Below are positions 1 through 64,000 of a stretch of 64,000 nucleotides of DNA, one piece after another. The notes under the pieces are model-generated. The model was not told the DNA's origin. It made no database searches and worked only from the letters and a program-made list of their open reading frames with translations. This DNA comes from Schaalia sp. HMT-172 (GTDB taxonomy: Bacteria > Actinomycetota > Actinomycetes > Actinomycetales > Actinomycetaceae). The position numbers and the translations under genes are program-made. Position 1 is the first letter of the stretch. Every line of letters starts with the position of its first letter. Location of the stretch: contig NZ_CP130058.1 in NCBI RefSeq assembly GCF_030644365.1, positions 744,001 to 808,000 of the forward strand, in the 5' to 3' direction.

Positions 1-102
1 CAGTGGGCCCGCCTGCGCTTTGCCCGTCGCTGGTCGCAGATCAGGCGCGACCGCCTCGAGGGACTCAAGCTCGCGGCCGCGCGCGTCCTGCGCGTCTGGT
101 AG
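1..102 (+). CDS. C-terminal end of an unidentified protein (partial)
   Basis: The frame is open from base 1 to a TAG at 100-102 and gives 33 residues, very rich in Arg, Leu and Ala, ending in RVLRVW. It converges on the TIGR03089-like gene, whose stop lies only 4 bp away. In related actinobacteria, wbbL-type rhamnosyltransferases and LytR-CpsA-Psr genes lie next to TIGR03089 genes, so either is a candidate, but nothing in these 33 residues identifies the protein. Confidence 0.55.
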   Translation, partial: QWARLRFARRWSQIRRDRLEGLKLAAARVLRVW

Positions 103-105
103 CCG

Positions 106-837
106 CTAGCGGGCGTAAGTGACCAGCCCCGCGTCCGCGGCCTCCGTCGCCAGGATCTGGGGGAGGCGCTCCGGCGAAACAACGTGGGGGTCGATGAGGA
201 CCACGCTGCGCCCTCGCATCCACTGGTCGAGCACTTGCCCTGCCCCGGTGCGTCCCTCCCACAGGAGCGCGACTCGCGACCCGCTGACTCCCTCTGGGGC
301 GCGTAGCCCCGCCAGGGCCTCGTCCCGCGCGCTGGCCAGGAGGTCGGGGGTGTCCACGATGAGGGCGTCGGGTGCCGTGGCGATCTCGGCCAGCGCGTCC
401 ACGGCCCCGTCGAGCTGCGCGTCCCAGGCGAAGGACAGGTAGGCGCGGGGCTGGGCGAGCACGTGGGCGCCGGCCGCCAGCGCGTCGCGTGCCTGGGACC
501 CCAGAGAATTTGTCACAAATAGATCGCCGGGCAGGGGCCGTCGCGTGTCGAGGGGCTCCCATCCCATCGCGCGCGCGGCGATCTGCCAGAGCGCGTCCTG
601 CCAGGGTTGAAGGGACGTGTAGATGCGAGTTGGTGCCGGTTCGTCGGAGCCGAAGAGGTCAGCGGCGAGCTCGTTTGTCAGGTAATTGGCGATCTTGGAG
701 AGCCATCTGCTGACCACGGGTCCTCCCAGCTCGACTCGTTCCTGTCCGTACTGGGTGAGGGCGGGTCCTGACCATCCGTTAATCATGCTGACAAGGGTAG
801 TGAGCCTCGTCATATTATTTGTTGCAAAGTCGCTCAT
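106..837 (-). CDS. TIGR03089-like conserved protein
   Basis: This 243-residue protein resembles the actinobacterial TIGR03089 family, proteins with distant similarity to the N-terminal part of AMP-binding (acyl-CoA synthetase-like) enzymes but too short to be complete adenylating enzymes. No adenylation core motif is evident. The ATG start lies 191 bp from the divergent whiB gene, so the intervening AT-richer DNA should carry both promoters. In mycobacteria the homologue sits near whiB2 and rhamnose/cell-wall sugar genes, which matches the neighbours here. The biochemical function is unknown. Confidence 0.75.
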   Translation of the reverse strand: MSDFATNNMTRLTTLVSMINGWSGPALTQYGQERVELGGPVVSRWLSKIANYLTNELAADLFGSDEPAPTRIYTSLQPWQDALWQIAARAMGWEPLDTRRPLPGDLFVTNSLGSQARDALAAGAHVLAQPRAYLSFAWDAQLDGAVDALAEIATAPDALIVDTPDLLASARDEALAGLRAPEGVSGSRVALLWEGRTGAGQVLDQWMRGRSVVLIDPHVVSPERLPQILATEAADAGLVTYAR

Positions 838-962
838 AGTCGTGAGTATATCGAAGGTCCCAGGCTTTCCAAGTACCGGGTAACTGTGAAGTCATTACAA
901 AACTGTAAGGATCTACCGGTGGGTCAGGTGCTACTCTAAAGGTCTCAATAACGCGAAACCGC

Positions 963-991
963 TTGACTTCCTGCAATGACACGCGTGTAAT
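963..991 (+). promoter_or_regulatory. Candidate whiB promoter
   Basis: TTGACT at 963-968 and TGTAAT at 986-991 are separated by 17 bp, close to the housekeeping sigma consensus. Transcription would start near 998, giving a leader of about 30 nt that carries the AAGGAG ribosome site at 1015-1020, 8 bases before the whiB ATG. Confidence 0.6.
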
Positions 992-1028
992 TCTCGTATT
1001 GATCGATTCGTTATAAGGAGTCTTCCGC

Positions 1029-1325
1029 ATGTGGAACATCTTCGGTGACGGACCCCTCGAGTGGTCCGAGGACGCCGATGCGGCGCTGTACGCCCGCGTT
1101 GACGGCCCCCTTGCGTGGCAGCAGCACGCACTGTGCGCGCAGACGGATCCCGAAGCATTTTTCCCCGAAAAGGGCGGCTCCACTCGCGAGGCCAAGGCTG
1201 TTTGTCAGGCATGCCAGGTGCGCGAGGATTGCCTCGAGTACGCGCTCGCCAACGATGAGCGTTTCGGTATCTGGGGTGGCATGTCCGAGCGTGAGAGGCG
1301 GCGCCTGCGCCGTATGGCCGGTTGA
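1029..1325 (+). CDS. whiB: WhiB-family iron-sulfur transcription factor, WhiB2/WhmD type
   Basis: The product has 98 residues with four cluster-binding cysteines at 36, 59, 62 and 68 (the C-Xn-CxxC-x5-C pattern), the GIWGG turn at 80-84, and a basic tail RERRRLRR for DNA binding. This is the complete Wbl layout. WhiB2-type proteins bind a [4Fe-4S] cluster, partner the housekeeping sigma factor and control septation and cell division. AAGGAG lies 8 bases before the ATG. The gene overlaps the following glycosyltransferase start by 4 bases (TTGA), indicating translational coupling. The same order (whiB, glycosyltransferase, DUF5719, zincin-like, DUF3499) is conserved in Streptomyces. Confidence 0.93.
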   Translation: MWNIFGDGPLEWSEDADAALYARVDGPLAWQQHALCAQTDPEAFFPEKGGSTREAKAVCQACQVREDCLEYALANDERFGIWGGMSERERRRLRRMAG

Positions 1326-4300
1326 TTCCCACGTCGCGCTCCGTCGGCGCCATCCTCGTCACCCGGGGTGACGCGCCGCTCACCCAGTCCGTTCTTCGGG
1401 CCATCGATGCTCAATCGATGGCCCCGGACTCCCTTACCATCATTGACGTCGCCGGGCGCCACGTCACCCCCTTCCCCGCCGACCGCGTCCCCGCCGGAGC
1501 CGAGCTCGTGCGCGTGGGCCGCGCGCGCACCCTTGGAGACGCCATTCGCCGCGCGCAGGCCCAGGGTGCTCCCTTCGCCTCCGCCCAGTGGTGGTGGATT
1601 CTCCACGACGACTGTGCGCCCGAGCCCGAGTGCCTGAGCGAACTCGTCCAGGCCGCCGCCGTCGGCAAAACAGTCGGCGCGGTCGGAGTTAAACAGCTGA
1701 GCTGGGACGGGCAGCGTCTCCTCGAACTCGGCATCTTCGCGACCTCCAGCGCCCGTCGCCTCGAGCGCATCGGCGAGGAGGAAATCGACCAGGGCCAGTA
1801 CGACGGCACGACCGACGTACTCGGCGTCGGAACCGTCGGCATGCTCCTGCGCGCCGAGGCCTACCGGGACGTCGACGGCTTCGACCCCGCCCTCGGACCC
1901 TTCGGCGACGGCCTCGACATGGGACGGCGCCTCCACCTCGCCGGCTACCGCGTCATCGTCGCCCCGCGCGCCCGCGTGCGTCACGCCCGCGCCTCCCTCA
2001 CCCCCGCGCTCGAGGCCGGCGCCGCCCCGGATACTACCGCGTCGGCCGACCCCGCCGAGGCGGACGCCCTCCGTGAGGCCGAACAGGCCAAGTCCTTCCG
2101 TCGGCGCCGCTTCGCGCAGCTATACAACTGGTGCAAGGCCACTCCGGCGCTCGTCCTGCCCTTCCTGGCGGCCTGGCTCCTCGTGTGGACCCCCGCCCGT
2201 GCCCTCGGACGCATCGTCACCGGCCGGTCCTCCCTGGCCGTGCCGGAGATCGCCGCGCTGCTCTCGCTGATGGGCGCGACCCCGCGCCTGCTCGCCGGGC
2301 GCGCACGGGCCGCCAAGAGCCGCACCGTTCCGCGCTCCGCGCTGCGTTCTCTCGAGGTGACGCCCGCGTCGCTGCGCAAAGAACCAGCCCACGTCGACGA
2401 GGATGAACACGGCGAACGCATCGACCCGCTCATCGTCGCCTCGATGCGGCGCTACCGTCTTCGGTCGGCGTCCGCCGCCGTCGGTCTCCTCGTCCTGACC
2501 TCTCTTCTCGCGGCCCTCCAGTGGTGGGGGTCGAGCTCCGGACTCGTCGGCGGCGCGTGGGTCTCTGCGCCCGCCTCGTGGACCGAGCTGTGGAACGCCG
2601 CGTGGTCCGGATGGATCCCGGGCGGCGACGGCTACGCCGGGGGCGCCGACCCCCTGACGATCCTCCTGGCCCTGCTCAGCGCCCCCGCGGCGCCCCTGGG
2701 CATCACGCCCGGCGCGGTCGCGACCTTCCTCCTCGTCGCTTCCTCGCCCTTGGCCGCGATGGTCGCGTGGGTGCCCACCCGCTCCCTGACCTCCTCGCTG
2801 CGGGTCCGATTTCTGCTCTCGCTGGCCTGGGCGCTCGCACCCGCCCTCCTCGTGAGCGCGATGCACGGCGTCCTGGCCGGCGTACTCGCACATGTGGCCC
2901 TGCCGGTCCTGGCCGCCTACTGCGCGCCCGAGGCCCGCCCCCTGCTCGTGGACGGCGCCTCCGGCGTCACCAGCGCCCCCGTGTGCCCGCGCGGCGTGAA
3001 CGCCGGCTGCGCGGCCCTGGCGGTTCTCGTTCTCGGATGCTGCGCGCCCATCGCCGTGGCGGCGAGCCTCATCGCGCTCGTGTGGCGTTCGCGTCGGCGC
3101 GCCCTCGTCGCGCTTCCCGCCGCGCTCGTGTGCGCCCCCACCTACGTCTCCATCCTCGCCCGCCCCTCGGCGTGGCCTGCCCTCGCCTCCACGACCGGTG
3201 GCGTGCACGCCTACACGCGCGCCTCCTCGTGGATGGCCCTTCTCGGCATGCCGGCCGCCCCCCGCAGCGTCCTTGAGGGGACCGTGCTGGGAGCCCTTGG
3301 CGCCGGGAGCGTCCTCCTCGCCGTCCTGGCGCTCGCGCGCCACCGGTCGCGCTCCCTCGGCGCCCTCGCGTGCGGCGCGCTCGTGGCCGCGGCAGCCGGG
3401 TGGGCGGCCTCGCACGTCGGCGTGGGCCTCGACGGCGCCTGGGTGGCCTCGGCCTGGACGTCCCCGGCCCTGTCCCTGTCCTACGGCCTCCTGCTCCTGT
3501 GCGCGGCTCGCGTCGGCGCGCCGGTCACGACCGACGAGGCCGTGGCCGCGTGGGACGGCCCCCGATCCCTCGCGCTGCGCGCCGCCGGGGTCCTCGGCGC
3601 GCTCGCCCTCCTCGCGGTGGGCGCCACGCAGTCCGCGGCAGCCTTCGCGGCACGCGGGGACGCCTCCCAGACCCCGACCTACGTGCTCGCCCAGCGCGAG
3701 ACGGTCTCGCCCGTGGGGACGCCCATCGTCTCCGCCGTCGCCTCCCAGGCCCAGCGTTCGCCTCGCGCCGGACGCATCCTCGTCCTGGACGGAGACCCCG
3801 CCAACGGCACCGTCGACGCCTCCCTGTGGCGCGGCGCCGGTCAGTCCCTGACGGATGCCTCGCCCTCCGTGCGCGCCCTCGCCCTCGCCCGGGCCCGCCG
3901 CAGTGCGGCCACGGGCACGGTGAGCGACCCGGCCACGGCCTCGCTCGCGCAGGCGGCCTACACGCTCGTCGTCTACCCCGATGACGCCACCGTGGACGCC
4001 CTCGCCGCCCACGGCGTCGACACGATCCTGGTTCCCCTTGGCGCCAGCGGCGCCCAGGCCCTCGCCTTCGGCCTCGACCGTGCGGCCGGCCTGGAGAAGG
4101 TCGGCGACACCAACTCCGGGACGGTGTGGCGCGTGCGCCCGGACGCGACCACGCCCTCGCGCGTGCGCGTCGAATCCCCCGCGGGCGTCACCAGCCCCGT
4201 GGGCGCCTCCCAGCTGCGCGTCGACGGCGACGTCAACGCCATCGGTACCCTCGTCCTGGCCGAACGCGCCGACTCGGGCTGGCGAGCCTTCGTCGACGGA

Positions 4301-4477
4301 GTCCCCCTCGCGGCCGCCGACCCGGTCGACGGGTGGGCGCAGGCCTTCGACATGCCCGCCGCCGGTCACCTCACCGTCAGCTACGACGCCTGGTGGATCA
4401 TCCCCTGGCGCATCGCCTCAGGCATCAGCCTGGTCATCGCAGCGGCCAGCGCACTATCCGCGTGGAGGAAGAGATGA
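1322..4477 (+). CDS. Large membrane glycosyltransferase, family 2
   Basis: The protein has about 1050 residues. The N-terminal 250 residues form a GT-A family 2 domain: an N-terminal VGAILVTRG strand, and WWWILHDDCAP near residue 95, which supplies the acidic nucleotide-sugar/metal-binding motif. A linker is followed by roughly ten hydrophobic segments (about residues 265-770) and a C-terminal extracytoplasmic domain ending in one more membrane helix. This suggests transfer of a sugar from an activated or lipid-linked donor to a cell-envelope polymer; donor and acceptor are unknown. The TTG start overlaps the whiB stop, and the stop overlaps the DUF5719 ATG (ATGA), so the three genes are coupled. 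Confidence 0.8.
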   Translation: MIPTSRSVGAILVTRGDAPLTQSVLRAIDAQSMAPDSLTIIDVAGRHVTPFPADRVPAGAELVRVGRARTLGDAIRRAQAQGAPFASAQWWWILHDDCAPEPECLSELVQAAAVGKTVGAVGVKQLSWDGQRLLELGIFATSSARRLERIGEEEIDQGQYDGTTDVLGVGTVGMLLRAEAYRDVDGFDPALGPFGDGLDMGRRLHLAGYRVIVAPRARVRHARASLTPALEAGAAPDTTASADPAEADALREAEQAKSFRRRRFAQLYNWCKATPALVLPFLAAWLLVWTPARALGRIVTGRSSLAVPEIAALLSLMGATPRLLAGRARAAKSRTVPRSALRSLEVTPASLRKEPAHVDEDEHGERIDPLIVASMRRYRLRSASAAVGLLVLTSLLAALQWWGSSSGLVGGAWVSAPASWTELWNAAWSGWIPGGDGYAGGADPLTILLALLSAPAAPLGITPGAVATFLLVASSPLAAMVAWVPTRSLTSSLRVRFLLSLAWALAPALLVSAMHGVLAGVLAHVALPVLAAYCAPEARPLLVDGASGVTSAPVCPRGVNAGCAALAVLVLGCCAPIAVAASLIALVWRSRRRALVALPAALVCAPTYVSILARPSAWPALASTTGGVHAYTRASSWMALLGMPAAPRSVLEGTVLGALGAGSVLLAVLALARHRSRSLGALACGALVAAAAGWAASHVGVGLDGAWVASAWTSPALSLSYGLLLLCAARVGAPVTTDEAVAAWDGPRSLALRAAGVLGALALLAVGATQSAAAFAARGDASQTPTYVLAQRETVSPVGTPIVSAVASQAQRSPRAGRILVLDGDPANGTVDASLWRGAGQSLTDASPSVRALALARARRSAATGTVSDPATASLAQAAYTLVVYPDDATVDALAAHGVDTILVPLGASGAQALAFGLDRAAGLEKVGDTNSGTVWRVRPDATTPSRVRVESPAGVTSPVGASQLRVDGDVNAIGTLVLAERADSGWRAFVDGVPLAAADPVDGWAQAFDMPAAGHLTVSYDAWWIIPWRIASGISLVIAAASALSAWRKR

Positions 4478-6009
4478 ACGTGCACCGGATTGCCTCCCTG
4501 GGTGCCATCGCGCTCGCCGGGCTCGGGGCCACGGTGCTCGCCTCTGGGTCCCTGTTGATCGACTCCGCTCCCGCGAGTGTCGAGGGCAGTGATCAGAGCG
4601 CCCACCCCTCGCAGGTCCAGCTCGCCTGCCCCACCGGCCTCGTCGACCCCTTCAACACGACGAACGTCGCGGCCGCGACCACATGGTCCTCCCTGTCACG
4701 CACCCCGATCAGCCCGGCTCCGGCCTCGGTGACCGGCGTCGGCGGCGTCATCCCGACCGCGCTGACCCTCGCGGGGCAGGGCGGCGGTGAACTCGCCGGG
4801 CTCAGCGCCGTCGGCTGCGCAGCCCCGCGTACCTCCCAGTGGATCGCCGTGGGCGCCACCACCTCCGGCGCCGACATGGTCCTGATCCTGTCCAACCCCG
4901 GCCCCACAGCCTCGGTCGTCAGCGTCGATGGGTACGGAGCGACCGGCCCCATCAACGCCTCCCCGCGTCAGGTGACCGTCGCCGCCGGGACGACCGTGTC
5001 CGTGCTGCTGGCCGGATGGTTCCCCGACGAAGGTTCCCTCGCGGTCCACGTGCAGGCCGACGGGGGAGGCGTCGCCGCCTGGGCCCAAGCCTCGCTCATG
5101 AACGGCGAGATCCCCCAGGGCACGACGCTCGCCTCGGCGGTCGTCCCGGCGACCACCCAGACGATCCTCGGTGTCGACCCCTCGGGTACCTCCCTGCTGC
5201 GCCTTCTCGCCCCCTCGGGCGAGGCGCACGTCGCCGTGTCCGTCGCGGACTCCGACGGCGTTCACCCCCTCGGCGGCGGGCAGGCGACGGTGGCCCAGGG
5301 CAGCACCCTCGAGATGCCCCTGGACGGCGCCTCCAAGGACTCCACGCCGATCGCCCTCATCGTTTCCTCCGACCGGGAGATCGTCGCGCAGACGACCACG
5401 ATCACGCTGGGCGCCCCGTGGGCCGAGCGCGCGAACGCATGGGTCATGCGCTCCAATGCTGCGCCCGCCACCTCGCTCACGCAGGCCGACATCCCCGGTC
5501 GGCGCACCCTGGAGTCCATGGCGACGCAGGTGCTGTCCACCTCGCCGATCCGCGACACCTCGGTGGCGACGGACTCCGGGGTGAGCGCGACGCGCGCCAG
5601 CCTGCTGCTCTACGCGCCAGCCACCGGTGCCGAGGCCTCCCGGCAGGACGGCGACGAGCAGTCCGGCACACCCGCGCCCACGGCGACCCCGAACATCTGG
5701 GCCTCCCCCTCACCCGCGGCCACGAGCGCGCAGTCCGGAGACCGGGGCGCCGCCCAGTCCACCGGCACCAGCCCCTCCACCCCCGGCGCCGTCACGGTGA
5801 CCGTTGGCGGACGCACCGTGTCGATTGCCCCCGGAGTGCCCACTCTCGTCGAGCTGCCCGAGGAAGCCGCTCAGATCAACGCCGATTCCCCCATCCAGGC
5901 CGCCGTCGTCGTCTCCGCCGACACGGCAGTCGGGCGCATGAGCACGACCTGGAACGTGGGCACCGAAGGCATCAGCGCGGTGCACGGATCCATCCGCACC
6001 AACAACTGA
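4474..6009 (+). CDS. DUF5719-family exported protein
   Basis: The product has 511 residues, with an N-terminal hydrophobic signal/anchor (about residues 5-29) followed by a long Ser/Thr/Ala/Gly-rich extracytoplasmic region of beta-strand character. A low-complexity Pro/Thr/Ser stretch lies near residues 385-430. Gene order matches the Streptomyces and mycobacterial DUF5719 protein that always follows the large glycosyltransferase, so the two probably act together at the cell surface. The ATG overlaps the upstream stop by 4 bases. No catalytic motif is evident and the molecular role is unknown. Confidence 0.75.
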   Translation: MNVHRIASLGAIALAGLGATVLASGSLLIDSAPASVEGSDQSAHPSQVQLACPTGLVDPFNTTNVAAATTWSSLSRTPISPAPASVTGVGGVIPTALTLAGQGGGELAGLSAVGCAAPRTSQWIAVGATTSGADMVLILSNPGPTASVVSVDGYGATGPINASPRQVTVAAGTTVSVLLAGWFPDEGSLAVHVQADGGGVAAWAQASLMNGEIPQGTTLASAVVPATTQTILGVDPSGTSLLRLLAPSGEAHVAVSVADSDGVHPLGGGQATVAQGSTLEMPLDGASKDSTPIALIVSSDREIVAQTTTITLGAPWAERANAWVMRSNAAPATSLTQADIPGRRTLESMATQVLSTSPIRDTSVATDSGVSATRASLLLYAPATGAEASRQDGDEQSGTPAPTATPNIWASPSPAATSAQSGDRGAAQSTGTSPSTPGAVTVTVGGRTVSIAPGVPTLVELPEEAAQINADSPIQAAVVVSADTAVGRMSTTWNVGTEGISAVHGSIRTNN

Positions 6010-6089
6010 CCAGGTCCGCGCCCCTCCTAGCGAGGCCCGCGCGACGGGGAACCGACGGGGCCACTGGCGAGGCCCGCGGCGCCAGCGCC

Positions 6090-6512
6090 TCAGCGCATCG
6101 CGTCGTCAATCTCGTCGGGCGGCAGCGCCAGGATGTGACTGATCCGCTCCACCAGGACCCGGCGGGTCACCACACCCACCTCCTCGAGCGGACAGCGCAG
6201 CGTAATGGGCAGGCGATACACGACGATTCGGTCACGCAAACCCCGGCGTCGATCCGCCGGAAAAATGCGGGCCACGACGACGTTGTGAGACTCCCAGGAC
6301 GCGGGATTCGACGGGGGAACGTCCTCGACCGCGAACTCGATCGTCGCGACCTGCGGCCAGCGCCCGATCAGCTCCGACACGAGCTCGCCGACCATCAGAT
6401 CAAAGTCCTCCCGGCGCGTGCGCCAGGCAGGGGTCCCCGGGAAAAAGAGGGGACCGCGAGGACCGCGACCGTGCCGGTCGCGGCTCGAAACATAGCGTCG
6501 GCTCGCACACAC
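6090..6512 (-). CDS. Zincin-like metallopeptidase-family protein, active site apparently lost
   Basis: This 140-residue protein starts at a GTG, chosen because the homology-like region (RDRHGRGPRGPLFFPG) begins just after it and no ATG fits. The RDRHGRG...GPLFFPG start, the FAVEDVPP segment and IVVYRLPI are characteristic of the PF06262 'metallopeptidase family' gene found between DUF5719 and DUF3499. Family members with an intact site carry HExxHH near the C-terminus. Here the aligned stretch reads VERISH, so both zinc-ligand histidines of HExxH are replaced. It is probably a structural or regulatory derivative. The gene is divergent from the DUF3499 gene across 69 bp. Confidence 0.7.
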   Translation of the reverse strand: MCASRRYVSSRDRHGRGPRGPLFFPGTPAWRTRREDFDLMVGELVSELIGRWPQVATIEFAVEDVPPSNPASWESHNVVVARIFPADRRRGLRDRIVVYRLPITLRCPLEEVGVVTRRVLVERISHILALPPDEIDDAMR

Positions 6513-6581
6513 CCCACCAGCGTAGGACCACGGCGTGCTGGAGCGCGCGATGCGGGCACAGAGTGTCGTACTCTTAGGGGC

Positions 6582-7034
6582 GTGATTGCCCAACGACACT
6601 GCTCGAAGCCCGGCTGCTCCGCCGTCGCCGTCGCCACCCTCACCTACGACTACCGTGACTCCACGGTCGTCGTCGGCCCCCTCGCCACCGTCGCGGACCC
6701 CAACTCCTACGACCTGTGCGACGAACATGCCCAGAACCTGAAGGCGCCCCTGGGCTGGCAGGTCGTGCGCCTGGCCACCACCTTCGAGCCCGCCCCGCCC
6801 TCGGGCGATGACCTCGCTGCTCTGGTCGATGCCGTCCGAAGGGTCGCCCAAGAAGCCCAGCAGGCCCCGGCCTCGGCCCCAAACGCGCGCACCCCACGCA
6901 CCGGGCCCTACGCTTCGGCGCGCTCCGTGGGAAACCCCGACACCTCCAGCCCCCTGGATCCCTCCAGCCCGTATGCGCGTCGGCGCGCCCAATTCACCGT
7001 CGTCGACGGCGAGGAGGGGGCCGGCCGGGACTGA
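6582..7034 (+). CDS. DUF3499-family protein
   Basis: The product has 150 residues and a GTG start. The N-terminal half contains HCSKPGCS followed about 30 residues later by CDEHAQ, an arrangement of Cys and His that looks like a small metal-binding site. The C-terminal 70 residues are Pro/Ala-rich and probably disordered. DUF3499 proteins are restricted to actinobacteria and lie in this whiB2 neighbourhood; the function is unknown. No Shine-Dalgarno sequence is obvious before the GTG. Confidence 0.8.
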   Translation: MIAQRHCSKPGCSAVAVATLTYDYRDSTVVVGPLATVADPNSYDLCDEHAQNLKAPLGWQVVRLATTFEPAPPSGDDLAALVDAVRRVAQEAQQAPASAPNARTPRTGPYASARSVGNPDTSSPLDPSSPYARRRAQFTVVDGEEGAGRD

Positions 7035-7037
7035 GCG

Positions 7038-7871
7038 CTACAGGCCGAAGCGGGGCTTGGTCGCCTCGTGGAAGCGTTGCGCGCCCCGGTGACGCCGCTC
7101 GATCTCGCGCCACCACTCCCGATCCCTGCGTGCCACCAGTACGGCGGCAATCACGAGCTCAGGGTGAAGCCCCTCGGGCAGGGGAGTCTGCACGCGCCGG
7201 GAGAGGCGATCCGCCAGTGAGGTCGCGACCTGGATCCTCAGCGCCCTGTTCAGGGAGCGGTTCGTGCCCAAGAACGCGCGAGCCTCGGCGACGAGCTCAT
7301 CATCCAGGGGCAGGATCGTCGCAGTGGCAGCCCACACCTCAAGCCCCGGGGGCATCACGAGCGGCGGATAGAAGACAGCGGAGCCCTGCGAACACACCAT
7401 CGTCCCGGCGGCCAGGTCACCCAGACGCTTGCCCTTGGAACTCAAAAACTCCGACGCGAGGGCGATGGCTCCGAGGGACAACCAGTTTTCCACGATCCCC
7501 ACCCCGACACGAACCGCACTGTGGCGCGCCGTGATGGGGCCACCGTCGTCGCGCACGACGCGCAGGTTCATCGCCCACTTGCCCAGCGAACGCCCGCCGG
7601 TGGCAACCTCGACCGCGAAGGGGACGAAGAACAAGGTGGAAGAGGTGAGGGCAATGATGAAGATGCGCAGAGCCGATTCTGAGTCGCCCGACCAGGTCTT
7701 GGTCGCGATCAAGATGAGGATGAACATGGCGCCCACATACGTCGTCCCGTCGATCGTGGCGGAGGCGATCCTCTCCATCGGAGACGCGGGGGAGACGTCA
7801 AGACTCACCGCCTCGCCAGTGCGGACGTAATCATCCTGAAAGTCGCTCGACTCGATGCGTTGCGCGCTCAT
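7038..7871 (-). CDS. RDD-family membrane protein
   Basis: This is a 277-residue protein. The N-terminal 180 residues have three hydrophobic segments, and RIASATIDG begins the RDD-type domain, whose typical Arg-Asp-Asp is degenerate here. GRSLGKWAMNLRVV and GKRLGDLAAGTMV are standard RDD family segments. A cytoplasmic C-terminal tail of about 100 residues is longer than in minimal RDD proteins. It is divergently paired with the SpoIIM-like gene, with only 18 bp between start codons, as in the mycobacterial Rv3694c-Rv3695 pair. It is probably an envelope-stress or transport accessory protein. Confidence 0.85.
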   Translation of the reverse strand: MSAQRIESSDFQDDYVRTGEAVSLDVSPASPMERIASATIDGTTYVGAMFILILIATKTWSGDSESALRIFIIALTSSTLFFVPFAVEVATGGRSLGKWAMNLRVVRDDGGPITARHSAVRVGVGIVENWLSLGAIALASEFLSSKGKRLGDLAAGTMVCSQGSAVFYPPLVMPPGLEVWAATATILPLDDELVAEARAFLGTNRSLNRALRIQVATSLADRLSRRVQTPLPEGLHPELVIAAVLVARRDREWWREIERRHRGAQRFHEATKPRFGL

Positions 7872-7889
7872 ATGTGACACGCTAGTCCA

Positions 7890-8882
7890 ATGGACATCGA
7901 TGTGCTGCGGGTAAGCGGAAAAAACCAGTGGAAACGTCTCGATGAGCTCACGCGCGCCCGCGTACTGAGTGGCGAGGACATCGACGAGCTCGACCGCCTC
8001 TACCGCAGCGCTACCACGGACCTGGCGCGCGTGCGCACGGTGAGTCCCGACCCCGACGTCATCGCCGAACTCTCGCGCATCCTGTCGGCCGCGCGCGGGC
8101 GCCTGGCGGGCACCGGCGGCCTCACGGGCGCCGTCATCGCCCGCTTCTTCGTCGTCTCCCTGCCGCTGGCCCTGTACCGCATCCGCTGGGTGATCCTGGG
8201 GGTGATGGCCGTCTTCATCGCGCTGTGCGCGATCCAGGCCCACTACATGATGACAACCCCCGAGGCCATGAACGAGCTGGGCAGCCCCGAGAGGCTACGC
8301 ACCTACGCGCAGTCCGAGTTCGTCGAGTATTACAGCCAGGACACGCACGCGGAATTCGGCGTGTCCGTGTGGGCGAACAACGCCTGGATCACCCTGATCA
8401 GCATCGGAACCGGCATCACCGGCTTCTTCCCCCTCAAAATACTGTGGGACAACGCGGTCTCACTGGGGACCTCCGCCGCGGTCGTCATCACCTATGGGGG
8501 CGCGTGGCACTTCTTCCGCTTCATCCTGCCCCACGGCGTGCCCGAGCTGACCGCGGTGTTCATCTCGATCGCGGCCGGGCTGCGGATCTTCTGGGCGTTC
8601 CTGGTCCCGGGCCCCGCGTCGCGCTTCCAGGCCGTCGGGCAGGCGGCGCGAGCCGCGATGACCGTGGCGGTGGGGTGCGCGATCCTGCTGGCGGGTAGCG
8701 GATTCCTGGAGGGCTTCGTGACGCCCTCCGAGCTGCCCGACGCCCTCAAGATTTCCCTCGGCCTCCTCCTGACGGCGGCGGCCTGGGCCTACATCCTCCT
8801 CCTCGGGCACCGCGCCGATCGGGCCGGGCTAAGCTCCGACGTCGGCACCGACGCCGGCTACTATCAGCCGGTCTCCGGCTAG
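7890..8882 (+). CDS. SpoIIM/DUF95-family integral membrane protein
   Basis: The protein has 330 residues with a cytoplasmic N-terminal helical region (about 1-95) and then several hydrophobic helices to about residue 310. It contains the sequence SEFVEYYSQDTHAEFG and a following WANNAWIT, typical of the stage II sporulation M family in non-sporulating actinobacteria. The ATG lies 18 bp from the RDD start and has no visible Shine-Dalgarno sequence, so the mRNA may be leaderless. It faces the DUF58 gene convergently. Context (RDD, DUF58, MoxR) suggests a membrane-assembly or stress module; direct function is not known. Confidence 0.85.
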   Translation: MDIDVLRVSGKNQWKRLDELTRARVLSGEDIDELDRLYRSATTDLARVRTVSPDPDVIAELSRILSAARGRLAGTGGLTGAVIARFFVVSLPLALYRIRWVILGVMAVFIALCAIQAHYMMTTPEAMNELGSPERLRTYAQSEFVEYYSQDTHAEFGVSVWANNAWITLISIGTGITGFFPLKILWDNAVSLGTSAAVVITYGGAWHFFRFILPHGVPELTAVFISIAAGLRIFWAFLVPGPASRFQAVGQAARAAMTVAVGCAILLAGSGFLEGFVTPSELPDALKISLGLLLTAAAWAYILLLGHRADRAGLSSDVGTDAGYYQPVSG

Positions 8883-8910
8883 GTCCCCGCTCGCCCGCTA
8901 GAGGCGCCCG

Positions 8911-10242
8911 CTAGAGGCGCCCGCTCTTCTTCAGCTCGATGTAGCGATCAGCCGTGCGGGCGGGCAGCAGGTCGGCGGAGGCCTGGAGCGTGAGGGCGCC
9001 GGCGAGGCGCACGTCGGCCGCCCCGGCCTCGTCCGCGCGCTGGGAGAGGGCTGCTGAGGCCGCCAAAAAGACCTCCTCGGCGTCCGCGCGGCCACGGCGC
9101 GCGCGCAGCTCGTCCGGGTCCGTCGCCGAGGCCACGAGCACCGTGTGACGCTCGGTCAGGCGCGACAGGGCATCCGTGAACTCTGTCTCCATGCCCGCGG
9201 GTGGGATCTTCGTGGCGATAACGACGAAGGCCGAATGGTGCACCGTCTGCTCGACGGTGGCCGCGACCTGCGACCAGTCGGTCACGTCCAGGCGCGCGGA
9301 GATGTCCGTGAAGGTGCGAGCGAGCGTCTCGATGATCTTCGGGCCGCGCACTCCGGAAACGCGGGCACGAACGTGTGAGTCCACTGCCAGGACGTGGACC
9401 TTGTCGCCCGCGCGGTCGGCGAGCGCAGCGAGGAGGAACGCCGTCTCGATAGAGGAGTCCAGGCGCGGCGCGCAGCCCAGGGCGATGGAATCCACCTCCA
9501 TGCGCTCGGGGGCGCCCAGCAGCGCCGACGCGGCACGCCCGCAGTCCACGACGATGACGACGTGGCGGTCGCGTTCGGGACGCCACTGGCGCACCATGAG
9601 TTCGGGCGCGCGCGCCGAGGCCCTCCAGTCGATGTCGCGGGGGTCGTCGCCCAGGACATAGGCGCGCAGCGAATCGAACTCCGTTCCGGCCCCGCGCAGC
9701 GTCGTCGGGGTGGTGCCCTCCAGCTCGTGCAGTCGGGCCAGGCGCGAGGGCAGCAGGACGCGCGCCTTGAACTCGGGCAGGACCGACAGCGTCAGGGGCG
9801 CCGCGATGGATACCTGTCGTGCGCCCAGGTGTAGCGGCCCCCAGGAACGGATCGTGACCACGTCGGCGTGACGGGTTCCGCGGCGCGTCGGCGACAGCGT
9901 CGTGGAGATCTTCTCGGCGCCTCGCCCACCGATGGACACGCGTCGGCGCGGCGGCGAGGGGCGCAGGGAGGGCGGCCACGCGTCGCGCACGTCCAGGCTC
10001 ATGCGCCGCTTCGTCGTGTTGGACAGGCGCAGGGTGGCCGTGGTCGTCTGGTCGGCGCGGATCGGGCCGGTCACCTCGCGCCGCAGGCGCAGGGTGCGCG
10101 GCGAGGGGGCGCCGAGCGCGTCGAGCACGCAGGTGGCGACGATGATGCCAAACCAGCCCCACGCGAAGGCCCGCGAGGGGGCGAACGCGAGCGGGATGAG
10201 CCCGACGAGGACGAGGAGCGCGCTGCGCGCCGAGACGATCAT
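8911..10242 (-). CDS. DUF58-domain protein (vWA-like, MoxR partner)
   Basis: This is a 443-residue protein. Two N-terminal hydrophobic segments (about 5-40) are followed by a beta-rich region and the DUF58 core GTEFDSLRAYVLGDDPRDIDW near residues 190-215, with VIVVDCGR beginning a von Willebrand A-like domain. DUF58 proteins are partners of MoxR AAA+ ATPases. The ATG lies 7 bases downstream of the moxR stop, consistent with one operon. A 13-bp sequence, CGCCCGCTAGAGG, is tandemly duplicated at 8892-8917, across the stop codon, leaving two in-phase-looking TAG copies. Confidence 0.88.
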   Translation of the reverse strand: MIVSARSALLVLVGLIPLAFAPSRAFAWGWFGIIVATCVLDALGAPSPRTLRLRREVTGPIRADQTTTATLRLSNTTKRRMSLDVRDAWPPSLRPSPPRRRVSIGGRGAEKISTTLSPTRRGTRHADVVTIRSWGPLHLGARQVSIAAPLTLSVLPEFKARVLLPSRLARLHELEGTTPTTLRGAGTEFDSLRAYVLGDDPRDIDWRASARAPELMVRQWRPERDRHVVIVVDCGRAASALLGAPERMEVDSIALGCAPRLDSSIETAFLLAALADRAGDKVHVLAVDSHVRARVSGVRGPKIIETLARTFTDISARLDVTDWSQVAATVEQTVHHSAFVVIATKIPPAGMETEFTDALSRLTERHTVLVASATDPDELRARRGRADAEEVFLAASAALSQRADEAGAADVRLAGALTLQASADLLPARTADRYIELKKSGRL

Positions 10243-10249
10243 GGAGGCC

Positions 10250-11366
<1,117 letters not shown>

Positions 11367-11374
<8 letters not shown>

Positions 11375-12515
11375 GGCGTATCTCCTTCTCGAGGGCGTCG
11401 AGGTCGTTGGCGAGTTGGACGAGGTCCGCTTCGGAGGTCGGGGGAGGTCCCCACAGCAGCGTCTCGTAGCGGGAGGGGGGCAGGCCTCGCGCTTCGATGG
11501 CGCGAACCAGCGCCTCGCGGTCGGCGCTGTGTGCGACGCCGAGCGTGGATGCGATGCGCGAGGCCGTGGCGGAGCGCAGGGCCGTGGCGGCGTGCGCGTA
11601 GGAGCGCTGGGATCGCATGAGTCGCGCCTTACCAACGAGGGTTTCCGCCGCCGGAACCTCGATGGGCAGGCGCTCCGGTGTTAGGGGGCCCAGGCGCTTG
11701 CCGCGCGCCAGGGAGGCCAGCAGAACAGCTCCGATGACCATGAGGAAGGCGGGGGCCAGGTAGGGCGACTCAGTGAGGACGGGGTCTTCCTGCGACATGG
11801 AATCGTCGGAGGTGACGACGTACCAGGCGACCTTGTCGGTGCGGCCGATCGCGTTGAGGGCGAGCGCGGCGTTGCCCTCATCCAGGATCGCGCGGTTGCG
11901 CACGCGCAGCGAATCGGGGATGACGGCGCGGAACCTGCCGGGCTCGGAACGCTCCGCGTAGGCGTATTCCTGTCCGTCGGCGGTGAAGCACAGCTGCCAA
12001 CCGGAGCCGCCGTTCGAGACCGTGTAGTTGGAAGACGTCAGGGAACGGGCGCGGTTGGCCGCCTCGGAGGAACACCCCGGCGAGGTTCGTTCGGGTGCCT
12101 TCCATGCGCGCGAGGACGTGAGGCCGTCCAGGTAGGAGGGCGAGGACCCGTATTCCTGCTCGAGCCCGATGTAGACGACGTTGGCTCGCGTCGAGATCCC
12201 GGCGCGCACGGAGGGTGACATGCGGGAGGGGAAGACGACGACGAGGGTCGTGTGCTCGTCCACCGTCGTCGCCTCACGCGCACCGACCTCGCGCACCGAG
12301 ACCCCGTGGCGCTCCAGCACCTGCGCCAGGGCGCGCGCACCGTCCCCCAGGGGGTTGCGTATGCCGACGGGCGTGGAGTCAAAGCCCGCGCGGGGAAGAA
12401 AAGCAATCCCGATGCACACGAGGAGGAGGAAAACGACAATCATGATCGCCGGACGCGCCGCGCTCACGCGCTCGCGGGCCGTGGGGCTCACGATCTGGAC
12501 CTGCGTGGCTTTCAT
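11367..12515 (-). CDS. DUF4350-domain membrane protein
   Basis: This 382-residue protein has one hydrophobic helix near residues 23-42, an extracytoplasmic domain (about 43-240), a second helix at about 247-268 and a cytoplasmic tail. The segment NPLGDGARALAQVLERHGVSV is the start of a DUF4350 domain. Such proteins accompany MoxR and DUF58 in actinobacteria (compare Rv3691). AGGAG precedes the ATG, and the ATG overlaps the DUF4129 stop by 4 bases. A plausible role is as a membrane component of the MoxR module; none is demonstrated. Confidence 0.82.
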
Positions 12516-13144
12516 GCGTTCTCCTGGGCCCGCTGGCAGGCGTGCACAACGAGAGGCGCGAGTTCGCGCAGCGCGTCCACGTCTTCACGCGACACGGAGG
12601 AATGACCGTAGCGGACGCGGTCGAAGGTGCGGGCGTGGTGCCCGAGCTGTTGACCGTACTCGGTGGCGAGTCGCGTCGCCGCATCCGCGGCTTCTTTCGC
12701 CGTCAGGCCGGGCGTGGAGGAGACGACATCGGCCGTGTCCAGTCCCAGGACCAGCAGGCGGTAGGACCACACGTAGGCCAGGTTCCAGTCCCCGGCCGCC
12801 ACGGCCTCGTCCAGGGACGCGCGCACGTCCTCCGCGGTGGTCTCCTCCTCGAAGACGGAGTGCGAGGCCCGCGACCGCAGGCGAATCGGGTTGAGAATCA
12901 GTGCGATGATGATGGCCGCGAGCGCGATGATGCCCAGGATGATGAGGACCAGCGAGATCGGAGGTGCGCCGGTGCCGCTCCAGGAGGTGGCCTTCGAGAG
13001 GCCATCGAGGAAGGACTGGATGAAGCGCGCGATGGGATTCGAGTCGGCGTTGTATTCCGCGCGCGACAGTTCCTCGCTCAGCCAGGACTGAGCCTCGTCG
13101 TTGTCGGGCGTCAGGGGAGCGCCGCACGCGAGCACGTGAGTCAC
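12512..13144 (-). CDS. DUF4129-domain membrane protein
   Basis: The product has 210 residues. An N-terminal predicted extracytoplasmic segment precedes one strong membrane helix at about residues 65-90, and a cytoplasmic helical domain follows with WNLAYVWSYRLLVLGLD and GLTAKEAADAATR, as in DUF4129 proteins. The GTG start overlaps the upstream TGA (GTGA), and the stop overlaps the DUF4350 start, so it lies mid-operon. Another in-frame GTG nine bases downstream is possible. Confidence 0.75.
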   Translation of the reverse strand: MTHVLACGAPLTPDNDEAQSWLSEELSRAEYNADSNPIARFIQSFLDGLSKATSWSGTGAPPISLVLIILGIIALAAIIIALILNPIRLRSRASHSVFEEETTAEDVRASLDEAVAAGDWNLAYVWSYRLLVLGLDTADVVSSTPGLTAKEAADAATRLATEYGQQLGHHARTFDRVRYGHSSVSREDVDALRELAPLVVHACQRAQENA

Positions 13145-14397
13145 CCCCGACCCTGGCTTGCCTGCGCGAGGACGATGGCGAAGTTTTCCTTGCGGATCTT
13201 CTGGTCCACGTACATGAGCGTCTGATACGCCGACATGATCGGTAACACGAGGCTGTAGACAAGGGTCTGCAGGGCGCTCGTGATGATGAGGAGCACGACA
13301 AAACTCCACGCAGTGTTGGGGTCGTCAAAGGACGCGGAGCTGAGGAACGCGAAGCCGGCACCCATGACGATGACGCTGATCAGCGTGCTGATGATATTGA
13401 TGATCACGCCGCACACAACGCCGATGAGGAGCACGCGGCCGAGCGTCATCCAGAAGGCGCCGGAGGTCAGGGTCCACGAGCGCTTGAGGGACTGAATGGG
13501 GCCCTTGTGTTCGAGGACCGCGCAGATCGGCGCGTACAGGAAACGCACGCTCAGCGAGTACAAGGCGAGCAAGAGAGGCAGTCCGATCAAGAACATCACG
13601 CCGGCGAGCGAATACGCGATATCGGATTCGATGCCTTGGATCAGCATGGCCAGGAAGCCTACGGCCCACAGGATCATGGGGATGGCGATGATGAGGAAGA
13701 GGAGGAAGGACGCCCCGATCATTGGCAGGAGGCGGCCCCTGACCATGGACCATGCCTGGCCGAAGGTGATCTTCGTGCCGATCACCATCTGCGAGACCGT
13801 TACCGACAAGACTCCGTTGATGAGCGCTGCTCCGAGGAAGGTCGCCAGGAAGAGGACCACGTAGCCCAGGAGCATGGAGATGAGGGACAGGGAGGACGAT
13901 GCGAGGACGTCGCTGTACGAGGCCTGCGGGTCAGACGTGGACTCGCTCAGTGACATGAGCGAGTAGAAAGGTATGAAAACGGCCAGGCCGTTCACGAGGG
14001 CCACGATCGCCATGATGAGGATCGTGTAGCCGAAGAGAACCTTGGGGTTGCGGCGCAGCGCGGCGAAGGAGCCGCTCATCAGATCCGAGAGGGTCAGCGG
14101 GCGCAGCGCGATGATGCCGGGTTTGGCGGCCCACGCCCAGGAGGTCGATTGGCTGTAGCCGGAGGCGCCGGGTCCCGCATCGGGCCGCGGCTGCCCGTTC
14201 TGAGGGGAGGGGAGGGGGGAAACGGGCTGGGTGCCGGGTGCGACGAAGCCGGGCTGGCCGGGCTGGGTGGGCTGGGTGCCGGGTGCGACGAAGCCGGGCT
14301 GGGCGCCGGGTGCGACGAAGCCGGGCTGGGCGCTCGACTGCTTGGAGCGCTCCCGGGCGGAGTCGGTCGGATCGGGGGACATCCACGGCGAACTCAT
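13141..14397 (-). CDS. Multispan membrane protein with Pro/Gly repeat N-terminus
   Basis: This is a 418-residue protein. Residues 15-65 contain three copies of QPGFVAPG[AT]QP, a disordered repeat. A cytoplasmic element (RPLTLSDLMSGSFAALRRNPKVL) precedes at least six hydrophobic helices, resembling the glycerophosphoryl diester phosphodiesterase membrane-domain family but with no catalytic domain. GGAGG lies 5 bases before the ATG at 14397; an ATG immediately upstream (14400) is also possible. It is the first gene of the run through DUF4129, DUF4350, MoxR and DUF58, with coupled junctions. Confidence 0.78.
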   Translation of the reverse strand: MSSPWMSPDPTDSARERSKQSSAQPGFVAPGAQPGFVAPGTQPTQPGQPGFVAPGTQPVSPLPSPQNGQPRPDAGPGASGYSQSTSWAWAAKPGIIALRPLTLSDLMSGSFAALRRNPKVLFGYTILIMAIVALVNGLAVFIPFYSLMSLSESTSDPQASYSDVLASSSLSLISMLLGYVVLFLATFLGAALINGVLSVTVSQMVIGTKITFGQAWSMVRGRLLPMIGASFLLFLIIAIPMILWAVGFLAMLIQGIESDIAYSLAGVMFLIGLPLLLALYSLSVRFLYAPICAVLEHKGPIQSLKRSWTLTSGAFWMTLGRVLLIGVVCGVIINIISTLISVIVMGAGFAFLSSASFDDPNTAWSFVVLLIITSALQTLVYSLVLPIMSAYQTLMYVDQKIRKENFAIVLAQASQGRG

Positions 14398-14512
14398 CAT
14401 TGCCTCCAGCATCTCGGTGTTGTACTAGTCTCAATCCTGCCATAGCAACGGATGGGGTGACACCTCTTGTCGGTAAAAAAATGCGGCGGCGCCGGTCGAA
14501 TCTCCTGCATCC

Positions 14513-14539
14513 GTGACGAATTCGTGACACTATCGTGAC
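14513..14539 (+). promoter_or_regulatory. Three phased GTGAC repeats, candidate MtrA operator
   Basis: GTGAC occurs at 14513-14517, 14524-14528 and 14535-14539 with exact 11-bp spacing, the last copy touching the mtrA ATG. MtrA of actinobacteria binds direct repeats of about 6 bp with 5-bp gaps (GTAAC-like), the same 11-bp period. The position suggests autoregulation of mtrAB. Confidence 0.5.
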
Positions 14540-15223
14540 ATGAGTTCGCGCATCCTCGTCGTCGACGACGACGTCGCCCTGGCCGAGATGATCGGCATCG
14601 TCCTCGAGAATGAGGGCTTTCGCGTCGCCTTTTGTGCCGACGGTTCACAGGCGCTGACTCGGTTTCAGGAGAACAACCCGGACCTGGTCCTCCTCGACGT
14701 TATGCTCCCCGGCATGGACGGCTTCGACGTGTGCCGGGCAATCCGTCGCGTCTCTGACGTGCCGATCGTTATGTTGACCGCCCGCTCTGATACGTCCGAC
14801 GTCGTCACCGGGCTCGAAGCTGGCGCGGACGACTACGTCCCCAAGCCCTTCAAACCCAAGGAACTCGTCGCCCGCGTGCGCGCGCGACTGCGCGGCCGCG
14901 AGGACGCGCAGGCCGACGAGGGCCTGACCCTGCAGGACCTGTCAATCGACGTCGCCGGCCACATCGTCAAACGTGGGGCCCGCGTCATCGCGCTGACCCC
15001 CCTCGAATTCGACCTGCTCGCCACGCTGGCGCGCTCCCCCTGGAAGGTCTTTTCCCGCGAGGAGCTCCTCGAGCAGGTGTGGGGATACCGCCACGCCGCC
15101 GACACCAGGCTCGTGAACGTCCACGTGCAGCGCCTGCGCTCCAAGATCGAACGCGACCCGGAAAAACCCGAACTGGTCGTCACCGTCCGCGGAGTGGGCT
15201 ACCGTGCCGGCGCGGGAGCGTAA
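14540..15223 (+). CDS. mtrA: Response regulator MtrA (OmpR family)
   Basis: The product has 227 residues. The receiver domain (1-120) carries the acidic pocket VVDDD, the phospho-acceptor Asp53 in LLDVMLPGMDGFD, the switch Thr (VMLTA) and Lys in VPKPFKP. The winged-helix DNA-binding domain follows (about 130-225: LTPLEFDLL, WGY, NVHVQRLRSKIE). With MtrB it controls cell-wall homeostasis, division and replication-linked genes in actinobacteria. The ATG has no Shine-Dalgarno sequence and directly follows a GTGAC repeat, so the transcript may be leaderless. It overlaps mtrB by 20 bases. Confidence 0.95.
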   Translation: MSSRILVVDDDVALAEMIGIVLENEGFRVAFCADGSQALTRFQENNPDLVLLDVMLPGMDGFDVCRAIRRVSDVPIVMLTARSDTSDVVTGLEAGADDYVPKPFKPKELVARVRARLRGREDAQADEGLTLQDLSIDVAGHIVKRGARVIALTPLEFDLLATLARSPWKVFSREELLEQVWGYRHAADTRLVNVHVQRLRSKIERDPEKPELVVTVRGVGYRAGAGA

Positions 15224-16823
15224 CCACCCCCTGCGTCTCCTCACCGGGGCCGTGGCCTCGTCGAGGCCGTGGACGTTCCTGCGTTCCTCGCAGATCGTTC
15301 ACCGCATCCGCCATTCCCTCTCGGCCAAGCTCGCCGTCGCGATCACGCTCGCGGCCCTCGTGCTCCTCCTCGTCTTCGGCATTATCGTCGCCTCCCAGCT
15401 GCGCTCCTCGATGTTCGAAACCCGCAAGGATGCGATCCTGGCGGACGCGTCGCTGCGCTTCTCCTCGGCCCAATCCGTCTTCTCCTCCTCGACCGCCACG
15501 TCCCCCGACCAGGTCCAGGAATCCGCGCGCGGCGCCCTGGCCTCGCTCAAGGCGTCGGCCGCCGGCGCCGGCGCGACCAACGTCGCCCTCCTGCGCTCGG
15601 AGGGCTCCACACCCTCGTTACGCATCAACCAGATCGAGGACGAACAGATGCGCGGGCTGATCACGCCCCAGATGCGCGAGGCCGTGGCTCAGGGAGGCGC
15701 CCAGTGGCAGTCCGTGGGCATCAGGGCCTCCGACTCCGACAAGGTCTCTCCCGGCATCCTCGTGGGCACACAGGTTCAGCTGCCCCGCGCGGGCACCCAC
15801 GAGCTCTACATCCTCTACTCCCTGGCTGCCGACCAGCGCCAGGTCGACGTCGTCCTGCGCGTCCTCGTCCTGTCCGCCCTGCCGATCATCGTCACCCTGC
15901 CCATCGGCGTATTCGCCCTGCTGCACCGCCTCCTCCTGCCCGTGCGCCTGACCGTCTCGGCCGCCACGAAGGCCGCGGAGGGGGACCTGGACGTGCGCGT
16001 CGAGGTCCACGGCGCCGACGAAATGGCGGCCCTGGGGCGCGCCTTCAACGCGATGACCTCCTCCCTGCAGGACACAATCTCGCGCTACGACGAACTGGCC
16101 AAGCTCCAGCAGCGCTTCGTCTCCGACGTCTCCCACGAGCTACGCACTCCGCTGACCACCATCCGCATGGCCGAGGACATCGTGTGGGACAACCGCGAGG
16201 ACCTGCCCGCGCACGCGCGCCGCTCCGCCGAGCTCCTACACGATCAGACCGAACGCATGGAACAGATGCTCGCGGACCTGCTCGAAATCTCGCGCTACGA
16301 CGCCGCCAGCGCGCTCCTGGACGCGGAGGAACGCGACCTGCGCCCGATCGTCACCCGCGTCGTCGAGGCCTGCGCCGAGCTCGCGCAACGCCAGGGCGTC
16401 CCGGTCGAGGTCGTGGCCCCCGCCCGGGCCGCAGCCGAGATCGACGAGCGGCGCATCGAGCGCGTCATCCGCAACCTCGTCGTCAACGCCATCGAGCACG
16501 CGGACGGGACCCGGGTGACCATCACGGTGGCCACTAGCGCCACTGACGTGGCCTGCCGCGTGCGCGACCGAGGCGTGGGCATGACCCAGGAGGTCGCCGA
16601 CCACGTCTTCGACCGTTTCTACCGGGCCGACACGGCGCGCGCTCGCACGACGGGCGGCACTGGCCTGGGGCTAGCCATCGCGACGGAGGACGTGGCGATC
16701 CACGGAGGCCGCCTCCAAGCCTACGGCGAGCCGGGCAAGGGAGCCTCGTTCCTGATGACCCTGCCCAAGCACGCCGGAGACGAGATCGCCAGCCGGCCGC
16801 TTGCCCTGTGGGAGGACGAATGA
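15204..16823 (+). CDS. mtrB: Sensor histidine kinase MtrB
   Basis: This 539-residue protein has membrane helices at about 41-65 and 217-240 flanking an extracytoplasmic sensor of about 150 residues. A HAMP region (about 241-295) follows, then the HisKA motif SHELRTP with phospho-acceptor His311, and the HATPase with N-box NLVVNAIEHA, RDRGVGM and the GGTGLGL box near the end. It phosphorylates MtrA. The GTG start lies inside the last codons of mtrA, and the stop overlaps the lpqB ATG, giving the canonical mtrA-mtrB-lpqB operon. Confidence 0.95.
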   Translation: MPARERNHPLRLLTGAVASSRPWTFLRSSQIVHRIRHSLSAKLAVAITLAALVLLLVFGIIVASQLRSSMFETRKDAILADASLRFSSAQSVFSSSTATSPDQVQESARGALASLKASAAGAGATNVALLRSEGSTPSLRINQIEDEQMRGLITPQMREAVAQGGAQWQSVGIRASDSDKVSPGILVGTQVQLPRAGTHELYILYSLAADQRQVDVVLRVLVLSALPIIVTLPIGVFALLHRLLLPVRLTVSAATKAAEGDLDVRVEVHGADEMAALGRAFNAMTSSLQDTISRYDELAKLQQRFVSDVSHELRTPLTTIRMAEDIVWDNREDLPAHARRSAELLHDQTERMEQMLADLLEISRYDAASALLDAEERDLRPIVTRVVEACAELAQRQGVPVEVVAPARAAAEIDERRIERVIRNLVVNAIEHADGTRVTITVATSATDVACRVRDRGVGMTQEVADHVFDRFYRADTARARTTGGTGLGLAIATEDVAIHGGRLQAYGEPGKGASFLMTLPKHAGDEIASRPLALWEDE

Positions 16824-18466
16824 GGAGACATCTCGCCCTGATCGCGTGCGCCGCGCTGGCGCTCGCGGGCTGCGCGTCGCTGCCCACGTCCTCGCCGCCC
16901 GCGCCCTTCGACGTGTCCGCGCGCGACGGCAGCGGCGTCCAGTTTTCGGCGGAGGGCCCCTCGGACGGGTCGGATGCCGCGACCCTCGTGTCGGACTTCC
17001 TGCTGGCGTGCGCCGCGGGACCCCAGGACGACTACGCGACCGCGCGCCTGTTCCTGACGGCGGCCTCGGCGCGCTCCTGGCAGCCCGAAACCGAGATCCT
17101 CGTCTACGACACGGACACGGCGCCCGCCGTCAGCGCGACCTCGGAGAATGCCTCGCGCTCCGAGGTGACGGTGTCCGTCCTGGGGGTGGCGAGCATCGAC
17201 CAGGCGGGCGTGCTGACGCGCTCGAACGGGGCGACAGTTACGCGCACCTTCACTCTCGTCCGCGAGGATGGGCAGTGGCGCATTGACGCTCCCGAGAACA
17301 TGATTCTCATCAGCCGGGCTGGCCTGACGGCCTCGTACTCGCTCGCGAACCTGTATTTCCCGAGCACTGATGGCACGGAACTGGTCGCGGATCCGCGCTG
17401 GTACCCCTCCCGGCGCCTGGCCTCCCACCTGCTGGCGGGCCTCGTCAACGGGCCGCGAGCCGACCTCGATTCCGTGGTCGCGAACGCGATCCCGGCGGGG
17501 GCGACGCTGCCCTCCCACGGCGTGGAGGTCAACGACGGGGTCGCTCGCGTCGAGCTGAACGCCTCCATGCCGCCGGGCGAGTCCGCGCGAGAGAGCCTGC
17601 AGTGGGAGCTGACGCGCACGCTCACCCAGGCCGCCGACGTGTCGCAGGTGAGCGTGTCCCTGACGGGCGAGGTCATGGAGGTGGCTGCCCTGCCGACGCC
17701 GCCCTCGTACTCTCTCGATACGCTGGTGGGCGCGGGGAGCTCGGGCGTGGGTATCATCTCCTCCTCGGGCGTGGCGCCCCGCGCCTCGGCCACCGACGCG
17801 TTGAACCCGACCGCGTCGCCGGTCGATTCGTCCCTGGTTGCCTGGAGTGGCGCCGACGGCGTCTACGCGGAGCGGGCCGGGACCGCGGTGGCTTTTCTGC
17901 CGGGCCAGGCCCCGCTGGGGCCCTCGATCGATCGCTACGGCTGGGTGTGGGGGCCGGCCACGTCCGCGTCGACGCTGAGCGTGGGCGGGGGAGCCGATGG
18001 CGCCTTTGATGTCGCCATCGAGTCGGAGAGTGCGGGGGAGATCCGCGCGGTTCGTGTCTCGCCCGATGGCTCGCGCGCCCTGGTGGTTCGCGGGTCGACG
18101 CCGAGCGCGTGGGTGGGCGTCATCGAGCGCGGCCCGGGCGGGCGGCCGCAGGCGGTGCGATCCTTGGAGCAGGTGTTTCTCGACGGCGCGGTCATCGACG
18201 CCTCGTGGACGACGTCGACGGGCCTCGCAGTCGCTGTGCGCGGGGGGAGCGGTGAGGACGATCAGCTTGTCACGATGACGCTGGGTGGACTGCCCTCGAG
18301 CCTGCCGCTGCCGATCCGCGTGTCGTCGATGAGCGCGGGGGCCTCCTCCGCGTCGGTCGTCATCGTGGGGACGGACGACGCGGGAAAGAAGCAGGTGCTG
18401 GTGCGCTCGGGTGCCCTGTGGCAAAACGTCGTCGTCGACGTGTCGTCCGCGCGATACGCGGGGTGA
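16820..18466 (+). CDS. lpqB: Lipoprotein LpqB
   Basis: The product has 548 residues. The signal peptide ends in the lipobox LAGC with the lipidated cysteine at residue 18. A GerMN-type region is recognisable around 'SNLYFPSTDGTELVADPR', followed by a beta-propeller-like C-terminal half. LpqB interacts with the MtrB sensor in mycobacteria and Streptomyces and modulates signalling at the outer face of the membrane. GGAGG lies 4 bases before the ATG, which overlaps the mtrB stop (ATGA). The GTG 12 bases upstream is disfavoured because it precedes the ribosome site. Confidence 0.92.
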   Translation: MRRHLALIACAALALAGCASLPTSSPPAPFDVSARDGSGVQFSAEGPSDGSDAATLVSDFLLACAAGPQDDYATARLFLTAASARSWQPETEILVYDTDTAPAVSATSENASRSEVTVSVLGVASIDQAGVLTRSNGATVTRTFTLVREDGQWRIDAPENMILISRAGLTASYSLANLYFPSTDGTELVADPRWYPSRRLASHLLAGLVNGPRADLDSVVANAIPAGATLPSHGVEVNDGVARVELNASMPPGESARESLQWELTRTLTQAADVSQVSVSLTGEVMEVAALPTPPSYSLDTLVGAGSSGVGIISSSGVAPRASATDALNPTASPVDSSLVAWSGADGVYAERAGTAVAFLPGQAPLGPSIDRYGWVWGPATSASTLSVGGGADGAFDVAIESESAGEIRAVRVSPDGSRALVVRGSTPSAWVGVIERGPGGRPQAVRSLEQVFLDGAVIDASWTTSTGLAVAVRGGSGEDDQLVTMTLGGLPSSLPLPIRVSSMSAGASSASVVIVGTDDAGKKQVLVRSGALWQNVVVDVSSARYAG

Positions 18467-19218
18467 GGATCGTGGTTGGCTCGCGCCCTGTGGGTGCCCT
18501 CGTCGAGGGTTTCCTCGGCGCGGTCCTGCCCGTTCAGTGCGTGGGGTGCGGCGCCTGGGACGAGGTGTTGTGCCCGTCGTGCCGCTCGTGGGCGTGCGCG
18601 CAGCCGCTGCCTACGAGCCTGGAGGGCGCGCGCGGGGCGATTCCCGGACTGGTCCTGGGGGAGTATTCTGGAGCGCTGCGCAGGATCATCCTGGGCGCCA
18701 AGCACGCGGCGCGCACGGATGTCAGCGATTTCCTCGACGAGGCCGGGGCTACCCTCGGCGCGTCCCTGTGGCGGGTGGTGGGCGGCGCCAGCTCGCCCGC
18801 GTGGGTGCCGGGCTCGGGTCGTGGGAGGGATCGCCGGGGTGGGGCAGCGGCGCAGGTGTGGGTTGTGCCGGCGCCCTCGTCGTGGGGTAGGCGCCTGCGG
18901 GGCCGCCAGGTGGCGCTTCCTCTCGCACGCGGGGTTGCTCGGGGGCTGGCGCTGGGCTCTCCGCCGGGTGTGCGCGTGCGCGTCGTGGACGCGGTGGCCT
19001 TGCGCGCGGGCGCGGGTTCGCAGTCGGGCAAGGCGGGGGCGGCGCGCACGGTGGGGCGGATGGGGTCGATGCGAGCCCGCGTCGTGGCGCCCGCGGGCGC
19101 ACTCGTGATTGCGGTGGATGACGTCGTGACGACGGGGGCGACGATTCGGGAGATGGAGCGTGTGCTCGGTCGCCTGGATGGGATCGCGGCGTTGGCCCGA
19201 CCGGGGCTTATCTCATGA
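18463..19218 (+). CDS. comF: ComF-family amidophosphoribosyltransferase
   Basis: The protein has about 251 residues. An N-terminal zinc-finger-like part has CVGCGAW and CPSCRSWAC, and the C-terminal phosphoribosyltransferase fold has the PRPP-binding loop VIAVDDVVTTGAT. ComF proteins have been linked to DNA uptake and recombination, although many actinobacterial genomes keep the gene next to mtrAB-lpqB without known competence. The GTG at 18463 overlaps the lpqB stop (GTGA); a GTG three codons later is possible. The middle (residues 110-140) is a Gly/Arg-rich insertion. Confidence 0.88.
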   Translation: MRIVVGSRPVGALVEGFLGAVLPVQCVGCGAWDEVLCPSCRSWACAQPLPTSLEGARGAIPGLVLGEYSGALRRIILGAKHAARTDVSDFLDEAGATLGASLWRVVGGASSPAWVPGSGRGRDRRGGAAAQVWVVPAPSSWGRRLRGRQVALPLARGVARGLALGSPPGVRVRVVDAVALRAGAGSQSGKAGAARTVGRMGSMRARVVAPAGALVIAVDDVVTTGATIREMERVLGRLDGIAALARPGLIS

Positions 19219-19393
19219 CGCAGGTCACCGGTCTGGGGTATGCTGTAGGCACGGACTTTCGATAGCGCGATGGGCACAGACGCCTGTCACGTCAGTGCGG
19301 GAGGTGATAGCTCAGACCACGGTTCGGGCAGTGAGCACCGAACAATCCCCACCCGCGGGCAACGATGCCCGCCGCACACCATGGAGGAAACAC

Positions 19394-20041
19394 ATGGACA
19401 TCACCGTCGTCGCACGTAATGCCGAGATTCACCCGAATTTCCGGGCATACGTGGAGGAGAAGGTTTCGAAGATCACCCAGTTCTACCCGCGCGCGCAGCG
19501 CGTGGACGTTGAGCTGACTCACGAACGTAACCCCCGCCAGGCCGACACCGCTGAGCGTATCGAGCTGACCGTCTACGGCAAGGGCCCGATCATCCGCGCG
19601 GAGGCTCAGTCTGCGGATCGCTACGCGGCCGTCGACATCGCCGCCGGGAAGCTCTACGAGCGCCTGCGCCGCCTGCGCGATCGCGTCAAGGACCACCGCC
19701 GTCGCTACCCGCGCGACCTGGTCGAAGCCGAAATCCTCGAAGTCGCTCCTGTCGTCGAAGAAGTCGCCGAGCCCGAGCCTGAGGCCCCCAAGCCGCTGCG
19801 CAGCGCGGAGGATCTAAAGGTCGGCGAGGCCCGTGAGGAGCAGTGGGGCGACACGCCCATCATCGTGCGCCAGAAGGTACACGAGGCGCCGCCGATGAGC
19901 GTGGACGAGGCCCTCGATCAGATGATGATGGTCGGCCACCCCTTCTTCCTCTTCGTCGACAAGGAAACGAACCAGCCGTGCGTCGTCTACCACCGTCACG
20001 GGTGGACGTACGGCGTGCTTCGCTTGAACACGACGATCTGA
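19394..20041 (+). CDS. hpf: Long-form ribosome hibernation promoting factor
   Basis: The product has 215 residues. The N-terminal RMF/S30AE domain (about 1-105) starts MDITVVARN and includes the basic helix RLRRLRDRVKDHRRR. A linker of about 45 residues rich in Glu/Pro precedes the C-terminal dimerisation domain (about 150-215) with PIIVRQKVHEAPPMSVDEAL and VVYHRHGWTYGVLRL. Long HPF mediates 100S dimers of stalled 70S ribosomes. GGAGG is 7 bases before the ATG. The leader from 19219 contains a GCGGGC-aacgat-GCCCGC hairpin at 19355-19372. Confidence 0.94.
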   Translation: MDITVVARNAEIHPNFRAYVEEKVSKITQFYPRAQRVDVELTHERNPRQADTAERIELTVYGKGPIIRAEAQSADRYAAVDIAAGKLYERLRRLRDRVKDHRRRYPRDLVEAEILEVAPVVEEVAEPEPEAPKPLRSAEDLKVGEAREEQWGDTPIIVRQKVHEAPPMSVDEALDQMMMVGHPFFLFVDKETNQPCVVYHRHGWTYGVLRLNTTI

Positions 20042-20051
20042 CGGTTCACTG

Positions 20052-20094
20052 ATGCGGCTGTGCCCCGGGCCTTGGGCCCGGGGCACAGCCGCAT
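20052..20094 (+). terminator. hpf terminator hairpin
   Basis: Two 20-nt arms (20052-20071 and 20075-20094) are perfectly complementary with a TTG loop. There is no long T-run, only GTTCGCT after it. It lies 10 bases after the hpf stop and separates hpf from secA. Confidence 0.85.
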
Positions 20095-20227
20095 GTTCGC
20101 TCTGAGACGTTAAATTCGTCCATGTTTGCGCGGGCGTTTCCACTTTGGGCAGTTAGTTCGTAAACTAATGGGTGGATTTGACTGTTCGCTCTACAAGGGG
20201 GCGGGCTATAGACGTCAGGAGCTATTC

Positions 20228-23086
20228 GTGTCGATTATTGACAAGATCCTTCGCGCGGGCGAAGGCCGGATGCTGCGCAGGCTGGATCGTCTCGCGTCGC
20301 AGGTGGATGCCTTGCAGGAGGACTTCGAGGCGCTGACGGACGAGGAGCTGCAGGCCAAGACCCAGGAGTTCAAGGACCGCCTCGAGGAGGGCGAGACCCT
20401 GGACGACATCCTGGTCGAGGCGTTCGCGACGGTCCGCGAGGCCGCGTGGCGTATCCTGCGCATGCGTCCCTTCCATGTCCAGGTTATGGGCGGCATCGCC
20501 CTGCACCAGGGCAAGATCGCGGAAATGAAGACTGGTGAGGGCAAGACCCTGGTTGCCACGATGCCCTCCTACCTGCGTGCGCTGACCGGCAAGGGCGTGC
20601 ACGTCGTGACGGTCAACGACTACCTGGCGAAGTACCAGTCGGATCTGATGAGCCGCGTGTATAACTTCCTGGGCATGACGTGCGGCTGTATCCTCGTGGG
20701 CCAGACGCCGGCCGAGCGCCGCGAGATGTACGCCTGCGACATCACCTATGGCACGAACAACGAGTTCGGCTTCGACTACCTGCGTGACAACATGGCGCAG
20801 GTTCCCGAGGACGTGGTCCAGCGCGGCCACGCCTTCGTCATCGTCGATGAGGTCGACTCGATCCTCATCGACGAGGCACGTACCCCCCTCATCATCTCGG
20901 GTCCCGCGGACGGTGACCTGAACCGCTGGTACGTGGAGTTCGCCCGCATCGCGCGCCTGCTCACGCGCGACGAGGACTACGAGGTCGACGAGAAGAAGAA
21001 GACCGTCGGCATCCTGGAGCCGGGCATCGATAAGGTCGAGGATCAGCTGGGCGTGGAGAACCTCTACGAGGCGGCGAACACCCCGCTGATCGGCTTCCTG
21101 AACAATGCGATCCGCGCCAAGGAGCTGTTCTTTAAGGACCGCGACTACATTGTGGACGGTGGGGAGGTCCTCATCGTCGACGAGCACACGGGCCGCGTCC
21201 TGCCGGGTCGGCGCTACAACGATGGCATGCACCAGGCGATCGAGGCCAAGGAAGGCGTGGAGATCAAGGCCGAGAACCAGACGCTGGCCACGATCACGCT
21301 GCAGAACTACTTCCGCCTCTACCCCGAGGGCTCGCGCTCGGGCATGACCGGTACGGCCGAGACGGAGGCCGCGGAGTTCGCGTCGACCTACAAGATTGAC
21401 GTCGTCCCGATCCCCACGAATAAGCCGATGATCCGCAAGGACCAGCCCGACCTCGTCTATCCGACGGAGAAGGGCAAGCTCAACGCGATCATCGAGGACG
21501 TGGTGGAGCGCCACGAGGCCGGCCAGCCGGTCCTCATCGGTACTGCGTCGGTCGAAAAGTCTGAGCTGCTCTCCCAGATGCTCACGAAGAAGCACATCCC
21601 GCACCAGGTGCTCAACGCCAAGCAGCATGCCCGCGAGGCCGCCGTCGTCGCGATGGCGGGTCGCAAGGGCGCGGTGACGGTTGCTACGAACATGGCCGGC
21701 CGCGGTACCGACATCATGCTGGGCGGTAACTCGGAGTTCATCGCCCAGGCGAACCTGGCCGCCGAGGGGCTCGATCCCAAGGAGAACCCGGAGGAGTACC
21801 GCGAGGCGTGGCCCAAGGCCCTGGAGGCCGCCGAGGAGGCCGTGGAGGCCGAGCGTGACGAGGTGCGCGAGCTGGGCGGCTTGTACGTGCTCGGTTCGGA
21901 GCGCCACGAGTCGCGTCGTATCGACAACCAGCTGCGTGGTCGAAGTGGCCGTCAGGGTGACCCGGGCGAGTCGCGCTTCTACCTGTCGATGGAAGACGAC
22001 CTGATGCGCCTGTTCAACTCGGGCATGGCCCAGCGCATCATGGCGTCCGGCGCCTACCCGGAGGACATGCCGCTGGAGAATCGTCTGGTGTCGCGTTCGA
22101 TTGCGTCGGCCCAGCACCAGGTGGAGGCTCGCAACTTCGAGATCCGCAAGAACGTCCTGAAGTACGACGACGTCATGACGGGTCAGCGTGAGACGATTTA
22201 CGCCGAGCGCCGCAAGGTGCTTGAGGGCGAGGACATGGGGCCGCAGCTGCGTTCCTTCGCGGAGTCGCTCGTAACGGGCCTGGTCGACGAGGTGATCGCC
22301 GACAAGCCGGTGGATGAGTGGGATCTGTCCTCCTTGTGGGAGAACCTGCGTGGCTACTACCCGCCGTCGGTCACGATCGAAGAGGTCGAGGAGGAGCACG
22401 GCGGCAGGAATTCCCTGGTCCGCGACGACCTCGTGACTGAGCTCGTGGGTGACATCCACGCAGTGTATGAGGACACGGAGGAGCGCCTCGACGAGAATCC
22501 GCTGGCGCAGGCGCAGCTGGGCGATGAGCCCATGCGCACGCTCGAGCGCCGCGTCGTCATCTCCGTGGTGGATCGCCTCTGGCGCGAGCACCTCTACGAG
22601 ATGGACTACCTGAAGGAGGGCATCGGCCTGCGCGCGATGGGTCAGCGCGACCCGCTCGTCGAGTACAAGGACGAGGGCGCCCAGATGTTCCAGGCGATGG
22701 TCGAGCGCATCCGCGAGGAGTCCGTCCAGCAGGTGTTCAGCTTCGCCAAGCAGTTCGAGCGCGCCTTGGCCTCGGCGGAGGAGCAGGCGGGTGGCGCGAT
22801 TACGCGCGCGACCGTGGCTCCGGCAGACATGGGGGAGGCGGGCGAGCCTCGTCGCGAGGCTGACGCCGAGCCGAGCGTCGAAGAGGTGGCTTCCGCCGAG
22901 TCCGCGGCCTCCGAGGCCGCTCGCGAGGCCGTGGCGCACGCCCGCTCGGTCATGGGCACCGTGGGCCGCGAGAAGGCGCCGAGCCGCGTGAGCTACAGCT
23001 CCGCGGAGGGTGCGTCGGCCCCATCCGCAGCCGGCGGTAACCGCGCGGAGCGTCGCGCGGCGGCCAAGAAGCGTCGCCGCCGCTGA
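20228..23086 (+). CDS. secA: Preprotein translocase ATPase SecA
   Basis: This 952-residue protein has Walker A GEGKT at 103-107, Walker [18 protein letters not shown], the [14 protein letters not shown] preprotein-binding region and nucleotide-binding fold 2 with NMAGRGTDI and [16 protein letters not shown]. It drives export through SecYEG. The GTG at 20228 is preceded by AGGAG seven bases upstream; the frame stays open for 34 more codons but without support. The C-terminus ends [15 protein letters not shown] and lacks the CxCx8HC zinc motif found in SecA of many bacteria. A TTAGTT-cgta-AACTAA palindrome lies at 20153-20168 in the promoter region. Confidence 0.97.
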
Positions 23087-23104
23087 CGCGCGTCGTCTCA
23101 GTGG

Positions 23105-23140
23105 GCGAGGGGGTTCCTGCGGGAGCCCCCTCGCTCCTTT
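23105..23140 (+). terminator. secA terminator
   Basis: GCGAGGGGG (from 23105) pairs with CCCCCTCGC (to 23134) across a short loop, followed by TCCTTT. It lies 19 bases after the secA stop. Confidence 0.8.
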
Positions 23141-23152
23141 ACGGGGGTGGGG

Positions 23153-23644
23153 TCAGGCGAGCTCGAGGGCGGTCGTCATCCACCGTCCCCGGTACTCTTC
23201 GAGGCGCAGGGCGAGCGCGTAGGTGCGCGTCGCCGTGGCGACGATGACGGCCACCTCCGTGTGTTTCTCGTCGATTGCGCAGGTGCGCACGTGGATGGGG
23301 GTGGTGCCGCGGGCGCAGGGGGAGAGGTGGACGCCGACGAGGGCAGCGTAGAGGTCGGGGAGGAGCCACCTGCGTAGCTGGGGTGCCTGGCGGGCTCCGG
23401 TGACGACCTCGACGATGGCGCGGGCGAGGAGGGCGGCCCAGGGGCCCGGATCCGGCAGGTCGGTGCGCAGGACGTCATGTTCGGGCATCGGTCTGAGGGC
23501 TGGCCTGGGGGAGCGCGCGAGCTGGCGAGGGGTGGACCATCGGAAAGGGGCTGCGGGCGCGGGGCGTGAGGGGGTAGGCCCGGTGTGGGGGCGAGCGGGC
23601 TGCTGCGTGCGTTGATGAGTCCGGGGGTGGATGGGGGTGCTCAT
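23153..23644 (-). CDS. Rv3235-family (DUF6459-type) protein
   Basis: The product has 163 residues. About 50 N-terminal residues are Pro/Arg/Thr-rich and probably disordered. The C-terminal domain contains ARAIVEVVTGARQAPQLRRW and LLPDLYAAL, then VRTCAIDEKHTEVAVIV, a pattern shared with the small Rv3235-like proteins encoded near secA in actinobacteria. The ATG overlaps the stop of the LysM gene (ATGA), so the two are co-translated. Function is unknown. Confidence 0.75.
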   Translation of the reverse strand: MSTPIHPRTHQRTQQPARPHTGPTPSRPAPAAPFRWSTPRQLARSPRPALRPMPEHDVLRTDLPDPGPWAALLARAIVEVVTGARQAPQLRRWLLPDLYAALVGVHLSPCARGTTPIHVRTCAIDEKHTEVAVIVATATRTYALALRLEEYRGRWMTTALELA

Positions 23645-24372
23645 GGCAGGTCCTGGGGGATGGATAGTTGCTGTCCGGGGTAGATCAAGTGCGGGGTGGC
23701 GATGGCTTGGGCGTTCGCGACGTGGATGGCTTGCCAGACGCGGGTGATGTGGGCGTCGTCGGAGCCTGGCCGCAGGGAGGCGGCGATGGACCAGAGGGAG
23801 TCGCCGGGGGCGACGGTGACGGTGTCGGGCAGGTCGGCCTGGCCGAGGGGTGGCGGATCCTGGGATGTGCCTTCCCGCGGGGCCGAGGCCGGGGTCGCCT
23901 CCGTTGCGCCCGTTTGCTGCGGCGTGGGGGCGCCGGGTGCGTCCGCCCACGTGAGTGACACGCCTGGGGAAGCGGTGTCCTGCGGGGCAGCCTGGGCGGC
24001 GCCGAGGGGCGCGGAGGTGATGAGCGCGGACCCGATGAGGGCACCCGCGCCCGCCCGGGAGAGCAGGGATCTCGACAGTCGCGTGCCGTAGCGTGAGACG
24101 AGGGCGTGGGCGCCCCGGCGCAGCGTCGGTGGCGCCAGGCGCAGCGTGGCCAGGTGGGCGACGGCTGAACACAGGAGGTTCCAGAACAGGAGCGCGAGGG
24201 CGAGGATCGCGAGGATCCACACGACCAGCGTCTCGGGAGCGTTGGGCGCCAGCGTGGGCGCCGCGTAGGCGAGGTAGAGGGCGTCGAGGGCGGCCGCCGG
24301 CGCGCCGACAAGCCACAGGAGTGCGTCGGTCAGGGGCGCCTGACCGCGTAATGAACGTGAATCGTGTGTCAT
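23641..24372 (-). CDS. LysM-domain membrane protein
   Basis: This 243-residue protein has two hydrophobic regions (about 15-40 and 50-70), probable helices around 110-125, a Pro/Thr/Ala linker, and a C-terminal LysM domain (about 185-240) with VTVAPGDSLWSIAASL and LIYPGQQLSIP. LysM binds N-acetylglucosamine-containing glycans, so the domain likely contacts peptidoglycan outside the membrane. It starts about 137 bp from a divergent gene and is coupled to the Rv3235-like gene. Confidence 0.85.
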   Translation of the reverse strand: MTHDSRSLRGQAPLTDALLWLVGAPAAALDALYLAYAAPTLAPNAPETLVVWILAILALALLFWNLLCSAVAHLATLRLAPPTLRRGAHALVSRYGTRLSRSLLSRAGAGALIGSALITSAPLGAAQAAPQDTASPGVSLTWADAPGAPTPQQTGATEATPASAPREGTSQDPPPLGQADLPDTVTVAPGDSLWSIAASLRPGSDDAHITRVWQAIHVANAQAIATPHLIYPGQQLSIPQDLP

Positions 24373-24509
24373 GGCGAACTCTTCATTGAGGAGACGGATT
24401 CGATGGATAAACTATCCGCTTCATGCAAGCAGATGTCAATCCGTATCAGTTAATACGATTAAAGTGTGATGTGCAGCGCTCCAGCCGTCGTGTGTGGCAT
24501 GGTAGGTCC

Positions 24510-25076
24510 ATGGATATGCATGCCTTCATGGACGAGCTAGAAGCGCGCTTCGACGAGGAGAGGGGGCGTGAGATCGACGAGCTCATCGATGAGCTCACCG
24601 ACGCCGAAAGAGCCTCCATCACGCTGTCCGCACGGCTCGCGGGCGCCGACGGGAGCGTGAGCCTCGCGCTGCGCGGGGGGAGCGTCGTCGTGGGCGAGGT
24701 GCTCGACGCGACCCGCTCGTGGGTGCTCCTGCGAGAGGGCGCCGGAGATAGCCTCGTCATGCTGCCCGCCGTCGTCGGCGCGTGGCCGCTCGGCCGCAGC
24801 GTCGCGCGCGAATCGTCGATTCGTGGCGGCGTCGGCGTCGGACACGTCCTGCGCGAGCTGTGCGCCCGCGCGGTCAGCGTCGCCATTGACTCGGACTGTG
24901 GTGACCACCGGGGAGTCATCGACGCGGTCTACGCGGACCACGTCGATGTCACCCTCAGCGGAGCGGCCCTCGGCTATGACGGCCGCGATGAACAGGAGGG
25001 GCAGACCGTCTCGCTGGCGCTCGCGGGGCTTCGTCGACTCCGCGTGCTCGGCCAGCGCTGGTCGCCTGCCTACTGA
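24510..25076 (+). CDS. Hypothetical actinobacterial protein
   Basis: The product has 188 residues with no recognised family. The N-terminal 40 residues (MDMHAFMDELEARFDEERGREIDELIDELTDAER) are strongly acidic and likely form a helix. The remainder is beta-rich, with repeated short strands such as SVVVGEVLDATRSWVLLRE and AVYADHVDVTLSG. The ATG at 24510 is preferred over an in-frame ATG 87 bases upstream because the extra segment has unlike composition. It is divergent from the LysM gene and its stop overlaps the HTH gene by 7 bases tail to tail. Confidence 0.6.
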   Translation: MDMHAFMDELEARFDEERGREIDELIDELTDAERASITLSARLAGADGSVSLALRGGSVVVGEVLDATRSWVLLREGAGDSLVMLPAVVGAWPLGRSVARESSIRGGVGVGHVLRELCARAVSVAIDSDCGDHRGVIDAVYADHVDVTLSGAALGYDGRDEQEGQTVSLALAGLRRLRVLGQRWSPAY

Positions 25077-25282
25077 GCGTGCTCCGCCTTCTGACGCTCG
25101 CGCGTCGCGGCGTACTGGTCCTGGATGAACTGCTCCAGGACGGACTCTTCGACCCGCCAGACGTGCTTGCCGCCCACCTGGATGGCCGGAAGCTCGCCGG
25201 AGGAAACGAGGGCGCGGGTGGCTGACATCGTGAGATTCAGGGTCTCGGCGACGTCAGCGAGAGTGAGGAATCGTGTTGCCAT
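25070..25282 (-). CDS. Small excisionase-type helix-turn-helix protein
   Basis: This 70-residue protein has the MerR/excisionase HTH layout: FLTLADVAETLNLTMSATRALVSSGELPAIQVGGKHVWRV, then a helix ending in a charged tail. Such proteins bind DNA as small regulators (BldC-like) or recombination directionality factors; no integrase is nearby, so a regulator is more likely. The next 145 bp upstream are AT-richer than the surroundings and contain two AGTCGACAA direct repeats (25326-25334 and 25382-25390). Confidence 0.85.
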   Translation of the reverse strand: MATRFLTLADVAETLNLTMSATRALVSSGELPAIQVGGKHVWRVEESVLEQFIQDQYAATRERQKAEHAQ

Positions 25283-25427
25283 GGCAACATGGTATCAGTT
25301 GAGATCGTTTCGTTTGAATGGTTTGAGTCGACAATTTTTCGCTTGTGAATCCGTCGATCTGATCGGTTGGTGACGATAGATAGTCGACAACCTACCGCTT
25401 TTCGGCGGAAGCGTGCATCATGGAAGG

Positions 25428-26072
25428 GTGAAACGCGTCTCAGCTTCAGTGTCGATTCCGGCGCGCGCCCCCGGCTTAATGGACCGGCGACTCCTCCTCG
25501 GCGTCGTCCTCATCATCGCGTCCGTGATCGCTTTCAGCTTCCTCGGCGGCTTCCTGCGGGGAGGAAACCGCGTCTACACCGTCACGACCAGCATCGCCCC
25601 GGGAGAGGCGATCACGGCCGACAACGTCCGTGAGGTCGTCGTCCACGTCGACCCGACCGTCTACGCTCCGACCACCGAAACTCCCCTGGGCACGCGCGCG
25701 ACACGCCTCCTCACCCCCGGTCAACTCGTCATGCGCACCGACCTGGCCACCGGCTCCCAGGCGGGCGCACGCGACCCCGACGGCATGTACCGCGTCGCAA
25801 TCACCGTCACCGCGGGACTGCCCGACGGTGTCGCCGACGGTACGCCGATACGTCTGTGGACCGTGCCCACCCGCTCCGCCTCACCCACAGAGACGAGCGC
25901 GCGCGAAATCGAGGGCACCTTCACCTTCGTGCGCACGGTCGACACCTCGGGTTCCCAGGCGCGCAGGGGAACACGCATCGAAATCATGGCGAACGCGGCT
26001 GCCCTGCCCACGCTCCTGGCCTCCCAGACCTCGACCGACGAGCTCGCCGCCGTCCCCGTGGGGGCGCCGTGA
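25428..26072 (+). CDS. SAF-domain membrane protein (CpaB/RcpC-like)
   Basis: The protein has about 214 residues with one N-terminal membrane helix (LLLGVVLIIASVIAFSFLGGFL, near residues 22-43). A SAF domain follows (VTTSIAPGEAITADNVREV ... LTPGQLVMRTDLA), and then a beta-rich region. SAF/CpaB proteins build part of the outer collar of Flp/Tad pili, but no other pilus gene is present. The start is uncertain: GTG at 25428 is used; a GTG at 25413 and an ATG at 25479 are alternatives. The stop overlaps the next GTG. Confidence 0.7.
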   Translation: MKRVSASVSIPARAPGLMDRRLLLGVVLIIASVIAFSFLGGFLRGGNRVYTVTTSIAPGEAITADNVREVVVHVDPTVYAPTTETPLGTRATRLLTPGQLVMRTDLATGSQAGARDPDGMYRVAITVTAGLPDGVADGTPIRLWTVPTRSASPTETSAREIEGTFTFVRTVDTSGSQARRGTRIEIMANAAALPTLLASQTSTDELAAVPVGAP

Positions 26073-27250
26073 GCGCCGTTCACGGGGTCGTCATCCTGGC
26101 CGATCAACGATACGAGGCCCCGATCATCCAGGCGATCCAGTCGCGCGCAGACGCGCTGGCCATCGTGCGACGCTGCGCTGACCTCGCCGAGGTCATCGCC
26201 GCCGCGCGTGCCGGCGTCGCAGACCTGGCCGTCATTGACGGAGCCGACCCGGACCTGACGGCCGAGGCCGTGGGCGCCCTGCGCGAGGCCGGCATGGAGG
26301 TCGTCGCACTGGCTCAGCACACCGAGCGCTTGCGCCTGTCAGCCCTCGGCGTCGCCTCAGTCGCCGCGCCCGCCAGCCCCGAACAGGTCGTCAACTCGCT
26401 CATCGCCGCGACCCGCACGCGACGCTCCCAACCGGCCACGGCCTCGTCCCCGCCACCGCCTCCCCCCACCAGCGCGGGCTCCGTTCTGGCCGTGTGGGGG
26501 ACATCGGGGGCGCCGGGGCGCACAACCCTGGCCGCGGGCATCGCGACGATGCTCGCCGCGCGCGCCCCCACGATCCTCATCGACGCCGACACCTCCAACC
26601 CGACCCTCTCGCACCTGCTCGGGCTGCCCGTCTACGCCTCCGGCCTCTCCGTCCTCGCGCGCGCCGCCTCACGAGGGGCCCTGACCCCCGAGGACCTAGT
26701 CGGCGCGTGCACGAGACGCTCCGAGGGGCTGCGCATCGTCACCGGCCTGGTCACCCCCCACCGGTGGCGCGAGGTCAGCCGCACCAGCATCGAGGCGATC
26801 ATCGCGCAGGCCCGTCTGTGTGCGCGCTACAGCGTCATCGACCTGGCGGCAACCTCCCTCGAGAAGGCCTCTCGCGGCGCGAACCGGGACGATGTCGCCC
26901 TCGGCGTCCTCGCACGGGCCGACCGCCTCGTCGTCGTGGCGCGCGGGGACATCGTCGGCGTCAACCGGCTCTCCTTCCTGGCGCGCTGGTGGGAGGAACA
27001 CGGGCGCGACATCCCCGTCGACATCATCGTCAACCGCGTCACCTCAGACGCGATCGGGCCCCGCCCCGTCGCCGCGCTGCAGGCCGCCATCGGCGCGTTC
27101 ATGCCCGGGCACATCTTCCACACCGTGAGCGAGGACGGCGGGGTGGGACGGGCGTCCCTGCGCGCCAAGGCGCTGGGAGAAAGAGGCACGGGTTGCCTCG
27201 CCGCCGACGAGTTGGAAGCAATCGTGGCCCAGTGGGTGCCTACACTGTGA
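26069..27250 (+). CDS. CpaE/ParA-like ATPase-domain protein with variant P-loop
   Basis: This is a 393-residue protein. An N-terminal receiver-like region (about 1-125) is separated by a Pro-rich linker (SSPPPPPPT) from a SIMIBI/ParA-type domain. The P-loop reads GTSGAPGRTT, with Arg where ParA/MinD proteins have Lys. PTILIDADT supplies the Walker A' strand, and SVIDLAAT is the Walker B-like strand. CpaE-like proteins localise pilus or secretion machines; here it is coupled (GTGA) to the SAF protein. It could be an orphan of a former Tad locus. Confidence 0.72.
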   Translation: MSAVHGVVILADQRYEAPIIQAIQSRADALAIVRRCADLAEVIAAARAGVADLAVIDGADPDLTAEAVGALREAGMEVVALAQHTERLRLSALGVASVAAPASPEQVVNSLIAATRTRRSQPATASSPPPPPPTSAGSVLAVWGTSGAPGRTTLAAGIATMLAARAPTILIDADTSNPTLSHLLGLPVYASGLSVLARAASRGALTPEDLVGACTRRSEGLRIVTGLVTPHRWREVSRTSIEAIIAQARLCARYSVIDLAATSLEKASRGANRDDVALGVLARADRLVVVARGDIVGVNRLSFLARWWEEHGRDIPVDIIVNRVTSDAIGPRPVAALQAAIGAFMPGHIFHTVSEDGGVGRASLRAKALGERGTGCLAADELEAIVAQWVPTL

Positions 27251-27252
27251 GC

Positions 27253-27723
27253 ATGCGCGTCTACATTCCCGCCCTCTTGTCCGACCTGTCCGTCCCGCTG
27301 CCGCCCGTGCGCGGCGGCGTGCTGTGCGTGCCCGACGGCGCGATGAGCGGCGAGGACGTCGAGGTTCTCGAAGACGACGCGATCACCGAGGCCGCCCTGT
27401 CCTGCCTGGAGCTGGCCCGCGAGAGTGCGGGGGCCGCGCCCGCGCGCCTCGTCCTGGCCGTCGACACGCCCACCTCGACGACGCTGACCCCCGGCGATCA
27501 GATCGAGCCCCACATTGTCGCCGCCCCCGCCTTCGAATACACGTGGTCGGACGTCGCCGCGATCCTCGCCGACCTGCCCGACGCCGCTCCGGCCGTGTCG
27601 GCCGTGCTGGAGGCTTCCACCCAGGAGGAGGCCGACGAGGCCGTGGCAGCCCTGTGGGAATCCTCCCTGGCGTGGTTCGACCGCTCCGAGCGGCCCGCCG
27701 TCCTGGCCATGCACAGGGGCTGA
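27253..27723 (+). CDS. DUF6912-family protein
   Basis: The product has 156 residues and starts MRVYIPALLSDL, the hallmark of the DUF6912 proteins of actinobacteria. The rest is acidic and rich in Ala, with FEYTWSDVAAILADL and an acidic helix EEADEAVAALWESSL. The ATG at 27253 is two codons inside a GTG that overlaps the previous stop (27247); either start is possible. Function is unknown. It converges on sbcC with 3 bp between stops. Confidence 0.7.
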   Translation: MRVYIPALLSDLSVPLPPVRGGVLCVPDGAMSGEDVEVLEDDAITEAALSCLELARESAGAAPARLVLAVDTPTSTTLTPGDQIEPHIVAAPAFEYTWSDVAAILADLPDAAPAVSAVLEASTQEEADEAVAALWESSLAWFDRSERPAVLAMHRG

Positions 27724-27726
27724 GAT

Positions 27727-30700
27727 CTAGGCGCGCACGCGCAGGGTCGATCCTCCCTCCGCCAGTGGCCGCACCTGGATCTGGTCGGCGATCTGGGTCG
27801 CCATCTCTTCGACGTGCGAGATGACGCCCACCGTGCGCCCGGCGCAGCGCAGAGCCTGGAGCTGCTCCATGACGAGCGCGAGGGTGTGCGAGTCCAGCGA
27901 GCCGAAGCCCTCGTCGATAAACATCGTGCGCAGCTCGACCCCTCCCGCCTCGGCCGTCACGACGTCCGCCAGGCCCAGGGCCAGGGCCAGGGACGTGTAG
28001 AAGGTTTCCCCGCCCGAGAGCGTGCGGGGGCTGCGCACGGCATCCGTGTCGTGGTCGACGATCGCCAGGCCCAGGCCCGACTTACGCGAGGAGGTGCCGT
28101 CGTCGGAGACCGCCACGAGCTGGTAGCGGCCCGACGAGATGCGCTCCAGGCGCGGGTTTGCGGCCGCGAGCACGTCCTCCAGGCGGGTGATGAGCACCCA
28201 CGCGGCCAGGGGAGTGGACGCCAGGTTCTCCGGGCCTGAGGCCGCCGCGATGTCCGCGAGGCGGCGGATGGGACCGGCCTGCTCCCTGGCGCGGGCGAGG
28301 GCGTCGAGCGCCTGCTCGAGGGACGTGCGGGCCGCGTCGAGCTGCGCGCAGTACTGCTCGAGGATGCCCGATGCCCGGGCGGCCGAAGCGGCGTCCTCAT
28401 CGGCCCGGCGCGACGCCTCAGTGAGGGCCTCGACGTGGGGAGTGGGCGCCGATGCGGCGCGGGTCAGCCGCTCGGAGGCGAGGGCCTCGCGCGCCGCGAA
28501 GAGCGCCTTCTCGTGCTCGGCCACGCGCGTTTCGAGTGCCTCGAGACGGGGCAGGGGAAGCAGGAAGGAGCTCCAGGAGTCGGCCTGAAGCCCCTGTTCC
28601 TCAAGCGCGTGCGCCAGGGAGCGTTGCGCCTGCGCGTGCGCGGCGCGGGCGTTGTCCCAATCGGCGCAGGCCCCGGCCAGTGCCGCCGCCCGGTGTGCGT
28701 GCTCATCCAGGGCTGCAGCGCGCTCGGTGAGGGACGCGAATCCGGAGCGTTCGGCTTCCACGCGGGCGAGCGCGCCGCTCAGCGCTGATTCTCGTTCCTG
28801 GAGGGTGGAGGCCAGGGACGCGGCCTCCTCGCGGGCGCGAGTGAGAGCATCCGTGAGACCGTCGAGGCGTGAGCGCTCTTGCGCAAGGGCCGCCTCGATC
28901 TGGGTGATCTGCGGGGAGAGGGCCTCCAGCGTCGCCACGAGCTCGGCGGCACGATCGCGCTCGGTCTCGAGCGTCGGTGTGGGCGCGCCCGCCACCTCGT
29001 TGAGCTGGGCGATACGCCGCACGAGGTCCTGGTGGCGCGCCTGGGCGTCGCGCAGCGCGGCCTCCGCGCGGTCGCGCGCCTGGTCTAGTGCGGCGACCTG
29101 CTCGCGCGTGATCTCCCCGTCCGCGGTCGGCGCGGGGGTGGGATGGGTGGTCGAGCCGCACACGGGGCAGGGTGTGTCTTCTTCGAGTTCGCGGGCGAGG
29201 GCCGAGGCGCTCTGGGCGATCCACAGGTCGTGGCCGTCCGCGGCCGCCGCGTTCGCGAGCTTCGCCGCCGCCGTGGCCTCGCGCAGCTCGTCCGACGCGC
29301 CGAGCAGGGCGGCGCGCAGCAAGTCGGCCTGCATGGAGGCGTCCAGGCGCTCGTTGATGGCTCGCAGCGCGGACGCCGCCTCAGGCAGCGTGTCTGCGTC
29401 CGCCCGCATGAGGCGCAGGGCCTGGGCCCCCTGCTCGATGCGCTGGGGCAGTTCCTCGCGCTCTGCCTCGATGGAGGCGATGCGCGCCGACGCCTGCTCG
29501 CGCTCGGCACGCAGCGACTCGATGCCTGCGCGTGCCTCGGGCAGCGAGCGCTCGAGGGCCAGGGCCTCCTGAAGAGAGCCGCGCGTGCGCGTCGCCTCGT
29601 CGCGCATCTCCTGCGCCCGCTCGCCGAGATCGGTCACGGCCTGGGGCGTCAGGCAGGCCGGGTCGATGGAGAGCTGGTCCCCGAGGGCGGGGGACAGGGC
29701 CGCGACCTGGTCTCCGGCGGCCTCCAGGCGAGCCGAGGCCTCGGCCTCGGCCGCGTCGAGGGGCGCCACGGCCAGGGCCCGGCGGGCCTGGCGCGCGAGC
29801 TCCCGGTCGGACGCAATCGACTCCTGCGCAGTGGTCAGCTCAGTGAGCGTCGCGCTCACACGCGCGTGCTCCGCCTGCGCCTCTGCCAGGGCGCGGCCCT
29901 GTGCCAGGGCGCCCGCGGCCTCGCGAGCGGATGCCGTCGCGGCCTCGGCGAGGCGCACTGTCTGCGCGTGCGCCTCGTGTGCACGCTCGCACGCGCGGCG
30001 CGTCCACGAAGTCACGGCGCTGGAATCCTCCGCGCCCGCGTCCAGCCCGGCCTCCTCCTCGGCGGCGGCAGCCACGCCGTCGGCCTCATCCGTGGCTGCG
30101 TCATCGCCAAAGGCCGCGTCCAGCGAGCGCACCCGCTCGAAGGCGCCGAGCGCTCTCGTGCGCCGCTCCTCGATGCCACGCTTCGACGAGGCGGCCGCAT
30201 CGGTCAGCGCCTTGGTGAAGTCGGAGTAGATCTGCGTGTCGAAAATGTCGCGCAGGATCTGCTCGCGCGCATCCGAGGTGGCAGTGAGGAATTGGGAGAA
30301 CTTTCCCTGCGGCAGCACGATGGTCTGGAGGAACTGGTCCTTGTCCAGGCCCACGATCACGGGGATCTCGTAGCCCACGTCGCGTGGCCCCGACGCGACC
30401 GCCTCGATGGTGCGCCAGCCGTCCGGAGCGTCCGGATCTTCCACGACCCGCGCGAGCGTCGACTTCGAGTTACGCTGCGACTTCTTACCCGCCGGCGTGT
30501 ACGCGGGTGTGCGCGTCACCCGGTAGATGCCCGTGGCGACCTCGAACACGAGATCCACTTCGGAGGGGTCTGAATCCGAGATGTGGTTGGAGCGCAGGCG
30601 GTCCTTCGACGCGTCCTTTGTGCGCGCCACGTCCCCGTACAGGGCGAAGGTAATCGCGTCGATGAGCGTGGACTTGCCCGCGCCCGTGGGCCCTTCCAGT

Positions 30701-30795
30701 AGGAAGAGCCCAGAGTCCTCAAACGACGAGAAATCGACCGTGTGTGCACCGGCGAAGGGGCCGATGCCCACAATACGTAGCCACCGAATCTTCAC
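27727..30795 (-). CDS. sbcC: Exonuclease subunit SbcC
   Basis: This SMC-like ATPase has 1022 residues. The N-terminal half-site has Walker A GPTGAGKST near residue 36. Long coiled-coil arms flank a zinc hook CPVCGSTTHP near residue 545. The C-terminal half has the signature TLSGGETF near 922 and Walker B TMFIDEGFG. With SbcD it forms the Mre11-Rad50-type nuclease that cuts hairpins and processes blocked DNA ends. The GTG start overlaps the sbcD stop (GTGA). The coiled-coil arms are unusually Ala/Glu/Arg-rich, reflecting the genome GC. Confidence 0.95.
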   Translation of the reverse strand: MKIRWLRIVGIGPFAGAHTVDFSSFEDSGLFLLEGPTGAGKSTLIDAITFALYGDVARTKDASKDRLRSNHISDSDPSEVDLVFEVATGIYRVTRTPAYTPAGKKSQRNSKSTLARVVEDPDAPDGWRTIEAVASGPRDVGYEIPVIVGLDKDQFLQTIVLPQGKFSQFLTATSDAREQILRDIFDTQIYSDFTKALTDAAASSKRGIEERRTRALGAFERVRSLDAAFGDDAATDEADGVAAAAEEEAGLDAGAEDSSAVTSWTRRACERAHEAHAQTVRLAEAATASAREAAGALAQGRALAEAQAEHARVSATLTELTTAQESIASDRELARQARRALAVAPLDAAEAEASARLEAAGDQVAALSPALGDQLSIDPACLTPQAVTDLGERAQEMRDEATRTRGSLQEALALERSLPEARAGIESLRAEREQASARIASIEAEREELPQRIEQGAQALRLMRADADTLPEAASALRAINERLDASMQADLLRAALLGASDELREATAAAKLANAAAADGHDLWIAQSASALARELEEDTPCPVCGSTTHPTPAPTADGEITREQVAALDQARDRAEAALRDAQARHQDLVRRIAQLNEVAGAPTPTLETERDRAAELVATLEALSPQITQIEAALAQERSRLDGLTDALTRAREEAASLASTLQERESALSGALARVEAERSGFASLTERAAALDEHAHRAAALAGACADWDNARAAHAQAQRSLAHALEEQGLQADSWSSFLLPLPRLEALETRVAEHEKALFAAREALASERLTRAASAPTPHVEALTEASRRADEDAASAARASGILEQYCAQLDAARTSLEQALDALARAREQAGPIRRLADIAAASGPENLASTPLAAWVLITRLEDVLAAANPRLERISSGRYQLVAVSDDGTSSRKSGLGLAIVDHDTDAVRSPRTLSGGETFYTSLALALGLADVVTAEAGGVELRTMFIDEGFGSLDSHTLALVMEQLQALRCAGRTVGVISHVEEMATQIADQIQVRPLAEGGSTLRVRA

Positions 30796-31997
30796 TGCAT
30801 GTCCTTTCCTCGAAGCCCGGCCCACACATCCTGGGCGAGCTCGCGCTCCCGCTCCGACAGGGGCCGCCCGCCCACGGCCTCGTAAAACTCCTCCGTGACC
30901 TCGCGCGGATCCCTCGAGGGGCGCACCGCCCGCGTGGGCTGAAGCGAGGGGGCCCGGGCGGGGCGGTGCACGACGACCAGGGCGTGCGGGTAGGCCTCCC
31001 GGATGCGCGCCACCATACGCTCTGGGCGCGCGTCGTCCGTGACCGTGATCGACACGTACGAGGCCGTGGTGGCCTGGTCGGGATCGGTGAGCAGCTCATC
31101 CATGGTCCCCTCGAGCACCGCGATGCCCCGAAGCGTCGGGATGGGCACCACCTCGATGCCGGTCACCGAGGTGGCGTCCGTGGTCACGAGGGTGACGGAC
31201 TTGGTGGCCCCGGCCTCGGAGAACGAGTACGCGATGGGGGAGCCCGCGTAGCGGATCGGGACGCACGCCCCTGACACATCCTGTGGGCGGTGCAGGTGCC
31301 CGGCCGCCACGTAGTCCAGGCCGTGGGTCAGGGGGGCGGCGCCCCCGAGCGTGTCGAACAGGTCGGCTGACACGGAGGGGACGCCGCCCACCTGGATGTC
31401 GCGTTCGGAGTCCGAGGGCTGCGCGCCCGTGATGAAGGCGTGCGGCATCGCGATGGCCGGGCGCTGGTCGCCCGCGCCGCGCCGCGCCTCCAGGTCCTGA
31501 CGCAGCCTGCGCAAGGCGGCCGCCAGGACCGCCTGATGGGAACGGGGCAGGGGAGCGGGCAGAGCGGATTCCCCCTGCGCAGGCAGGTCCGACAGCGCCT
31601 GACGCACGAGGTCGGGCTCCAGGTAGGGCATCGGATACACGAGGGCGCCCCCGGCCTCGACGGGCGTGCCGATCGCCTCCGGATCCGTCACCACGTGCAG
31701 AGAAGGAGCCAGCATGTCGGCGAAAAGCCCCAGGCGCGCCGCCCCATCGTGGTTCCCCGACGTCAGGATGACCGTCGTGAGCGCGGTCAGCTCGCGCAGG
31801 GCGCGGCGCATCCGCGCGAGCGCATCAACGGGCGGAACCGCGCGGTCGAACACGTCGCCCGAGATGAGCACGGCATCCACGCCGCGCTCACGCACCAGGG
31901 CGACCAGCCACTCGATGAACGCGTCCGCGCTGTCGCCCAAAGACGCGCCGTGCAGCGTGCGCCCCAGGTGCCAGTCGGAAGTGTGCAGAATCAACAT
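30792..31997 (-). CDS. sbcD: Exonuclease subunit SbcD
   Basis: This 401-residue calcineurin-type phosphoesterase has metal-binding motifs in order: HTSDWHLG at the N-terminus, SGDVFDR, TSGNHDG and AGHLHRPQ. The last part is the capping/C-terminal region. The ATG at 31997 was chosen because MLILHTSDWHLG is the normal family start; an in-frame GTG 42 bases upstream is less likely. GGGAG lies 3-4 bases before the ATG. It acts with the coupled sbcC product. Confidence 0.95.
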   Translation of the reverse strand: MLILHTSDWHLGRTLHGASLGDSADAFIEWLVALVRERGVDAVLISGDVFDRAVPPVDALARMRRALRELTALTTVILTSGNHDGAARLGLFADMLAPSLHVVTDPEAIGTPVEAGGALVYPMPYLEPDLVRQALSDLPAQGESALPAPLPRSHQAVLAAALRRLRQDLEARRGAGDQRPAIAMPHAFITGAQPSDSERDIQVGGVPSVSADLFDTLGGAAPLTHGLDYVAAGHLHRPQDVSGACVPIRYAGSPIAYSFSEAGATKSVTLVTTDATSVTGIEVVPIPTLRGIAVLEGTMDELLTDPDQATTASYVSITVTDDARPERMVARIREAYPHALVVVHRPARAPSLQPTRAVRPSRDPREVTEEFYEAVGGRPLSERERELAQDVWAGLRGKDMQ

Positions 31998-32097
31998 GCT
32001 CCCAGTGTGGCAGAGGGCGCCCACATCTGCGTCCGTCACACACGCTTAGAGGGCGGACACCTTCTGCATGCGCGCAGGTAATCGATAGCATGGAGCC

Positions 32098-32826
32098 ATG
32101 ACCAAGCCCTTCCTCATGCTGACCTCCCGCGACGACGGCCCGGTCCTGGCCGCGGAGAGCGCCGACCTGCCACGCTTCTCGGGACTGAGCCCCGACCAGG
32201 TGCGACAGGTGCGCATGGAGAGGGAGCTGCCCGACCTGGACCTGTCCGAGTACTCGGGCGCCTTCGTGTGCGGGTCGCCGTGGGACGCGAACGCCGACGA
32301 CCACCTGAAGGACGAACGTCAGGTGCGCGCCGAGGCCTGGCTGCGTTCCTTCTACGACCGGGCGCTGGGCGAATCCTTCCCGATCCTGGGCCTGTGCTAC
32401 GGGCTGGGCACCCTCACCCTGCACCTGGGCGGCGTCATTGACACCCACCACGGCGAGGAAATCAGCGGCATCGCTCTGACAAAGACTGACGCGGGTCGCG
32501 ACGACCCGCTCCTGGAGGGCACTCCCGACCGCTTCCACTCCTACGTCGGCCACCACGAGGCCGTGCGCGAGCTAGCCCCCGGCATGCAGGTTCTCCTGGC
32601 AGGCGATGACACCCCGATCCAGATGGTGCGCGTGGGCGAGGCCGCGTGGGCGACCCAGTTCCACCCCGAGATGGACTTGGGCGGCGTCAACGTGCGCATC
32701 GACCAGTACGCGGGACGCTACTACCCGGCCGACAAGGCCGAGGCCATCCGCGCCCAGGTCGCGACCGTGGACACGGATCACTCGCGCGTCATCCTGCGCA
32801 ACTTCGTGCGCCGCTTCCAGCGCTGA
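32098..32826 (+). CDS. Class I glutamine amidotransferase-like protein
   Basis: This is a 242-residue free-standing GATase1 domain. The nucleophile elbow is GLCYGLG, and the catalytic His and Glu lie in QFHPEMD. It resembles GuaA-type and gamma-glutamyl-peptidase-like stand-alone amidotransferases. An N-terminal SRDDGPVLAAE segment replaces the usual first strand context. No synthetase partner is adjacent, so the substrate is not indicated. The gene is monocistronic between sbcD and a terminator hairpin. Confidence 0.85.
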   Translation: MTKPFLMLTSRDDGPVLAAESADLPRFSGLSPDQVRQVRMERELPDLDLSEYSGAFVCGSPWDANADDHLKDERQVRAEAWLRSFYDRALGESFPILGLCYGLGTLTLHLGGVIDTHHGEEISGIALTKTDAGRDDPLLEGTPDRFHSYVGHHEAVRELAPGMQVLLAGDDTPIQMVRVGEAAWATQFHPEMDLGGVNVRIDQYAGRYYPADKAEAIRAQVATVDTDHSRVILRNFVRRFQR

Positions 32827-32827
32827 G

Positions 32828-32852
32828 CGCCCGCGCGCCTGACGCGCGGGCG
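32828..32852 (+). terminator. Hairpin after the glutamine amidotransferase
   Basis: Ten-base arms CGCCCGCGCG and CGCGCGGGCG are perfectly complementary with a CCTGA loop. The hairpin begins 2 bases after the stop and also lies beyond the stop of the convergent membrane-protein gene. Confidence 0.7.
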
Positions 32853-32870
32853 ACCGGCCCATGCCCGGCT

Positions 32871-33359
32871 CTAGCGGGCTGGTGGCATCTGTCCGCGGCG
32901 GCGCGCCTTCTCCTTGGAGACCAGGAGAATCGTAAAGAAACAGACGGTGGCAAGCTCAGCGCCCACGGCAACGTTCCGCGGCATGTTGTAGGGGTCGGGG
33001 CGGACTCCGTGGTCCGTGATGTCACCGACGATGACCGCCGCGGTGGACACGAGCGCGGCACCCATCACCACCCACTCGCAGGCCCGAAGGGCCCGTCGTG
33101 CGCCAGGGATTTGACGCGAATAGCCAGGGGCCATGGAAGCGAGGAGCAACGCGCTCTCGGCGACCGTGTAATCAATCAGGCGGTTGTCCCTCCCGACAAA
33201 GGTGCCGCCAATCGAATAGACGACCGCGCCGATCAACAGCGCGAAGAAGAAGTAGCGAAGGACCTTGTCGACCCGCGAAAGCCCCGCGGTGTTGCCGATA
33301 AGGTTCTGCTCAATGGTGGACATAGCGGTCACGACCTCTTGAATCAAAATAGCGACCAT
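32871..33359 (-). CDS. Small hypothetical membrane protein
   Basis: The product has 162 residues with four hydrophobic segments (for example YFFFALLIGAVVYSIGGTFV and AVGAELATVCFFTILLVS) and a basic C-terminus KEKARRRG. It resembles DUF2178-like four-helix proteins in layout, but I do not recognise it firmly. GAGGAA lies 6 bases before the ATG at 33359; an in-frame ATG at 33323 (MSTIEQN) is a possible alternative. It faces the amidotransferase gene across a hairpin. Confidence 0.65.
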   Translation of the reverse strand: MVAILIQEVVTAMSTIEQNLIGNTAGLSRVDKVLRYFFFALLIGAVVYSIGGTFVGRDNRLIDYTVAESALLLASMAPGYSRQIPGARRALRACEWVVMGAALVSTAAVIVGDITDHGVRPDPYNMPRNVAVGAELATVCFFTILLVSKEKARRRGQMPPAR

Positions 33360-33421
33360 CGCTATTCCTCAATTATCCGCGCAGGGGGGGCTCTGTCAAG
33401 GACTTTCGACACGCACTATTC

Positions 33422-34507
33422 TCAGCGGGCGGCCTTGCTGGCGGCCTCCGCTGTCGCCACGGCCTCCAGCAGCCTGCGCACCGACGCCACGCGGGAGGCA
33501 CGCTCGGAGCGCACCCGATCCGCATTGCCGTCCCCGGCCTCGTCAATCGCGAAGGGCCCGGTCGCGCGCGCGTAAGTGTCAAGCGCGCACGAGGGCTCCT
33601 CCTCGCCGTGCGAACACAGCGGCAGGCACCAGGCGGCGGCCTCCGCGATGTCTGGGAAGACCCCGAGCACGTCGGCGACGCTCACGTGCCCCAGGCCGAA
33701 GGATCGCACGCCGGGAGTATCCACGATCCAGCCGCCCTCATCCAGCTCGAAGGCCTCCGAGGACGTGGAGGTGTGGCGTCCGCGCCCCGTCACCTCGTTG
33801 ACGTGCCCCGTCGCCCGGCCCGCGCCCGGCACCAGCAGGTTGATGAGCGTGGACTTTCCGACCCCCGAATGCCCGACCAGCACCGACCAGTGGCCGGCCA
33901 GGAGGGCCCGCAGTTCGGCGACTCCTGGGTCGGCCTCCCCGGCCTCGGCGCTGGTGAGCACGACGCGCACGTCGAAGTCCTGGTAGGCGGCGATCAGCTG
34001 GTCCGCGCTGGCCAGGTCCGCCTTGGTCAGTACCAGGACAGGATCGAGGCCCGCCTCGTAGGCGGCGACCAGGCAGCGGTCGATCATGCCGGTGCGCGGG
34101 GGCGGATCCGCCAGCGCCACGACGATGCACATCATGTCCGCGTTCGCGACGATCGCCTTCTCGCCGCGCTGATCCGGCGCGTCCTCGAGGGAGCGGCGCA
34201 GCACCGAGGAGTGTTCCTCGACGGCGACGATGCGCGCGAGCGTGTCGGGGCGCCCGGACAGGTCGCCGGTGAGGCGCACGCGGTCGCCCATGATGACGGA
34301 GCCGCGCCCCAGCTCGCGCGCACGGACTGCCACGACGCGGGTGCCGTTTTCCTCCAGGCTCACCTGGTAGCGGCCGCGGTCGATGCCGATGATGCGGCCC
34401 AGCGGCTTGGAGGACCAGTCCGGCCGGTCCTTCGTGCGCGGGCGCGAGCCCTTGCCGGCGCGCACGCGCACGCGCGGGTCGTCGGTTCCGGTGTCGCGCC
34501 GGGCCAT
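33422..34507 (-). CDS. rsgA: Ribosome small-subunit GTPase RsgA
   Basis: This 361-residue protein has a circularly permuted GTPase domain. The OB-fold (about 35-105) precedes G4 (VLTKAD), then P-loop GHSGVGKSTL and DTPGVRSFG. The zinc-binding domain at the end has CLPLCSHGEEEPSC. RsgA checks late 30S assembly. The ATG overlaps the aroA TGA by one base (TGATG), and a GTG directly before it is an alternative. It is the last gene in doxX-aroA-rsgA. Confidence 0.94.
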   Translation of the reverse strand: MARRDTGTDDPRVRVRAGKGSRPRTKDRPDWSSKPLGRIIGIDRGRYQVSLEENGTRVVAVRARELGRGSVIMGDRVRLTGDLSGRPDTLARIVAVEEHSSVLRRSLEDAPDQRGEKAIVANADMMCIVVALADPPPRTGMIDRCLVAAYEAGLDPVLVLTKADLASADQLIAAYQDFDVRVVLTSAEAGEADPGVAELRALLAGHWSVLVGHSGVGKSTLINLLVPGAGRATGHVNEVTGRGRHTSTSSEAFELDEGGWIVDTPGVRSFGLGHVSVADVLGVFPDIAEAAAWCLPLCSHGEEEPSCALDTYARATGPFAIDEAGDGNADRVRSERASRVASVRRLLEAVATAEAASKAAR

Positions 34508-35913
34508 CACTGCTCCTCCTCGATCGGCGAGGCCGGGGTGGCCAACGTGGTCCTGTGATCATCGGCGTGTGCCTGGCCCTCGGAGCTTCCCCCAGCGTCA
34601 ATGCTTCCCTGGCCGTCATCGCCCACGAGCGAGGCCCACATGGCCTCGAAGGTGGGCAGCGTCTTGGAGGTGCACGCGATGTCGTCAACCGTGATTGCGG
34701 GGGTGACGAGGCCCAGGATCGCGCCGAAGGTCGCCATGCGGTGATCCGCGTAGGAGCAGATCTGCGCGGCGTGGAGCGGGCGCGGCGTGATGATCAGGCC
34801 GTCCTCGGTCTCCTCGGCCTGCCCGCCTGCGCGGTTGAGCTCTGCGGCCAGGGCCGCCAGGCGGTCCGTCTCGTGTCCGCGCAGGTGCGCGATCCCGCTC
34901 AGGTGCGACGGGCTCGAGGCGTAGGCGCAGATCGCGGCCAGGGTGGGGGTGAGCTCGCCGACCTCGGCCATGGTCGCCTTGATGCCCGGGTAGTTGCCGG
35001 CGCCCGGACCGGAGAGGGTTAGGCCCTCCTCGTCCAGGGTGATGGTCGCGCCCATGTGTCCCAGCAGCGCCCGCCAGGCATCTCCCGCCTGCGTCGTCGC
35101 CCCCGGCCACGCCGGAATCCGCACGCGCCCGCCCGTCACCATCGCGGCGGCCAGGAAGGGGCCGGCGTTGGACAGGTCCGGCTCGACGGTGATGTCGCCG
35201 CCGCGGGGACGCGACGGGAAGACGTGCCAGGTCGAGAGATCCGCGCGGCCCTCGTCCACGACCTCCAGGTCGATGCCAGCACCCGCCAGGGACTCGAGCG
35301 TCATCTCCACATGCGGCATCGACGGGACGGCGCCCGGAGCCGACACGAAGAGGGGATCGCCCACGAGGGGAGAGACGAGCAGCAACGCGGAGAGGAACTG
35401 CGAGGAGGACGAGGAGTCCACCCACGCCTGCGCGCCCAGCGGCGTGCGGATCGGGCCTCGGATCGTGAAAGGCAGGTGCCCGCGCTCACCGTGATAGGTG
35501 ACGGTCGCGCCCATGCGCACCAGCGCGTCCAGGAGCGGGCCGAGCGGGCGCGCGTAGGCCTGCTCGTCCCCGTCGAAGAGGGTCTCCTCGGGGGACAGTG
35601 CCGCCAGGGGCGGCAGGAAACGCATGACGGTGCCGGCCAGGCCGCACTCGATGCGACCGCCACGCGGCGGAAGTTCCATCGGGGTGACGCGCAGGATGCC
35701 CGCGCCCCCGTCTTCGATGCGCGCGCCCATCACCTCCAGGGCGGCCGCAAAGAGTCGCGTATCGCGCGCGTCCAGGGCACCGCGAATAACGGAAGGGGAA
35801 TCGGCGACGGCCGCCAGGTACAGGGCGCGCGCCGTGATCGACTTCGAGCCCGGCACCTCGACCGTGGCATCCACGGGGGAAGCGGCCAGGGGCGCGGGCC
35901 AGGGGGCGCTCAC
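34507..35913 (-). CDS. aroA: 3-phosphoshikimate 1-carboxyvinyltransferase (EPSP synthase)
   Basis: The product has 468 residues. It catalyses the sixth step of the shikimate pathway, joining shikimate 3-phosphate and phosphoenolpyruvate. The hallmark motifs are VPGSKSITARAL, GLAGTVMRFLPP, DSSSSSQFLSALLL and the C-terminal DHRMA. It is longer than the usual 430-450 residues because of a Gly/Ser/Glu-rich tail after DDIACTSKTLPTFEAMW. The GTG overlaps the doxX stop (GTGA), and the stop is shared with the rsgA start. Confidence 0.96.
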   Translation of the reverse strand: MSAPWPAPLAASPVDATVEVPGSKSITARALYLAAVADSPSVIRGALDARDTRLFAAALEVMGARIEDGGAGILRVTPMELPPRGGRIECGLAGTVMRFLPPLAALSPEETLFDGDEQAYARPLGPLLDALVRMGATVTYHGERGHLPFTIRGPIRTPLGAQAWVDSSSSSQFLSALLLVSPLVGDPLFVSAPGAVPSMPHVEMTLESLAGAGIDLEVVDEGRADLSTWHVFPSRPRGGDITVEPDLSNAGPFLAAAMVTGGRVRIPAWPGATTQAGDAWRALLGHMGATITLDEEGLTLSGPGAGNYPGIKATMAEVGELTPTLAAICAYASSPSHLSGIAHLRGHETDRLAALAAELNRAGGQAEETEDGLIITPRPLHAAQICSYADHRMATFGAILGLVTPAITVDDIACTSKTLPTFEAMWASLVGDDGQGSIDAGGSSEGQAHADDHRTTLATPASPIEEEQ

Positions 35914-36437
35914 GAAGCGGCGCCGGTCAAACGCTCCGCGACGGCGGCCTCGGCCGCAGCGATCGCGCGGCGCTGATCGCGGCGCATTGCGCGAGCCACG
36001 AGAGCCGACGGCTGGCCGACGCGGTCCGTCGACGCGAGGAGGACGCCGGCAGCCAGGCCTACCTTGTTGAGCGTGCGGTAGCGGCGGCGCTTGATCTGCT
36101 CCTTGGACAGGCCGTCCGTCGTGCCCGGCAGGGGAGCGCTGACGAGCGCCATGGGCGCGCCGATCGCGGCCAGGGTCAGGGCTGCGACGCGGGGCCTGCG
36201 GCCCAGCGCGAAACGCAGGCCTGCGACGACGCTCACCGCGCCGGTCACGCGGGTCGCCAGGGCCAGCTGCTCATCCGTCAGCGGCTCCAGGCCAACAGCG
36301 TCGGTCGCCTTATCGATGAGGGGACGAACCCCCGCGGCGCGCTCCACGTGGACACGCGGATGCGTGAGGGCATCCACCCCATCGGCGATGAACGGGGCGG
36401 CGAGCAGGGGACGGGCAACAACGCGCAGCAGATTCAT
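35910..36437 (-). CDS. DoxX-family membrane protein
   Basis: This 175-residue protein starts MNLLRVVARPLLAAPFIADGVDAL, typical of the DoxX family, followed by further hydrophobic helices (LATRVTGAVSVVAGLRFAL, VAALTLAAIGAPMALV). A Lys/Arg-rich cytoplasmic tail ends the protein. DoxX proteins are often associated with redox and sulfur stress, which fits its position next to the divergent thiol-responsive sigma gene. It starts the coupled doxX-aroA-rsgA operon. Confidence 0.85.
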   Translation of the reverse strand: MNLLRVVARPLLAAPFIADGVDALTHPRVHVERAAGVRPLIDKATDAVGLEPLTDEQLALATRVTGAVSVVAGLRFALGRRPRVAALTLAAIGAPMALVSAPLPGTTDGLSKEQIKRRRYRTLNKVGLAAGVLLASTDRVGQPSALVARAMRRDQRRAIAAAEAAVAERLTGAAS

Positions 36438-36539
36438 ACCCCTATTGTTCGATACCTTTGCCCCCGGGGGAAGCCGAACTGCCCCGTCCCTCCCAAACAA
36501 CGGGCCAAAAGTGGTGCAACGCACACTTATTGTGGTTGT

Positions 36540-36564
36540 GGAATAAAGTGGCGTGTGAGGCGTT
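36540..36564 (+). promoter_or_regulatory. Candidate SigH/SigR-type promoter of the sigma gene
   Basis: GGAATA at 36540-36545 and GTT at 36562-36564 are separated by 16 bp, matching the GGAAYA-N16/17-GTT pattern of promoters read by SigH (Mycobacterium) and SigR (Streptomyces). It lies about 70 bp before the sigma gene's ATG and predicts positive autoregulation. Confidence 0.6.
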
Positions 36565-36634
36565 GCCCTCAGTATGAGTGTTCGTCCGTCCCATCTTTTC
36601 GCGCTGCCCCCGCGCGCGACTACCCTGGGATGCG

Positions 36635-37282
36635 ATGGACACGACAACCCCCCAACCGGCGGCGCAGGCGCCCGAGCCTGCCCCGGCCTCGTCGACCCCG
36701 GCCTCGTCGACCCCAGACGACGCTGCGCTGCAGGCGCGCTTCATGGACGAAGCGATGCCCCTCATGAACCAGTTGTTCGGCGCGGCCCTGGGCATGACCC
36801 GCAACCGAGCCGACGCGGAAGACCTGGTCCAGGAGACCTACCTCAAGGCCTACCAGAAGTTCCACCAGTACAAGCCCGGCACCAACATCAAAGCCTGGCT
36901 CTACCGGATCCTCACCAACACCTACATCACCAGCTACCGCAAGGCGCAGCGATCCCCCAAGCGTGCCTCCACCGACACCATCGAGGATTGGCAACTTGCC
37001 GACGCCGCCTCCCACGCGGAGGTTGGCCTGAAATCCGCCGAAGTCGAAGCCCTCGAGTCGCTGCCCTCCACGCAGCTACGCGAGGCCCTCGATTCGCTCT
37101 CAGAGGAACACCGGATGGTTGTCCTCATGGCTGACGTTGAGGGAATGAGCTACAAGGAAATCGCCGAAGAACTAGGAGTTCCCATGGGGACCGTCATGAG
37201 CCGACTGAACCGGGCGCGCAAGAACCTGCGCTCCGCGCTGGCCGACGTCGCCGCGGAATACGGGATCGGAGGAACCAAGTGA
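36635..37282 (+). CDS. sigH: ECF sigma factor of the SigH/SigR (thiol stress) type
   Basis: The product has 215 residues. A Pro/Ala/Ser-rich lead (about 1-30) is followed by region 2 ([40 protein letters not shown]) and region 4 ([42 protein letters not shown]). The family directs the response to disulfide stress, including thioredoxin genes. An anti-sigma gene with a zinc motif follows, with its GTG overlapping this stop. The ATG at 36635 is chosen because an upstream in-frame ATG would add a non-conserved leader. Confidence 0.93.
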
Positions 37283-37578
37283 ACACGCGCGTCACCTGCC
37301 AGGACGTCCTGGACGCCCTGTACGAACTGATCGACTGCGAGGAGTGTGACCGCCGCAGCGGCCTCATCGACGCCGGGTCCGTGCCCGGGCCGAACGCCCG
37401 CGCCCGAGCCCTCATGATCCAGCACGTCGCCACCTGCCCGCACTGCGCCGACGCCCTCGACGCCGAACGCCACGTCCGTGCCCTCATGCGCGGCTGCTAC
37501 GAGTCCGAGCAAGCCTCGGATGCGCTGCGCGCTCGCGTCGCTGCCTCCATCATGAGTGTGTCGCTCACCTGGCGCTGA
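37279..37578 (+). CDS. rsrA: Mycothiol-system anti-sigma factor (RsrA/RshA type)
   Basis: This 99-residue protein carries the zinc-binding anti-sigma signature H49-x3-C53-x2-C56 (HVATCPHC), with a further upstream cysteine (C7, C20 or C23) as the probable fourth ligand. RsrA-type proteins hold the sigma factor until thiol oxidation forms an intramolecular disulfide. GGAGG lies before the GTG, which overlaps the sigma stop (GTGA), ensuring coupled synthesis. Confidence 0.93.
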
Positions 37579-37741
37579 TCGCGGCCTCGCGCGTGTTCGC
37601 TCCCTGCGCTCGTCGCCGAGGCCGGGGGACGCCTCCCGTTTTTCGGTGACCTTCGTCGCCGCGGTGGCGTTGTGCCTTGGTGGTTTGGGTCAATGTGTGC
37701 AAAAATGCTTCAGTCTAGACAACAAACCCAAGGAGAATGAC

Positions 37742-37816
37742 ATGTCGAAGCGGGGTCGTAAGCGTCGCGATCGTCGTAAGAACGGCGCGAACCACGGCAA
37801 GCGTCCTAACGCCTGA
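37742..37816 (+). CDS. 50S ribosomal protein bL37 (24 residues)
   Basis: MSKRGRKRRDRR is followed by KNGANHGKRPNA, a 24-residue, very basic peptide. It matches the actinobacterial ribosomal protein bL37, first seen in mycobacterial ribosome structures, which lies near 23S rRNA domain II. A strong AAGGAG lies 6 bases before the ATG, and a perfect hairpin with a T-run follows. It sits directly downstream of the sigma/anti-sigma pair. It is too short for most gene callers. Confidence 0.9.
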   Translation: MSKRGRKRRDRRKNGANHGKRPNA

Positions 37817-37829
37817 GCCGATTTCGTTG

Positions 37830-37861
37830 CGCGCCCGGACCGAGCGGTCCGGGCGCGTTTT
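37830..37861 (+). terminator. bL37 terminator
   Basis: Arms CGCGCCCGGACC and GGTCCGGGCGCG (12 bp, perfect) enclose GAGC and are followed by TTTTG. It starts 13 bases after the bL37 stop. Confidence 0.92.
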
Positions 37862-38099
37862 GTATCCGCTGGTGGCAGCAACCAGCCGCAGCGGTGCGGG
37901 GTGCACGCCTGGTGTGTGGGATTCTGCCGGGGTGTCGGGTGAATACTTGCGGGGCAGTGGAGACGTCGAGGGGAATCCCGGGCATCGGACGGTGAGCGTT
38001 TCCACGAGGGGCGCTACATCTGGCTGATGTGTGCCCACCCGCGGGCCCAAGTCGTGAAGTGCGTGACGGGCCGAGGTGGGGTTTCATTGCGCTGCATCT
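37862..38099. other. Intergenic stretch before the repeat arrays, no gene seen
   Basis: These 238 bases have no ORF with a plausible start and ribosome site on either strand. The last 60 bases merge into degenerate repeat sequence (GCATCTGCATAGG). It may be decayed sequence between the core and accessory regions. Confidence 0.5.
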
Positions 38100-38272
38100 G
38101 CATAGGAACGGCGCATCCGGATAGGAACGGCGCATCCGGATAGGTTATTAACCTATCCGCGTGTTCGTATCCTATCCGGATGTTGCTTACCTATCCGCGT
38201 GTTCGTAACCTATCCGGATGTTGCTTACCTATCCGCGTGTTCGTAACCTATCCGGATGTTGGTTACCTATCC
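38100..38272. repeat. Repeat cluster 1: 19-bp units, 3 forward then 7 inverted
   Basis: Forward GGATAGG-type units start at 38100 (degenerate GCATAGG), 38119 and 38138. Inverted CCTATCC units start at 38152, 38171, 38190, 38209, 38228, 38247 and 38266. Spacing is exactly 19 bp within each arm and 14 bp across the palindromic centre (AGGTTATTAACCT). The inverted arm alternates two unit types: CCTATCCGCGTGTTCGTAA and CCTATCCGGATGTTGCTTA. Confidence 0.9.
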
Positions 38273-38600
38273 GCGTGATAGCGTCCGATGGGTGTGATCC
38301 GTGAGAAGACGTGAGGTCAGTTGATTTTCCGCATGCGAGACGGCGTGAGCCTGGCGGTTGGTGGACTCGTGGCCTCGCATCTGGATAGGAACGGCGCATC
38401 CGGATAGGTTATTAACCTATCCGCGTGTTCGTAACCTATCCGGATGTTGCTTACCTATCCGCGTGTTCGTAACCTATCCGGATGTTGGTTACCTATCCGC
38501 GTGATAGCGTCCGATGGGTGTGATCCGTGAGAAGACGTGAGGTCAGTTGATTTTCCGCATGCGAGACGGCGTGAGCCTGGCGGTTGGTAGACTCGTGGCT
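38190..38600. repeat. Tandem duplication of a 226-bp block (array arm plus spacer)
   Basis: Bases 38190-38374 and 38416-38600 are nearly identical at an offset of 226 bp, differing by only a few bases near the end (ttGGTGGactc versus ttGGTAGactc; GTGGCC versus GTGGCT). The block includes the inverted arm and a 105-110 bp spacer starting GTGATAGCGTCC. A third, more divergent spacer copy lies at about 41475-41583. Confidence 0.85.
38383..38498. repeat. Repeat cluster 2: 2 forward then 5 inverted units
   Basis: Forward units start at 38383 and 38402; inverted units at 38416, 38435, 38454, 38473 and 38492, all at 19-bp spacing. The inverted arm is identical to the last five units of cluster 1. 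Confidence 0.9.
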
Positions 38601-40030
38601 GGGCGTGTTTAATTGTCTGTGTATCCGTCTTTTGTTTGAAAGGATTGATGCATGATGAATGATGATGATGTTGTTGTGGCTCGCGCTAGTGGGCGTGAGA
38701 CGGTGGAGGAGCTTCGTCGCTCGGGGGCGTTGGATGCGTTGTTTGAGCGTCTTGATGCTGGCGAGGTCGAGATGACGGGTAGCGAGGGCTTGTTGCCGGC
38801 GTTGCTTAAGGAGGCGTTGGAGCGCGGGTTGGCCGCGGAGCTGACCGAGCACTTGGGGTATGAGAAGGGCCAGGCCAGTGGGCAGGCTCGCTCGAACACG
38901 AGGAACGGCACGACGAAGAAGACCGTGATGTCGGAGGTGGGTGCCTTCGAGATCGAGGTTCCCCGGGACCGGGCGGGCTCGTTCACCCCGCGCCTGGTGC
39001 GTAAAGGACAGCGGCGCCTTGATGGTTTGGATTCGATGATTATCAGCTTGTATGCCGGGGGGATGACGGTACGCGATATCCGCCATCACCTGGCCTCCAC
39101 CCTGGGCGTGGAGGTCAGCGCTGGGACGATTTCTACGATCACTGACGCGGTGTGCGAGGCCGTCTTGGAGTGGCAGCACCGCCCCTTAGAAGCGTTCTAC
39201 CCGGTGATCTACCTGGATGCGATCCGCATCAAAGTCCGATGCGATCACAGGGTGGAGAACCGGGCCGCTCACCTGGCGGTCGGAGTGGACATGGAGGGGG
39301 TCAAGCACGTGCTGGGCATCTGGGTCCAAGCCGATGAAGGCGCCTCCTTTTGGGCCCACGTGTGCGCCGAGCTGGCCAACCGAGGCCTACGCGATGTCCT
39401 GATCGTGTGCTGCGACGGACTTACTGGCCTGCCTGAAGCCATCGAAGCGACCTGGCCCCAGTCCATGGTCCAAACCTGCGTCGTTCACTTAATCCGCGCC
39501 TCCATGCGTTTCGTGTCCTACAAGGACCGCAAGAGCGTCGCCGCGGCTCTCAAGGCCGTGTACAGCGCGCCCAACGAGGAAACCGCCCGAGGGGCGCTGG
39601 AGGACTTCGCGGCCAGCGACCTGGGAGCGCGCTACCCCCAAACGGTTGCCACCTGGCAGCGCGCCTGGCAGCGCTTCACGCCGTTCTTGGCGTTCCCGCC
39701 CATGCTGCGCCGCGTCGTGTACACCACCAACGCTATCGAGTCCTTGAACTACCAGCTACGCAAAATCACCAAGAACCGCGGGCATTTCCCCAGCGAAGAA
39801 GCCGCCGTCAAACTCTTGTGGCTCGCCATCTGCAACATCGAAGACAAAAGAGCCGCCCAGCGCCTCACAGACGCTGGCAAACCCCCCAACAAACGAACAG
39901 GACACACCCGCCTCATCGAAGGACACACCACCACCAACTGGAAACAAGCCCTCGCCCAACTCACCACCGCCTACCCCGACCGAATCACCCCCTACCTCTA
40001 ACCCCCATACACAGAAAAATTGACAGGCTC
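38601..40030 (+). mobile_element. IS256-family insertion sequence with 8-bp target duplication
   Basis: The element is 1430 bp. The left terminal repeat (38601-38624) and the right one (40007-40030, inverted) match at 18 of 24 positions, ending in TCTGTGTAT on the inner side. It is flanked by TCGTGGCT at 38593-38600 and 40031-40038, an 8-bp direct repeat. Removing the element and one copy restores ...gactcgtggcttcgcatctgg..., the same junction found uninterrupted at 38370-38384 and 41566-41584. One transposase gene fills the element. Confidence 0.92.
38652..40001 (+). CDS. IS256-family (mutator) transposase
   Basis: This 449-residue protein has the DDE triad at about D189 (YLDAIRIKV), D255 (CCDGLTGLPEAI) and E363 (TTNAIESLNYQLR). 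The CVVHLIR motif lies between the second and third residues, as expected in the mutator/IS256 group. An N-terminal DNA-binding region is followed by the catalytic core. The frame is intact, so the element is probably active or recently active. AGGA lies upstream of the tandem ATGs at 38652 and 38655. The IS interrupts a repeat spacer, not a gene. Confidence 0.95.
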   Translation: MMNDDDVVVARASGRETVEELRRSGALDALFERLDAGEVEMTGSEGLLPALLKEALERGLAAELTEHLGYEKGQASGQARSNTRNGTTKKTVMSEVGAFEIEVPRDRAGSFTPRLVRKGQRRLDGLDSMIISLYAGGMTVRDIRHHLASTLGVEVSAGTISTITDAVCEAVLEWQHRPLEAFYPVIYLDAIRIKVRCDHRVENRAAHLAVGVDMEGVKHVLGIWVQADEGASFWAHVCAELANRGLRDVLIVCCDGLTGLPEAIEATWPQSMVQTCVVHLIRASMRFVSYKDRKSVAAALKAVYSAPNEETARGALEDFAASDLGARYPQTVATWQRAWQRFTPFLAFPPMLRRVVYTTNAIESLNYQLRKITKNRGHFPSEEAAVKLLWLAICNIEDKRAAQRLTDAGKPPNKRTGHTRLIEGHTTTNWKQALAQLTTAYPDRITPYL

Positions 40031-40046
40031 TCGTGGCTTCGCATCT

Positions 40047-40238
40047 GGATAGGAACAGCGCATCCGGATAGGAACGGCGCATCTGGATAGGAACGGCGCA
40101 TCTGGATAGGAACAGCGCATCCGGATAGGAACGGCGCATCTGGATAGGAACGGCGCATCTGGATAGGAACGGCGCATCCGGATAGGTTATTAACCTATCC
40201 GCGTGTTCGTAACCTATCCGGATGTTGGTTACCTACCC
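40047..40238. repeat. Repeat cluster 3: 8 forward then 3 inverted units
   Basis: Forward GGATAGG units start at 40047, 40066, 40085, 40104, 40123, 40142, 40161 and 40180. After the palindromic centre, inverted units start at 40194, 40213 and 40232 (degenerate CCTACCC). All steps are 19 bp. The typical forward unit is GGATAGGAACGGCGCATCT or a close variant. The last inverted unit lies within the 3' end of the DUF559-like gene. Confidence 0.9.
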
Positions 40239-41311
40239 GCGTGGTGGTGTCCTATGCGTCGGGTCCATGAGTAGAAGCGCCGCAGAGGGCCATCGCAACG
40301 TTGTGTAGGTAGCTTCCACAGGAGACGGCATTCTGGCGTGGGGTTGATCGGTCCCAGGGTTCGGCTCAACCTGATACGCAGCTGTTCCCAATCATCGTAG
40401 TCCGGCCAGCTGACTCGAAGAACCCTCCATCCCGCATCTCGCAGGTTCTCATCGCGCAATACCCAGTCGCGCTTGGCTTGTTCGAGCTCGGCGCGAGTTT
40501 CTCCGAGTTTTGCAACTCCATCGAATTCAATGATGAGGTGCAGGTCTTCAATGAGGATATCGATGTAGTAGTGGTGGCCGCGTACCCCAATATGCACCTG
40601 CGTTTTGGCTGCGAAGGGGCAGATGGATCGTACCAGCCAGAGAAGCGCAGCTTCAGCAGGGTTGGTGCAGCCTGGATCGATGGCTTTGAGGATCGCGCGA
40701 GCACGTCGGTAGCCGCGAACGTGGCCAGCTCGGTCGAGGCGAGCAAGCAGCTCGGCGCGGATCTGTTCAGCTCGCTGGCGGCCCTCATCCTGATGGAACA
40801 TTGAGAATTGACTCCATGCGTTGAGTGCCATGCACCCAAGGACGAAGGACTCTAACGGCTCCTCATGAAGCGCGCATTGGACGAGAGCATCGTAGGGATG
40901 TTCCGTGATCAGGCCGTCGATCCTGCTCCGTTCTTGCGACAGAGGAGGAAATTGAGAGCATGAAACAGACGTAGGCGGAACCGTCGTGGAGCCGACGCTA
41001 CACGAAGGCAGAGAAGAGGTACACCTCCGGTGTTCGCGGTAGATGGTGACAGGAGGGTTTTGGGACCACCCGTGGATCCCCAGGAGTCTCAAGCAGCTTT
41101 GCCCGACAAAGATCGGGGAGTGCTCGTGGGAATTGTTGACGGCATGCATGCGCGCGCGGGTAACGGCATCCCATACCTCCCAGGGGTCGGCATTGGTTGA
41201 ATCGAGGGGTAAAACTGCGCAGACGCCACGCATGATGTGAACCGTTGTTGATGTCGACTGATTGCGAGGTAGGTCTGCTGGAGGGGCGATGATGATGGAA
41301 GTCTGTGTCAT
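40229..41311 (-). CDS. DUF559-domain (PD-(D/E)xK nuclease-like) protein
   Basis: This is a 360-residue protein. The C-terminal third looks like a DUF559/VSR-type nuclease fold: PAEAALLWLVR, then HHYYIDILIEDLHLIIEFDG, which supplies the D...ExD arrangement, a following helix with ELEQAKRDWVLRDENLRDAGWRVLRV, and W. The N-terminal two thirds are not recognised. Similar actinobacterial proteins occur as solitary genes of unknown role. The base composition is clearly less GC-rich than its neighbours, suggesting transfer. Its last 15 codons run into repeat cluster 3, and the C-terminus resembles a reading of the nearby spacer repeats. AGGAAA lies about 9 bases before the ATG. Confidence 0.72.
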   Translation of the reverse strand: MTQTSIIIAPPADLPRNQSTSTTVHIMRGVCAVLPLDSTNADPWEVWDAVTRARMHAVNNSHEHSPIFVGQSCLRLLGIHGWSQNPPVTIYREHRRCTSSLPSCSVGSTTVPPTSVSCSQFPPLSQERSRIDGLITEHPYDALVQCALHEEPLESFVLGCMALNAWSQFSMFHQDEGRQRAEQIRAELLARLDRAGHVRGYRRARAILKAIDPGCTNPAEAALLWLVRSICPFAAKTQVHIGVRGHHYYIDILIEDLHLIIEFDGVAKLGETRAELEQAKRDWVLRDENLRDAGWRVLRVSWPDYDDWEQLRIRLSRTLGPINPTPECRLLWKLPTQRCDGPLRRFYSWTRRIGHHHAGR

Positions 41312-41437
41312 AGACGAAGTTTCCTACCATCAGCAGCGGCTAGGAAAGTGCTAGGCGAAGGCCTGTGGACACGTCCGACACGGGATATTGCCCTGTGGAT
41401 AACTGTGCTTGAGGATGTGGATCGGAACTGCCCTTGT
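41312..41437. other. Intergenic stretch upstream of the DUF559-like gene
   Basis: This region should hold the promoter for the DUF559-like gene on the minus strand. No ORF is supported. It grades into degenerate repeat sequence (GGATGTGGATCGGAACTG) near its right end. Confidence 0.45.
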
Positions 41438-41797
41438 GGATAGGGGCCGCGCAACCGGATGTTGGTTACCTATCCGCGTTATAGCCCCGGTGGGTGGGAT
41501 CCGTGAGAAGACGTGAGGCCAGTTGATTTTCTGCATGCGAGACGGCGTGAGCCTGGCGGTTGGTGGACTCGTGGCCTCGCATCTGGATAGGAACGGCGCA
41601 TCCGGATAGGAACGGCGCATCTGGATAGGTTATTAACCTATCCGCGTGTTCGTAACCTATCCGGATGTTCGTTACCTATCCGGATGTTGGGACGGGGTGT
41701 GGCCCGTGGTGTTGCATCTGGATAGGTTCGGCGTATCTGGATAGGAACCGCGTATCCGGATAGGTTATTAAGCTATCCGGATGCTGGTTACCTATCC
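41438..41797. repeat. Repeat clusters 4 to 6 (remnant, 3+3, 3+2 units)
   Basis: Cluster 4 is a remnant with GGATAGG at 41438 and CCTATCC at 41469, followed by a spacer resembling the 226-bp block. Cluster 5 has forward units at 41585, 41604 and 41623 and inverted units at 41637, 41656 and 41675. Cluster 6 has forward units at 41720, 41739 and 41758 and inverted units at 41772 (GCTATCC) and 41791. Spacing is 19 bp throughout. The 174 bases from 41798 to the hydrolase start show no supported gene. Confidence 0.88.
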
Positions 41798-41971
41798 GCG
41801 TGATGGCCGAATCTGCTGGGTCTGGGAACAGTATGGACGCCAGTGGATTCTCTGCTCGGGAGGCGACGCGGCTGCCGGCGGGAAAGGTGAATGCGTCCTA
41901 TCCTGGTGTGTGCTGGCGCGCCGGTGCGTCCCGCGCGCAGACACTGGTTCGTCGAGACGAAAGAGGCCGTC

Positions 41972-42856
41972 ATGTCCCTTCAGATGCGCCTTGTGCACGT
42001 TGGCTTGGGGCTGCTCCCTCCGCTGCTGCATAGCGAGGAAGTGACGGAGCAGATGGCACGTCATGCGCCGCAGCCGAGCCCCATGCCCGCGCGCATGCGC
42101 TCCCGATTCACAGCGACCATCGACGCAGGAGTGACCCGCGTGTTCCCGAAGCGGGGCCAGCGCGCGGGCGGCGCGCTCATCTATCTGCACGGCGGAGCCT
42201 ACGTGTACCCGATGGTCGCCGGGCAGTGGGGCGTCGTCGAGGGCCTCATCGACCGAACCGGCCTGCCCGTCATCATCCCTGACTACCCGATTGCTCCCGC
42301 GCACACTGCGACCGACGCGTTCGACGTCGTCCAGCCCATCATCGACGAGGCCCAGGCTGAGTTCGGCCGCATCATCCTCTTCGGCGACTCGGCGGGAGGC
42401 GGACTGGCCCTCTCCCTCGCGATGCAGCGACGCGACGCGGGTGTGCGGCAGGTGGACGGCCTCGTCCTGTACGCCCCGTGGGTGGACGTGACCATGACGA
42501 ATCCGCGCATCGAGGAGGTGCAGCGCCGCGACCGGGTTCTGCGCGTGCCCGGGGTGGCGTGGGCGGGCCGCGCGTGGGCCGCAGACCTGGATCCGACGGA
42601 TCCGCGCGTCAGCCCCCTGTACGGAGATCCGGCGGGCCTGCCGCCGATACGCGTCTTCCAGGGCGACGCGGACATACTCGGCCCCGACGCGATCGAGTTC
42701 GCCCACAAGGCCGATCGCGCCGGGGTGGACGTGCGTCTACGCGTGGAGCCGGGCGGTTTTCACGTGTATGTCCTCGGTGTTCCCACCATTCCCGAGGCCG
42801 AGGCCGCCCTCGACCGCAGCGCTCGCTTCATCTCGTGGATCCTCACCCAGGGCTGA
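41972..42856 (+). CDS. Alpha/beta hydrolase (hormone-sensitive-lipase type esterase)
   Basis: The protein has 294 residues. The oxyanion motif HGGAY is near residue 70, the nucleophile elbow is GDSAGGG, the catalytic Asp lies in FQGDADILGPD and the catalytic His in GGFHVY near the end. These mark the HSL-like alpha/beta hydrolase group acting on short-chain esters. AGAGG precedes the ATG at 41972; the frame is open a further 27 codons upstream without a ribosome site. It is the first gene right of the repeat clusters. Confidence 0.88.
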   Translation: MSLQMRLVHVGLGLLPPLLHSEEVTEQMARHAPQPSPMPARMRSRFTATIDAGVTRVFPKRGQRAGGALIYLHGGAYVYPMVAGQWGVVEGLIDRTGLPVIIPDYPIAPAHTATDAFDVVQPIIDEAQAEFGRIILFGDSAGGGLALSLAMQRRDAGVRQVDGLVLYAPWVDVTMTNPRIEEVQRRDRVLRVPGVAWAGRAWAADLDPTDPRVSPLYGDPAGLPPIRVFQGDADILGPDAIEFAHKADRAGVDVRLRVEPGGFHVYVLGVPTIPEAEAALDRSARFISWILTQG

Positions 42857-42914
42857 TCTGTGTTTCACGCGGCGTTTCACGACCTCGCCGATGAAGGACG
42901 AGGCCTGCGCGGGG

Positions 42915-43038
42915 CAGCGCCCGCCAGCGCGGGGCGAGTGTCGGTCAGTGTGCGGGGGCAGCGCCCGCCAGTACGCCCACACGGGGACAGCGCCCGCCAG
43001 CGCGGGGGAGTGTCGGTCAGTGTGCGGGGGAAGGTCCG
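42915..43038. repeat. Imperfect direct repeats after the hydrolase
   Basis: Blocks at 42915-42959 and 42988-43030 share CAGCGCCCGCCAGCGCGGGG followed by AGTGTCGGTCAGTGTGCGGGGG, separated by a related copy beginning CAGCGCCCGCCAGTACG. A decayed copy (GGTCCGCCAGCACGCCCG) follows to about 43050. The region is otherwise non-coding. Such copies could be dispersed intergenic elements. Confidence 0.7.
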
Positions 43039-43056
43039 CCAGCACGCCCGCGCACC

Positions 43057-43989
43057 TCAGGACAGTCGCACGTCCTCCAAGACCATGCTGTGCATGTACA
43101 CGTCGATGGTGAGGGGAGTCTTGTCCGGGTTGAGGACGCACGCCTGGTAGAGCGGCTGCATGATTCCTGACAGCCGGGAAATGTCTCGGCTTTGCGTCCT
43201 GATGGAGAAGGTGTGGCGGGTGCCGTCCTCGAAACGCATGTGGAAGTGATTGTTGAAACTGGTGTCGTCGCGCGGAATCCGGGACCTGCTCACGATGTCT
43301 TGGTCATAGCTGCAGGAGGTGACCGTGCGCGTCTGCGACCCATCGAACAGGTCCCAGGCGGCGGGAACCAGGTAAAAGAAAGTGGGCGCCGCGATCATGA
43401 GAACGCCGACCGTGGCCCAGCCCATGGAGTCTCGTTTTTTACTGTAGGCGCGGCGGTCGCCGGATTGTTTCGCGGTGCGCAGGTCTCCCAGGGACGCGAC
43501 GATCGCGACGATCCCGCCGACCACGATGACGAGCCCGACACAGCACAGGAGGATGATGCTTGTGAGCATGCCGGTGCCGTAGGCGTCCATGTTGGACATG
43601 ATGACGTAGATGGCGGCGAACGCCGCCGGGATCGCAATAAAGGAGTACGAGGCGAGACGCCGGAGGGCACCGCGCTTGGGAGCCCCCGAGGGCGCCCCCG
43701 GAACCGAACTGGCGCCCGGCAGGGAACCGGCGCCCGGCAGGGAACCGGCGCCCGGCACCGAACCGGCGCCCGGCACCGAACCGGCACCCGGCACCGAACC
43801 GGCGCCCGGCACCGAACCGGCGCCCGGCAGGGAACCGGCACCCGGCAGGGAACCGGCGCCCGGCAGGGAACCGGCGCCCGACAGGGAACCGGCGCCCGAC
43901 ACAGAACCGGCCCCCGGCACCGAACCGCCAGGCGGGCCGGGGATGGGAGGCTGGGAGGGAACGTTGCGGTAGGGATACTGGGAACTCAT
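43057..43989 (-). CDS. Unknown membrane protein, tandem family 1, member a
   Basis: This is a 310-residue protein with a disordered N-terminal repeat region (about residues 24-101, thirteen hexapeptides of the form [VL]PGAGS) and three hydrophobic helices (about 115-132, 137-165, 192-212). A C-terminal domain of about 95 residues follows. The conserved family core reads TVTSC, FHMRFEDGTRHT, LYQAC and IDVYMHSMVL. The two cysteines are conserved in members b, c and d and may form a disulfide. It is last in a same-strand array. Function is unknown; a cell-surface role is inferred from topology. Confidence 0.65.
   Translation of the reverse strand: MSSQYPYRNVPSQPPIPGPPGGSVPGAGSVSGAGSLSGAGSLPGAGSLPGAGSLPGAGSVPGAGSVPGAGSVPGAGSVPGAGSLPGAGSLPGASSVPGAPSGAPKRGALRRLASYSFIAIPAAFAAIYVIMSNMDAYGTGMLTSIILLCCVGLVIVVGGIVAIVASLGDLRTAKQSGDRRAYSKKRDSMGWATVGVLMIAAPTFFYLVPAAWDLFDGSQTRTVTSCSYDQDIVSRSRIPRDDTSFNNHFHMRFEDGTRHTFSIRTQSRDISRLSGIMQPLYQACVLNPDKTPLTIDVYMHSMVLEDVRLS
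43687..43920 (-). repeat. Thirteen-unit hexapeptide-coding minisatellite
   Basis: An 18-bp unit (variants of ACCGGCGCCCGGCACCGA on the + strand) repeats in frame about thirteen times in the family 1 gene, encoding [VL][PS]GAGS. Variation is mainly between the Val and Leu first residues (CACCGA versus CAGGGA). It is a candidate for length variation. Confidence 0.85.
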
Positions 43990-44032
43990 GCGGATCCTTT
44001 GACGGGGTACAGTCGTGTTGGCGGGCGCGTCG

Positions 44033-44752
44033 TCAGTCGAGGCGCGCGGTCAGGATGGTCCAGGAGTGGGGCATGATCTCCAGCGTCATGCCGGTGGTGC
44101 CGGGGTTGGTCACGCAGGCCTCGTAGAGCACGTCGTAGACTGCCTGGCTGCTAGCAGTTTCGTTGTCCCGGGGGTGCAGGCGCATGTCCTGCACGCGGGT
44201 GGAGCCGTCGGCGAGCTGCATCGTGATCTCGTAGACCTCGTAGTTGATGACGCGGCTCCGTCCGCGGCTGCCGGTGCGCTGCTGCCTCTGGGCGACCGTG
44301 TTCGTGCAGCTGGTGACGGTCACGTTGCGTGAGCCGTCGGTGGCGTCGCGCACGAGGGGAGTGAGGTAGGCGATGCTGGACGCTCCGAAGGCGAGGCTGA
44401 TGGCGACGCGGCCCGCCACCTTCCACAGGCGACGGCGCGGGATGGCTTTGTCGACCCCGCGTTCTCGGGCCTCGCGCGCGTCGCGGATCATGACGGGGAT
44501 CGCCAGGGGGACGGTCAGGCAGGTGGCGAGGACACCGACGTTCATGGCGACGCCCGTCAGAAAGTGGAGCGGCCCGTAGTCCGCGTCCATGTACATGGAG
44601 ACGGCGACGATGATGAGCGGAAAGAACGTGAAGGCCCGGATCAGGTAGTGGTGCTCGATGAGATCCCGGTAATCCTCCTTCGTGGGCGGGTAGGAGGGTT
44701 CCTTGTCGGGCTGGGGAACGCTTTCGGGCTGGGGAACGCTCGTGTTAGTCAC
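44033..44752 (-). CDS. Unknown membrane protein, tandem family 1, member b
   Basis: The product has 239 residues. An N-terminal SVPQPESVPQPDKEP repeat precedes a pair of hydrophobic helices (about 40-57 and 64-86) and another near 112-130, then the family domain: VTVTSCTNT, ITMQLADGSTRVQDM, YDVLYEACV and MTLEIMPHSWTILTARL. This member replaces the usual DVYxHSW by EIMPHSW. The GTG start has AAGGAC upstream. The 215 bp upstream to member c contain no supported gene. Function is unknown. Confidence 0.62.
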   Translation of the reverse strand: MTNTSVPQPESVPQPDKEPSYPPTKEDYRDLIEHHYLIRAFTFFPLIIVAVSMYMDADYGPLHFLTGVAMNVGVLATCLTVPLAIPVMIRDAREARERGVDKAIPRRRLWKVAGRVAISLAFGASSIAYLTPLVRDATDGSRNVTVTSCTNTVAQRQQRTGSRGRSRVINYEVYEITMQLADGSTRVQDMRLHPRDNETASSQAVYDVLYEACVTNPGTTGMTLEIMPHSWTILTARLD

Positions 44753-44967
44753 CGGTGTGTCCTTCGGGCGTGGTATCGACGAGGCGATGGCCGGCTCGCG
44801 CGGGCACGCGGGCTCGCGTCGGCCTGGTCGCCGTGTGCCTTGCCAGGATAGACCCGTGTGCCCACGGGGTAGTCACCGTGTCCACGCACTGGCGGCCCGG
44901 TGTTGACGGGGCGTCGGTGTCGCGTGACAAACCTCCGTGCGGCGTTGCGGGCGGGGCTTGGCGGCGC

Positions 44968-45882
44968 CTAGTTGTTGAGCCGGGCATCCGCGATGACCCA
45001 GGTGTGAGTGTAGTAATCCACGGTCATGGACGCGGTTCCCGACCGCAGATGACACGCACGATAGAGGACACCGACCGCGCCGCCCTCATGCTCGATATCC
45101 TCTGCGCTGTCCATCTCGATGGTCGTCGTGTGGACGGTCCCGTCGTCGAAGGTCATGGTGAATTCGTTTTCGTACACGGTTGTGCTCCCGCTGCGGTAGC
45201 CCGATTTCTCCATCGAGTACTGGTCGAAGGTGCACGACGTCACCGTGAATGGCTGTGGCCCGTCGGCGAGGTCGAGGGCGGCGGACACCCCGTTGGACAG
45301 AGCGAAGTACCCGAGCAGCAGCCCCACAATGCCAACCACGACGAGTCCGGGCCGTCGTGAGACGGCGTCAGTCTCGTTGCCCTGCGCCCTGGATGCGCGC
45401 ATGCGGCGCAGCACGATGACCGCGAGGGCGATGCACCCGAGCACAGCGATGAGAAGCACGCCGCTCTTGATGAGCGTCCACTGCAGCACTTCCGGGCCGA
45501 CGGTGAAGGACTCGCCGATCATGTACACGAACGTGGCGATGAGGATGCCCAGCGTCGCCAGGATGCCCCACAGCCAGAAGTGTCCCTTGGGCTCTTTCTT
45601 CGGCTCGCGCGGCGCGCCGGTCGGGGATGCGCCCGGGTAGGAGCTTGCCATCGTCGAGGCCTGGGTGCGGCGCGCTTGCCCGTTGGGGCCTCCCTGCCCG
45701 CCCGCGCTCGGGGCGGTTGGGTCTGCCTCCCATGCGCCCCGGTTGCTCGTGATCGGTGGTTGGGGGACGCCGCTGGAGGGCGCGTCCTCGCGCGGAGACC
45801 ACGGGTCGGGCGCCTGGGCGGGGGAGCGGCGTGCGGAGGCAGACCGGTCGAAGGCAGACGGATACGGGTTCTGGTTGCTCAT
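44968..45882 (-). CDS. Unknown membrane protein, tandem family 1, member c
   Basis: This is a 304-residue protein. A Pro/Ser/Gly-rich N-terminal 100 residues is followed by hydrophobic helices near 106-126, 138-158 and 178-200. The family C-terminal domain follows: FTVTSCTFDQ, FTMTFDDGTVHTTTI, VLYRACHL and MTVDYYTHTWVIADARL. The ATG at 45882 (MSNQNPYP) is supported by the parallel start MSNPNQF of member d. It shares layout with members a, b and d. Function unknown. Confidence 0.65.
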   Translation of the reverse strand: MSNQNPYPSAFDRSASARRSPAQAPDPWSPREDAPSSGVPQPPITSNRGAWEADPTAPSAGGQGGPNGQARRTQASTMASSYPGASPTGAPREPKKEPKGHFWLWGILATLGILIATFVYMIGESFTVGPEVLQWTLIKSGVLLIAVLGCIALAVIVLRRMRASRAQGNETDAVSRRPGLVVVGIVGLLLGYFALSNGVSAALDLADGPQPFTVTSCTFDQYSMEKSGYRSGSTTVYENEFTMTFDDGTVHTTTIEMDSAEDIEHEGGAVGVLYRACHLRSGTASMTVDYYTHTWVIADARLNN

Positions 45883-45932
45883 GGTGGACCTGAGGGGAGG
45901 GGGAACGAGGCTGGGGCGAGTTCGTTCGTGTG

Positions 45933-46880
45933 TCAGTTCAGGCGGGCGTCGACGATGATCCAGCTGTGCTCGTAGACGTCCAGGGTCATGGACGCGTTGC
46001 CCGATTGCACTTTGCAGGCTTGGTAGAGCACCTCGTAGGTGCCGCCCATGGTCTGGATGGTCGTGGGCTGGTTTGTCTCGATGGTTGTCGTATGCAGCGT
46101 CCCGTCGGCGAGGATCATCGTGAAGTAGTTGTCGTACACGGTGCGCCCGCCTCCGCGTCGACGTGACTTTCGATGTGAGCCCTGCTCGTAGGTGCACGAG
46201 GTGACGGTGACGGTGTGGTGGCCTTCGACGAGGTCTTGGGCAGCCGGGACGCCGTAGGTGACGGAGAAGTAGCCGCTGAGGGGGAGGATGATGATGGCGA
46301 AGAACAGGGCGCGAACGCGCATGCGGCTGGTTGCGATGTCGCCGGCGGCCTTGGCTCGCCGCAATTCGCGGAAGGAGCGGGGGATGCTGACCAGGCACCC
46401 GATGGCGACGATGAGCCCGAGCCCGCTGGCCGCGGCCGTCCAGGTGAGTCGTTCCGTGCCGAAGTCGTATGAGCCTCCCACCACGGCGTAGATGACGATG
46501 GCCAGGACGGCCAGGACCGTGAGGATGGTCGTCGCGAGGGAACGCTTCTTCTGTTGGGTGGGGGCAGTGGCCTCTTCGTCGGGCGAGGGTTCGGGTTGGG
46601 CGTACCCGTAGGAGGCGTCGCCCGCGGGCGTCTGGTTCTGCGGGTACTGGTAGCCGGCGTGCGGGTTGTGCTGGCCCTGATACGCGCCGCCGTAGCCGTC
46701 GGGTGACGCGGCGCCGGGTGCCTGGTAGGGCTGCCCGTACTGCGGGTACTGGTATCCGGGGGCCTGCTGGGAGTCGGCGCCCTGGTTGGAGGGGTAGTTG
46801 TACTGGGAGGGACCGACGGGGGGAATCTGTCCGGGGCCGGAGGGGTTCTGCGGGGAGTTGAACTGGTTGGGGTTGCTCAT
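45933..46880 (-). CDS. Unknown membrane protein, tandem family 1, member d
   Basis: The product has 315 residues. The N-terminal 110 residues are Pro/Gln/Tyr/Gly-rich (for example GYQYPQYGQPYQ), and helices follow near 117-137, 147-168 and 190-210. The family domain reads VTVTSCTYEQ, FTMILADGTLHTTTIET, VLYQACKV and MTLDVYEHSWIIVDARL. A basic insertion HRKSRRRGGGRTVYDN follows the first conserved cysteine. It is the best-formed member and a useful family reference. Function is unknown; topology suggests a membrane protein with an outer C-terminal domain. Confidence 0.66.
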   Translation of the reverse strand: MSNPNQFNSPQNPSGPGQIPPVGPSQYNYPSNQGADSQQAPGYQYPQYGQPYQAPGAASPDGYGGAYQGQHNPHAGYQYPQNQTPAGDASYGYAQPEPSPDEEATAPTQQKKRSLATTILTVLAVLAIVIYAVVGGSYDFGTERLTWTAAASGLGLIVAIGCLVSIPRSFRELRRAKAAGDIATSRMRVRALFFAIIILPLSGYFSVTYGVPAAQDLVEGHHTVTVTSCTYEQGSHRKSRRRGGGRTVYDNYFTMILADGTLHTTTIETNQPTTIQTMGGTYEVLYQACKVQSGNASMTLDVYEHSWIIVDARLN

Positions 46881-46921
46881 GTGGGGACCTATGCTGTGAG
46901 GGGTGTGTGGCGAGGCTTGGG

Positions 46922-47632
46922 CTAGGAGGGTGCGCCCGCCGTGGTGGGCAGGCGCGCGGTGAGTGTCCAGCTGGCAGCCTGGGTGTCTGTGTCTACACTA
47001 CCGCCCACGCTCGTCGCGAGGGCGCGGATCTCACCCATGTGTCGCGCGCCCAGGACGGGGGCGCGATCTGTGAGCGCGCTGATGGTGAGGGTGAGGGCTT
47101 CCTCCGTCGCCGAGCCGGTGACGGTGAGCGAGGCGTTCTTGTCGAGTTCGGCGATGTGGGAGAAAGCCAGGTAGAGGATTTCCGCGCCGATGGCGTCCCT
47201 GTATACGCTCAACGGCGCGTACTCGTTGAAGAGGTTGATGATGGTGAAACCGGATTGCTGAGCGTAGGTGATGGCTCCGTCGATGCTCGCGAAGTCGCTG
47301 GGCGGCTGGGGGTGGGTGGGAGGCATGGCTGTGGTGGCCCGGGGGAGTGTGGGTGTTGCGGGTGGCGTGGCGAGGTGGGCGGGTACCTCCGGGGAGGGGC
47401 GCCCGGCTGCGTGCCGCGGCGGGGTCTTCCAATCCCTGTACAGGAATCGGATGCCGGCAAAAGTAGCGACCACGATGAAGACAATCAGATAGGAGGCCGC
47501 TGCGGTGACGACGCTCGGCGACCATGAGCCAGGTGAGAAGAAAGAGCCTAGGACGATATTGAGGGACAAGAACGCGATGATGAGTGCAAAGACGAGGAGC
47601 TGCTCGCGCGCGGTGGCTTTCTGCTTGTTCAT
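46922..47632 (-). CDS. Unknown membrane protein, tandem family 2, member a (degenerate kinase-ATPase-like domain)
   Basis: The protein has 236 residues with two N-terminal hydrophobic helices (about 13-30 and 40-63), a Pro/Thr linker and a C-terminal domain of about 120 residues. That domain ends GGSVDTDTQAASWTLTARLPT, like the last strands of histidine-kinase HATPase domains, and ILYLAFSHIAELD occupies the position of an N-box but lacks the Asn. It is probably a non-catalytic GHKL-like domain. The ATG overlaps the stop of a short ORF upstream (ATGA). It is paralogous to the 47848-48624 product. Confidence 0.6.
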   Translation of the reverse strand: MNKQKATAREQLLVFALIIAFLSLNIVLGSFFSPGSWSPSVVTAAASYLIVFIVVATFAGIRFLYRDWKTPPRHAAGRPSPEVPAHLATPPATPTLPRATTAMPPTHPQPPSDFASIDGAITYAQQSGFTIINLFNEYAPLSVYRDAIGAEILYLAFSHIAELDKNASLTVTGSATEEALTLTISALTDRAPVLGARHMGEIRALATSVGGSVDTDTQAASWTLTARLPTTAGAPS

Positions 47633-47802
47633 GTGCCGCTCATTCCACTCGCGTCGACGAGGACCCGGCTGTGGCGATAGACGTCCACGCTGAGGGGCGC
47701 GGAGCCGGATCGCCTCTCGCACGCGGGAATGAGTCCCACCGACAAGGCGATGCGCGTTTTCGTGCGCCCGCGAGGGGACGTTTTCTGGGGTTGGGTGGTC
47801 AT
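47629..47802 (-). pseudogene. Truncated family 1 remnant in a 57-codon ORF
   Basis: This short ORF reads MTTQPQK...LIPACERRSGSAPLSVDVYRHSRVLVDA and ends SGMSGT. Its second half matches the family 1 C-terminus (LYQAC...MTLDVYEHSWIIVDA). The membrane helices and the first conserved cysteine are missing, as if an internal deletion joined an N-terminus to a C-terminus. AGGAG lies 3 bases before the ATG, and the stop overlaps the start of the family 2 gene, so it may still be translated. Confidence 0.6.
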
Positions 47803-47847
47803 GATCTCCTGTTGCGGGTGTTCGGGCGGAGGTGGGCGAGGCCTGGG

Positions 47848-48624
47848 CTAGGAGGGCGCACCCGCCGCGGTGGGCAGACGCGCGGTGAGTGTCCAAGTGC
47901 CGACTTGTGCGTCGGCGTCCACACTACCGCCCAGGCTCGCTGCGAGCGCCTGAATCTCATCGATGGGACGTGCCTCAAGGACGGGGGCATATGCGGTGAG
48001 CGCGCTGATGCTGAGCGAGCATTCCGATGGAGTGGATGATCCGGAGACGGTGATGGATGCGGTCTCGTCCAGCGCGCTGATGTGGGAGAGGACCGCCTCA
48101 ACGATGCGTGCTCCGAGCGCTTCAATGTCGTCGGGCAGTGCGACATCGGGGATGAACAGGTTGATGACGAGGCAACCGGACCGCTGGGCGCGCGTGATGG
48201 CGCCCGCGATGGTCGCCTCGTCGCTGGTGCGCGTTGGCGTGCCCGTGAGGCGGCTGCGAGCCTGGCCCAGCCAGGAGGCCGCGCCTTCCTGAGAGGAGGG
48301 GTGCTGCGCGGAGCCCTCCCCGGCCTCGTGCTCGGAGTTCTCGGGTGGGCGCTCTGGGCGTTCCCCGGCGGACGGGGGAGTAGGGGTGGCGGAGCGTTCC
48401 TGAGCGCCGTTGTCGGACGTTGAGGAGACGTGGCGTGCCGCGTAGTACGTGGCGATGAGGATGATGCCTGTGGGGGCGAACCTGATGAGGGTGGGGATGG
48501 GCCCGGGGATGTCCAGGTCGGACACGAGGGATATGACGACGAAGCAAAGGAGGAAGAGCCCTCCCATGATTCCCAGGGTCCTCATCTGCTGGGGGCTCAG
48601 GCCGCCCGGATCGTTGTTGCTCAT
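47848..48624 (-). CDS. Unknown membrane protein, tandem family 2, member b
   Basis: This 258-residue protein has an N-terminal helix pair (about 18-38 and 45-62), a long Ser/Pro/Glu linker and a domain parallel to member a. The shared segments are IAGAITRAQRSG, LVINLF, EAVLSHISALDETASITVSG, EIQALAASLGGSVDADAQ and WTLTARLPTAAGAPS. The 3' ends of the two genes and the DNA just after them are almost identical, showing recent duplication. The GHKL resemblance is inferred from EAxxxHI and the LGGS...W.L.ARLP end; the ATP-binding G boxes are missing. GGAGG is present before the ATG. Confidence 0.6.
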   Translation of the reverse strand: MSNNDPGGLSPQQMRTLGIMGGLFLLCFVVISLVSDLDIPGPIPTLIRFAPTGIILIATYYAARHVSSTSDNGAQERSATPTPPSAGERPERPPENSEHEAGEGSAQHPSSQEGAASWLGQARSRLTGTPTRTSDEATIAGAITRAQRSGCLVINLFIPDVALPDDIEALGARIVEAVLSHISALDETASITVSGSSTPSECSLSISALTAYAPVLEARPIDEIQALAASLGGSVDADAQVGTWTLTARLPTAAGAPS

Positions 48625-48651
48625 CTCGTCGCCTCCTCCGTCACGCGGTGT

Positions 48652-48780
48652 CTAGTCGACCCACATGTCGACGATGATCCAGCGGTGCTCGTAGACCTCC
48701 GGCGTCATCTCGAAGTCGTTGTCGACGTGACGGAGAATTCTATCAGTGATGTTCCGCGACGAGGAGTCACGAACGACGCG
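48652..48780 (-). pseudogene. C-terminal remnant of a family 1 gene
   Basis: The minus-strand frame ending at TAG (48652-48654) reads DNDFEMTPEVYEHRWIIVDMWVD at its end, matching MTLDVYEHSWIIVDARLN of family 1 member d. Upstream it continues as VVRDSSSRNITDRILRHV without any start, cysteine motif or membrane helix. It is the most upstream trace of the family, showing that the array was once longer. Confidence 0.6.
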
Positions 48781-48816
48781 CGCGCCGGCGATGCGCACAG
48801 GGCAGGCGCGGCGTGC

Positions 48817-49419
48817 TCACATGTCCGTGGGGGTCGCGCCCGTCCACTCGTACCAGCCCTGATGCTGGACGATCCACGCCATGAGGGCGTAGCCGGCCTG
48901 GCCTGGCAGGGTTTGCCCGTCCGCGCCGCGCGCCATGGAGGCCGCCATGTCCTCGAACCACTGGTCGTGGGCGACCAGCGGCGTGTAGCAGTCGACGAAG
49001 GGGATGCCTCGGCGCGCGCACACTTCGGAGCACGAGGAGGCCAGCGCCTTCAGGGACCCGGAGTCGACGCCGGCCAGGGGCGGGGGACCCACCACGAAGC
49101 TGGGGATGCCCAGCGACGTGGCCCGGTCCGTGATGTTGGCGAGGTTCAGGCGCGAGCGAGCCGTCGAAATGCCCGCTGCGACGTCGCCGGGGCCCACGCC
49201 GATGACGAGGCCGTGGGGCTCTCCGTCGGCCAGGCGCGGCAGGACCTCCGCCTCCCATCGCGCGGCCATCTGCTTCGTTGTCTCCGAGGGGACGGCGAGG
49301 GTGAGGAACGTGGCGGGCAGATCGAACGTGGAGTGGGCGTTGACGCGGCCCACCCAGCCCAGGCCTCGGGGGTCGCCGACGCCGGCGACGAGGTCGTCGC
49401 CGATAAAGCAGATGCGCAT
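48817..49419 (-). CDS. SGNH/GDSL-like protein with substituted catalytic serine
   Basis: This is a 200-residue protein of the lysophospholipase-like SGNH hydrolase fold. Block I reads GDDLVAGVGDP instead of GDSL..., so the nucleophile position is Asp. Later blocks are recognisable (VIGVGPGDVAAGI, and DGQTLPGQAGYALMAWIV where the usual DGxHP histidine is not in place). The fold is likely kept while esterase activity is doubtful. It starts 60 bp after the kgd terminator region and is same-strand with the tandem families. Confidence 0.75.
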   Translation of the reverse strand: MRICFIGDDLVAGVGDPRGLGWVGRVNAHSTFDLPATFLTLAVPSETTKQMAARWEAEVLPRLADGEPHGLVIGVGPGDVAAGISTARSRLNLANITDRATSLGIPSFVVGPPPLAGVDSGSLKALASSCSEVCARRGIPFVDCYTPLVAHDQWFEDMAASMARGADGQTLPGQAGYALMAWIVQHQGWYEWTGATPTDM

Positions 49420-49442
49420 GGTGGTCCTTTCCGGATGTGCCT

Positions 49443-49469
49443 GCGCGCGCCCGGATCGCGGGCGCGCGC
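49443..49469 (-). terminator. kgd terminator hairpin
   Basis: Arms GCGCGCGCCCG (49443-49453) and CGGGCGCGCGC (49459-49469) are perfectly complementary around GATCG, 10 bases after the kgd stop. No T-run follows. Confidence 0.7.
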
Positions 49470-49479
49470 AGGGAGCTCG

Positions 49480-52400
49480 CTAGCCTTCGAAGGCCTGCGC
49501 AATAAGAGTAGCTGCCTGCTCCTTGTGGAGCGACGCGCGTCCAGCTGCCGTCGTGGCCGACTCGGGGCGCGAGACGAGACGCACGGGGCGTCCCAGCGAG
49601 GGGAACAGGTTGAGCGCCAGGTACGGCCAGGCACCCTGGTTGCGCGGCTCGTCCTGCGCCCACGTCACCGACGCGTTCGGGTACTGGGCCAGGGCCTGGG
49701 CCACCTCGGCCTCGGGCAGGGGGTAGAGCTGTTCCAGGCGGATGATCGCCGTCGACGTGTCGCCTCGGCGCTCGCGCTCCTTGGCGAGGTCGTAGTACAG
49801 GCGTCCCGAGCACAAAACGACGCGGGTGACGGAGGCGGGATCGAGCCCAGCGGTGTCACCGATGACGGGCTGAAAGCCGCCGGAGGTGAACTCGTCGAGG
49901 TGTGAGGACGCCGCCGACAGACGCAGCAGCTGCTTGGGCGTGAAGGCGACGAGCGGCTTACGCGGGCGCTTGTAGGCCTGGGTGCGCAGCAGGTGGAAGT
50001 AGTTCGCCGGCGTGGAGGGCTGAACGATCCACATGTTGTCCTGGGCGGCCAGCTGGAGGTAGCGTTCGATGCGTGCGCTCGAGTGGTCGGGTCCCTGGCC
50101 CTCGTAGCCGTGGGGCAGGAGCATGACGAGCGAGGAACGCTGGCCCCACTTCTGCTCCGCGGAGCACACGAACTCGTCGATGACGGTCTGCGCGCCGTTC
50201 GCGAAGTCGCCGAACTGGGCCTCCCAGATGGTGAGCGTCTCGGGGCTCTCCAGCGAGTAGCCGTAGTCGAAGGCCAGCACGCCGTACTCGCTGAGCGGGG
50301 AGTTCCACACGTCAAAACGAGCCTGGTTTTCCGTCAGGAAACGCAGCGGCGTGAACTCGCGCCCGTCGTCGGCGTCGTGCAGGACCGCGTGACGCTGGAC
50401 GAAGGTCGCGCGCGCCACGTCCTCGCCGGACAGTCGCACGCCGGTGCCCTCCATGAGAAGCGTGCCGAAGGCCAGGAGCTCCGCGAAACCCCAGTCGATC
50501 GGCTTGTTGCCGAGCGCCATCTCGAGGCGACGCTCGCACAGCTGACGGAGCTTGGGGTGGGGAGCGAAGCCCTCGGGGAAGCGCGTGTGCGCGCGGCCGA
50601 TGCGGCGCAGCTGCTCGGCGGGGGCAGCCGACGTCCAGCCGATCATCATGCCGATGCCGGGCATCTGGGACTCCGGCATGGTCCATTCCTCGTCGGGGGA
50701 CTCGCCGGCCTCGCCGACCCCGACGGTCAGGGCCGGATCGTGCGTGCGGCTGCCCGGGTTGATCTCGGACACGGAGGACGCGCCTCCCGCGCGGGTCTCC
50801 TCGAGGATGCGCCCGAGCTCCGCCTCATACTGGGTGATCGACTGGCGGGCCTCGTCCTCGGTGAGCTGACCGCGACCCACCAGGCCACGGATGTACACCG
50901 CGCGGGTGGAGGGGATGCGGTCGATGAGGGAATACATGACCGGCTGGGTCATCGACGGGTCGTCGCCCTCGTTGTGGCCGCGGCGGCGGTAGCACACCAT
51001 GTCGATGATGACGTCCTTGTGGAAGGCGTTGCGGTACTCGAAGGCGAGGTGCGCGCAGCGGATGACGGCCTCGGGGTCGTCCGCGTTCACGTGCAAGATC
51101 GGGATCTGTAGGCCCTTGGCCAGGTCGGTGGCGTAGCCGGTTGAACGCCCCTGCGTCGGGCCGGTCGTAAAACCGATCTGGTTGTTGACGATGATGTGGA
51201 TCGTGCCGCCGGTCTTGTAGCCCTCCAGCTGGGAGAGGTTGAAGGTCTCCTGGACGACGCCCTGGCCGATGAAGGCCGCGTCGCCGTGGATGAGGATCGG
51301 GATGATCGGCAGGTCCGGGTCGCCCAGAGCATCCTGCTTGGCGCGCACGATGCCCTCCAGGACGCCGTCGGCGGCCTCCAGGTGCGAGGGGTTGGCGCCC
51401 ATGTAGACCTTCGTGGCCAGCCCGTCGTCCAGGGAGTACACGCCCCACGTTCCCAGGTGGTACTTGACGTCGCCGGACCCCTGGACGGAGTTAGGCATGT
51501 AGTTGCCCTCGAACTCGTCGAAGATCTGCGCATACGACTTGCCGGCGATGTTGGCCAGCACGTTGAGGCGGCCGCGGTGGGCCATGCCGATGGCGACCTC
51601 GTGGATGCCGCTGCGCGCCGAGTCGGCGAGGATGTGGTCGAGCAGCGGGATCAGGGACTCGCCGCCCTCGAGGGAGAAGCGCTTTTGGCCCATGAACTTC
51701 GTTTGGAGGAACTCCTCGAAGGCCTCCGCGCGGATGAGGGTGCCCAGGATGTGGTGCTGGGCGTCGGGGGAGAGGGCCTCGTAGGGGCGTTCGATGCGGC
51801 GCTGGACCCAGGCGCGCTGTTCGGGGTCCTGGATGTGCATGTATTCGATGCCGACGGTGCGCGTGTACGTGTCGTGCAGCTGCGTGAGGATGTCGCGCAG
51901 CAGCATCTGGTCCGAGCCGCCGAATCCGCCGGTGGGGAAGGGACGGTCCAGGTCCCACACGCTCAGGCCGTAGGAGGCGATGTCCAGGTCGGGGTGGCGG
52001 CGCACGCGGTAGGCGAGCGGGTCCGTGTCGGCCGCCAGGTGTCCGCGCGAGCGGTAGGCGTGGACGAGTTCCGCGATGCGCGCGGGCTTGCCTTTTTCAC
52101 GGTTCGGGTCGTACTCGTAGTCGGCCTCCCACGAGTAGGGGCGTGTGGGCACGTGCAGGGACGTGAAGACGCGCTCGTAGAAGCCGTCGCGGCCCGACAG
52201 CTTCGCGTCGACCAGGCCCAGGAGGCGGCCCGACGCCGCTCCTTGGATGATGCGGTGGTCGTAGGTGGAGGAGAAGTACATCGTCTTGCCGATGCCGAGG
52301 GATGCCAGCCGCTTGGGGGAGACGCCGCGGAATTCGGCCGGGTAGTCGGTGGCGCCCACGCCGACGATGAGGCCCTGACCGACCATGAGGCGCGGCACGG

Positions 52401-53340
52401 AGGTGGTGGTGCCCAGCGTTCCCGGGTTCGTCAGGGTGACAGAGGCGCCCTGGAAGTCCACGGTCGTCAGCGTTGCGTTGCGGGCGCGCGCAACCAGGTC
52501 CTGGTAAGCGTCGACGAACTCGGAGAAGGTCAGGGTGTCGGCGTCGTGGATGACGGGGACCTTGAGGGAGTGATTGCCCTGCGCGTCTGCCACGTCGATC
52601 GCCAGGCCGAAGCCGATGTGCGCGAGCTGTTCGACGGCGGGCTTGCCGCCCTCGAGGGTGTAGCGCACGTTGAGGTCGGGCATCTCGCACAGCGCCTCCA
52701 CCAGCGCGTAGCCGATGAGGTGGGTGAAGGAGACCTTGCCGCCGACGGTGCGCGCCAGGTGGGCGTTGATGAGGGCCCGGTTTTCGATGAGGAGCTTGGC
52801 GGGGATCTGGCGCTGGGAGGTGGCCGTGGGGATGGACAGCGAGGCCTCCATGTGCTTGGCGGTCGCGCGGGCGGCGGACTTTAAGACGCGGAGCTCGTCC
52901 TGGGTGGGGGCTGCGTGTGAGCGGGTGAAGGCGGCTCGTCCGTGCTGCTGGCGCGTGTAGGGGCTGGTGGCCTCGGCGAGCGCGGCGGGCGGGGCGGGGG
53001 GCAGGTCGGAGCGCGTGACGGAGACGACGTGTGTGGGTTCCTCCGGGGCGTGCTGAGCGTCCTCCTCGATGTCGAGGGTCGGCGGCGTGACCGATGCGGG
53101 GATCGCGTGATCAGCGGGGGCCGAGGCCTCGGCATGCTCGATGGACGAGGCCGACTCGGGCGTCGCGGGAGCGCCCTCGGGGATGTGGGGACGCTTGGCG
53201 CGCAGCTGCGGGGGAGCGGACTCGGTGGAGAAATAGGCGCGCCAGGAGGGATCCAGGAGCTGGGGATCACGGTCGTAGAGGTCTCGCATCTTCGCGATGT
53301 ACCACTGCGGATCGGGCTGGGAAGCGGTGGGAGTGGGCAC
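49480..53340 (-). CDS. kgd: Multifunctional 2-oxoglutarate dehydrogenase/decarboxylase (Kgd/OdhA type)
   Basis: This protein has 1286 residues. The N-terminal segment DPQWYIAKMRDLYDRD is E1o-like, followed by a Pro/Ala-rich linker. Then comes an E2o-like succinyltransferase domain (about 130-360) with HLIGYALVEAL and SSTYDHRIIQGAASGRL, where the usual HxxxDG has Gln, as in mycobacterial Kgd. The rest is the ThDP-dependent E1 region (for example HRGRLNVLANI, HGDAAFIGQGVVQET). The GTG at 53340 is chosen because GGAGG lies 5 bases upstream. No lipoyl domain is present, so E2/E3 partners come from elsewhere. It supplies succinyl-CoA or succinic semialdehyde from 2-oxoglutarate. Confidence 0.94.
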   Translation of the reverse strand: MPTPTASQPDPQWYIAKMRDLYDRDPQLLDPSWRAYFSTESAPPQLRAKRPHIPEGAPATPESASSIEHAEASAPADHAIPASVTPPTLDIEEDAQHAPEEPTHVVSVTRSDLPPAPPAALAEATSPYTRQQHGRAAFTRSHAAPTQDELRVLKSAARATAKHMEASLSIPTATSQRQIPAKLLIENRALINAHLARTVGGKVSFTHLIGYALVEALCEMPDLNVRYTLEGGKPAVEQLAHIGFGLAIDVADAQGNHSLKVPVIHDADTLTFSEFVDAYQDLVARARNATLTTVDFQGASVTLTNPGTLGTTTSVPRLMVGQGLIVGVGATDYPAEFRGVSPKRLASLGIGKTMYFSSTYDHRIIQGAASGRLLGLVDAKLSGRDGFYERVFTSLHVPTRPYSWEADYEYDPNREKGKPARIAELVHAYRSRGHLAADTDPLAYRVRRHPDLDIASYGLSVWDLDRPFPTGGFGGSDQMLLRDILTQLHDTYTRTVGIEYMHIQDPEQRAWVQRRIERPYEALSPDAQHHILGTLIRAEAFEEFLQTKFMGQKRFSLEGGESLIPLLDHILADSARSGIHEVAIGMAHRGRLNVLANIAGKSYAQIFDEFEGNYMPNSVQGSGDVKYHLGTWGVYSLDDGLATKVYMGANPSHLEAADGVLEGIVRAKQDALGDPDLPIIPILIHGDAAFIGQGVVQETFNLSQLEGYKTGGTIHIIVNNQIGFTTGPTQGRSTGYATDLAKGLQIPILHVNADDPEAVIRCAHLAFEYRNAFHKDVIIDMVCYRRRGHNEGDDPSMTQPVMYSLIDRIPSTRAVYIRGLVGRGQLTEDEARQSITQYEAELGRILEETRAGGASSVSEINPGSRTHDPALTVGVGEAGESPDEEWTMPESQMPGIGMMIGWTSAAPAEQLRRIGRAHTRFPEGFAPHPKLRQLCERRLEMALGNKPIDWGFAELLAFGTLLMEGTGVRLSGEDVARATFVQRHAVLHDADDGREFTPLRFLTENQARFDVWNSPLSEYGVLAFDYGYSLESPETLTIWEAQFGDFANGAQTVIDEFVCSAEQKWGQRSSLVMLLPHGYEGQGPDHSSARIERYLQLAAQDNMWIVQPSTPANYFHLLRTQAYKRPRKPLVAFTPKQLLRLSAASSHLDEFTSGGFQPVIGDTAGLDPASVTRVVLCSGRLYYDLAKERERRGDTSTAIIRLEQLYPLPEAEVAQALAQYPNASVTWAQDEPRNQGAWPYLALNLFPSLGRPVRLVSRPESATTAAGRASLHKEQAATLIAQAFEG

Positions 53341-53562
53341 GTATTCCTCCGTAAGTGTCGCGCCGCGCGCGTGGGCCAATTCCCGCGCGGCCATACCTCA
53401 GCGATTCTACCGCCGCGTGATCGTCTTCACGAAACCTGGTACAACTTTGGTGTGTTTTTCAAGGGCCTTTGGTCCGTCATAGGGAGAGTGTTGGCACTGC
53501 TGCCCTTCTGTGGGGACGCGCACGCGAGGAGTTCGGCCCAGGAACGCTAGACTGGAGACACC
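53341..53562. other. Divergent control region between kgd and the CNNM operon
   Basis: About 220 bp hold the promoters for kgd (minus) and the coupled leader ORF/CNNM genes (plus). GGAGG for kgd lies at its left edge. TAGACT near 53548 is a possible -10 for the plus direction. No other gene is supported here. Confidence 0.5.
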
Positions 53563-53664
53563 ATGGACTGCGACACTGTCGGCTCTCCCGCCGCTCTCTC
53601 CCACCCCCTGCCCGCGCGCGTGCGCCTGGCCTGCCCCGGCCTCGTCGAGGGGGCCACGCGATGA
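53563..53664 (+). CDS. 33-residue upstream ORF coupled to the CNNM gene
   Basis: ATG at 53563 is preceded by GGAGA five bases upstream. The ORF reads MDCDTVGSPAALSHPLPA, then ends LVEGATR, and its TGA overlaps the CNNM gene's ATG as ATGA (53661-53664). It has no recognised family. It may be a leader peptide that sets translation of the following gene. A chance ORF in GC-rich DNA is the alternative. Confidence 0.45.
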   Translation: MDCDTVGSPAALSHPLPARVRLACPGLVEGATR

Positions 53665-54992
53665 CGACCGCGCTCATGCTCCTGCTCGGCGTCGTCCTCA
53701 CCGCTGGCACGTTCGTCTTCGTCTCCGCCGAGTTCTCGCTGGTTGCGGTCGACCAGGCCGTCCTCGACAAGAAAGCCGAGGAGGGGGACCGCGGCGCCGC
53801 CTCCGTCCTGCGCGCCACTCGCACCCTGTCCACCCAGCTGTCGGGCGCCCAGGTCGGCATCACCCTGACCACCATCCTGCTGGGCTACACGACGCAGAGC
53901 GCGCTCGCGCAGCTGCTGGAGGACCTGCTCGGGTGGGCGGGGCTCGCGTGGGGCTTGGCCACGGGCATCGCGGCCTTCGCCGCTGCCGTGTTCATCAACG
54001 TTTTCTCGATGCTCTTTGGCGAGCTCGTGCCCAAGAACCTCGCCCTGGCCCACCCGATGTCCACAGCCAAGCGCGTCGTCCCCTTCCAAATGGTGTTCAC
54101 CGCCATCGCCCGCCCCATCATCTGGGTGCTCGGCGGAACCGCGAACTGGGTGCTCGCCCGCATGGGCATCGAGCCACAGGAGGAGATTTCGTCGGCGCGC
54201 TCCGCCTCCGAGCTGGCCGCACTCGTGGAGCATTCCGTCGAGGAGGGCACCTTCGACATGTCCACGGCGGACCTCTTCGTCAACACGATCCGCATGAGCA
54301 CGCTCAGCGCCGCCGACGTCATGACCGACCGCGGCCGCCTGCACACCCTGAGCGAGGGCGACAGCGCCCAGGACGTCCTCGACCTGGCCCGTGAAACCGG
54401 TCACTCCCGATTCCCGGTGATCGGCGACGACTCCGACGACATTCTCGGCCTGGTGTCCCTGCGCCGCGCGGTCGCCGTGCCCGCCGAGCGCCGCGCCGAC
54501 GTGCCCGTCGTCTCCTCCTCGCTCATGACCGACGCGCCCTCGGTTCCCGAGACCGTGCCGATCGGCCCCCTCATGGTCCAGCTGCGTGACGAGGGCCTGC
54601 AGATGGCCGTCGTCGTCGACGAATACGGCGGCGTGTCCGGCATCGTCACCCTCGAGGACGTCGTCGAAGAGATCGTCGGCGAGGTCTCCGACGAGCACGA
54701 CCAGCGTCGCCTCGGCATCCGGCCACGCCCCGACGGTACGTTCCTCGTGCCCGGAACGCTGCGCCCCGACGAGCTCGCGCGCCGCACCGACATTCACCTG
54801 CCCGAGGACGGCCCCTACGACACGATCGGCGGCCTCGTCATGAACGAGCTGGGTGAGATTCCATCCGTCGGCTCGCGCGTGAGCGTCGACGGCATCGGCA
54901 TCGAGGTTACCCAGATGCAGGGCAGACGCGTCGCCCAGGTGGCCATCACGCCCGCGCCCGTCGGCGGCGAGGACGAGGAGGTGTCGCTGTGA
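53661..54992 (+). CDS. CNNM/HlyC-CorC-type membrane transporter, first of two
   Basis: This 443-residue protein has an N-terminal DUF21/CNNM domain with about four membrane helices (residues 1-160) containing FVSAEFSLVAVD and GELVPKNLALAHP. Two CBS motifs follow (about 210-330) with FVNTIRM and MAVVVDEYGGVSGIVTLED. The C-terminal CorC/HlyC transporter-associated domain (about 350-430) contains DTIGGLVMNELGEIP. Family members transport or regulate Mg2+ and Co2+. The stop overlaps the next GTG, giving a paralogous pair like Rv1841c-Rv1842c. Confidence 0.92.
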   Translation: MTTALMLLLGVVLTAGTFVFVSAEFSLVAVDQAVLDKKAEEGDRGAASVLRATRTLSTQLSGAQVGITLTTILLGYTTQSALAQLLEDLLGWAGLAWGLATGIAAFAAAVFINVFSMLFGELVPKNLALAHPMSTAKRVVPFQMVFTAIARPIIWVLGGTANWVLARMGIEPQEEISSARSASELAALVEHSVEEGTFDMSTADLFVNTIRMSTLSAADVMTDRGRLHTLSEGDSAQDVLDLARETGHSRFPVIGDDSDDILGLVSLRRAVAVPAERRADVPVVSSSLMTDAPSVPETVPIGPLMVQLRDEGLQMAVVVDEYGGVSGIVTLEDVVEEIVGEVSDEHDQRRLGIRPRPDGTFLVPGTLRPDELARRTDIHLPEDGPYDTIGGLVMNELGEIPSVGSRVSVDGIGIEVTQMQGRRVAQVAITPAPVGGEDEEVSL

Positions 54993-56023
54993 GCGTCGGA
55001 GTCGGTCTCGCCATCACCGTTGCCCTGCTGGCCGTCAATGCGTTCTTCGTGGCCGGCGAGTTCGCCGTCACCTCGACGCGCCGCTCGCAGGTCGAGCCGC
55101 TCGCCGACGAGGGGGCGCGTGGAGCCAGCGCCGCTCTCTTTGCCCTGCGGCACGTCTCGCTCATGCTGGCGATCTGCCAGCTCGGCGTGACGGTCGCGTC
55201 CACGACGCTGGGCGTCGTCGCCGAGCCCGCGATCGCGCACCTCGTCGAGTCTCCTCTGGAGCGCCTGGGTGCTCCCGAGGCAACCAGTCACGTTGTCGGC
55301 TTCGCGGTGGCCCTCGTCATCGTCCTCTTCTGCCACGTCGTCTTCGGCGAGATGGTCCCCAAGAACATTTCGATCGCCGCACCCGTGCGCATGATCCTCA
55401 TCCTGGCCCCCGTCCTCGTGCGCCTGGGCCACGTCCTGCGTCCCATCATCGAGGCCATGGACCACTTCGCGAACTGGTTCGTGCGCCGGGCCGGCTACGA
55501 GCCGCGCTCGGAAATCTCCGCCACCTACACGGTTGAGGAAGTGGCATCCATCGTCGTCGCCTCCCAAGCCGAGGGTGTGCTGACCGACGAACTCGGGCTG
55601 CTCAGCGGCACCCTCGAGTTCTCCGAGGAGACCGCTGGGTCGGCGATGGTGCCCCTCGACGACCTCGTCGTCCTGCCCGCGGGCGCAACCCCCGCCGACG
55701 TCGAAGAGCGCGTCGCTCACACCGGATACTCGCGCTTCCCGATCGCCGGAGAGGACGGCGTCATCGTCGGCTACGTCCACCTCAAGGACGTCCTGTACGC
55801 CTCCGGCGAGGAACGCGACCAGCCGATCACGCCGTGGCGCATTCGCCGCCTCGAGTCCGTTTCCTCCTCCGACCAGGTCGAGGATGCTCTGCGCCACATG
55901 CAGCGCACCGGCGTCCACTGCGCTCTCGTGCGCGACCAGGGCGACCTGGTCGGTATCCTCTTCCTGGAGGACATCCTCGAGCTGCTCGTCGGCGAAGTGC
56001 GTGACGTCCTTCAACGGCCCTGA
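54989..56023 (+). CDS. CNNM/HlyC-type membrane transporter, second of two
   Basis: The protein has 344 residues. A CNNM membrane domain (about 1-170) has FFVAGEFAVTSTRRSQVEPL and FGEMVPKNISIAAP, followed by a CBS pair (about 195-340) ending LVGILFLEDILELLVGEV. Unlike its upstream paralogue it lacks the C-terminal CorC/HlyC domain. The GTG start overlaps the upstream TGA (GTGA). The pair probably forms a hetero-oligomeric Mg2+ transport or sensing system. Confidence 0.9.
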   Translation: MSVGVGLAITVALLAVNAFFVAGEFAVTSTRRSQVEPLADEGARGASAALFALRHVSLMLAICQLGVTVASTTLGVVAEPAIAHLVESPLERLGAPEATSHVVGFAVALVIVLFCHVVFGEMVPKNISIAAPVRMILILAPVLVRLGHVLRPIIEAMDHFANWFVRRAGYEPRSEISATYTVEEVASIVVASQAEGVLTDELGLLSGTLEFSEETAGSAMVPLDDLVVLPAGATPADVEERVAHTGYSRFPIAGEDGVIVGYVHLKDVLYASGEERDQPITPWRIRRLESVSSSDQVEDALRHMQRTGVHCALVRDQGDLVGILFLEDILELLVGEVRDVLQRP

Positions 56024-56096
56024 CGAGGCAGCGGTTGGCACAGCCCACGGCGGCGTTGCTAGAGTGGAACGATCAGAAAGCGAGAGGGGAGAGAGC

Positions 56097-57191
56097 GTGA
56101 GCGAGAACGAGTGCCCGCTGCCTAAGCGTTCGCAGCTGCGCGCCGCGCGCTCCCAGGGCGGCGAGGACTACCCGATCACGGGTGCCATCCCGCTCGGTGT
56201 TGAGCCGCCCCCGCCCCCGCCCGCCCGCCGCGTCGCACCCTCTCCTAAGCCCGCCGAAACCCAGGAACAGTCGCCCGTTTCCGAGGTCGATGACCCGACC
56301 CCCGTGCATGGCACCCCCGCCTTCGGGTCCGACGGCATGGACGCCATCACCGACGCCCCTGACCCCGACGCTTCCGACGAGGAAACGCTCGACGCGCACG
56401 ACGAGCCGGCCTCGTCCCCGGGGAAGCGCGGACCCAACGTCCACCCCGTCGGCTACCTGCTGCGCGCCCTCCTCGTCCTCGGCCTGGCGGGTTCGACGAT
56501 CGCCGTGCCGATGACCGGGCGCGTCGGATCCGACTCCTCCCTGACCGTCCCCGCGCGCACCTTCGGCACGTCCGTGGGCGGGGGCAGCTGGGCCTCCTCG
56601 CAGATCCTGCCCCAGGCCACCGCCCTGGATGCCACGCTCACCGCGAATTCACGCGCCAAGACCAAGGCTCCCGTGTCCATCACCGGCTGCGCGGTCGGCA
56701 CCGGCGCGGACGGCAACCGCAGCGTGAGGGTCGTGGCCGACACAATCTACTGGCCACTGGCCGAGGGAACCTACACGATCACGTCGCCCTTCACGATGCG
56801 TATTTCGCCCGTCTCCGGGCAGCTGCTCGCGCACGAGGGCATCGACATGGCTGCCCCCCTGGATACGCCGATCACGTCCGTGTACGGCGGGGTCGTCGAG
56901 GAGGTCGCCGAGAATTCGCGCTCGGGCGCCTACGTGCAGATCAAGCACACGCTGGCGGACGGCACGGTCTTCCACTCGGCCTACCTGCACCAGTACATGA
57001 ACAAAATCAAAGTGAAGGTCGGTGACACCGTCACCGCCGGGCAGGTCATTGGCGCGGTCGGCTCCAACGGCTGGTCCACCGGCCCCCACCTGCACTTCGA
57101 AATCCACGACTCCTCGGACACGCCCGTGGACCCGGAGGCGTGGATGGCCGCCCACAAAGCCGTCTATCTCGGACAGGAGTCTTGCTCATGA
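56097..57191 (+). CDS. M23-family metallopeptidase (LytM-type), membrane-anchored
   Basis: This is a 364-residue protein. A cytoplasmic Pro/Asp/Glu-rich N-terminal region of about 115 residues is followed by one membrane helix (about 120-140) and an extracytoplasmic LytM domain (about 215-355). The zinc site is visible as HEGIDMA and HLHFEIH. M23 peptidases cleave peptidoglycan cross-bridges. GAGGGGAG lies 6-7 bases before the GTG. The stop overlaps the glycerophosphodiesterase ATG, so the two are translated together. Confidence 0.9.
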   Translation: MSENECPLPKRSQLRAARSQGGEDYPITGAIPLGVEPPPPPPARRVAPSPKPAETQEQSPVSEVDDPTPVHGTPAFGSDGMDAITDAPDPDASDEETLDAHDEPASSPGKRGPNVHPVGYLLRALLVLGLAGSTIAVPMTGRVGSDSSLTVPARTFGTSVGGGSWASSQILPQATALDATLTANSRAKTKAPVSITGCAVGTGADGNRSVRVVADTIYWPLAEGTYTITSPFTMRISPVSGQLLAHEGIDMAAPLDTPITSVYGGVVEEVAENSRSGAYVQIKHTLADGTVFHSAYLHQYMNKIKVKVGDTVTAGQVIGAVGSNGWSTGPHLHFEIHDSSDTPVDPEAWMAAHKAVYLGQESCS

Positions 57192-58015
57192 TGCCCGTGA
57201 CCATGCGTCAGGGACCCATCGTCTTCGCCCATCGGGGCGGAGGCCAGGAGGCTCCCGAGAACACGATGAGCGCCTTCGCTCACGCCTACGAGGCCGGGGT
57301 GCGCCACATCGAGACGGACGCCCACCTGACCGCGGACGGTCAGGTCGTTATCTGCCACGACGAGACCGTGGATCGCTGCTACGACGGGACCGGCGTGATC
57401 GCGCAGATGACGTGGCGGGAGCTGTCCAAGCTGCGCCACCGCGATTCGGGCGAGCAGCTGCCCCTCCTCGCGCAGGTGCTGGAGGCCTTCCCGGACGCGT
57501 ACTTCAACATTGACGTGAAGGAGGCGGGCGTCGAGGGGCCGCTCCTCGACGTCGTGGCCGACCACGGTGCCGCCGATCGCGTGCTCGTGGCCTCCTTCTC
57601 GGAGCCGCGCCTGCGCGCCGTGCGCGATGCCGCCGCCTCCGACCCGGCGCGCGCCGTCGCCACGTCGTTGGGGACCGAGGCCGTGGTGCGCCTCGTGGGC
57701 GCCGCGAAGACCGCGACGAACCCCGCCTGGTGGCACGTGCCCGGCCCGCGCCAGGGGGCCATCGCCGCGCAGGTTCCCATGCGTCAGGGCCCCGTCCGCG
57801 TCGTGGATGAGCGTTTCGTGGCTACCGCCCACACCCTCGGCTTGGCGGTGCACGTGTGGACCATCAACACGGTGGCCGACGTGCTGCGCCTCCTCGAGGT
57901 CGGCGTGGACGGCATCATCACCGATCGCCCCGCGTTCCTGCGGGACTTCCTGGAGGCGCGCGGCCTGTGGACCCCGCCTCCGGTGCCCGGCGCTGTCTCG
58001 GGGCCCAGAGACTAA
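57188..58015 (+). CDS. Glycerophosphodiester phosphodiesterase
   Basis: The product has 275 residues of the GDPD TIM-barrel family. Catalytic motifs in order are AHRGGG, APENT, HIETDAHLTADGQVVICHDETVDR and NIDVKE. It hydrolyses glycerophosphodiesters to glycerol 3-phosphate and an alcohol. The ATG overlaps the M23 stop (ATGA); ATG codons one and five codons later are alternatives. A strong terminator follows. No signal peptide is evident, so the enzyme is probably cytoplasmic. Confidence 0.92.
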   Translation: MMPVTMRQGPIVFAHRGGGQEAPENTMSAFAHAYEAGVRHIETDAHLTADGQVVICHDETVDRCYDGTGVIAQMTWRELSKLRHRDSGEQLPLLAQVLEAFPDAYFNIDVKEAGVEGPLLDVVADHGAADRVLVASFSEPRLRAVRDAAASDPARAVATSLGTEAVVRLVGAAKTATNPAWWHVPGPRQGAIAAQVPMRQGPVRVVDERFVATAHTLGLAVHVWTINTVADVLRLLEVGVDGIITDRPAFLRDFLEARGLWTPPPVPGAVSGPRD

Positions 58016-58031
58016 GGTTGTTGCGTGAATT

Positions 58032-58069
58032 GGCGGGCGCGCACCGGAGGGTGCGCGCCCGCCTTTTTT
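58032..58069 (+). terminator. Intrinsic terminator of the M23-GDPD operon
   Basis: GGCGGGCGCGCACC and GGTGCGCGCCCGCC form a perfect 14-bp stem with a GGAG loop, followed by TTTTTT at 58064-58069. It is the most canonical terminator of the window. Confidence 0.97.
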
Positions 58070-58187
58070 GTGTCCTTGAAGCGTTGACTCTATTGTTGGA
58101 CGTGCAATATTCTGGCGTGTTACTGCTTACTGCGGCGTCAGGAGAAAAATTGTCCGCTTTGATCTCAGGGAGACCGGGGAGGAACTG

Positions 58188-59102
58188 GTGAATTCGGGTC
58201 CTACGTCACACCCGAACGGTTTCTTGCTCTTCTTCGGAGTAGCGGGGATGGCCTGCTGGTATTACAAGATGTTTCACGCCAGCGAGGACACGGCTGCGTC
58301 CAATCATTTGAGTTTCCACTGGCTCCCCAAGAATTTCTACTCCATCATGCTGCCCTCATATTCCACGTTGCTGATCCTTGTGCCAGTGGTCGCATGGTTT
58401 GGTCAGTTTGATCCTCCGAAGTGGTTGTTCACATGCGCGTCTGTTCCAGTATTTCTGCTCCTGATACTGTGCGTCGTTGGTTGTTTTCCTTTCAAATTCC
58501 CCGATTGTCTCTACCCTGAATGGCAATATGCCAAGAGACACGGTCTATTAGAAGAAGGGAAAAGCGGTAAGAAATCTCCTGGGAACCAGGGGCCCGGCGG
58601 GGACGGGAGTCTTGTGGGCACAGGCGTGACGATGCGTGTGGCTCCTGGTTGGAGGCAACTGTCGGAGGAAGAACGCGGCGAGCTCGGGGATCTCGGCCAG
58701 GATGAGAGTATTCGCTTCATTGTCGTCGGGGAGGCGACGGAGGGGTACGTGCCGAATATCGTCATCACTGAAACTGAGGTCTTCAGCGGCAAAGGGGAGA
58801 AGGAGATCCTCGACGACAGCGCTCGTCGCCTGGCTGAGCCGCATCCTGGATGCCGCCTCATTGACGACACTGCCGCGCCGTATCCCACGTCGCGCACGCG
58901 CTTCATTACGGCGGTATACACCCTCAACGACACCTCGATGACCGTCTCGCAGCTCGTGTGTCTCACCCGGCATAGAAACGAAGGGGACGAGGAGTCCCGC
59001 CGATTCCTGTGGGCTGCGACATGCTCGTGTCCGAGCCTCGCCTGCCCGTCAATCATCGAGGACTTCATGACAATGGCACGCACCCTGGAGGTGGAATCGT
59101 GA
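58188..59102 (+). CDS. Membrane-anchored LpqN/LpqT-like domain protein
   Basis: This 304-residue protein has two or more hydrophobic segments in residues 8-115 (for example FLLFFGVAGMACW and SVPVFLLLILCVVGC). A predicted extracytoplasmic domain of about 160 residues resembles the LpqN/LpqT fold: MRVAPGWRQL, GYVPNIVITETEV and SMTVSQLVCLTRH. LpqN proteins are cell-wall-linked lipoproteins in mycobacteria; this is a fused membrane form. GGAGG lies before the GTG, and the stop overlaps the next gene's GTG. Base composition is lower in GC than its neighbours. The exact role is unknown. Confidence 0.6.
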   Translation: MNSGPTSHPNGFLLFFGVAGMACWYYKMFHASEDTAASNHLSFHWLPKNFYSIMLPSYSTLLILVPVVAWFGQFDPPKWLFTCASVPVFLLLILCVVGCFPFKFPDCLYPEWQYAKRHGLLEEGKSGKKSPGNQGPGGDGSLVGTGVTMRVAPGWRQLSEEERGELGDLGQDESIRFIVVGEATEGYVPNIVITETEVFSGKGEKEILDDSARRLAEPHPGCRLIDDTAAPYPTSRTRFITAVYTLNDTSMTVSQLVCLTRHRNEGDEESRRFLWAATCSCPSLACPSIIEDFMTMARTLEVES

Positions 59103-59869
59103 CCGCCGAAGGAACCACGGCCTCGTCGCCAGAGGAGCTCGTCGTCTCCGTCGAACAGGCGAATGCGCTGATTGACCTCATTGGTATAAGGGAAGGGCAC
59201 AACGCTCTATCGAGCGTGATACCGGTCAGTGGACTTATTAGCGCTGGCCTCGGCGACTCCAATGGCCTCGTGGGTGACGTCGAGGCGATCCTGGGTCCCG
59301 CGCGCACGGTCGACTCGCGTCTCGCCATCCGCGTCGTCTCGCCGAGGCCGAGCATCGGCGTGCGCAATGTGCGGATCTGGCCCTCGCAGCCGCGCTCGGT
59401 CGTCATGCGCGCCGAGGATGACGGCGTTCACTTCACCCAGGTTGATTTCTGCGACGTCCCACATATCCTCGCCGAGGAGAGCCTCCTGGCGCCCGGGCCA
59501 ACCATCCATGACGGCCCGCCGTCGATCTCGGTCAACTTCGTGCAGGCAGTGCGTGACGTGGACCTTGAGAGGGCGCAGTCAGCCCTGATTGATGTGGCCG
59601 CTCAGGGGCCCAGCGAATCGCACTTCTCTCAGGACTGCTGGCACAAGCGGTGGTGCGTCGTGCTGTGTGTACGGGAAGAACGGACTCGGGACCGGTGGAA
59701 GGACGCCGGGCACGTCGAGTGCTTCGTCACCGACCACATGCATGCGCAAATACACGCACCCATCGATCCTCGCGCACTCGCCCTCATGCGGGAGCGGAAC
59801 GCACCCACCCTGGACGCCCCGCCGCGCACGGCGCTGTGGGGGTTCTTGATGGAGCTGCTTGCCAAGTAG
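59099..59869 (+). CDS. Unknown cytoplasmic protein coupled to the LpqN-like gene
   Basis: The product has 256 residues with no signal peptide or membrane helix. The N-terminal part LVVSVEQANALIDLIG and later HFTQVDF give a mixed alpha/beta impression. A weak resemblance in layout to EspG-type ESX chaperones exists but I cannot claim it. The GTG overlaps the stop of the LpqN-like gene (GTGA) with GGAGG 7 bases before, so the pair is an operon. Function is unknown. Confidence 0.5.
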   Translation: MTAEGTTASSPEELVVSVEQANALIDLIGIREGHNALSSVIPVSGLISAGLGDSNGLVGDVEAILGPARTVDSRLAIRVVSPRPSIGVRNVRIWPSQPRSVVMRAEDDGVHFTQVDFCDVPHILAEESLLAPGPTIHDGPPSISVNFVQAVRDVDLERAQSALIDVAAQGPSESHFSQDCWHKRWCVVLCVREERTRDRWKDAGHVECFVTDHMHAQIHAPIDPRALALMRERNAPTLDAPPRTALWGFLMELLAK

Positions 59870-59903
59870 TGCCGCCCTTGGGTGTTGTTTCCGTATGACA
59901 AAA

Positions 59904-59938
59904 CGAGGGGGCGGAGCCGGCCGGCTCCACCCCCCTCG
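59904..59938. terminator. Bidirectional terminator between the coupled pair and nhaD
   Basis: CGAGGGGGCGGAGCCGG pairs with CCGGCTCCACCCCCCTCG with one mismatch or bulge. The minus-strand reading is followed by TTTTGTCAT, so it can end the nhaD transcript. Confidence 0.75.
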
Positions 59939-59961
59939 ATGCGTCCGTCAGGACCGCCCGC

Positions 59962-61380
59962 TCACTCGTTGCCGCTGAAGTCGGCCACGGCCTCGTCCAG
60001 GCCCGCGCGGCGGATACGCACGAGCGACAGGAACACCAGGCCGGCGGCCAGAGCGATGCCCAATCCTCGAACCAGCCACGACTCGCCCACGAAGATCATC
60101 GCCATGGCGGCCAGGACCGGCACCAAAAGCGTGAACGCGTAGCCGATGTAGCGGCCAAACGACGGCATCGGCACGCCGTCGGACTCGGCGACCGACTTGA
60201 CCATGAAGTTCGGGCCGTTGCCTATGTACGTGATCGCGCCACAGAAAACGGCGCCCAGCGAAATCGGGATCAGATAGTACTCGGGCACGCCCGCGATCAG
60301 CGTGCCCTCGCCGCCCGACGCCTTCGCCATCTCGAAGAACGTCATGTACGTCGGAGCGTTATCCAGGATCGAGGACAGGCCGCCCGTGAACACGAAGTAC
60401 GTCATGCGGGTCAGCGGCAGCGACGGGGCGATCTGCTCCAGGTAGCGCAGCGCCGGCGCCATCGTCGAGAAGATACCGATGAACAGGGTCGCGACCTCCA
60501 TGATCGGAGCCCACGTGAACGCGTTCTCCTCGAAGCGCACCTTCTTGTCCGAGAGCTTGTAGGACAGGCCCGCGACCGTGAACATGATGATCTCGCGCCA
60601 CGGAACAAAACCGGTCCAGGAGTGCACGTGGCCCTCGGCCAGCGCCTCGCCGTCCCACGACGGAGCGAAAGCGACCGACAGGATGATGATCGCGAAGAAC
60701 AGCAGGTTGATTGTGCCGTGCAGGCGCAGGGGCTTGACCTCGCGGTCGTCGGCCTCGATGGAGGCCGTGTCTTCGGACGCGTAGCGCACGCGGTCAATCG
60801 AGTAGTACGACAGGAGCAGCAGCACCAGGACGAACAGCCACTCCTTCCACAGCGCGAACGTCCACGTGAAGGGCACGCCGTGCAGGTAGCCGAGGAACAG
60901 CGGCGGGTCACCGAGCGGAGTCAGTATGCCGCCACAGTTGGCCACAATGAAGATCGTGAACAGGACCGTGTGCACGCGGTGCTTACGTTCCTTGTTGGTC
61001 TCCAGGAGCGGGCGGATGAGCAGCATGGCCGCGCCCGTCGTCCCGATGAACGAGGCCAGCAGGCCGCCGATCGCCAGGAAGATCGTATTGTTGCGCGGGG
61101 TCGCCTTGATGTCGCCGGCCAGGTGAATGCCGCCGGAGACCACGAACAGCGCGAAGAGCAGCGCGATGAACTGCACGTACTCCACGCCCGTGGCGATAAG
61201 CGGGCCGGTGCCCGCCTTCATGAACATCCAGATCGTCGTCGGCACGCCGAGAGCGAGCGCTACGGAGAGCTGGGAGCATTCCTTTTCCCACCAGTGCGAG
61301 GTCTTCGGGATGATAGGCAGAAGGGCGATACATGCGAGCATCGCGACGAAGGGGAGCAGACTCCACCACGGGTAGGTCAT
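59962..61380 (-). CDS. nhaD: NhaD-family sodium/proton antiporter
   Basis: The protein has 472 residues with about twelve or thirteen hydrophobic helices. Family-like motifs are LASFIGTTGAAMLLIRP near residue 110, VANCGGILTPLGDPPLFLGYL near 150 and LSSILDNAPTYMTFF near 345. NhaD-type antiporters exchange Na+ or Li+ for H+ and protect against sodium and alkali. It is monocistronic, with a terminator hairpin on its 3' side. No Shine-Dalgarno sequence is striking before the ATG. Confidence 0.88.
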   Translation of the reverse strand: MTYPWWSLLPFVAMLACIALLPIIPKTSHWWEKECSQLSVALALGVPTTIWMFMKAGTGPLIATGVEYVQFIALLFALFVVSGGIHLAGDIKATPRNNTIFLAIGGLLASFIGTTGAAMLLIRPLLETNKERKHRVHTVLFTIFIVANCGGILTPLGDPPLFLGYLHGVPFTWTFALWKEWLFVLVLLLLSYYSIDRVRYASEDTASIEADDREVKPLRLHGTINLLFFAIIILSVAFAPSWDGEALAEGHVHSWTGFVPWREIIMFTVAGLSYKLSDKKVRFEENAFTWAPIMEVATLFIGIFSTMAPALRYLEQIAPSLPLTRMTYFVFTGGLSSILDNAPTYMTFFEMAKASGGEGTLIAGVPEYYLIPISLGAVFCGAITYIGNGPNFMVKSVAESDGVPMPSFGRYIGYAFTLLVPVLAAMAMIFVGESWLVRGLGIALAAGLVFLSLVRIRRAGLDEAVADFSGNE

Positions 61381-61582
61381 TGGCCATTCCTTGGTAGGCG
61401 ATAGAGACGCCCTTTATTTTATGTCGTGTGCGCGGGCGTGCGGGCATTGTCCGAGGTGGGGGTGGCCTCATCGACGAGGCCGGGGCGGGCAGGTGCGCGT
61501 GTGCGGGCTCGCGGTGAGCGCGACAATGCCGGCGGCCGTGATACCGCGTCTGCGCGGGCATGTGGCGGGGCGCGGGTACGCG

Positions 61583-61658
61583 TGGCGCCCCGAACAGGAC
61601 TCGAACCTGCGACCTCTTGCACCGGAGGCAAGCGCTCTATCCGCTGAGCTATCGGGGC
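61583..61658 (-). tRNA. tRNA-Arg (anticodon CCG)
   Basis: The minus strand from 61658 reads GCCCCGATAGCTCAG through an anticodon stem CTTGC/GCAAG with loop CTCCGGT (anticodon CCG), then GGTTCGAGTCC and the 3' TCGGGGC. The acceptor stem GCCCCGA/TCGGGGC pairs perfectly and a CCA is encoded at 61583-61585. It reads CGG codons. Confidence 0.95.
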
Positions 61659-61757
61659 AGCTCCGCCAGTTTAGCAGGCTTCAAACGCCCGCGCGTGACG
61701 GTGAGGTGTGCCATACTAGTGGGCGTTGCTTGTTCGAGAACCCCTCAGGAGGATTCC

Positions 61758-62213
61758 ATGCGCGTCCATATTGCCACTGATCACGCCGGTTTTGAGCTCA
61801 AGGAAAAGATCGTCGCCCACCTGCGCGAGGCTGGCCATGACGTCGTCGACCACGGCGCGTTCGTCTACGATGCGCTCGATGACTACCCGCCCTTCTGCAT
61901 TGATGCGGCCAAGGCGGTCGCCAGCGAGCCGGGTAGTCTCGGCGTTGTCGTCGGCGGTTCCGGTAACGGCGAGCAGATGTCCGCCAACTGTGTGGAGGGC
62001 GTGCGCGCCGCCCTCGTGTGGTCGGACGCGACCGCGCGCCTGGCCCGCGAGCACAATGATGCGAACATGATGGCTGTCGGCGCCCGTCAGCACAGCGAGG
62101 ACGAGGCCATCGCCTTCATCGATGCCTTCCTCGAGACCCCCTTCACCGGGGATGAGCGCCACCAGCGCCGCATCGACCTGATGGCCGCGTACGAGCGTTC
62201 CGTGCGCGCCTGA
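61758..62213 (+). CDS. rpiB: Ribose-5-phosphate isomerase B
   Basis: The product has 151 residues and interconverts ribose 5-phosphate and ribulose 5-phosphate in the pentose phosphate pathway. Motifs: IATDHAGFELK at the start, VVVGGSGNGEQMSANCVEGVRAAL including the family's active-site region, and REHNDANMMAVGARQ. AGGAGG lies 8 bases before the ATG, a strong ribosome site. A perfect hairpin follows the stop. It is monocistronic. Confidence 0.95.
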   Translation: MRVHIATDHAGFELKEKIVAHLREAGHDVVDHGAFVYDALDDYPPFCIDAAKAVASEPGSLGVVVGGSGNGEQMSANCVEGVRAALVWSDATARLAREHNDANMMAVGARQHSEDEAIAFIDAFLETPFTGDERHQRRIDLMAAYERSVRA

Positions 62214-62223
62214 GAACTTCCGT

Positions 62224-62253
62224 GGAACGGGGCCGATGGGCCGGCCCCGTTCC
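62224..62253 (+). terminator. rpiB terminator hairpin
   Basis: GGAACGGGGCC and GGCCCCGTTCC (11 bp, perfect) enclose GATGGGCC, starting 11 bases after the stop. No T-run follows. Confidence 0.75.
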
Positions 62254-62304
62254 GTGTGCTCGCCCCGGTGGCTGCCCGCCCCGGCCTCGTGGTTTCCTAA
62301 AAAT

Positions 62305-62413
62305 GTCGCATGCAATTCCCCGGCGCGTATTTCAAACTTTGAAATCGGACTGTTGAAATTTCGCGGTTTTCTCGATACCTAACAAAACTGAGGGGAGCCA
62401 AATTGCATGCGAC
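62305..62413. repeat. 109-bp inverted-repeat element
   Basis: GTCGCATGCAATT at 62305-62317 and its complement AATTGCATGCGAC at 62401-62413 bound the element, extended by AAAA on the left and TTTT on the right outside. An inner pair CGCGTATTTCAA and TTGAAATTTCGCG is nested within, and TTTCAAACTTTGAAA is itself palindromic. The element lies between rpiB and mntH and is AT-rich against its surroundings. It could be a small non-autonomous mobile element or a structured RNA. Confidence 0.7.
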
Positions 62414-62504
62414 TTTTGAGGGAGCGCAGGGAGGTGGCTCGGGCGCGGGTTCAGCCTCGGGCAGGGGGTTGAGCCTCGGGAGCAGTGCCCGCGTGCTCCG
62501 GGTG

Positions 62505-63764
62505 CTAGCCCTGGCCGGTGAGCGTCAGGTACACGAGGAACAGGTTGAGTGCGACGATGACGGCCGCAATGGCGAAGCCGACGGCGCGCAGCGTGCGGGT
62601 GTTCGCGTACTCGCCCATGACCTCGCGCTTGGCGGTCAGGCGCATGAGCGGGATGATCGCGAAGGGGATTCCGAAGGAGAGCGCCACCTGCGAGACAACC
62701 AGCGCCCACGTCGGCTCCGCGCCCGCGCCCAGGATGATCAGGGCCGGAATGAGGGAGACGAGGCGGCGCACCAGGATCGGTACGCGAACGTGGAGAAGGC
62801 CATTCATGATCTCGGAGCCCGCGTAGGCGCCCACCGACGTCGAGGCCAGGCCCGAGGCGAGCAAACCCACCGCGAAGACCGTGCCGACGAGGGGGCCGAG
62901 CGCCGAGGAGATCGCCGCGTGCGCCCCCTCGATCGTGTCGGTGCCGCTCTGACCGGCCAGAGCCGCGGCCGCCAGCAGCAGCAGACCGATGTTGACCAGG
63001 CCCGCGATGCTCAGCGCCCAGTAAATGTCGATGCGCGTGGCGCGCAGCAGGCGCGAGAGGTGCCCCGAGGAGTGGCGCGAGTCCGCGGTGGAGGGGCCGA
63101 GCTCGTCGGCCTCGTGGTCGTTGACCAGCGAGGAGTGCAGATAGACCGCGTGCGGCATGACGGTTGCGCCCAGCATGGACGCCGCGACCAGCACCGAGTC
63201 CGTGCCCTGGAAGCGGGGGAGGAGGCCGCCGAGGATCCCCGACGGGCTGGGAGGCGCGACGAAGAGGCCCGCCAGGAAGCCCAGCGTGATGATGATGAGT
63301 AGGCCGACGATGATCGTCTCGAACTGGCGCTGTTTGCCTTCGCCTTGGACGACGAGAAGCGCCATGGACACGGCGCCGATGATGACGCCGCCCCACAGGA
63401 GTGGGACCCCGAATAGGAGGTGAAGGGCGAGTGCGCCGCCGATGACCTCGGCCAGGTCGGTCGCGGCCGCAACGATTTCCGCTTGGATCCAAAAGGCGAT
63501 GCGGGCGGGCTTAGACATGCGGTCGCCGAGCAGGGCGGGCAGGGACTTGCCGGTGACGAGGCCGAGCTTCGCGGAGAGGTACTGGATGACCATCGCGAAA
63601 ATGTTGGAGGCGAGGAGGACCCACACGAGCAGGTAGCCGTAGCGCGCGCCGGCCGTGATGTTGGCTGCGACGTTGCCGGGGTCGACATAGGCGACGGCCG
63701 CGACGAAAGCGGGGCCGAGGAGGGGGATGAGCTTGTGGCGATGCTTGCTGTCCGTGGCGCTCAC
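62505..63764 (-). CDS. mntH: Nramp-family manganese/divalent metal transporter MntH
   Basis: This 419-residue membrane protein has about eleven helices. The first carries the metal-binding DPGN motif (VAYVDPGNVAANI), and the sixth has the MPHAVYLHSS segment with the conserved Met and His. It imports Mn2+ with protons. The GTG at 63764 is used because AGG lies 6 bases upstream; a GTG at 63776 is possible. A DtxR-type operator candidate lies 24 bases upstream of the chosen start. It is transcribed away from argS. Confidence 0.93.
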   Translation of the reverse strand: MSATDSKHRHKLIPLLGPAFVAAVAYVDPGNVAANITAGARYGYLLVWVLLASNIFAMVIQYLSAKLGLVTGKSLPALLGDRMSKPARIAFWIQAEIVAAATDLAEVIGGALALHLLFGVPLLWGGVIIGAVSMALLVVQGEGKQRQFETIIVGLLIIITLGFLAGLFVAPPSPSGILGGLLPRFQGTDSVLVAASMLGATVMPHAVYLHSSLVNDHEADELGPSTADSRHSSGHLSRLLRATRIDIYWALSIAGLVNIGLLLLAAAALAGQSGTDTIEGAHAAISSALGPLVGTVFAVGLLASGLASTSVGAYAGSEIMNGLLHVRVPILVRRLVSLIPALIILGAGAEPTWALVVSQVALSFGIPFAIIPLMRLTAKREVMGEYANTRTLRAVGFAIAAVIVALNLFLVYLTLTGQG

Positions 63765-63787
63765 GGGGATCCTCACTACAGGTAGAA

Positions 63788-63810
63788 AATATTCGGCTAC
63801 CCGAAATATT
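63788..63810 (-). promoter_or_regulatory. Candidate DtxR/MntR-type operator of mntH
   Basis: AATATTCGG (63788-63796) and CCGAAATATT (63801-63810) form an imperfect inverted repeat. On the minus strand the centre reads TTCGGGTAGCCGAATATT, which resembles the DtxR/IdeR box TTAGGTTAGCCTAACCTAA in 12 of 18 positions. An MntR-type repressor binding here would give Mn-dependent control of mntH. Confidence 0.5.
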
Positions 63811-63933
63811 ACTCGCCTCGCGTCCCTCACGGCGGGACGAAAGCCGCTCAGGCGCGCCTCGTGTGGCCAGGTTTTCACGCCCGGGCCGCTTAAACGTTCG
63901 CGGTGGCGAGCCAAAACCCCGTAGGCTAATGGG

Positions 63934-64000
63934 GTGACTCCTGAAGAACTTGCCTCCCTTATCCGCTCGACGCTGCTGGACGCTGCCGCCGCCGGGCGCA
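63934..64000 (+). CDS. argS: Start of probable arginyl-tRNA synthetase (partial)
   Basis: The frame from GTG at 63934 reads VTPEELASLIRSTLLDAAAAGR to the window edge, resembling the N-terminus of actinobacterial ArgS. TAGGCTAAT directly before the start suggests a -10 element and a leaderless transcript. With 22 residues the identification is tentative. Confidence 0.5.
   Translation, partial: MTPEELASLIRSTLLDAAAAGR

Follow-up and report, generated by a model that had tools for sequence, protein, structure and literature searches.

What purpose is served by a short motif that is repeated in strict register along one direction, meets its own mirror image, and then continues in register along the other? 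This question is raised by a 64-kb stretch of Schaalia DNA (hereafter the window), in which exact copies of the heptamer GGATAGG or its complement CCTATCC number 39, compared to 4.05 ± 2.15 in shuffled sequences (0 of 100 shuffles equal the observed count). All but one of these exact heptamers (38 of 39) reside between positions 38119 and 41797, and wherever two on the same strand lie less than 40 bp apart, their spacing is always 19 or 38 bp. The claim of the initial annotation that heptamer clusters are held in 19-bp phase is therefore confirmed.

Facing arrays in the window

The initial annotation described six clusters, each with a palindromic centre. We find such a centre in five of them, and when up to two mismatches per unit are allowed their arm lengths are 3/7, 2/5, 8/4, 3/3 and 3/2; only the third differs from the lengths first given, having been reported as 8/3. 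Array 1 (38100..38272) places three units against seven around a centre at 38138-38158, and array 2 (38383..38498) places two against five around 38402-38422. Array 3 (40047..40257) has eight units facing two exact and two degenerate ones across a centre at 40180-40200, and array 4 (41585..41681) has three facing three across 41623-41643. In array 5 (41720..41797), three units face two across an asymmetric centre at 41758-41778 that carries GGATAGC on one side. This last centre, GGATAGGTTATTAAGCTATCC, is an imperfect palindrome, contrary to the earlier description, and its one-sided G-to-C change is the commonest centre state in the array family. The remaining cluster, first listed with arms of 1/1, has a single unit per direction (41438..41475) but lacks a centre, and we read this pair as the remnant of a decayed array. 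No strand is assigned to any of these features. The 14 bp formerly given as lying between inner units is correct as a start-to-start distance, but the actual gap is 7 bp. Similarly, two alternating unit types can be seen by eye in the inverted arms of arrays 1 and 2, as had been claimed for inverted arms generally, but the other arms are too short to show this pattern.

The island was enlarged through local duplication: a spacer between arrays (38278..38373, no strand assigned) has a 99% copy at 38504-38599 and a partial 96% copy at 41487-41579. An IS256-type element on the + strand (38601..40030; transposase ORF at 38652-40001, Pfam Transposase_mut), separate from the arrays and flanked by the 8-bp direct repeat TCGTGGCT at 38593-38600 and 40031-40038, is a later insertion that splits the cluster of arrays between clusters 2 and 3. 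An IS insertion adjoins arrays at two places.

Copies across the genome

The 2.53-Mb genome from which the window derives carries 48 two-armed centres at 29 places, and 20 of the 48 have three units facing three, within an overall range of one to eight units per arm. A centre pattern with up to two mismatches gives 57 forward matches, 48 of which lie within the fetched array places; the other nine each carry two mismatches and equal in number the matches of a reversed control. The centre search presupposes facing units, and heptamer clusters of at least three units (n = 42) were collected without that rule. These clusters likewise consist of forward units followed by reverse units, single or chained, with one stray heptamer (at L065). 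Steps other than 19 bp, or 14 bp at the centre, are rare and comprise missing units (33 and 38 bp), slips (18 and 20 bp), gaps between arrays (45 bp) and outlying units (60, 61 and 70 bp).

Read toward the centre, the consensus unit is approximately cATcC-GGATAGG-tTa with a 19-bp period, and the centre consensus is GGATAGG-TTAWTAA-SCTATCC. The TTA of the unit is poorly conserved in the arms (76/57/71%), and adjacent spacers within one arm are 0.69 alike over their eight variable bases. Local multiplication of arrays is frequent, and distant copies within one genome are, by eye, mostly not near-identical, the arrays of the window and of L068 being an exception. The arrays sit among further dispersed repeat families that fill the same islands.

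One array searched against plasmid and phage collections (L077) yielded no match, and the centre pattern has no match among viral contigs. A two-heptamer pattern matches 104 viral stretches; among the 80 listed, 79 have a single step and one (L248) has three steps 38 bp apart, and we take these matches as chance.

Distribution and conservation within one clade

Had the units been confined to the window, or randomly spaced elsewhere, an organised element would have been doubtful according to the initial annotation; instead, dozens of copies with a fixed step occur in ten genomes. These ten carry 46-161 of the 19-bp steps each, two other genomes carry one, and 201 of the 213 genomes of the family carry none. 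The ten array genomes form one clade in a gene tree, with DNA tree support of 97/98. The DNA tree includes 23 of the 27 genomes that gave a match (8 of 35 gave none) and omits G017, which has a long branch, and G010, G021 and G030, which have partial or weak matches. A tree made from the protein of a gene neighbouring the L081 array lacks resolution. Arrays are carried by S. odontolytica FDAARGOS_732. Genomes G010 and G019 each have one intact array and no other, located upstream of a hydrolase gene, and this locus appears to have moved horizontally together with its array.

Judged by flanking genes, many arrays hold orthologous places across species. Homologues of the genes flanking an array place in the window's genome are found beside 72 of 84 array stretches in relatives, and for 19 of the 29 places one or more of six relatives has an array stretch with matching genes on both flanks, a comparison that leaves out the arrayless L115. 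One shared place lacks an array in G005. Among 64 pairs of matched arrays with one or both flanks in common, spacers differ at 810 of 2920 positions (27.7%) and the four bases beside the heptamer at 274 of 1460, whereas heptamers differ at 29 of 2428 positions (1.2%), a rate biased low by the acceptance of units with up to two mismatches and by the pairing of best-matching arrays. Repeated gene conversion could be an alternative cause of this likeness among units.

Placement between genes and along the chromosome

None of the 48 centres lies inside a called gene. By our own gene calls, the gaps that hold arrays are convergent in 18 cases, codirectional in 15 and divergent in none, compared to 19, 164 and 33, respectively, for the other gaps of the same stretches. 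The median distance from stop codon to array is 301 bp (n = 47 gene ends).

The third of the chromosome nearest the terminus holds 10 of 82 merged sites against 27.3 expected. Values of P for this depletion are 0.008 in the window's genome, 0.044 in G006, 0.005 in G013 and 0.26 in G018, for sites that are related by descent. Site density is highest in the middle of the replichores rather than near the origin. An unrelated repeat family, (b), is likewise sparse near the terminus (2 of 30 merged sites, with 40 of 89 candidates scored). The polarity of the centre asymmetry has no link to replication direction (R, 11 CG and 8 GC; L, 8 CG and 6 GC). DnaA boxes are TTATCCACA-like 9-mers, and boxes of this kind are located near dnaA, but the arrays are built on a different motif; the 19-bp heptamer step, with up to two mismatches, is absent from 12 kb around dnaA in the window's genome and from 11-12 kb in G006, G013 and G018.

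Arrays as putative protein-binding sites

The geometry, copy number, clade restriction and shared places of the arrays, and a heptamer that is nearly invariant next to divergent spacers, are direct observations, and nothing indicates that RNA pairing has been selected for. A fixed 7-bp core and 19-bp phase that persist in ten genomes despite drift of the other letters point to a clade-specific DNA-binding factor. We infer that the arrays are probably protein-binding arrays, and to the more specific explanation that each constitutes a set of binding sites for one sequence-specific protein, the best that we can offer, we would give an even chance. In this model, the unit repeated every 19 bp would be bound by one protomer or dimer, and binding would be cooperative along each arm. 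The two arms, with three units as their commonest length, would meet as mirror images at an AT-rich and usually asymmetric centre, and the product would be a complex of fixed geometry in intergenic space, mostly past gene ends. The job of such a complex may be structural, on the chromosome rather than at a promoter, for example as a barrier between convergent genes or as a domain or segregation mark. If protein binding is granted, a chromosome-structuring use seems possible, although the balance tips somewhat against it; we lowered our estimate slightly because the sites peak mid-replichore and not near the origin. Against the model speak the single intact arrays of G010 and G019, the place without an array in G005, and the other dispersed repeats around the arrays, a setting that a neutral or selfish repeat might share. 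Among the roles first proposed, iteron-like protein-binding arrays are best supported, a chromosome-organising role is possible, and a paired-arm RNA structure is disfavoured.

Neither Noc nor SlmA is known to us from these bacteria. A bolder and, in our judgement, unlikely proposal is that the S. odontolytica group possesses a hitherto undescribed chromosome-organising system with the arrays as its DNA component. A clade-specific protein would build complexes of facing arms on 3+3 sites, in some 30 intergenic locations that for the most part avoid the terminus, and these complexes would separate domains where genes converge or would mark positions for division or segregation. A Pfam search of 37 neighbouring proteins found mostly ordinary genes and did not pinpoint a binding protein; DNA-binding neighbours are a sigma factor, an HTH-nucleotidyltransferase, two MerR regulators (at L070 and L085) and a YefM antitoxin, and no test ties any of them to the arrays. 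We found no published account of these arrays among the open-access papers listed. Their copy number, phase and facing arms make the hypothesis directly testable in S. odontolytica, a tractable oral bacterium; for strain XH001, a Tn-seq library with an average of one insertion per two to three nucleotides is reported (PMC12369343).

Alternative explanations

We regard as doubtful, but as the strongest competing idea, the view that the arrays are a REP/BIME-like dispersed repeat, selfish or neutral, which is spread by a mobiliser that recognises the conserved heptamer and is tolerated between gene ends. Array gaps are convergent and codirectional but never divergent, and REPs are located chiefly between convergent and unidirectional genes (PMC3733652). 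Moreover, other repeat families occupy the same islands, as might be the case for a neutral or selfish repeat, local multiplication is common, and the insertion sequences next to arrays recall the role of REPs as IS targets (PMC1525189). On the other hand, a Y1 (RAYT) transposase was found in 0 of 35 congeners by a Y1_Tnp profile search that detected positive controls in 5 of 14, and a selected self-complementary hairpin is likewise not seen. Numerous places are common to several species, and the dissimilarity of distant copies indicates little recent spread beyond local duplication. Phased, multi-unit facing arms are also unlike REPs, which are described as palindromes of 20-40 bp (PMC3733652).

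Transcription-factor operators, for example of a DtxR/IdeR-like regulator, we consider improbable. The 19-bp DtxR/IdeR consensus box TTAGGTTAGSCTAACCTAA (PMC1382209) and the array centre both contain TAGGTTA and TAACCTA, the 15 codirectional gaps among 33 would suit operators, and the lone arrays of G010 and G019 precede a gene. Yet 18 convergent gaps with no divergent ones among the 33 are unusual for operators, the TTA is weakly conserved in the arms, and the half-sites are 1 bp apart in the array centre compared to 3 bp in the box. No DtxR box with up to four mismatches occurs in 677 kb of the window's genome, and thus no link can be drawn.

Still less probable is a cargo-less transposon (MITE) whose arms would be transposase sites. 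The ends of Tn7 and Mu carry multiple directly repeated sites that are inverted between ends, an arrangement that the arrays resemble. But the number of units per arm varies from one to eight, conservation of terminal bases reaches no further than about 5 bp past the outermost heptamer, visual inspection of the outer flanks listed showed no flanking duplication, and many places are common between species.

An RNA-level element, either a bidirectional terminator or a long hairpin, is very improbable. Arrays are often at gene ends and their predicted folding is strong (median z of -8 against crude mononucleotide shuffles), but such folding is expected of any inverted repeat. The paired-arm RNA structure of the initial annotation is disfavoured by the centre: in 100 of 147 arrays, one side of the innermost pair has G and the other has C, which leaves it unpaired. 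The other heptamer pair cells, 2674 in all, include 38 that are broken and none that is compensated, which is modest evidence given so few changes. Facing spacers are no more alike than shuffled ones (0.355 versus 0.376 ± 0.019), and so are not complementary beyond chance; an apparent anti-similarity between them (0.389 versus 0.495) is gone once one array per place is taken. The median distance from stop codons noted above also speaks against this reading. Rfam gave nothing above the gathering score for window positions 37400-42000, where four of five lower hits are arrays matched to MIR4380 at 25-31 of 83 bits, and only tRNAs and a ZTP riboswitch for 12 of 28 fetched array stretches.

Finally, neisserial uptake sequences are inverted site pairs at gene ends, and an array occurs in the seemingly mobile hydrolase locus, but DNA-uptake or recombination markers are equally remote as an explanation for phased multi-unit arrays at just 29 genomic places.

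Comparison with known systems

The arrays are not CRISPR loci, as first stated on structural grounds that hold, nor are they a simple minisatellite. CRISPR spacers are unrelated and unique, whereas the arrays have 12-bp spacers that resemble their neighbours, a 7-bp core and inverted arms. CRISPR repeats span 24-48 bp (PMC3733652).

Like REP/BIME elements with RAYT, the arrays are dispersed, extragenic, biased to gene ends, grouped and composed of inverted units (PMC3733652), but they differ in having several 7-bp sites, a 19-bp phase, two facing arms and a central pair that is usually mismatched. With DtxR/IdeR boxes they share half-sites TAGGTTA...TAACCTA over 19 bp (PMC1382209), but the arrays are mostly at gene ends and have an invariant GGATAGG rather than TTAGGTTA.

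Noc and SlmA sites resemble the arrays in being present in dozens, dispersed and sparse near the terminus (PMC5540599). In contrast, the arrays comprise about six sites each and peak mid-replichore rather than showing the origin enrichment of Noc sites, and their depletion near the terminus is common to repeat family (b). A Noc-like ParB paralogue is not general, with a single ParB_N match in 8 of the 10 array genomes and two each in G013 and G026, the second in G026 falling below the cut-off. SlmA belongs to the TetR family of DNA binders and acts on FtsZ.

Plasmid iterons and partition centromeres are direct repeats that recur about every 19-22 bp, and the directly repeated sites of the arrays, at 19 bp, are similar. 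Iterons are tandem sites at a replication origin to which Rep binds, and no 19-bp step lies around dnaA in the four genomes examined; the arrays are instead found as dozens of chromosomal copies, each with two arms that face one another.

Phased arrays in the window and across the genome

The window contains 39 exact copies of the heptamer GGATAGG or its complement CCTATCC, versus 4.05 expected by chance, and same-strand pairs no more than 40 bp apart are spaced only 19 or 38 bp (forward, 13 and 8 pairs; reverse, 13 and 9). These values bear out the 19-bp phase described in the initial annotation. Its claim of six clusters with palindromic centres holds for five, in which two arms face each other across centres at 38138, 38402, 40180, 41623 and 41758, whereas the sixth cluster (41438-41475) lacks a centre. 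An open reading frame inside the array cluster (40229-41311, minus strand) weakly matches the Pfam family REase_MTES_1575, below cut-off.

The source genome, Schaalia sp. HMT-172, is a single contig of 2,533,704 bp, of which the window covers positions 744,001-808,000. Two-heptamer steps with 10-14 bp between the units occur 78 times in forward and 84 times in reverse orientation; requiring exactly 12 bp leaves 77 and 84. The centre pattern GGATAGG-TTAWTAA-SCTATCC, at no more than two mismatches, yields 57 forward matches versus 9 for the reversed control. A phased neighbour is present for 48 of these 57, all in the window or 28 examined stretches, and each of the remaining nine carries two mismatches and lies outside those stretches. 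The 48 centres occupy 29 places, and thus units in fixed phase do occur beyond the window. Arms range from 1 to 8 units, the 3+3 arrangement being found in 20 of 48 arrays. Arrays are chained in the window and in stretches L068, L078 and L087, and L065 holds one stray heptamer. Searching by centre pattern builds in facing units; an orientation-free list of clusters with at least three exact heptamers, 42 in all, has the same facing order. Conservation among 127 middle units, admitted at up to two mismatches, is 97-100% at every heptamer position, 95% for A at -4 and 84% for T at -3, and the TTA after the heptamer is kept at just 76, 57 and 71%.

Gene context

By our own hexamer-based ORF caller, rather than published annotation, array gaps comprise 18 convergent, 15 codirectional and 0 divergent cases, versus 19, 164 and 33 among the 216 gaps without arrays in those stretches. 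Judged by intergenic length, P is about 9e-12 for the convergent excess and about 9e-5 for the lack of arrays in divergent gaps, with the caveat that neighbouring arrays are not independent. The median distance from stop codon to array is 301 bp (47 gene ends). Hairpins reaching -15 kcal/mol occur at 41 of 45 array-side gene ends, but also in 89 of 103 coding controls. A YoeB/YefM-type toxin-antitoxin pair (L067:4204-4736, minus strand) adjoins one array.

Shared places and species distribution

Among 84 array stretches from relatives, 72 contain homologues (45% identity or more) of genes flanking an array place in Schaalia sp. HMT-172; the figures become 73 of 85 with L115, a Bacillales MAG stretch that matches the centre pattern and in which no phased array was found. 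For 19 of the 29 places, one or more of six relatives has an array stretch with genes of both flanks in common, which is a minimum, since a single centre pattern was used to sample the relatives. This count scores flank genes, not the array position between them in each case, and in a few stretches 2-3 kb separate the array from the closest shared gene. In 64 array pairs at shared places (one or both flanks common, best-matching arrays chosen), differences amount to 27.7% in the spacer, 18.8% in the adjoining four bases and 1.2% in the heptamer, as against 57%, 34% and 1.8% in random array pairs, the heptamer rate being lowered by admitting units at up to two mismatches.

The proposed check in other Actinomyces and Schaalia genomes succeeded: the two-heptamer step is present in 12 of 213 family genomes, with 46 to 161 steps in each of ten and one each in G010 and G019. 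In a 23-row DNA tree built from 687 bp of a conserved neighbour gene, with G010 and G019 left out, the ten form a single clade (support 97/98). Named records that contain the centre are S. odontolytica FDAARGOS_732, Actinomyces sp. HPA0247, A. bouchesdurhonensis and Schaalia sp. ORNL0103, and two with the titles Sanguibacter keddieii 250_SKED and Xylanimonas cellulosilytica 352_XCEL (matched to G022 and G023, of the same genus).

The single array occupies the window's site in both G010 and G019, with the same hydrolase gene lying downstream of it. Hydrolase matches of at least 76% occur in exactly the 12 array-bearing genomes, the next best being 50-51% (G007, G008). Because in the hydrolase G010 and G019 show 82-85% identity, above the 76-79% of some clade members, whereas the broken match of stretch L081 in G010 reaches 63-75% and the upstream sigma-factor gene 68% at the DNA level, the simplest reading is that the hydrolase locus was transferred horizontally together with its array, in either direction.

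Repeat islands and chromosomal position

The gap between transaldolase and exonuclease genes shows the history of a repeat island. Among array-free congeners whose sequence is readable, G007 is the closest, and its gap is short (the same gap is N-filled in G008); in array genomes the gap is packed with repeat modules, and in G005 the array is absent from it. Downstream of the transaldolase-like gene (L174-L183), GCTAAGTGGTGTTACACCACTTAG...GGAGGTGGTGTAAT modules and a GC-rich CGCCGCGAGCTTCGCTCGGCGCGT... block vary in order between species. Another dispersed repeat has inverted ends, TTTTGCACCATTAGGAG...CGGCGTGTCGCCGGCGTGTCGCGGCTCTAATGGTGCAATTCCCC (L065:4002-4093, L070:2977-3071, L083:4560-4653, L085:4563-4637). 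Repeat (b), an unrelated dispersed intergenic element of about 120 bp (L061:868-1000; ends TCGCATGCAATTCC...GAATTGCATGCGA, near-palindromic middle CGTTGGAATTGCAACG), has at least 46 matches in Schaalia sp. HMT-172, where 40 of 89 candidates were scored; on the right replichore its copies are mostly plus-strand. Neither G007 nor G010 has a match.

Between arrays 2 and 3 of the window lies an IS256-type element (transposase Pfam Transposase_mut), flanked on either side by TCGTGGCT. A second copy (L074:5181-6610, 99.4% identity) sits beside the L074 array, bordered on both sides by CGGCGCCG. These are the only copies in the 677 kb of this genome examined, a sample mostly chosen around arrays; its 320 kb of other stretches contain no copy. 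The main rival to a protein-binding function is that the arrays are a selfish REP-like repeat spread by a putative mobiliser.

In four complete genomes, dnaA locations and array centres give 82 merged sites, of which the third nearest the terminus holds 10 where 27.3 would be expected, although merged sites are shared by descent across genomes and the depletion is not significant in G018 (3 of 14) and borderline in G006 (2 of 17). From origin to terminus, sites per tenth are 7, 7, 8, 9, 19, 13, 12, 4, 3 and 0, with the maximum at mid-replichore, not at the origin. Because repeat (b) is likewise depleted towards the terminus (2 of its 30 merged sites, with 40 of 89 candidates scored), and because convergent gaps are no scarcer there (14 in 160 kb versus 10 in the 140 kb between 0.30 and 0.44 Mb, with no 19-bp step in either segment), we treat the terminus bias as belonging to repeat islands, not to arrays alone. 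A structural role for the arrays is a guess, informed by location. Given protein-binding arrays, a chromosome-structuring role is somewhat doubtful, and membership in a clade-specific chromosome-organising system is unlikely; the mid-replichore peak slightly lowered our estimates for both.

Proposed recognition of the arrays

Most copies have an asymmetric centre. Of 147 centres counted, 100 have C as the last base of exactly one of the two inner heptamers, so that the innermost position reads G in one arm and C in the other and is unpaired; the rest are both G (45), both C (one) or A and T (one). At other heptamer pair cells, 2636 are unchanged, 38 broken and 0 compensated, which is modest evidence because changes are so few. 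Facing spacers are no more alike than shuffled spacers. Taken together, these observations argue against the paired-arm RNA structure suggested initially and point to recognition as double-stranded DNA, with an asymmetry built into the centre.

A reading of these elements as candidate binding arrays of a protein fits the near-invariance of the core, the constant phase, the places held in common and the absence of an RNA signal; this would make them iteron-like, one of the possible roles listed in the initial annotation.
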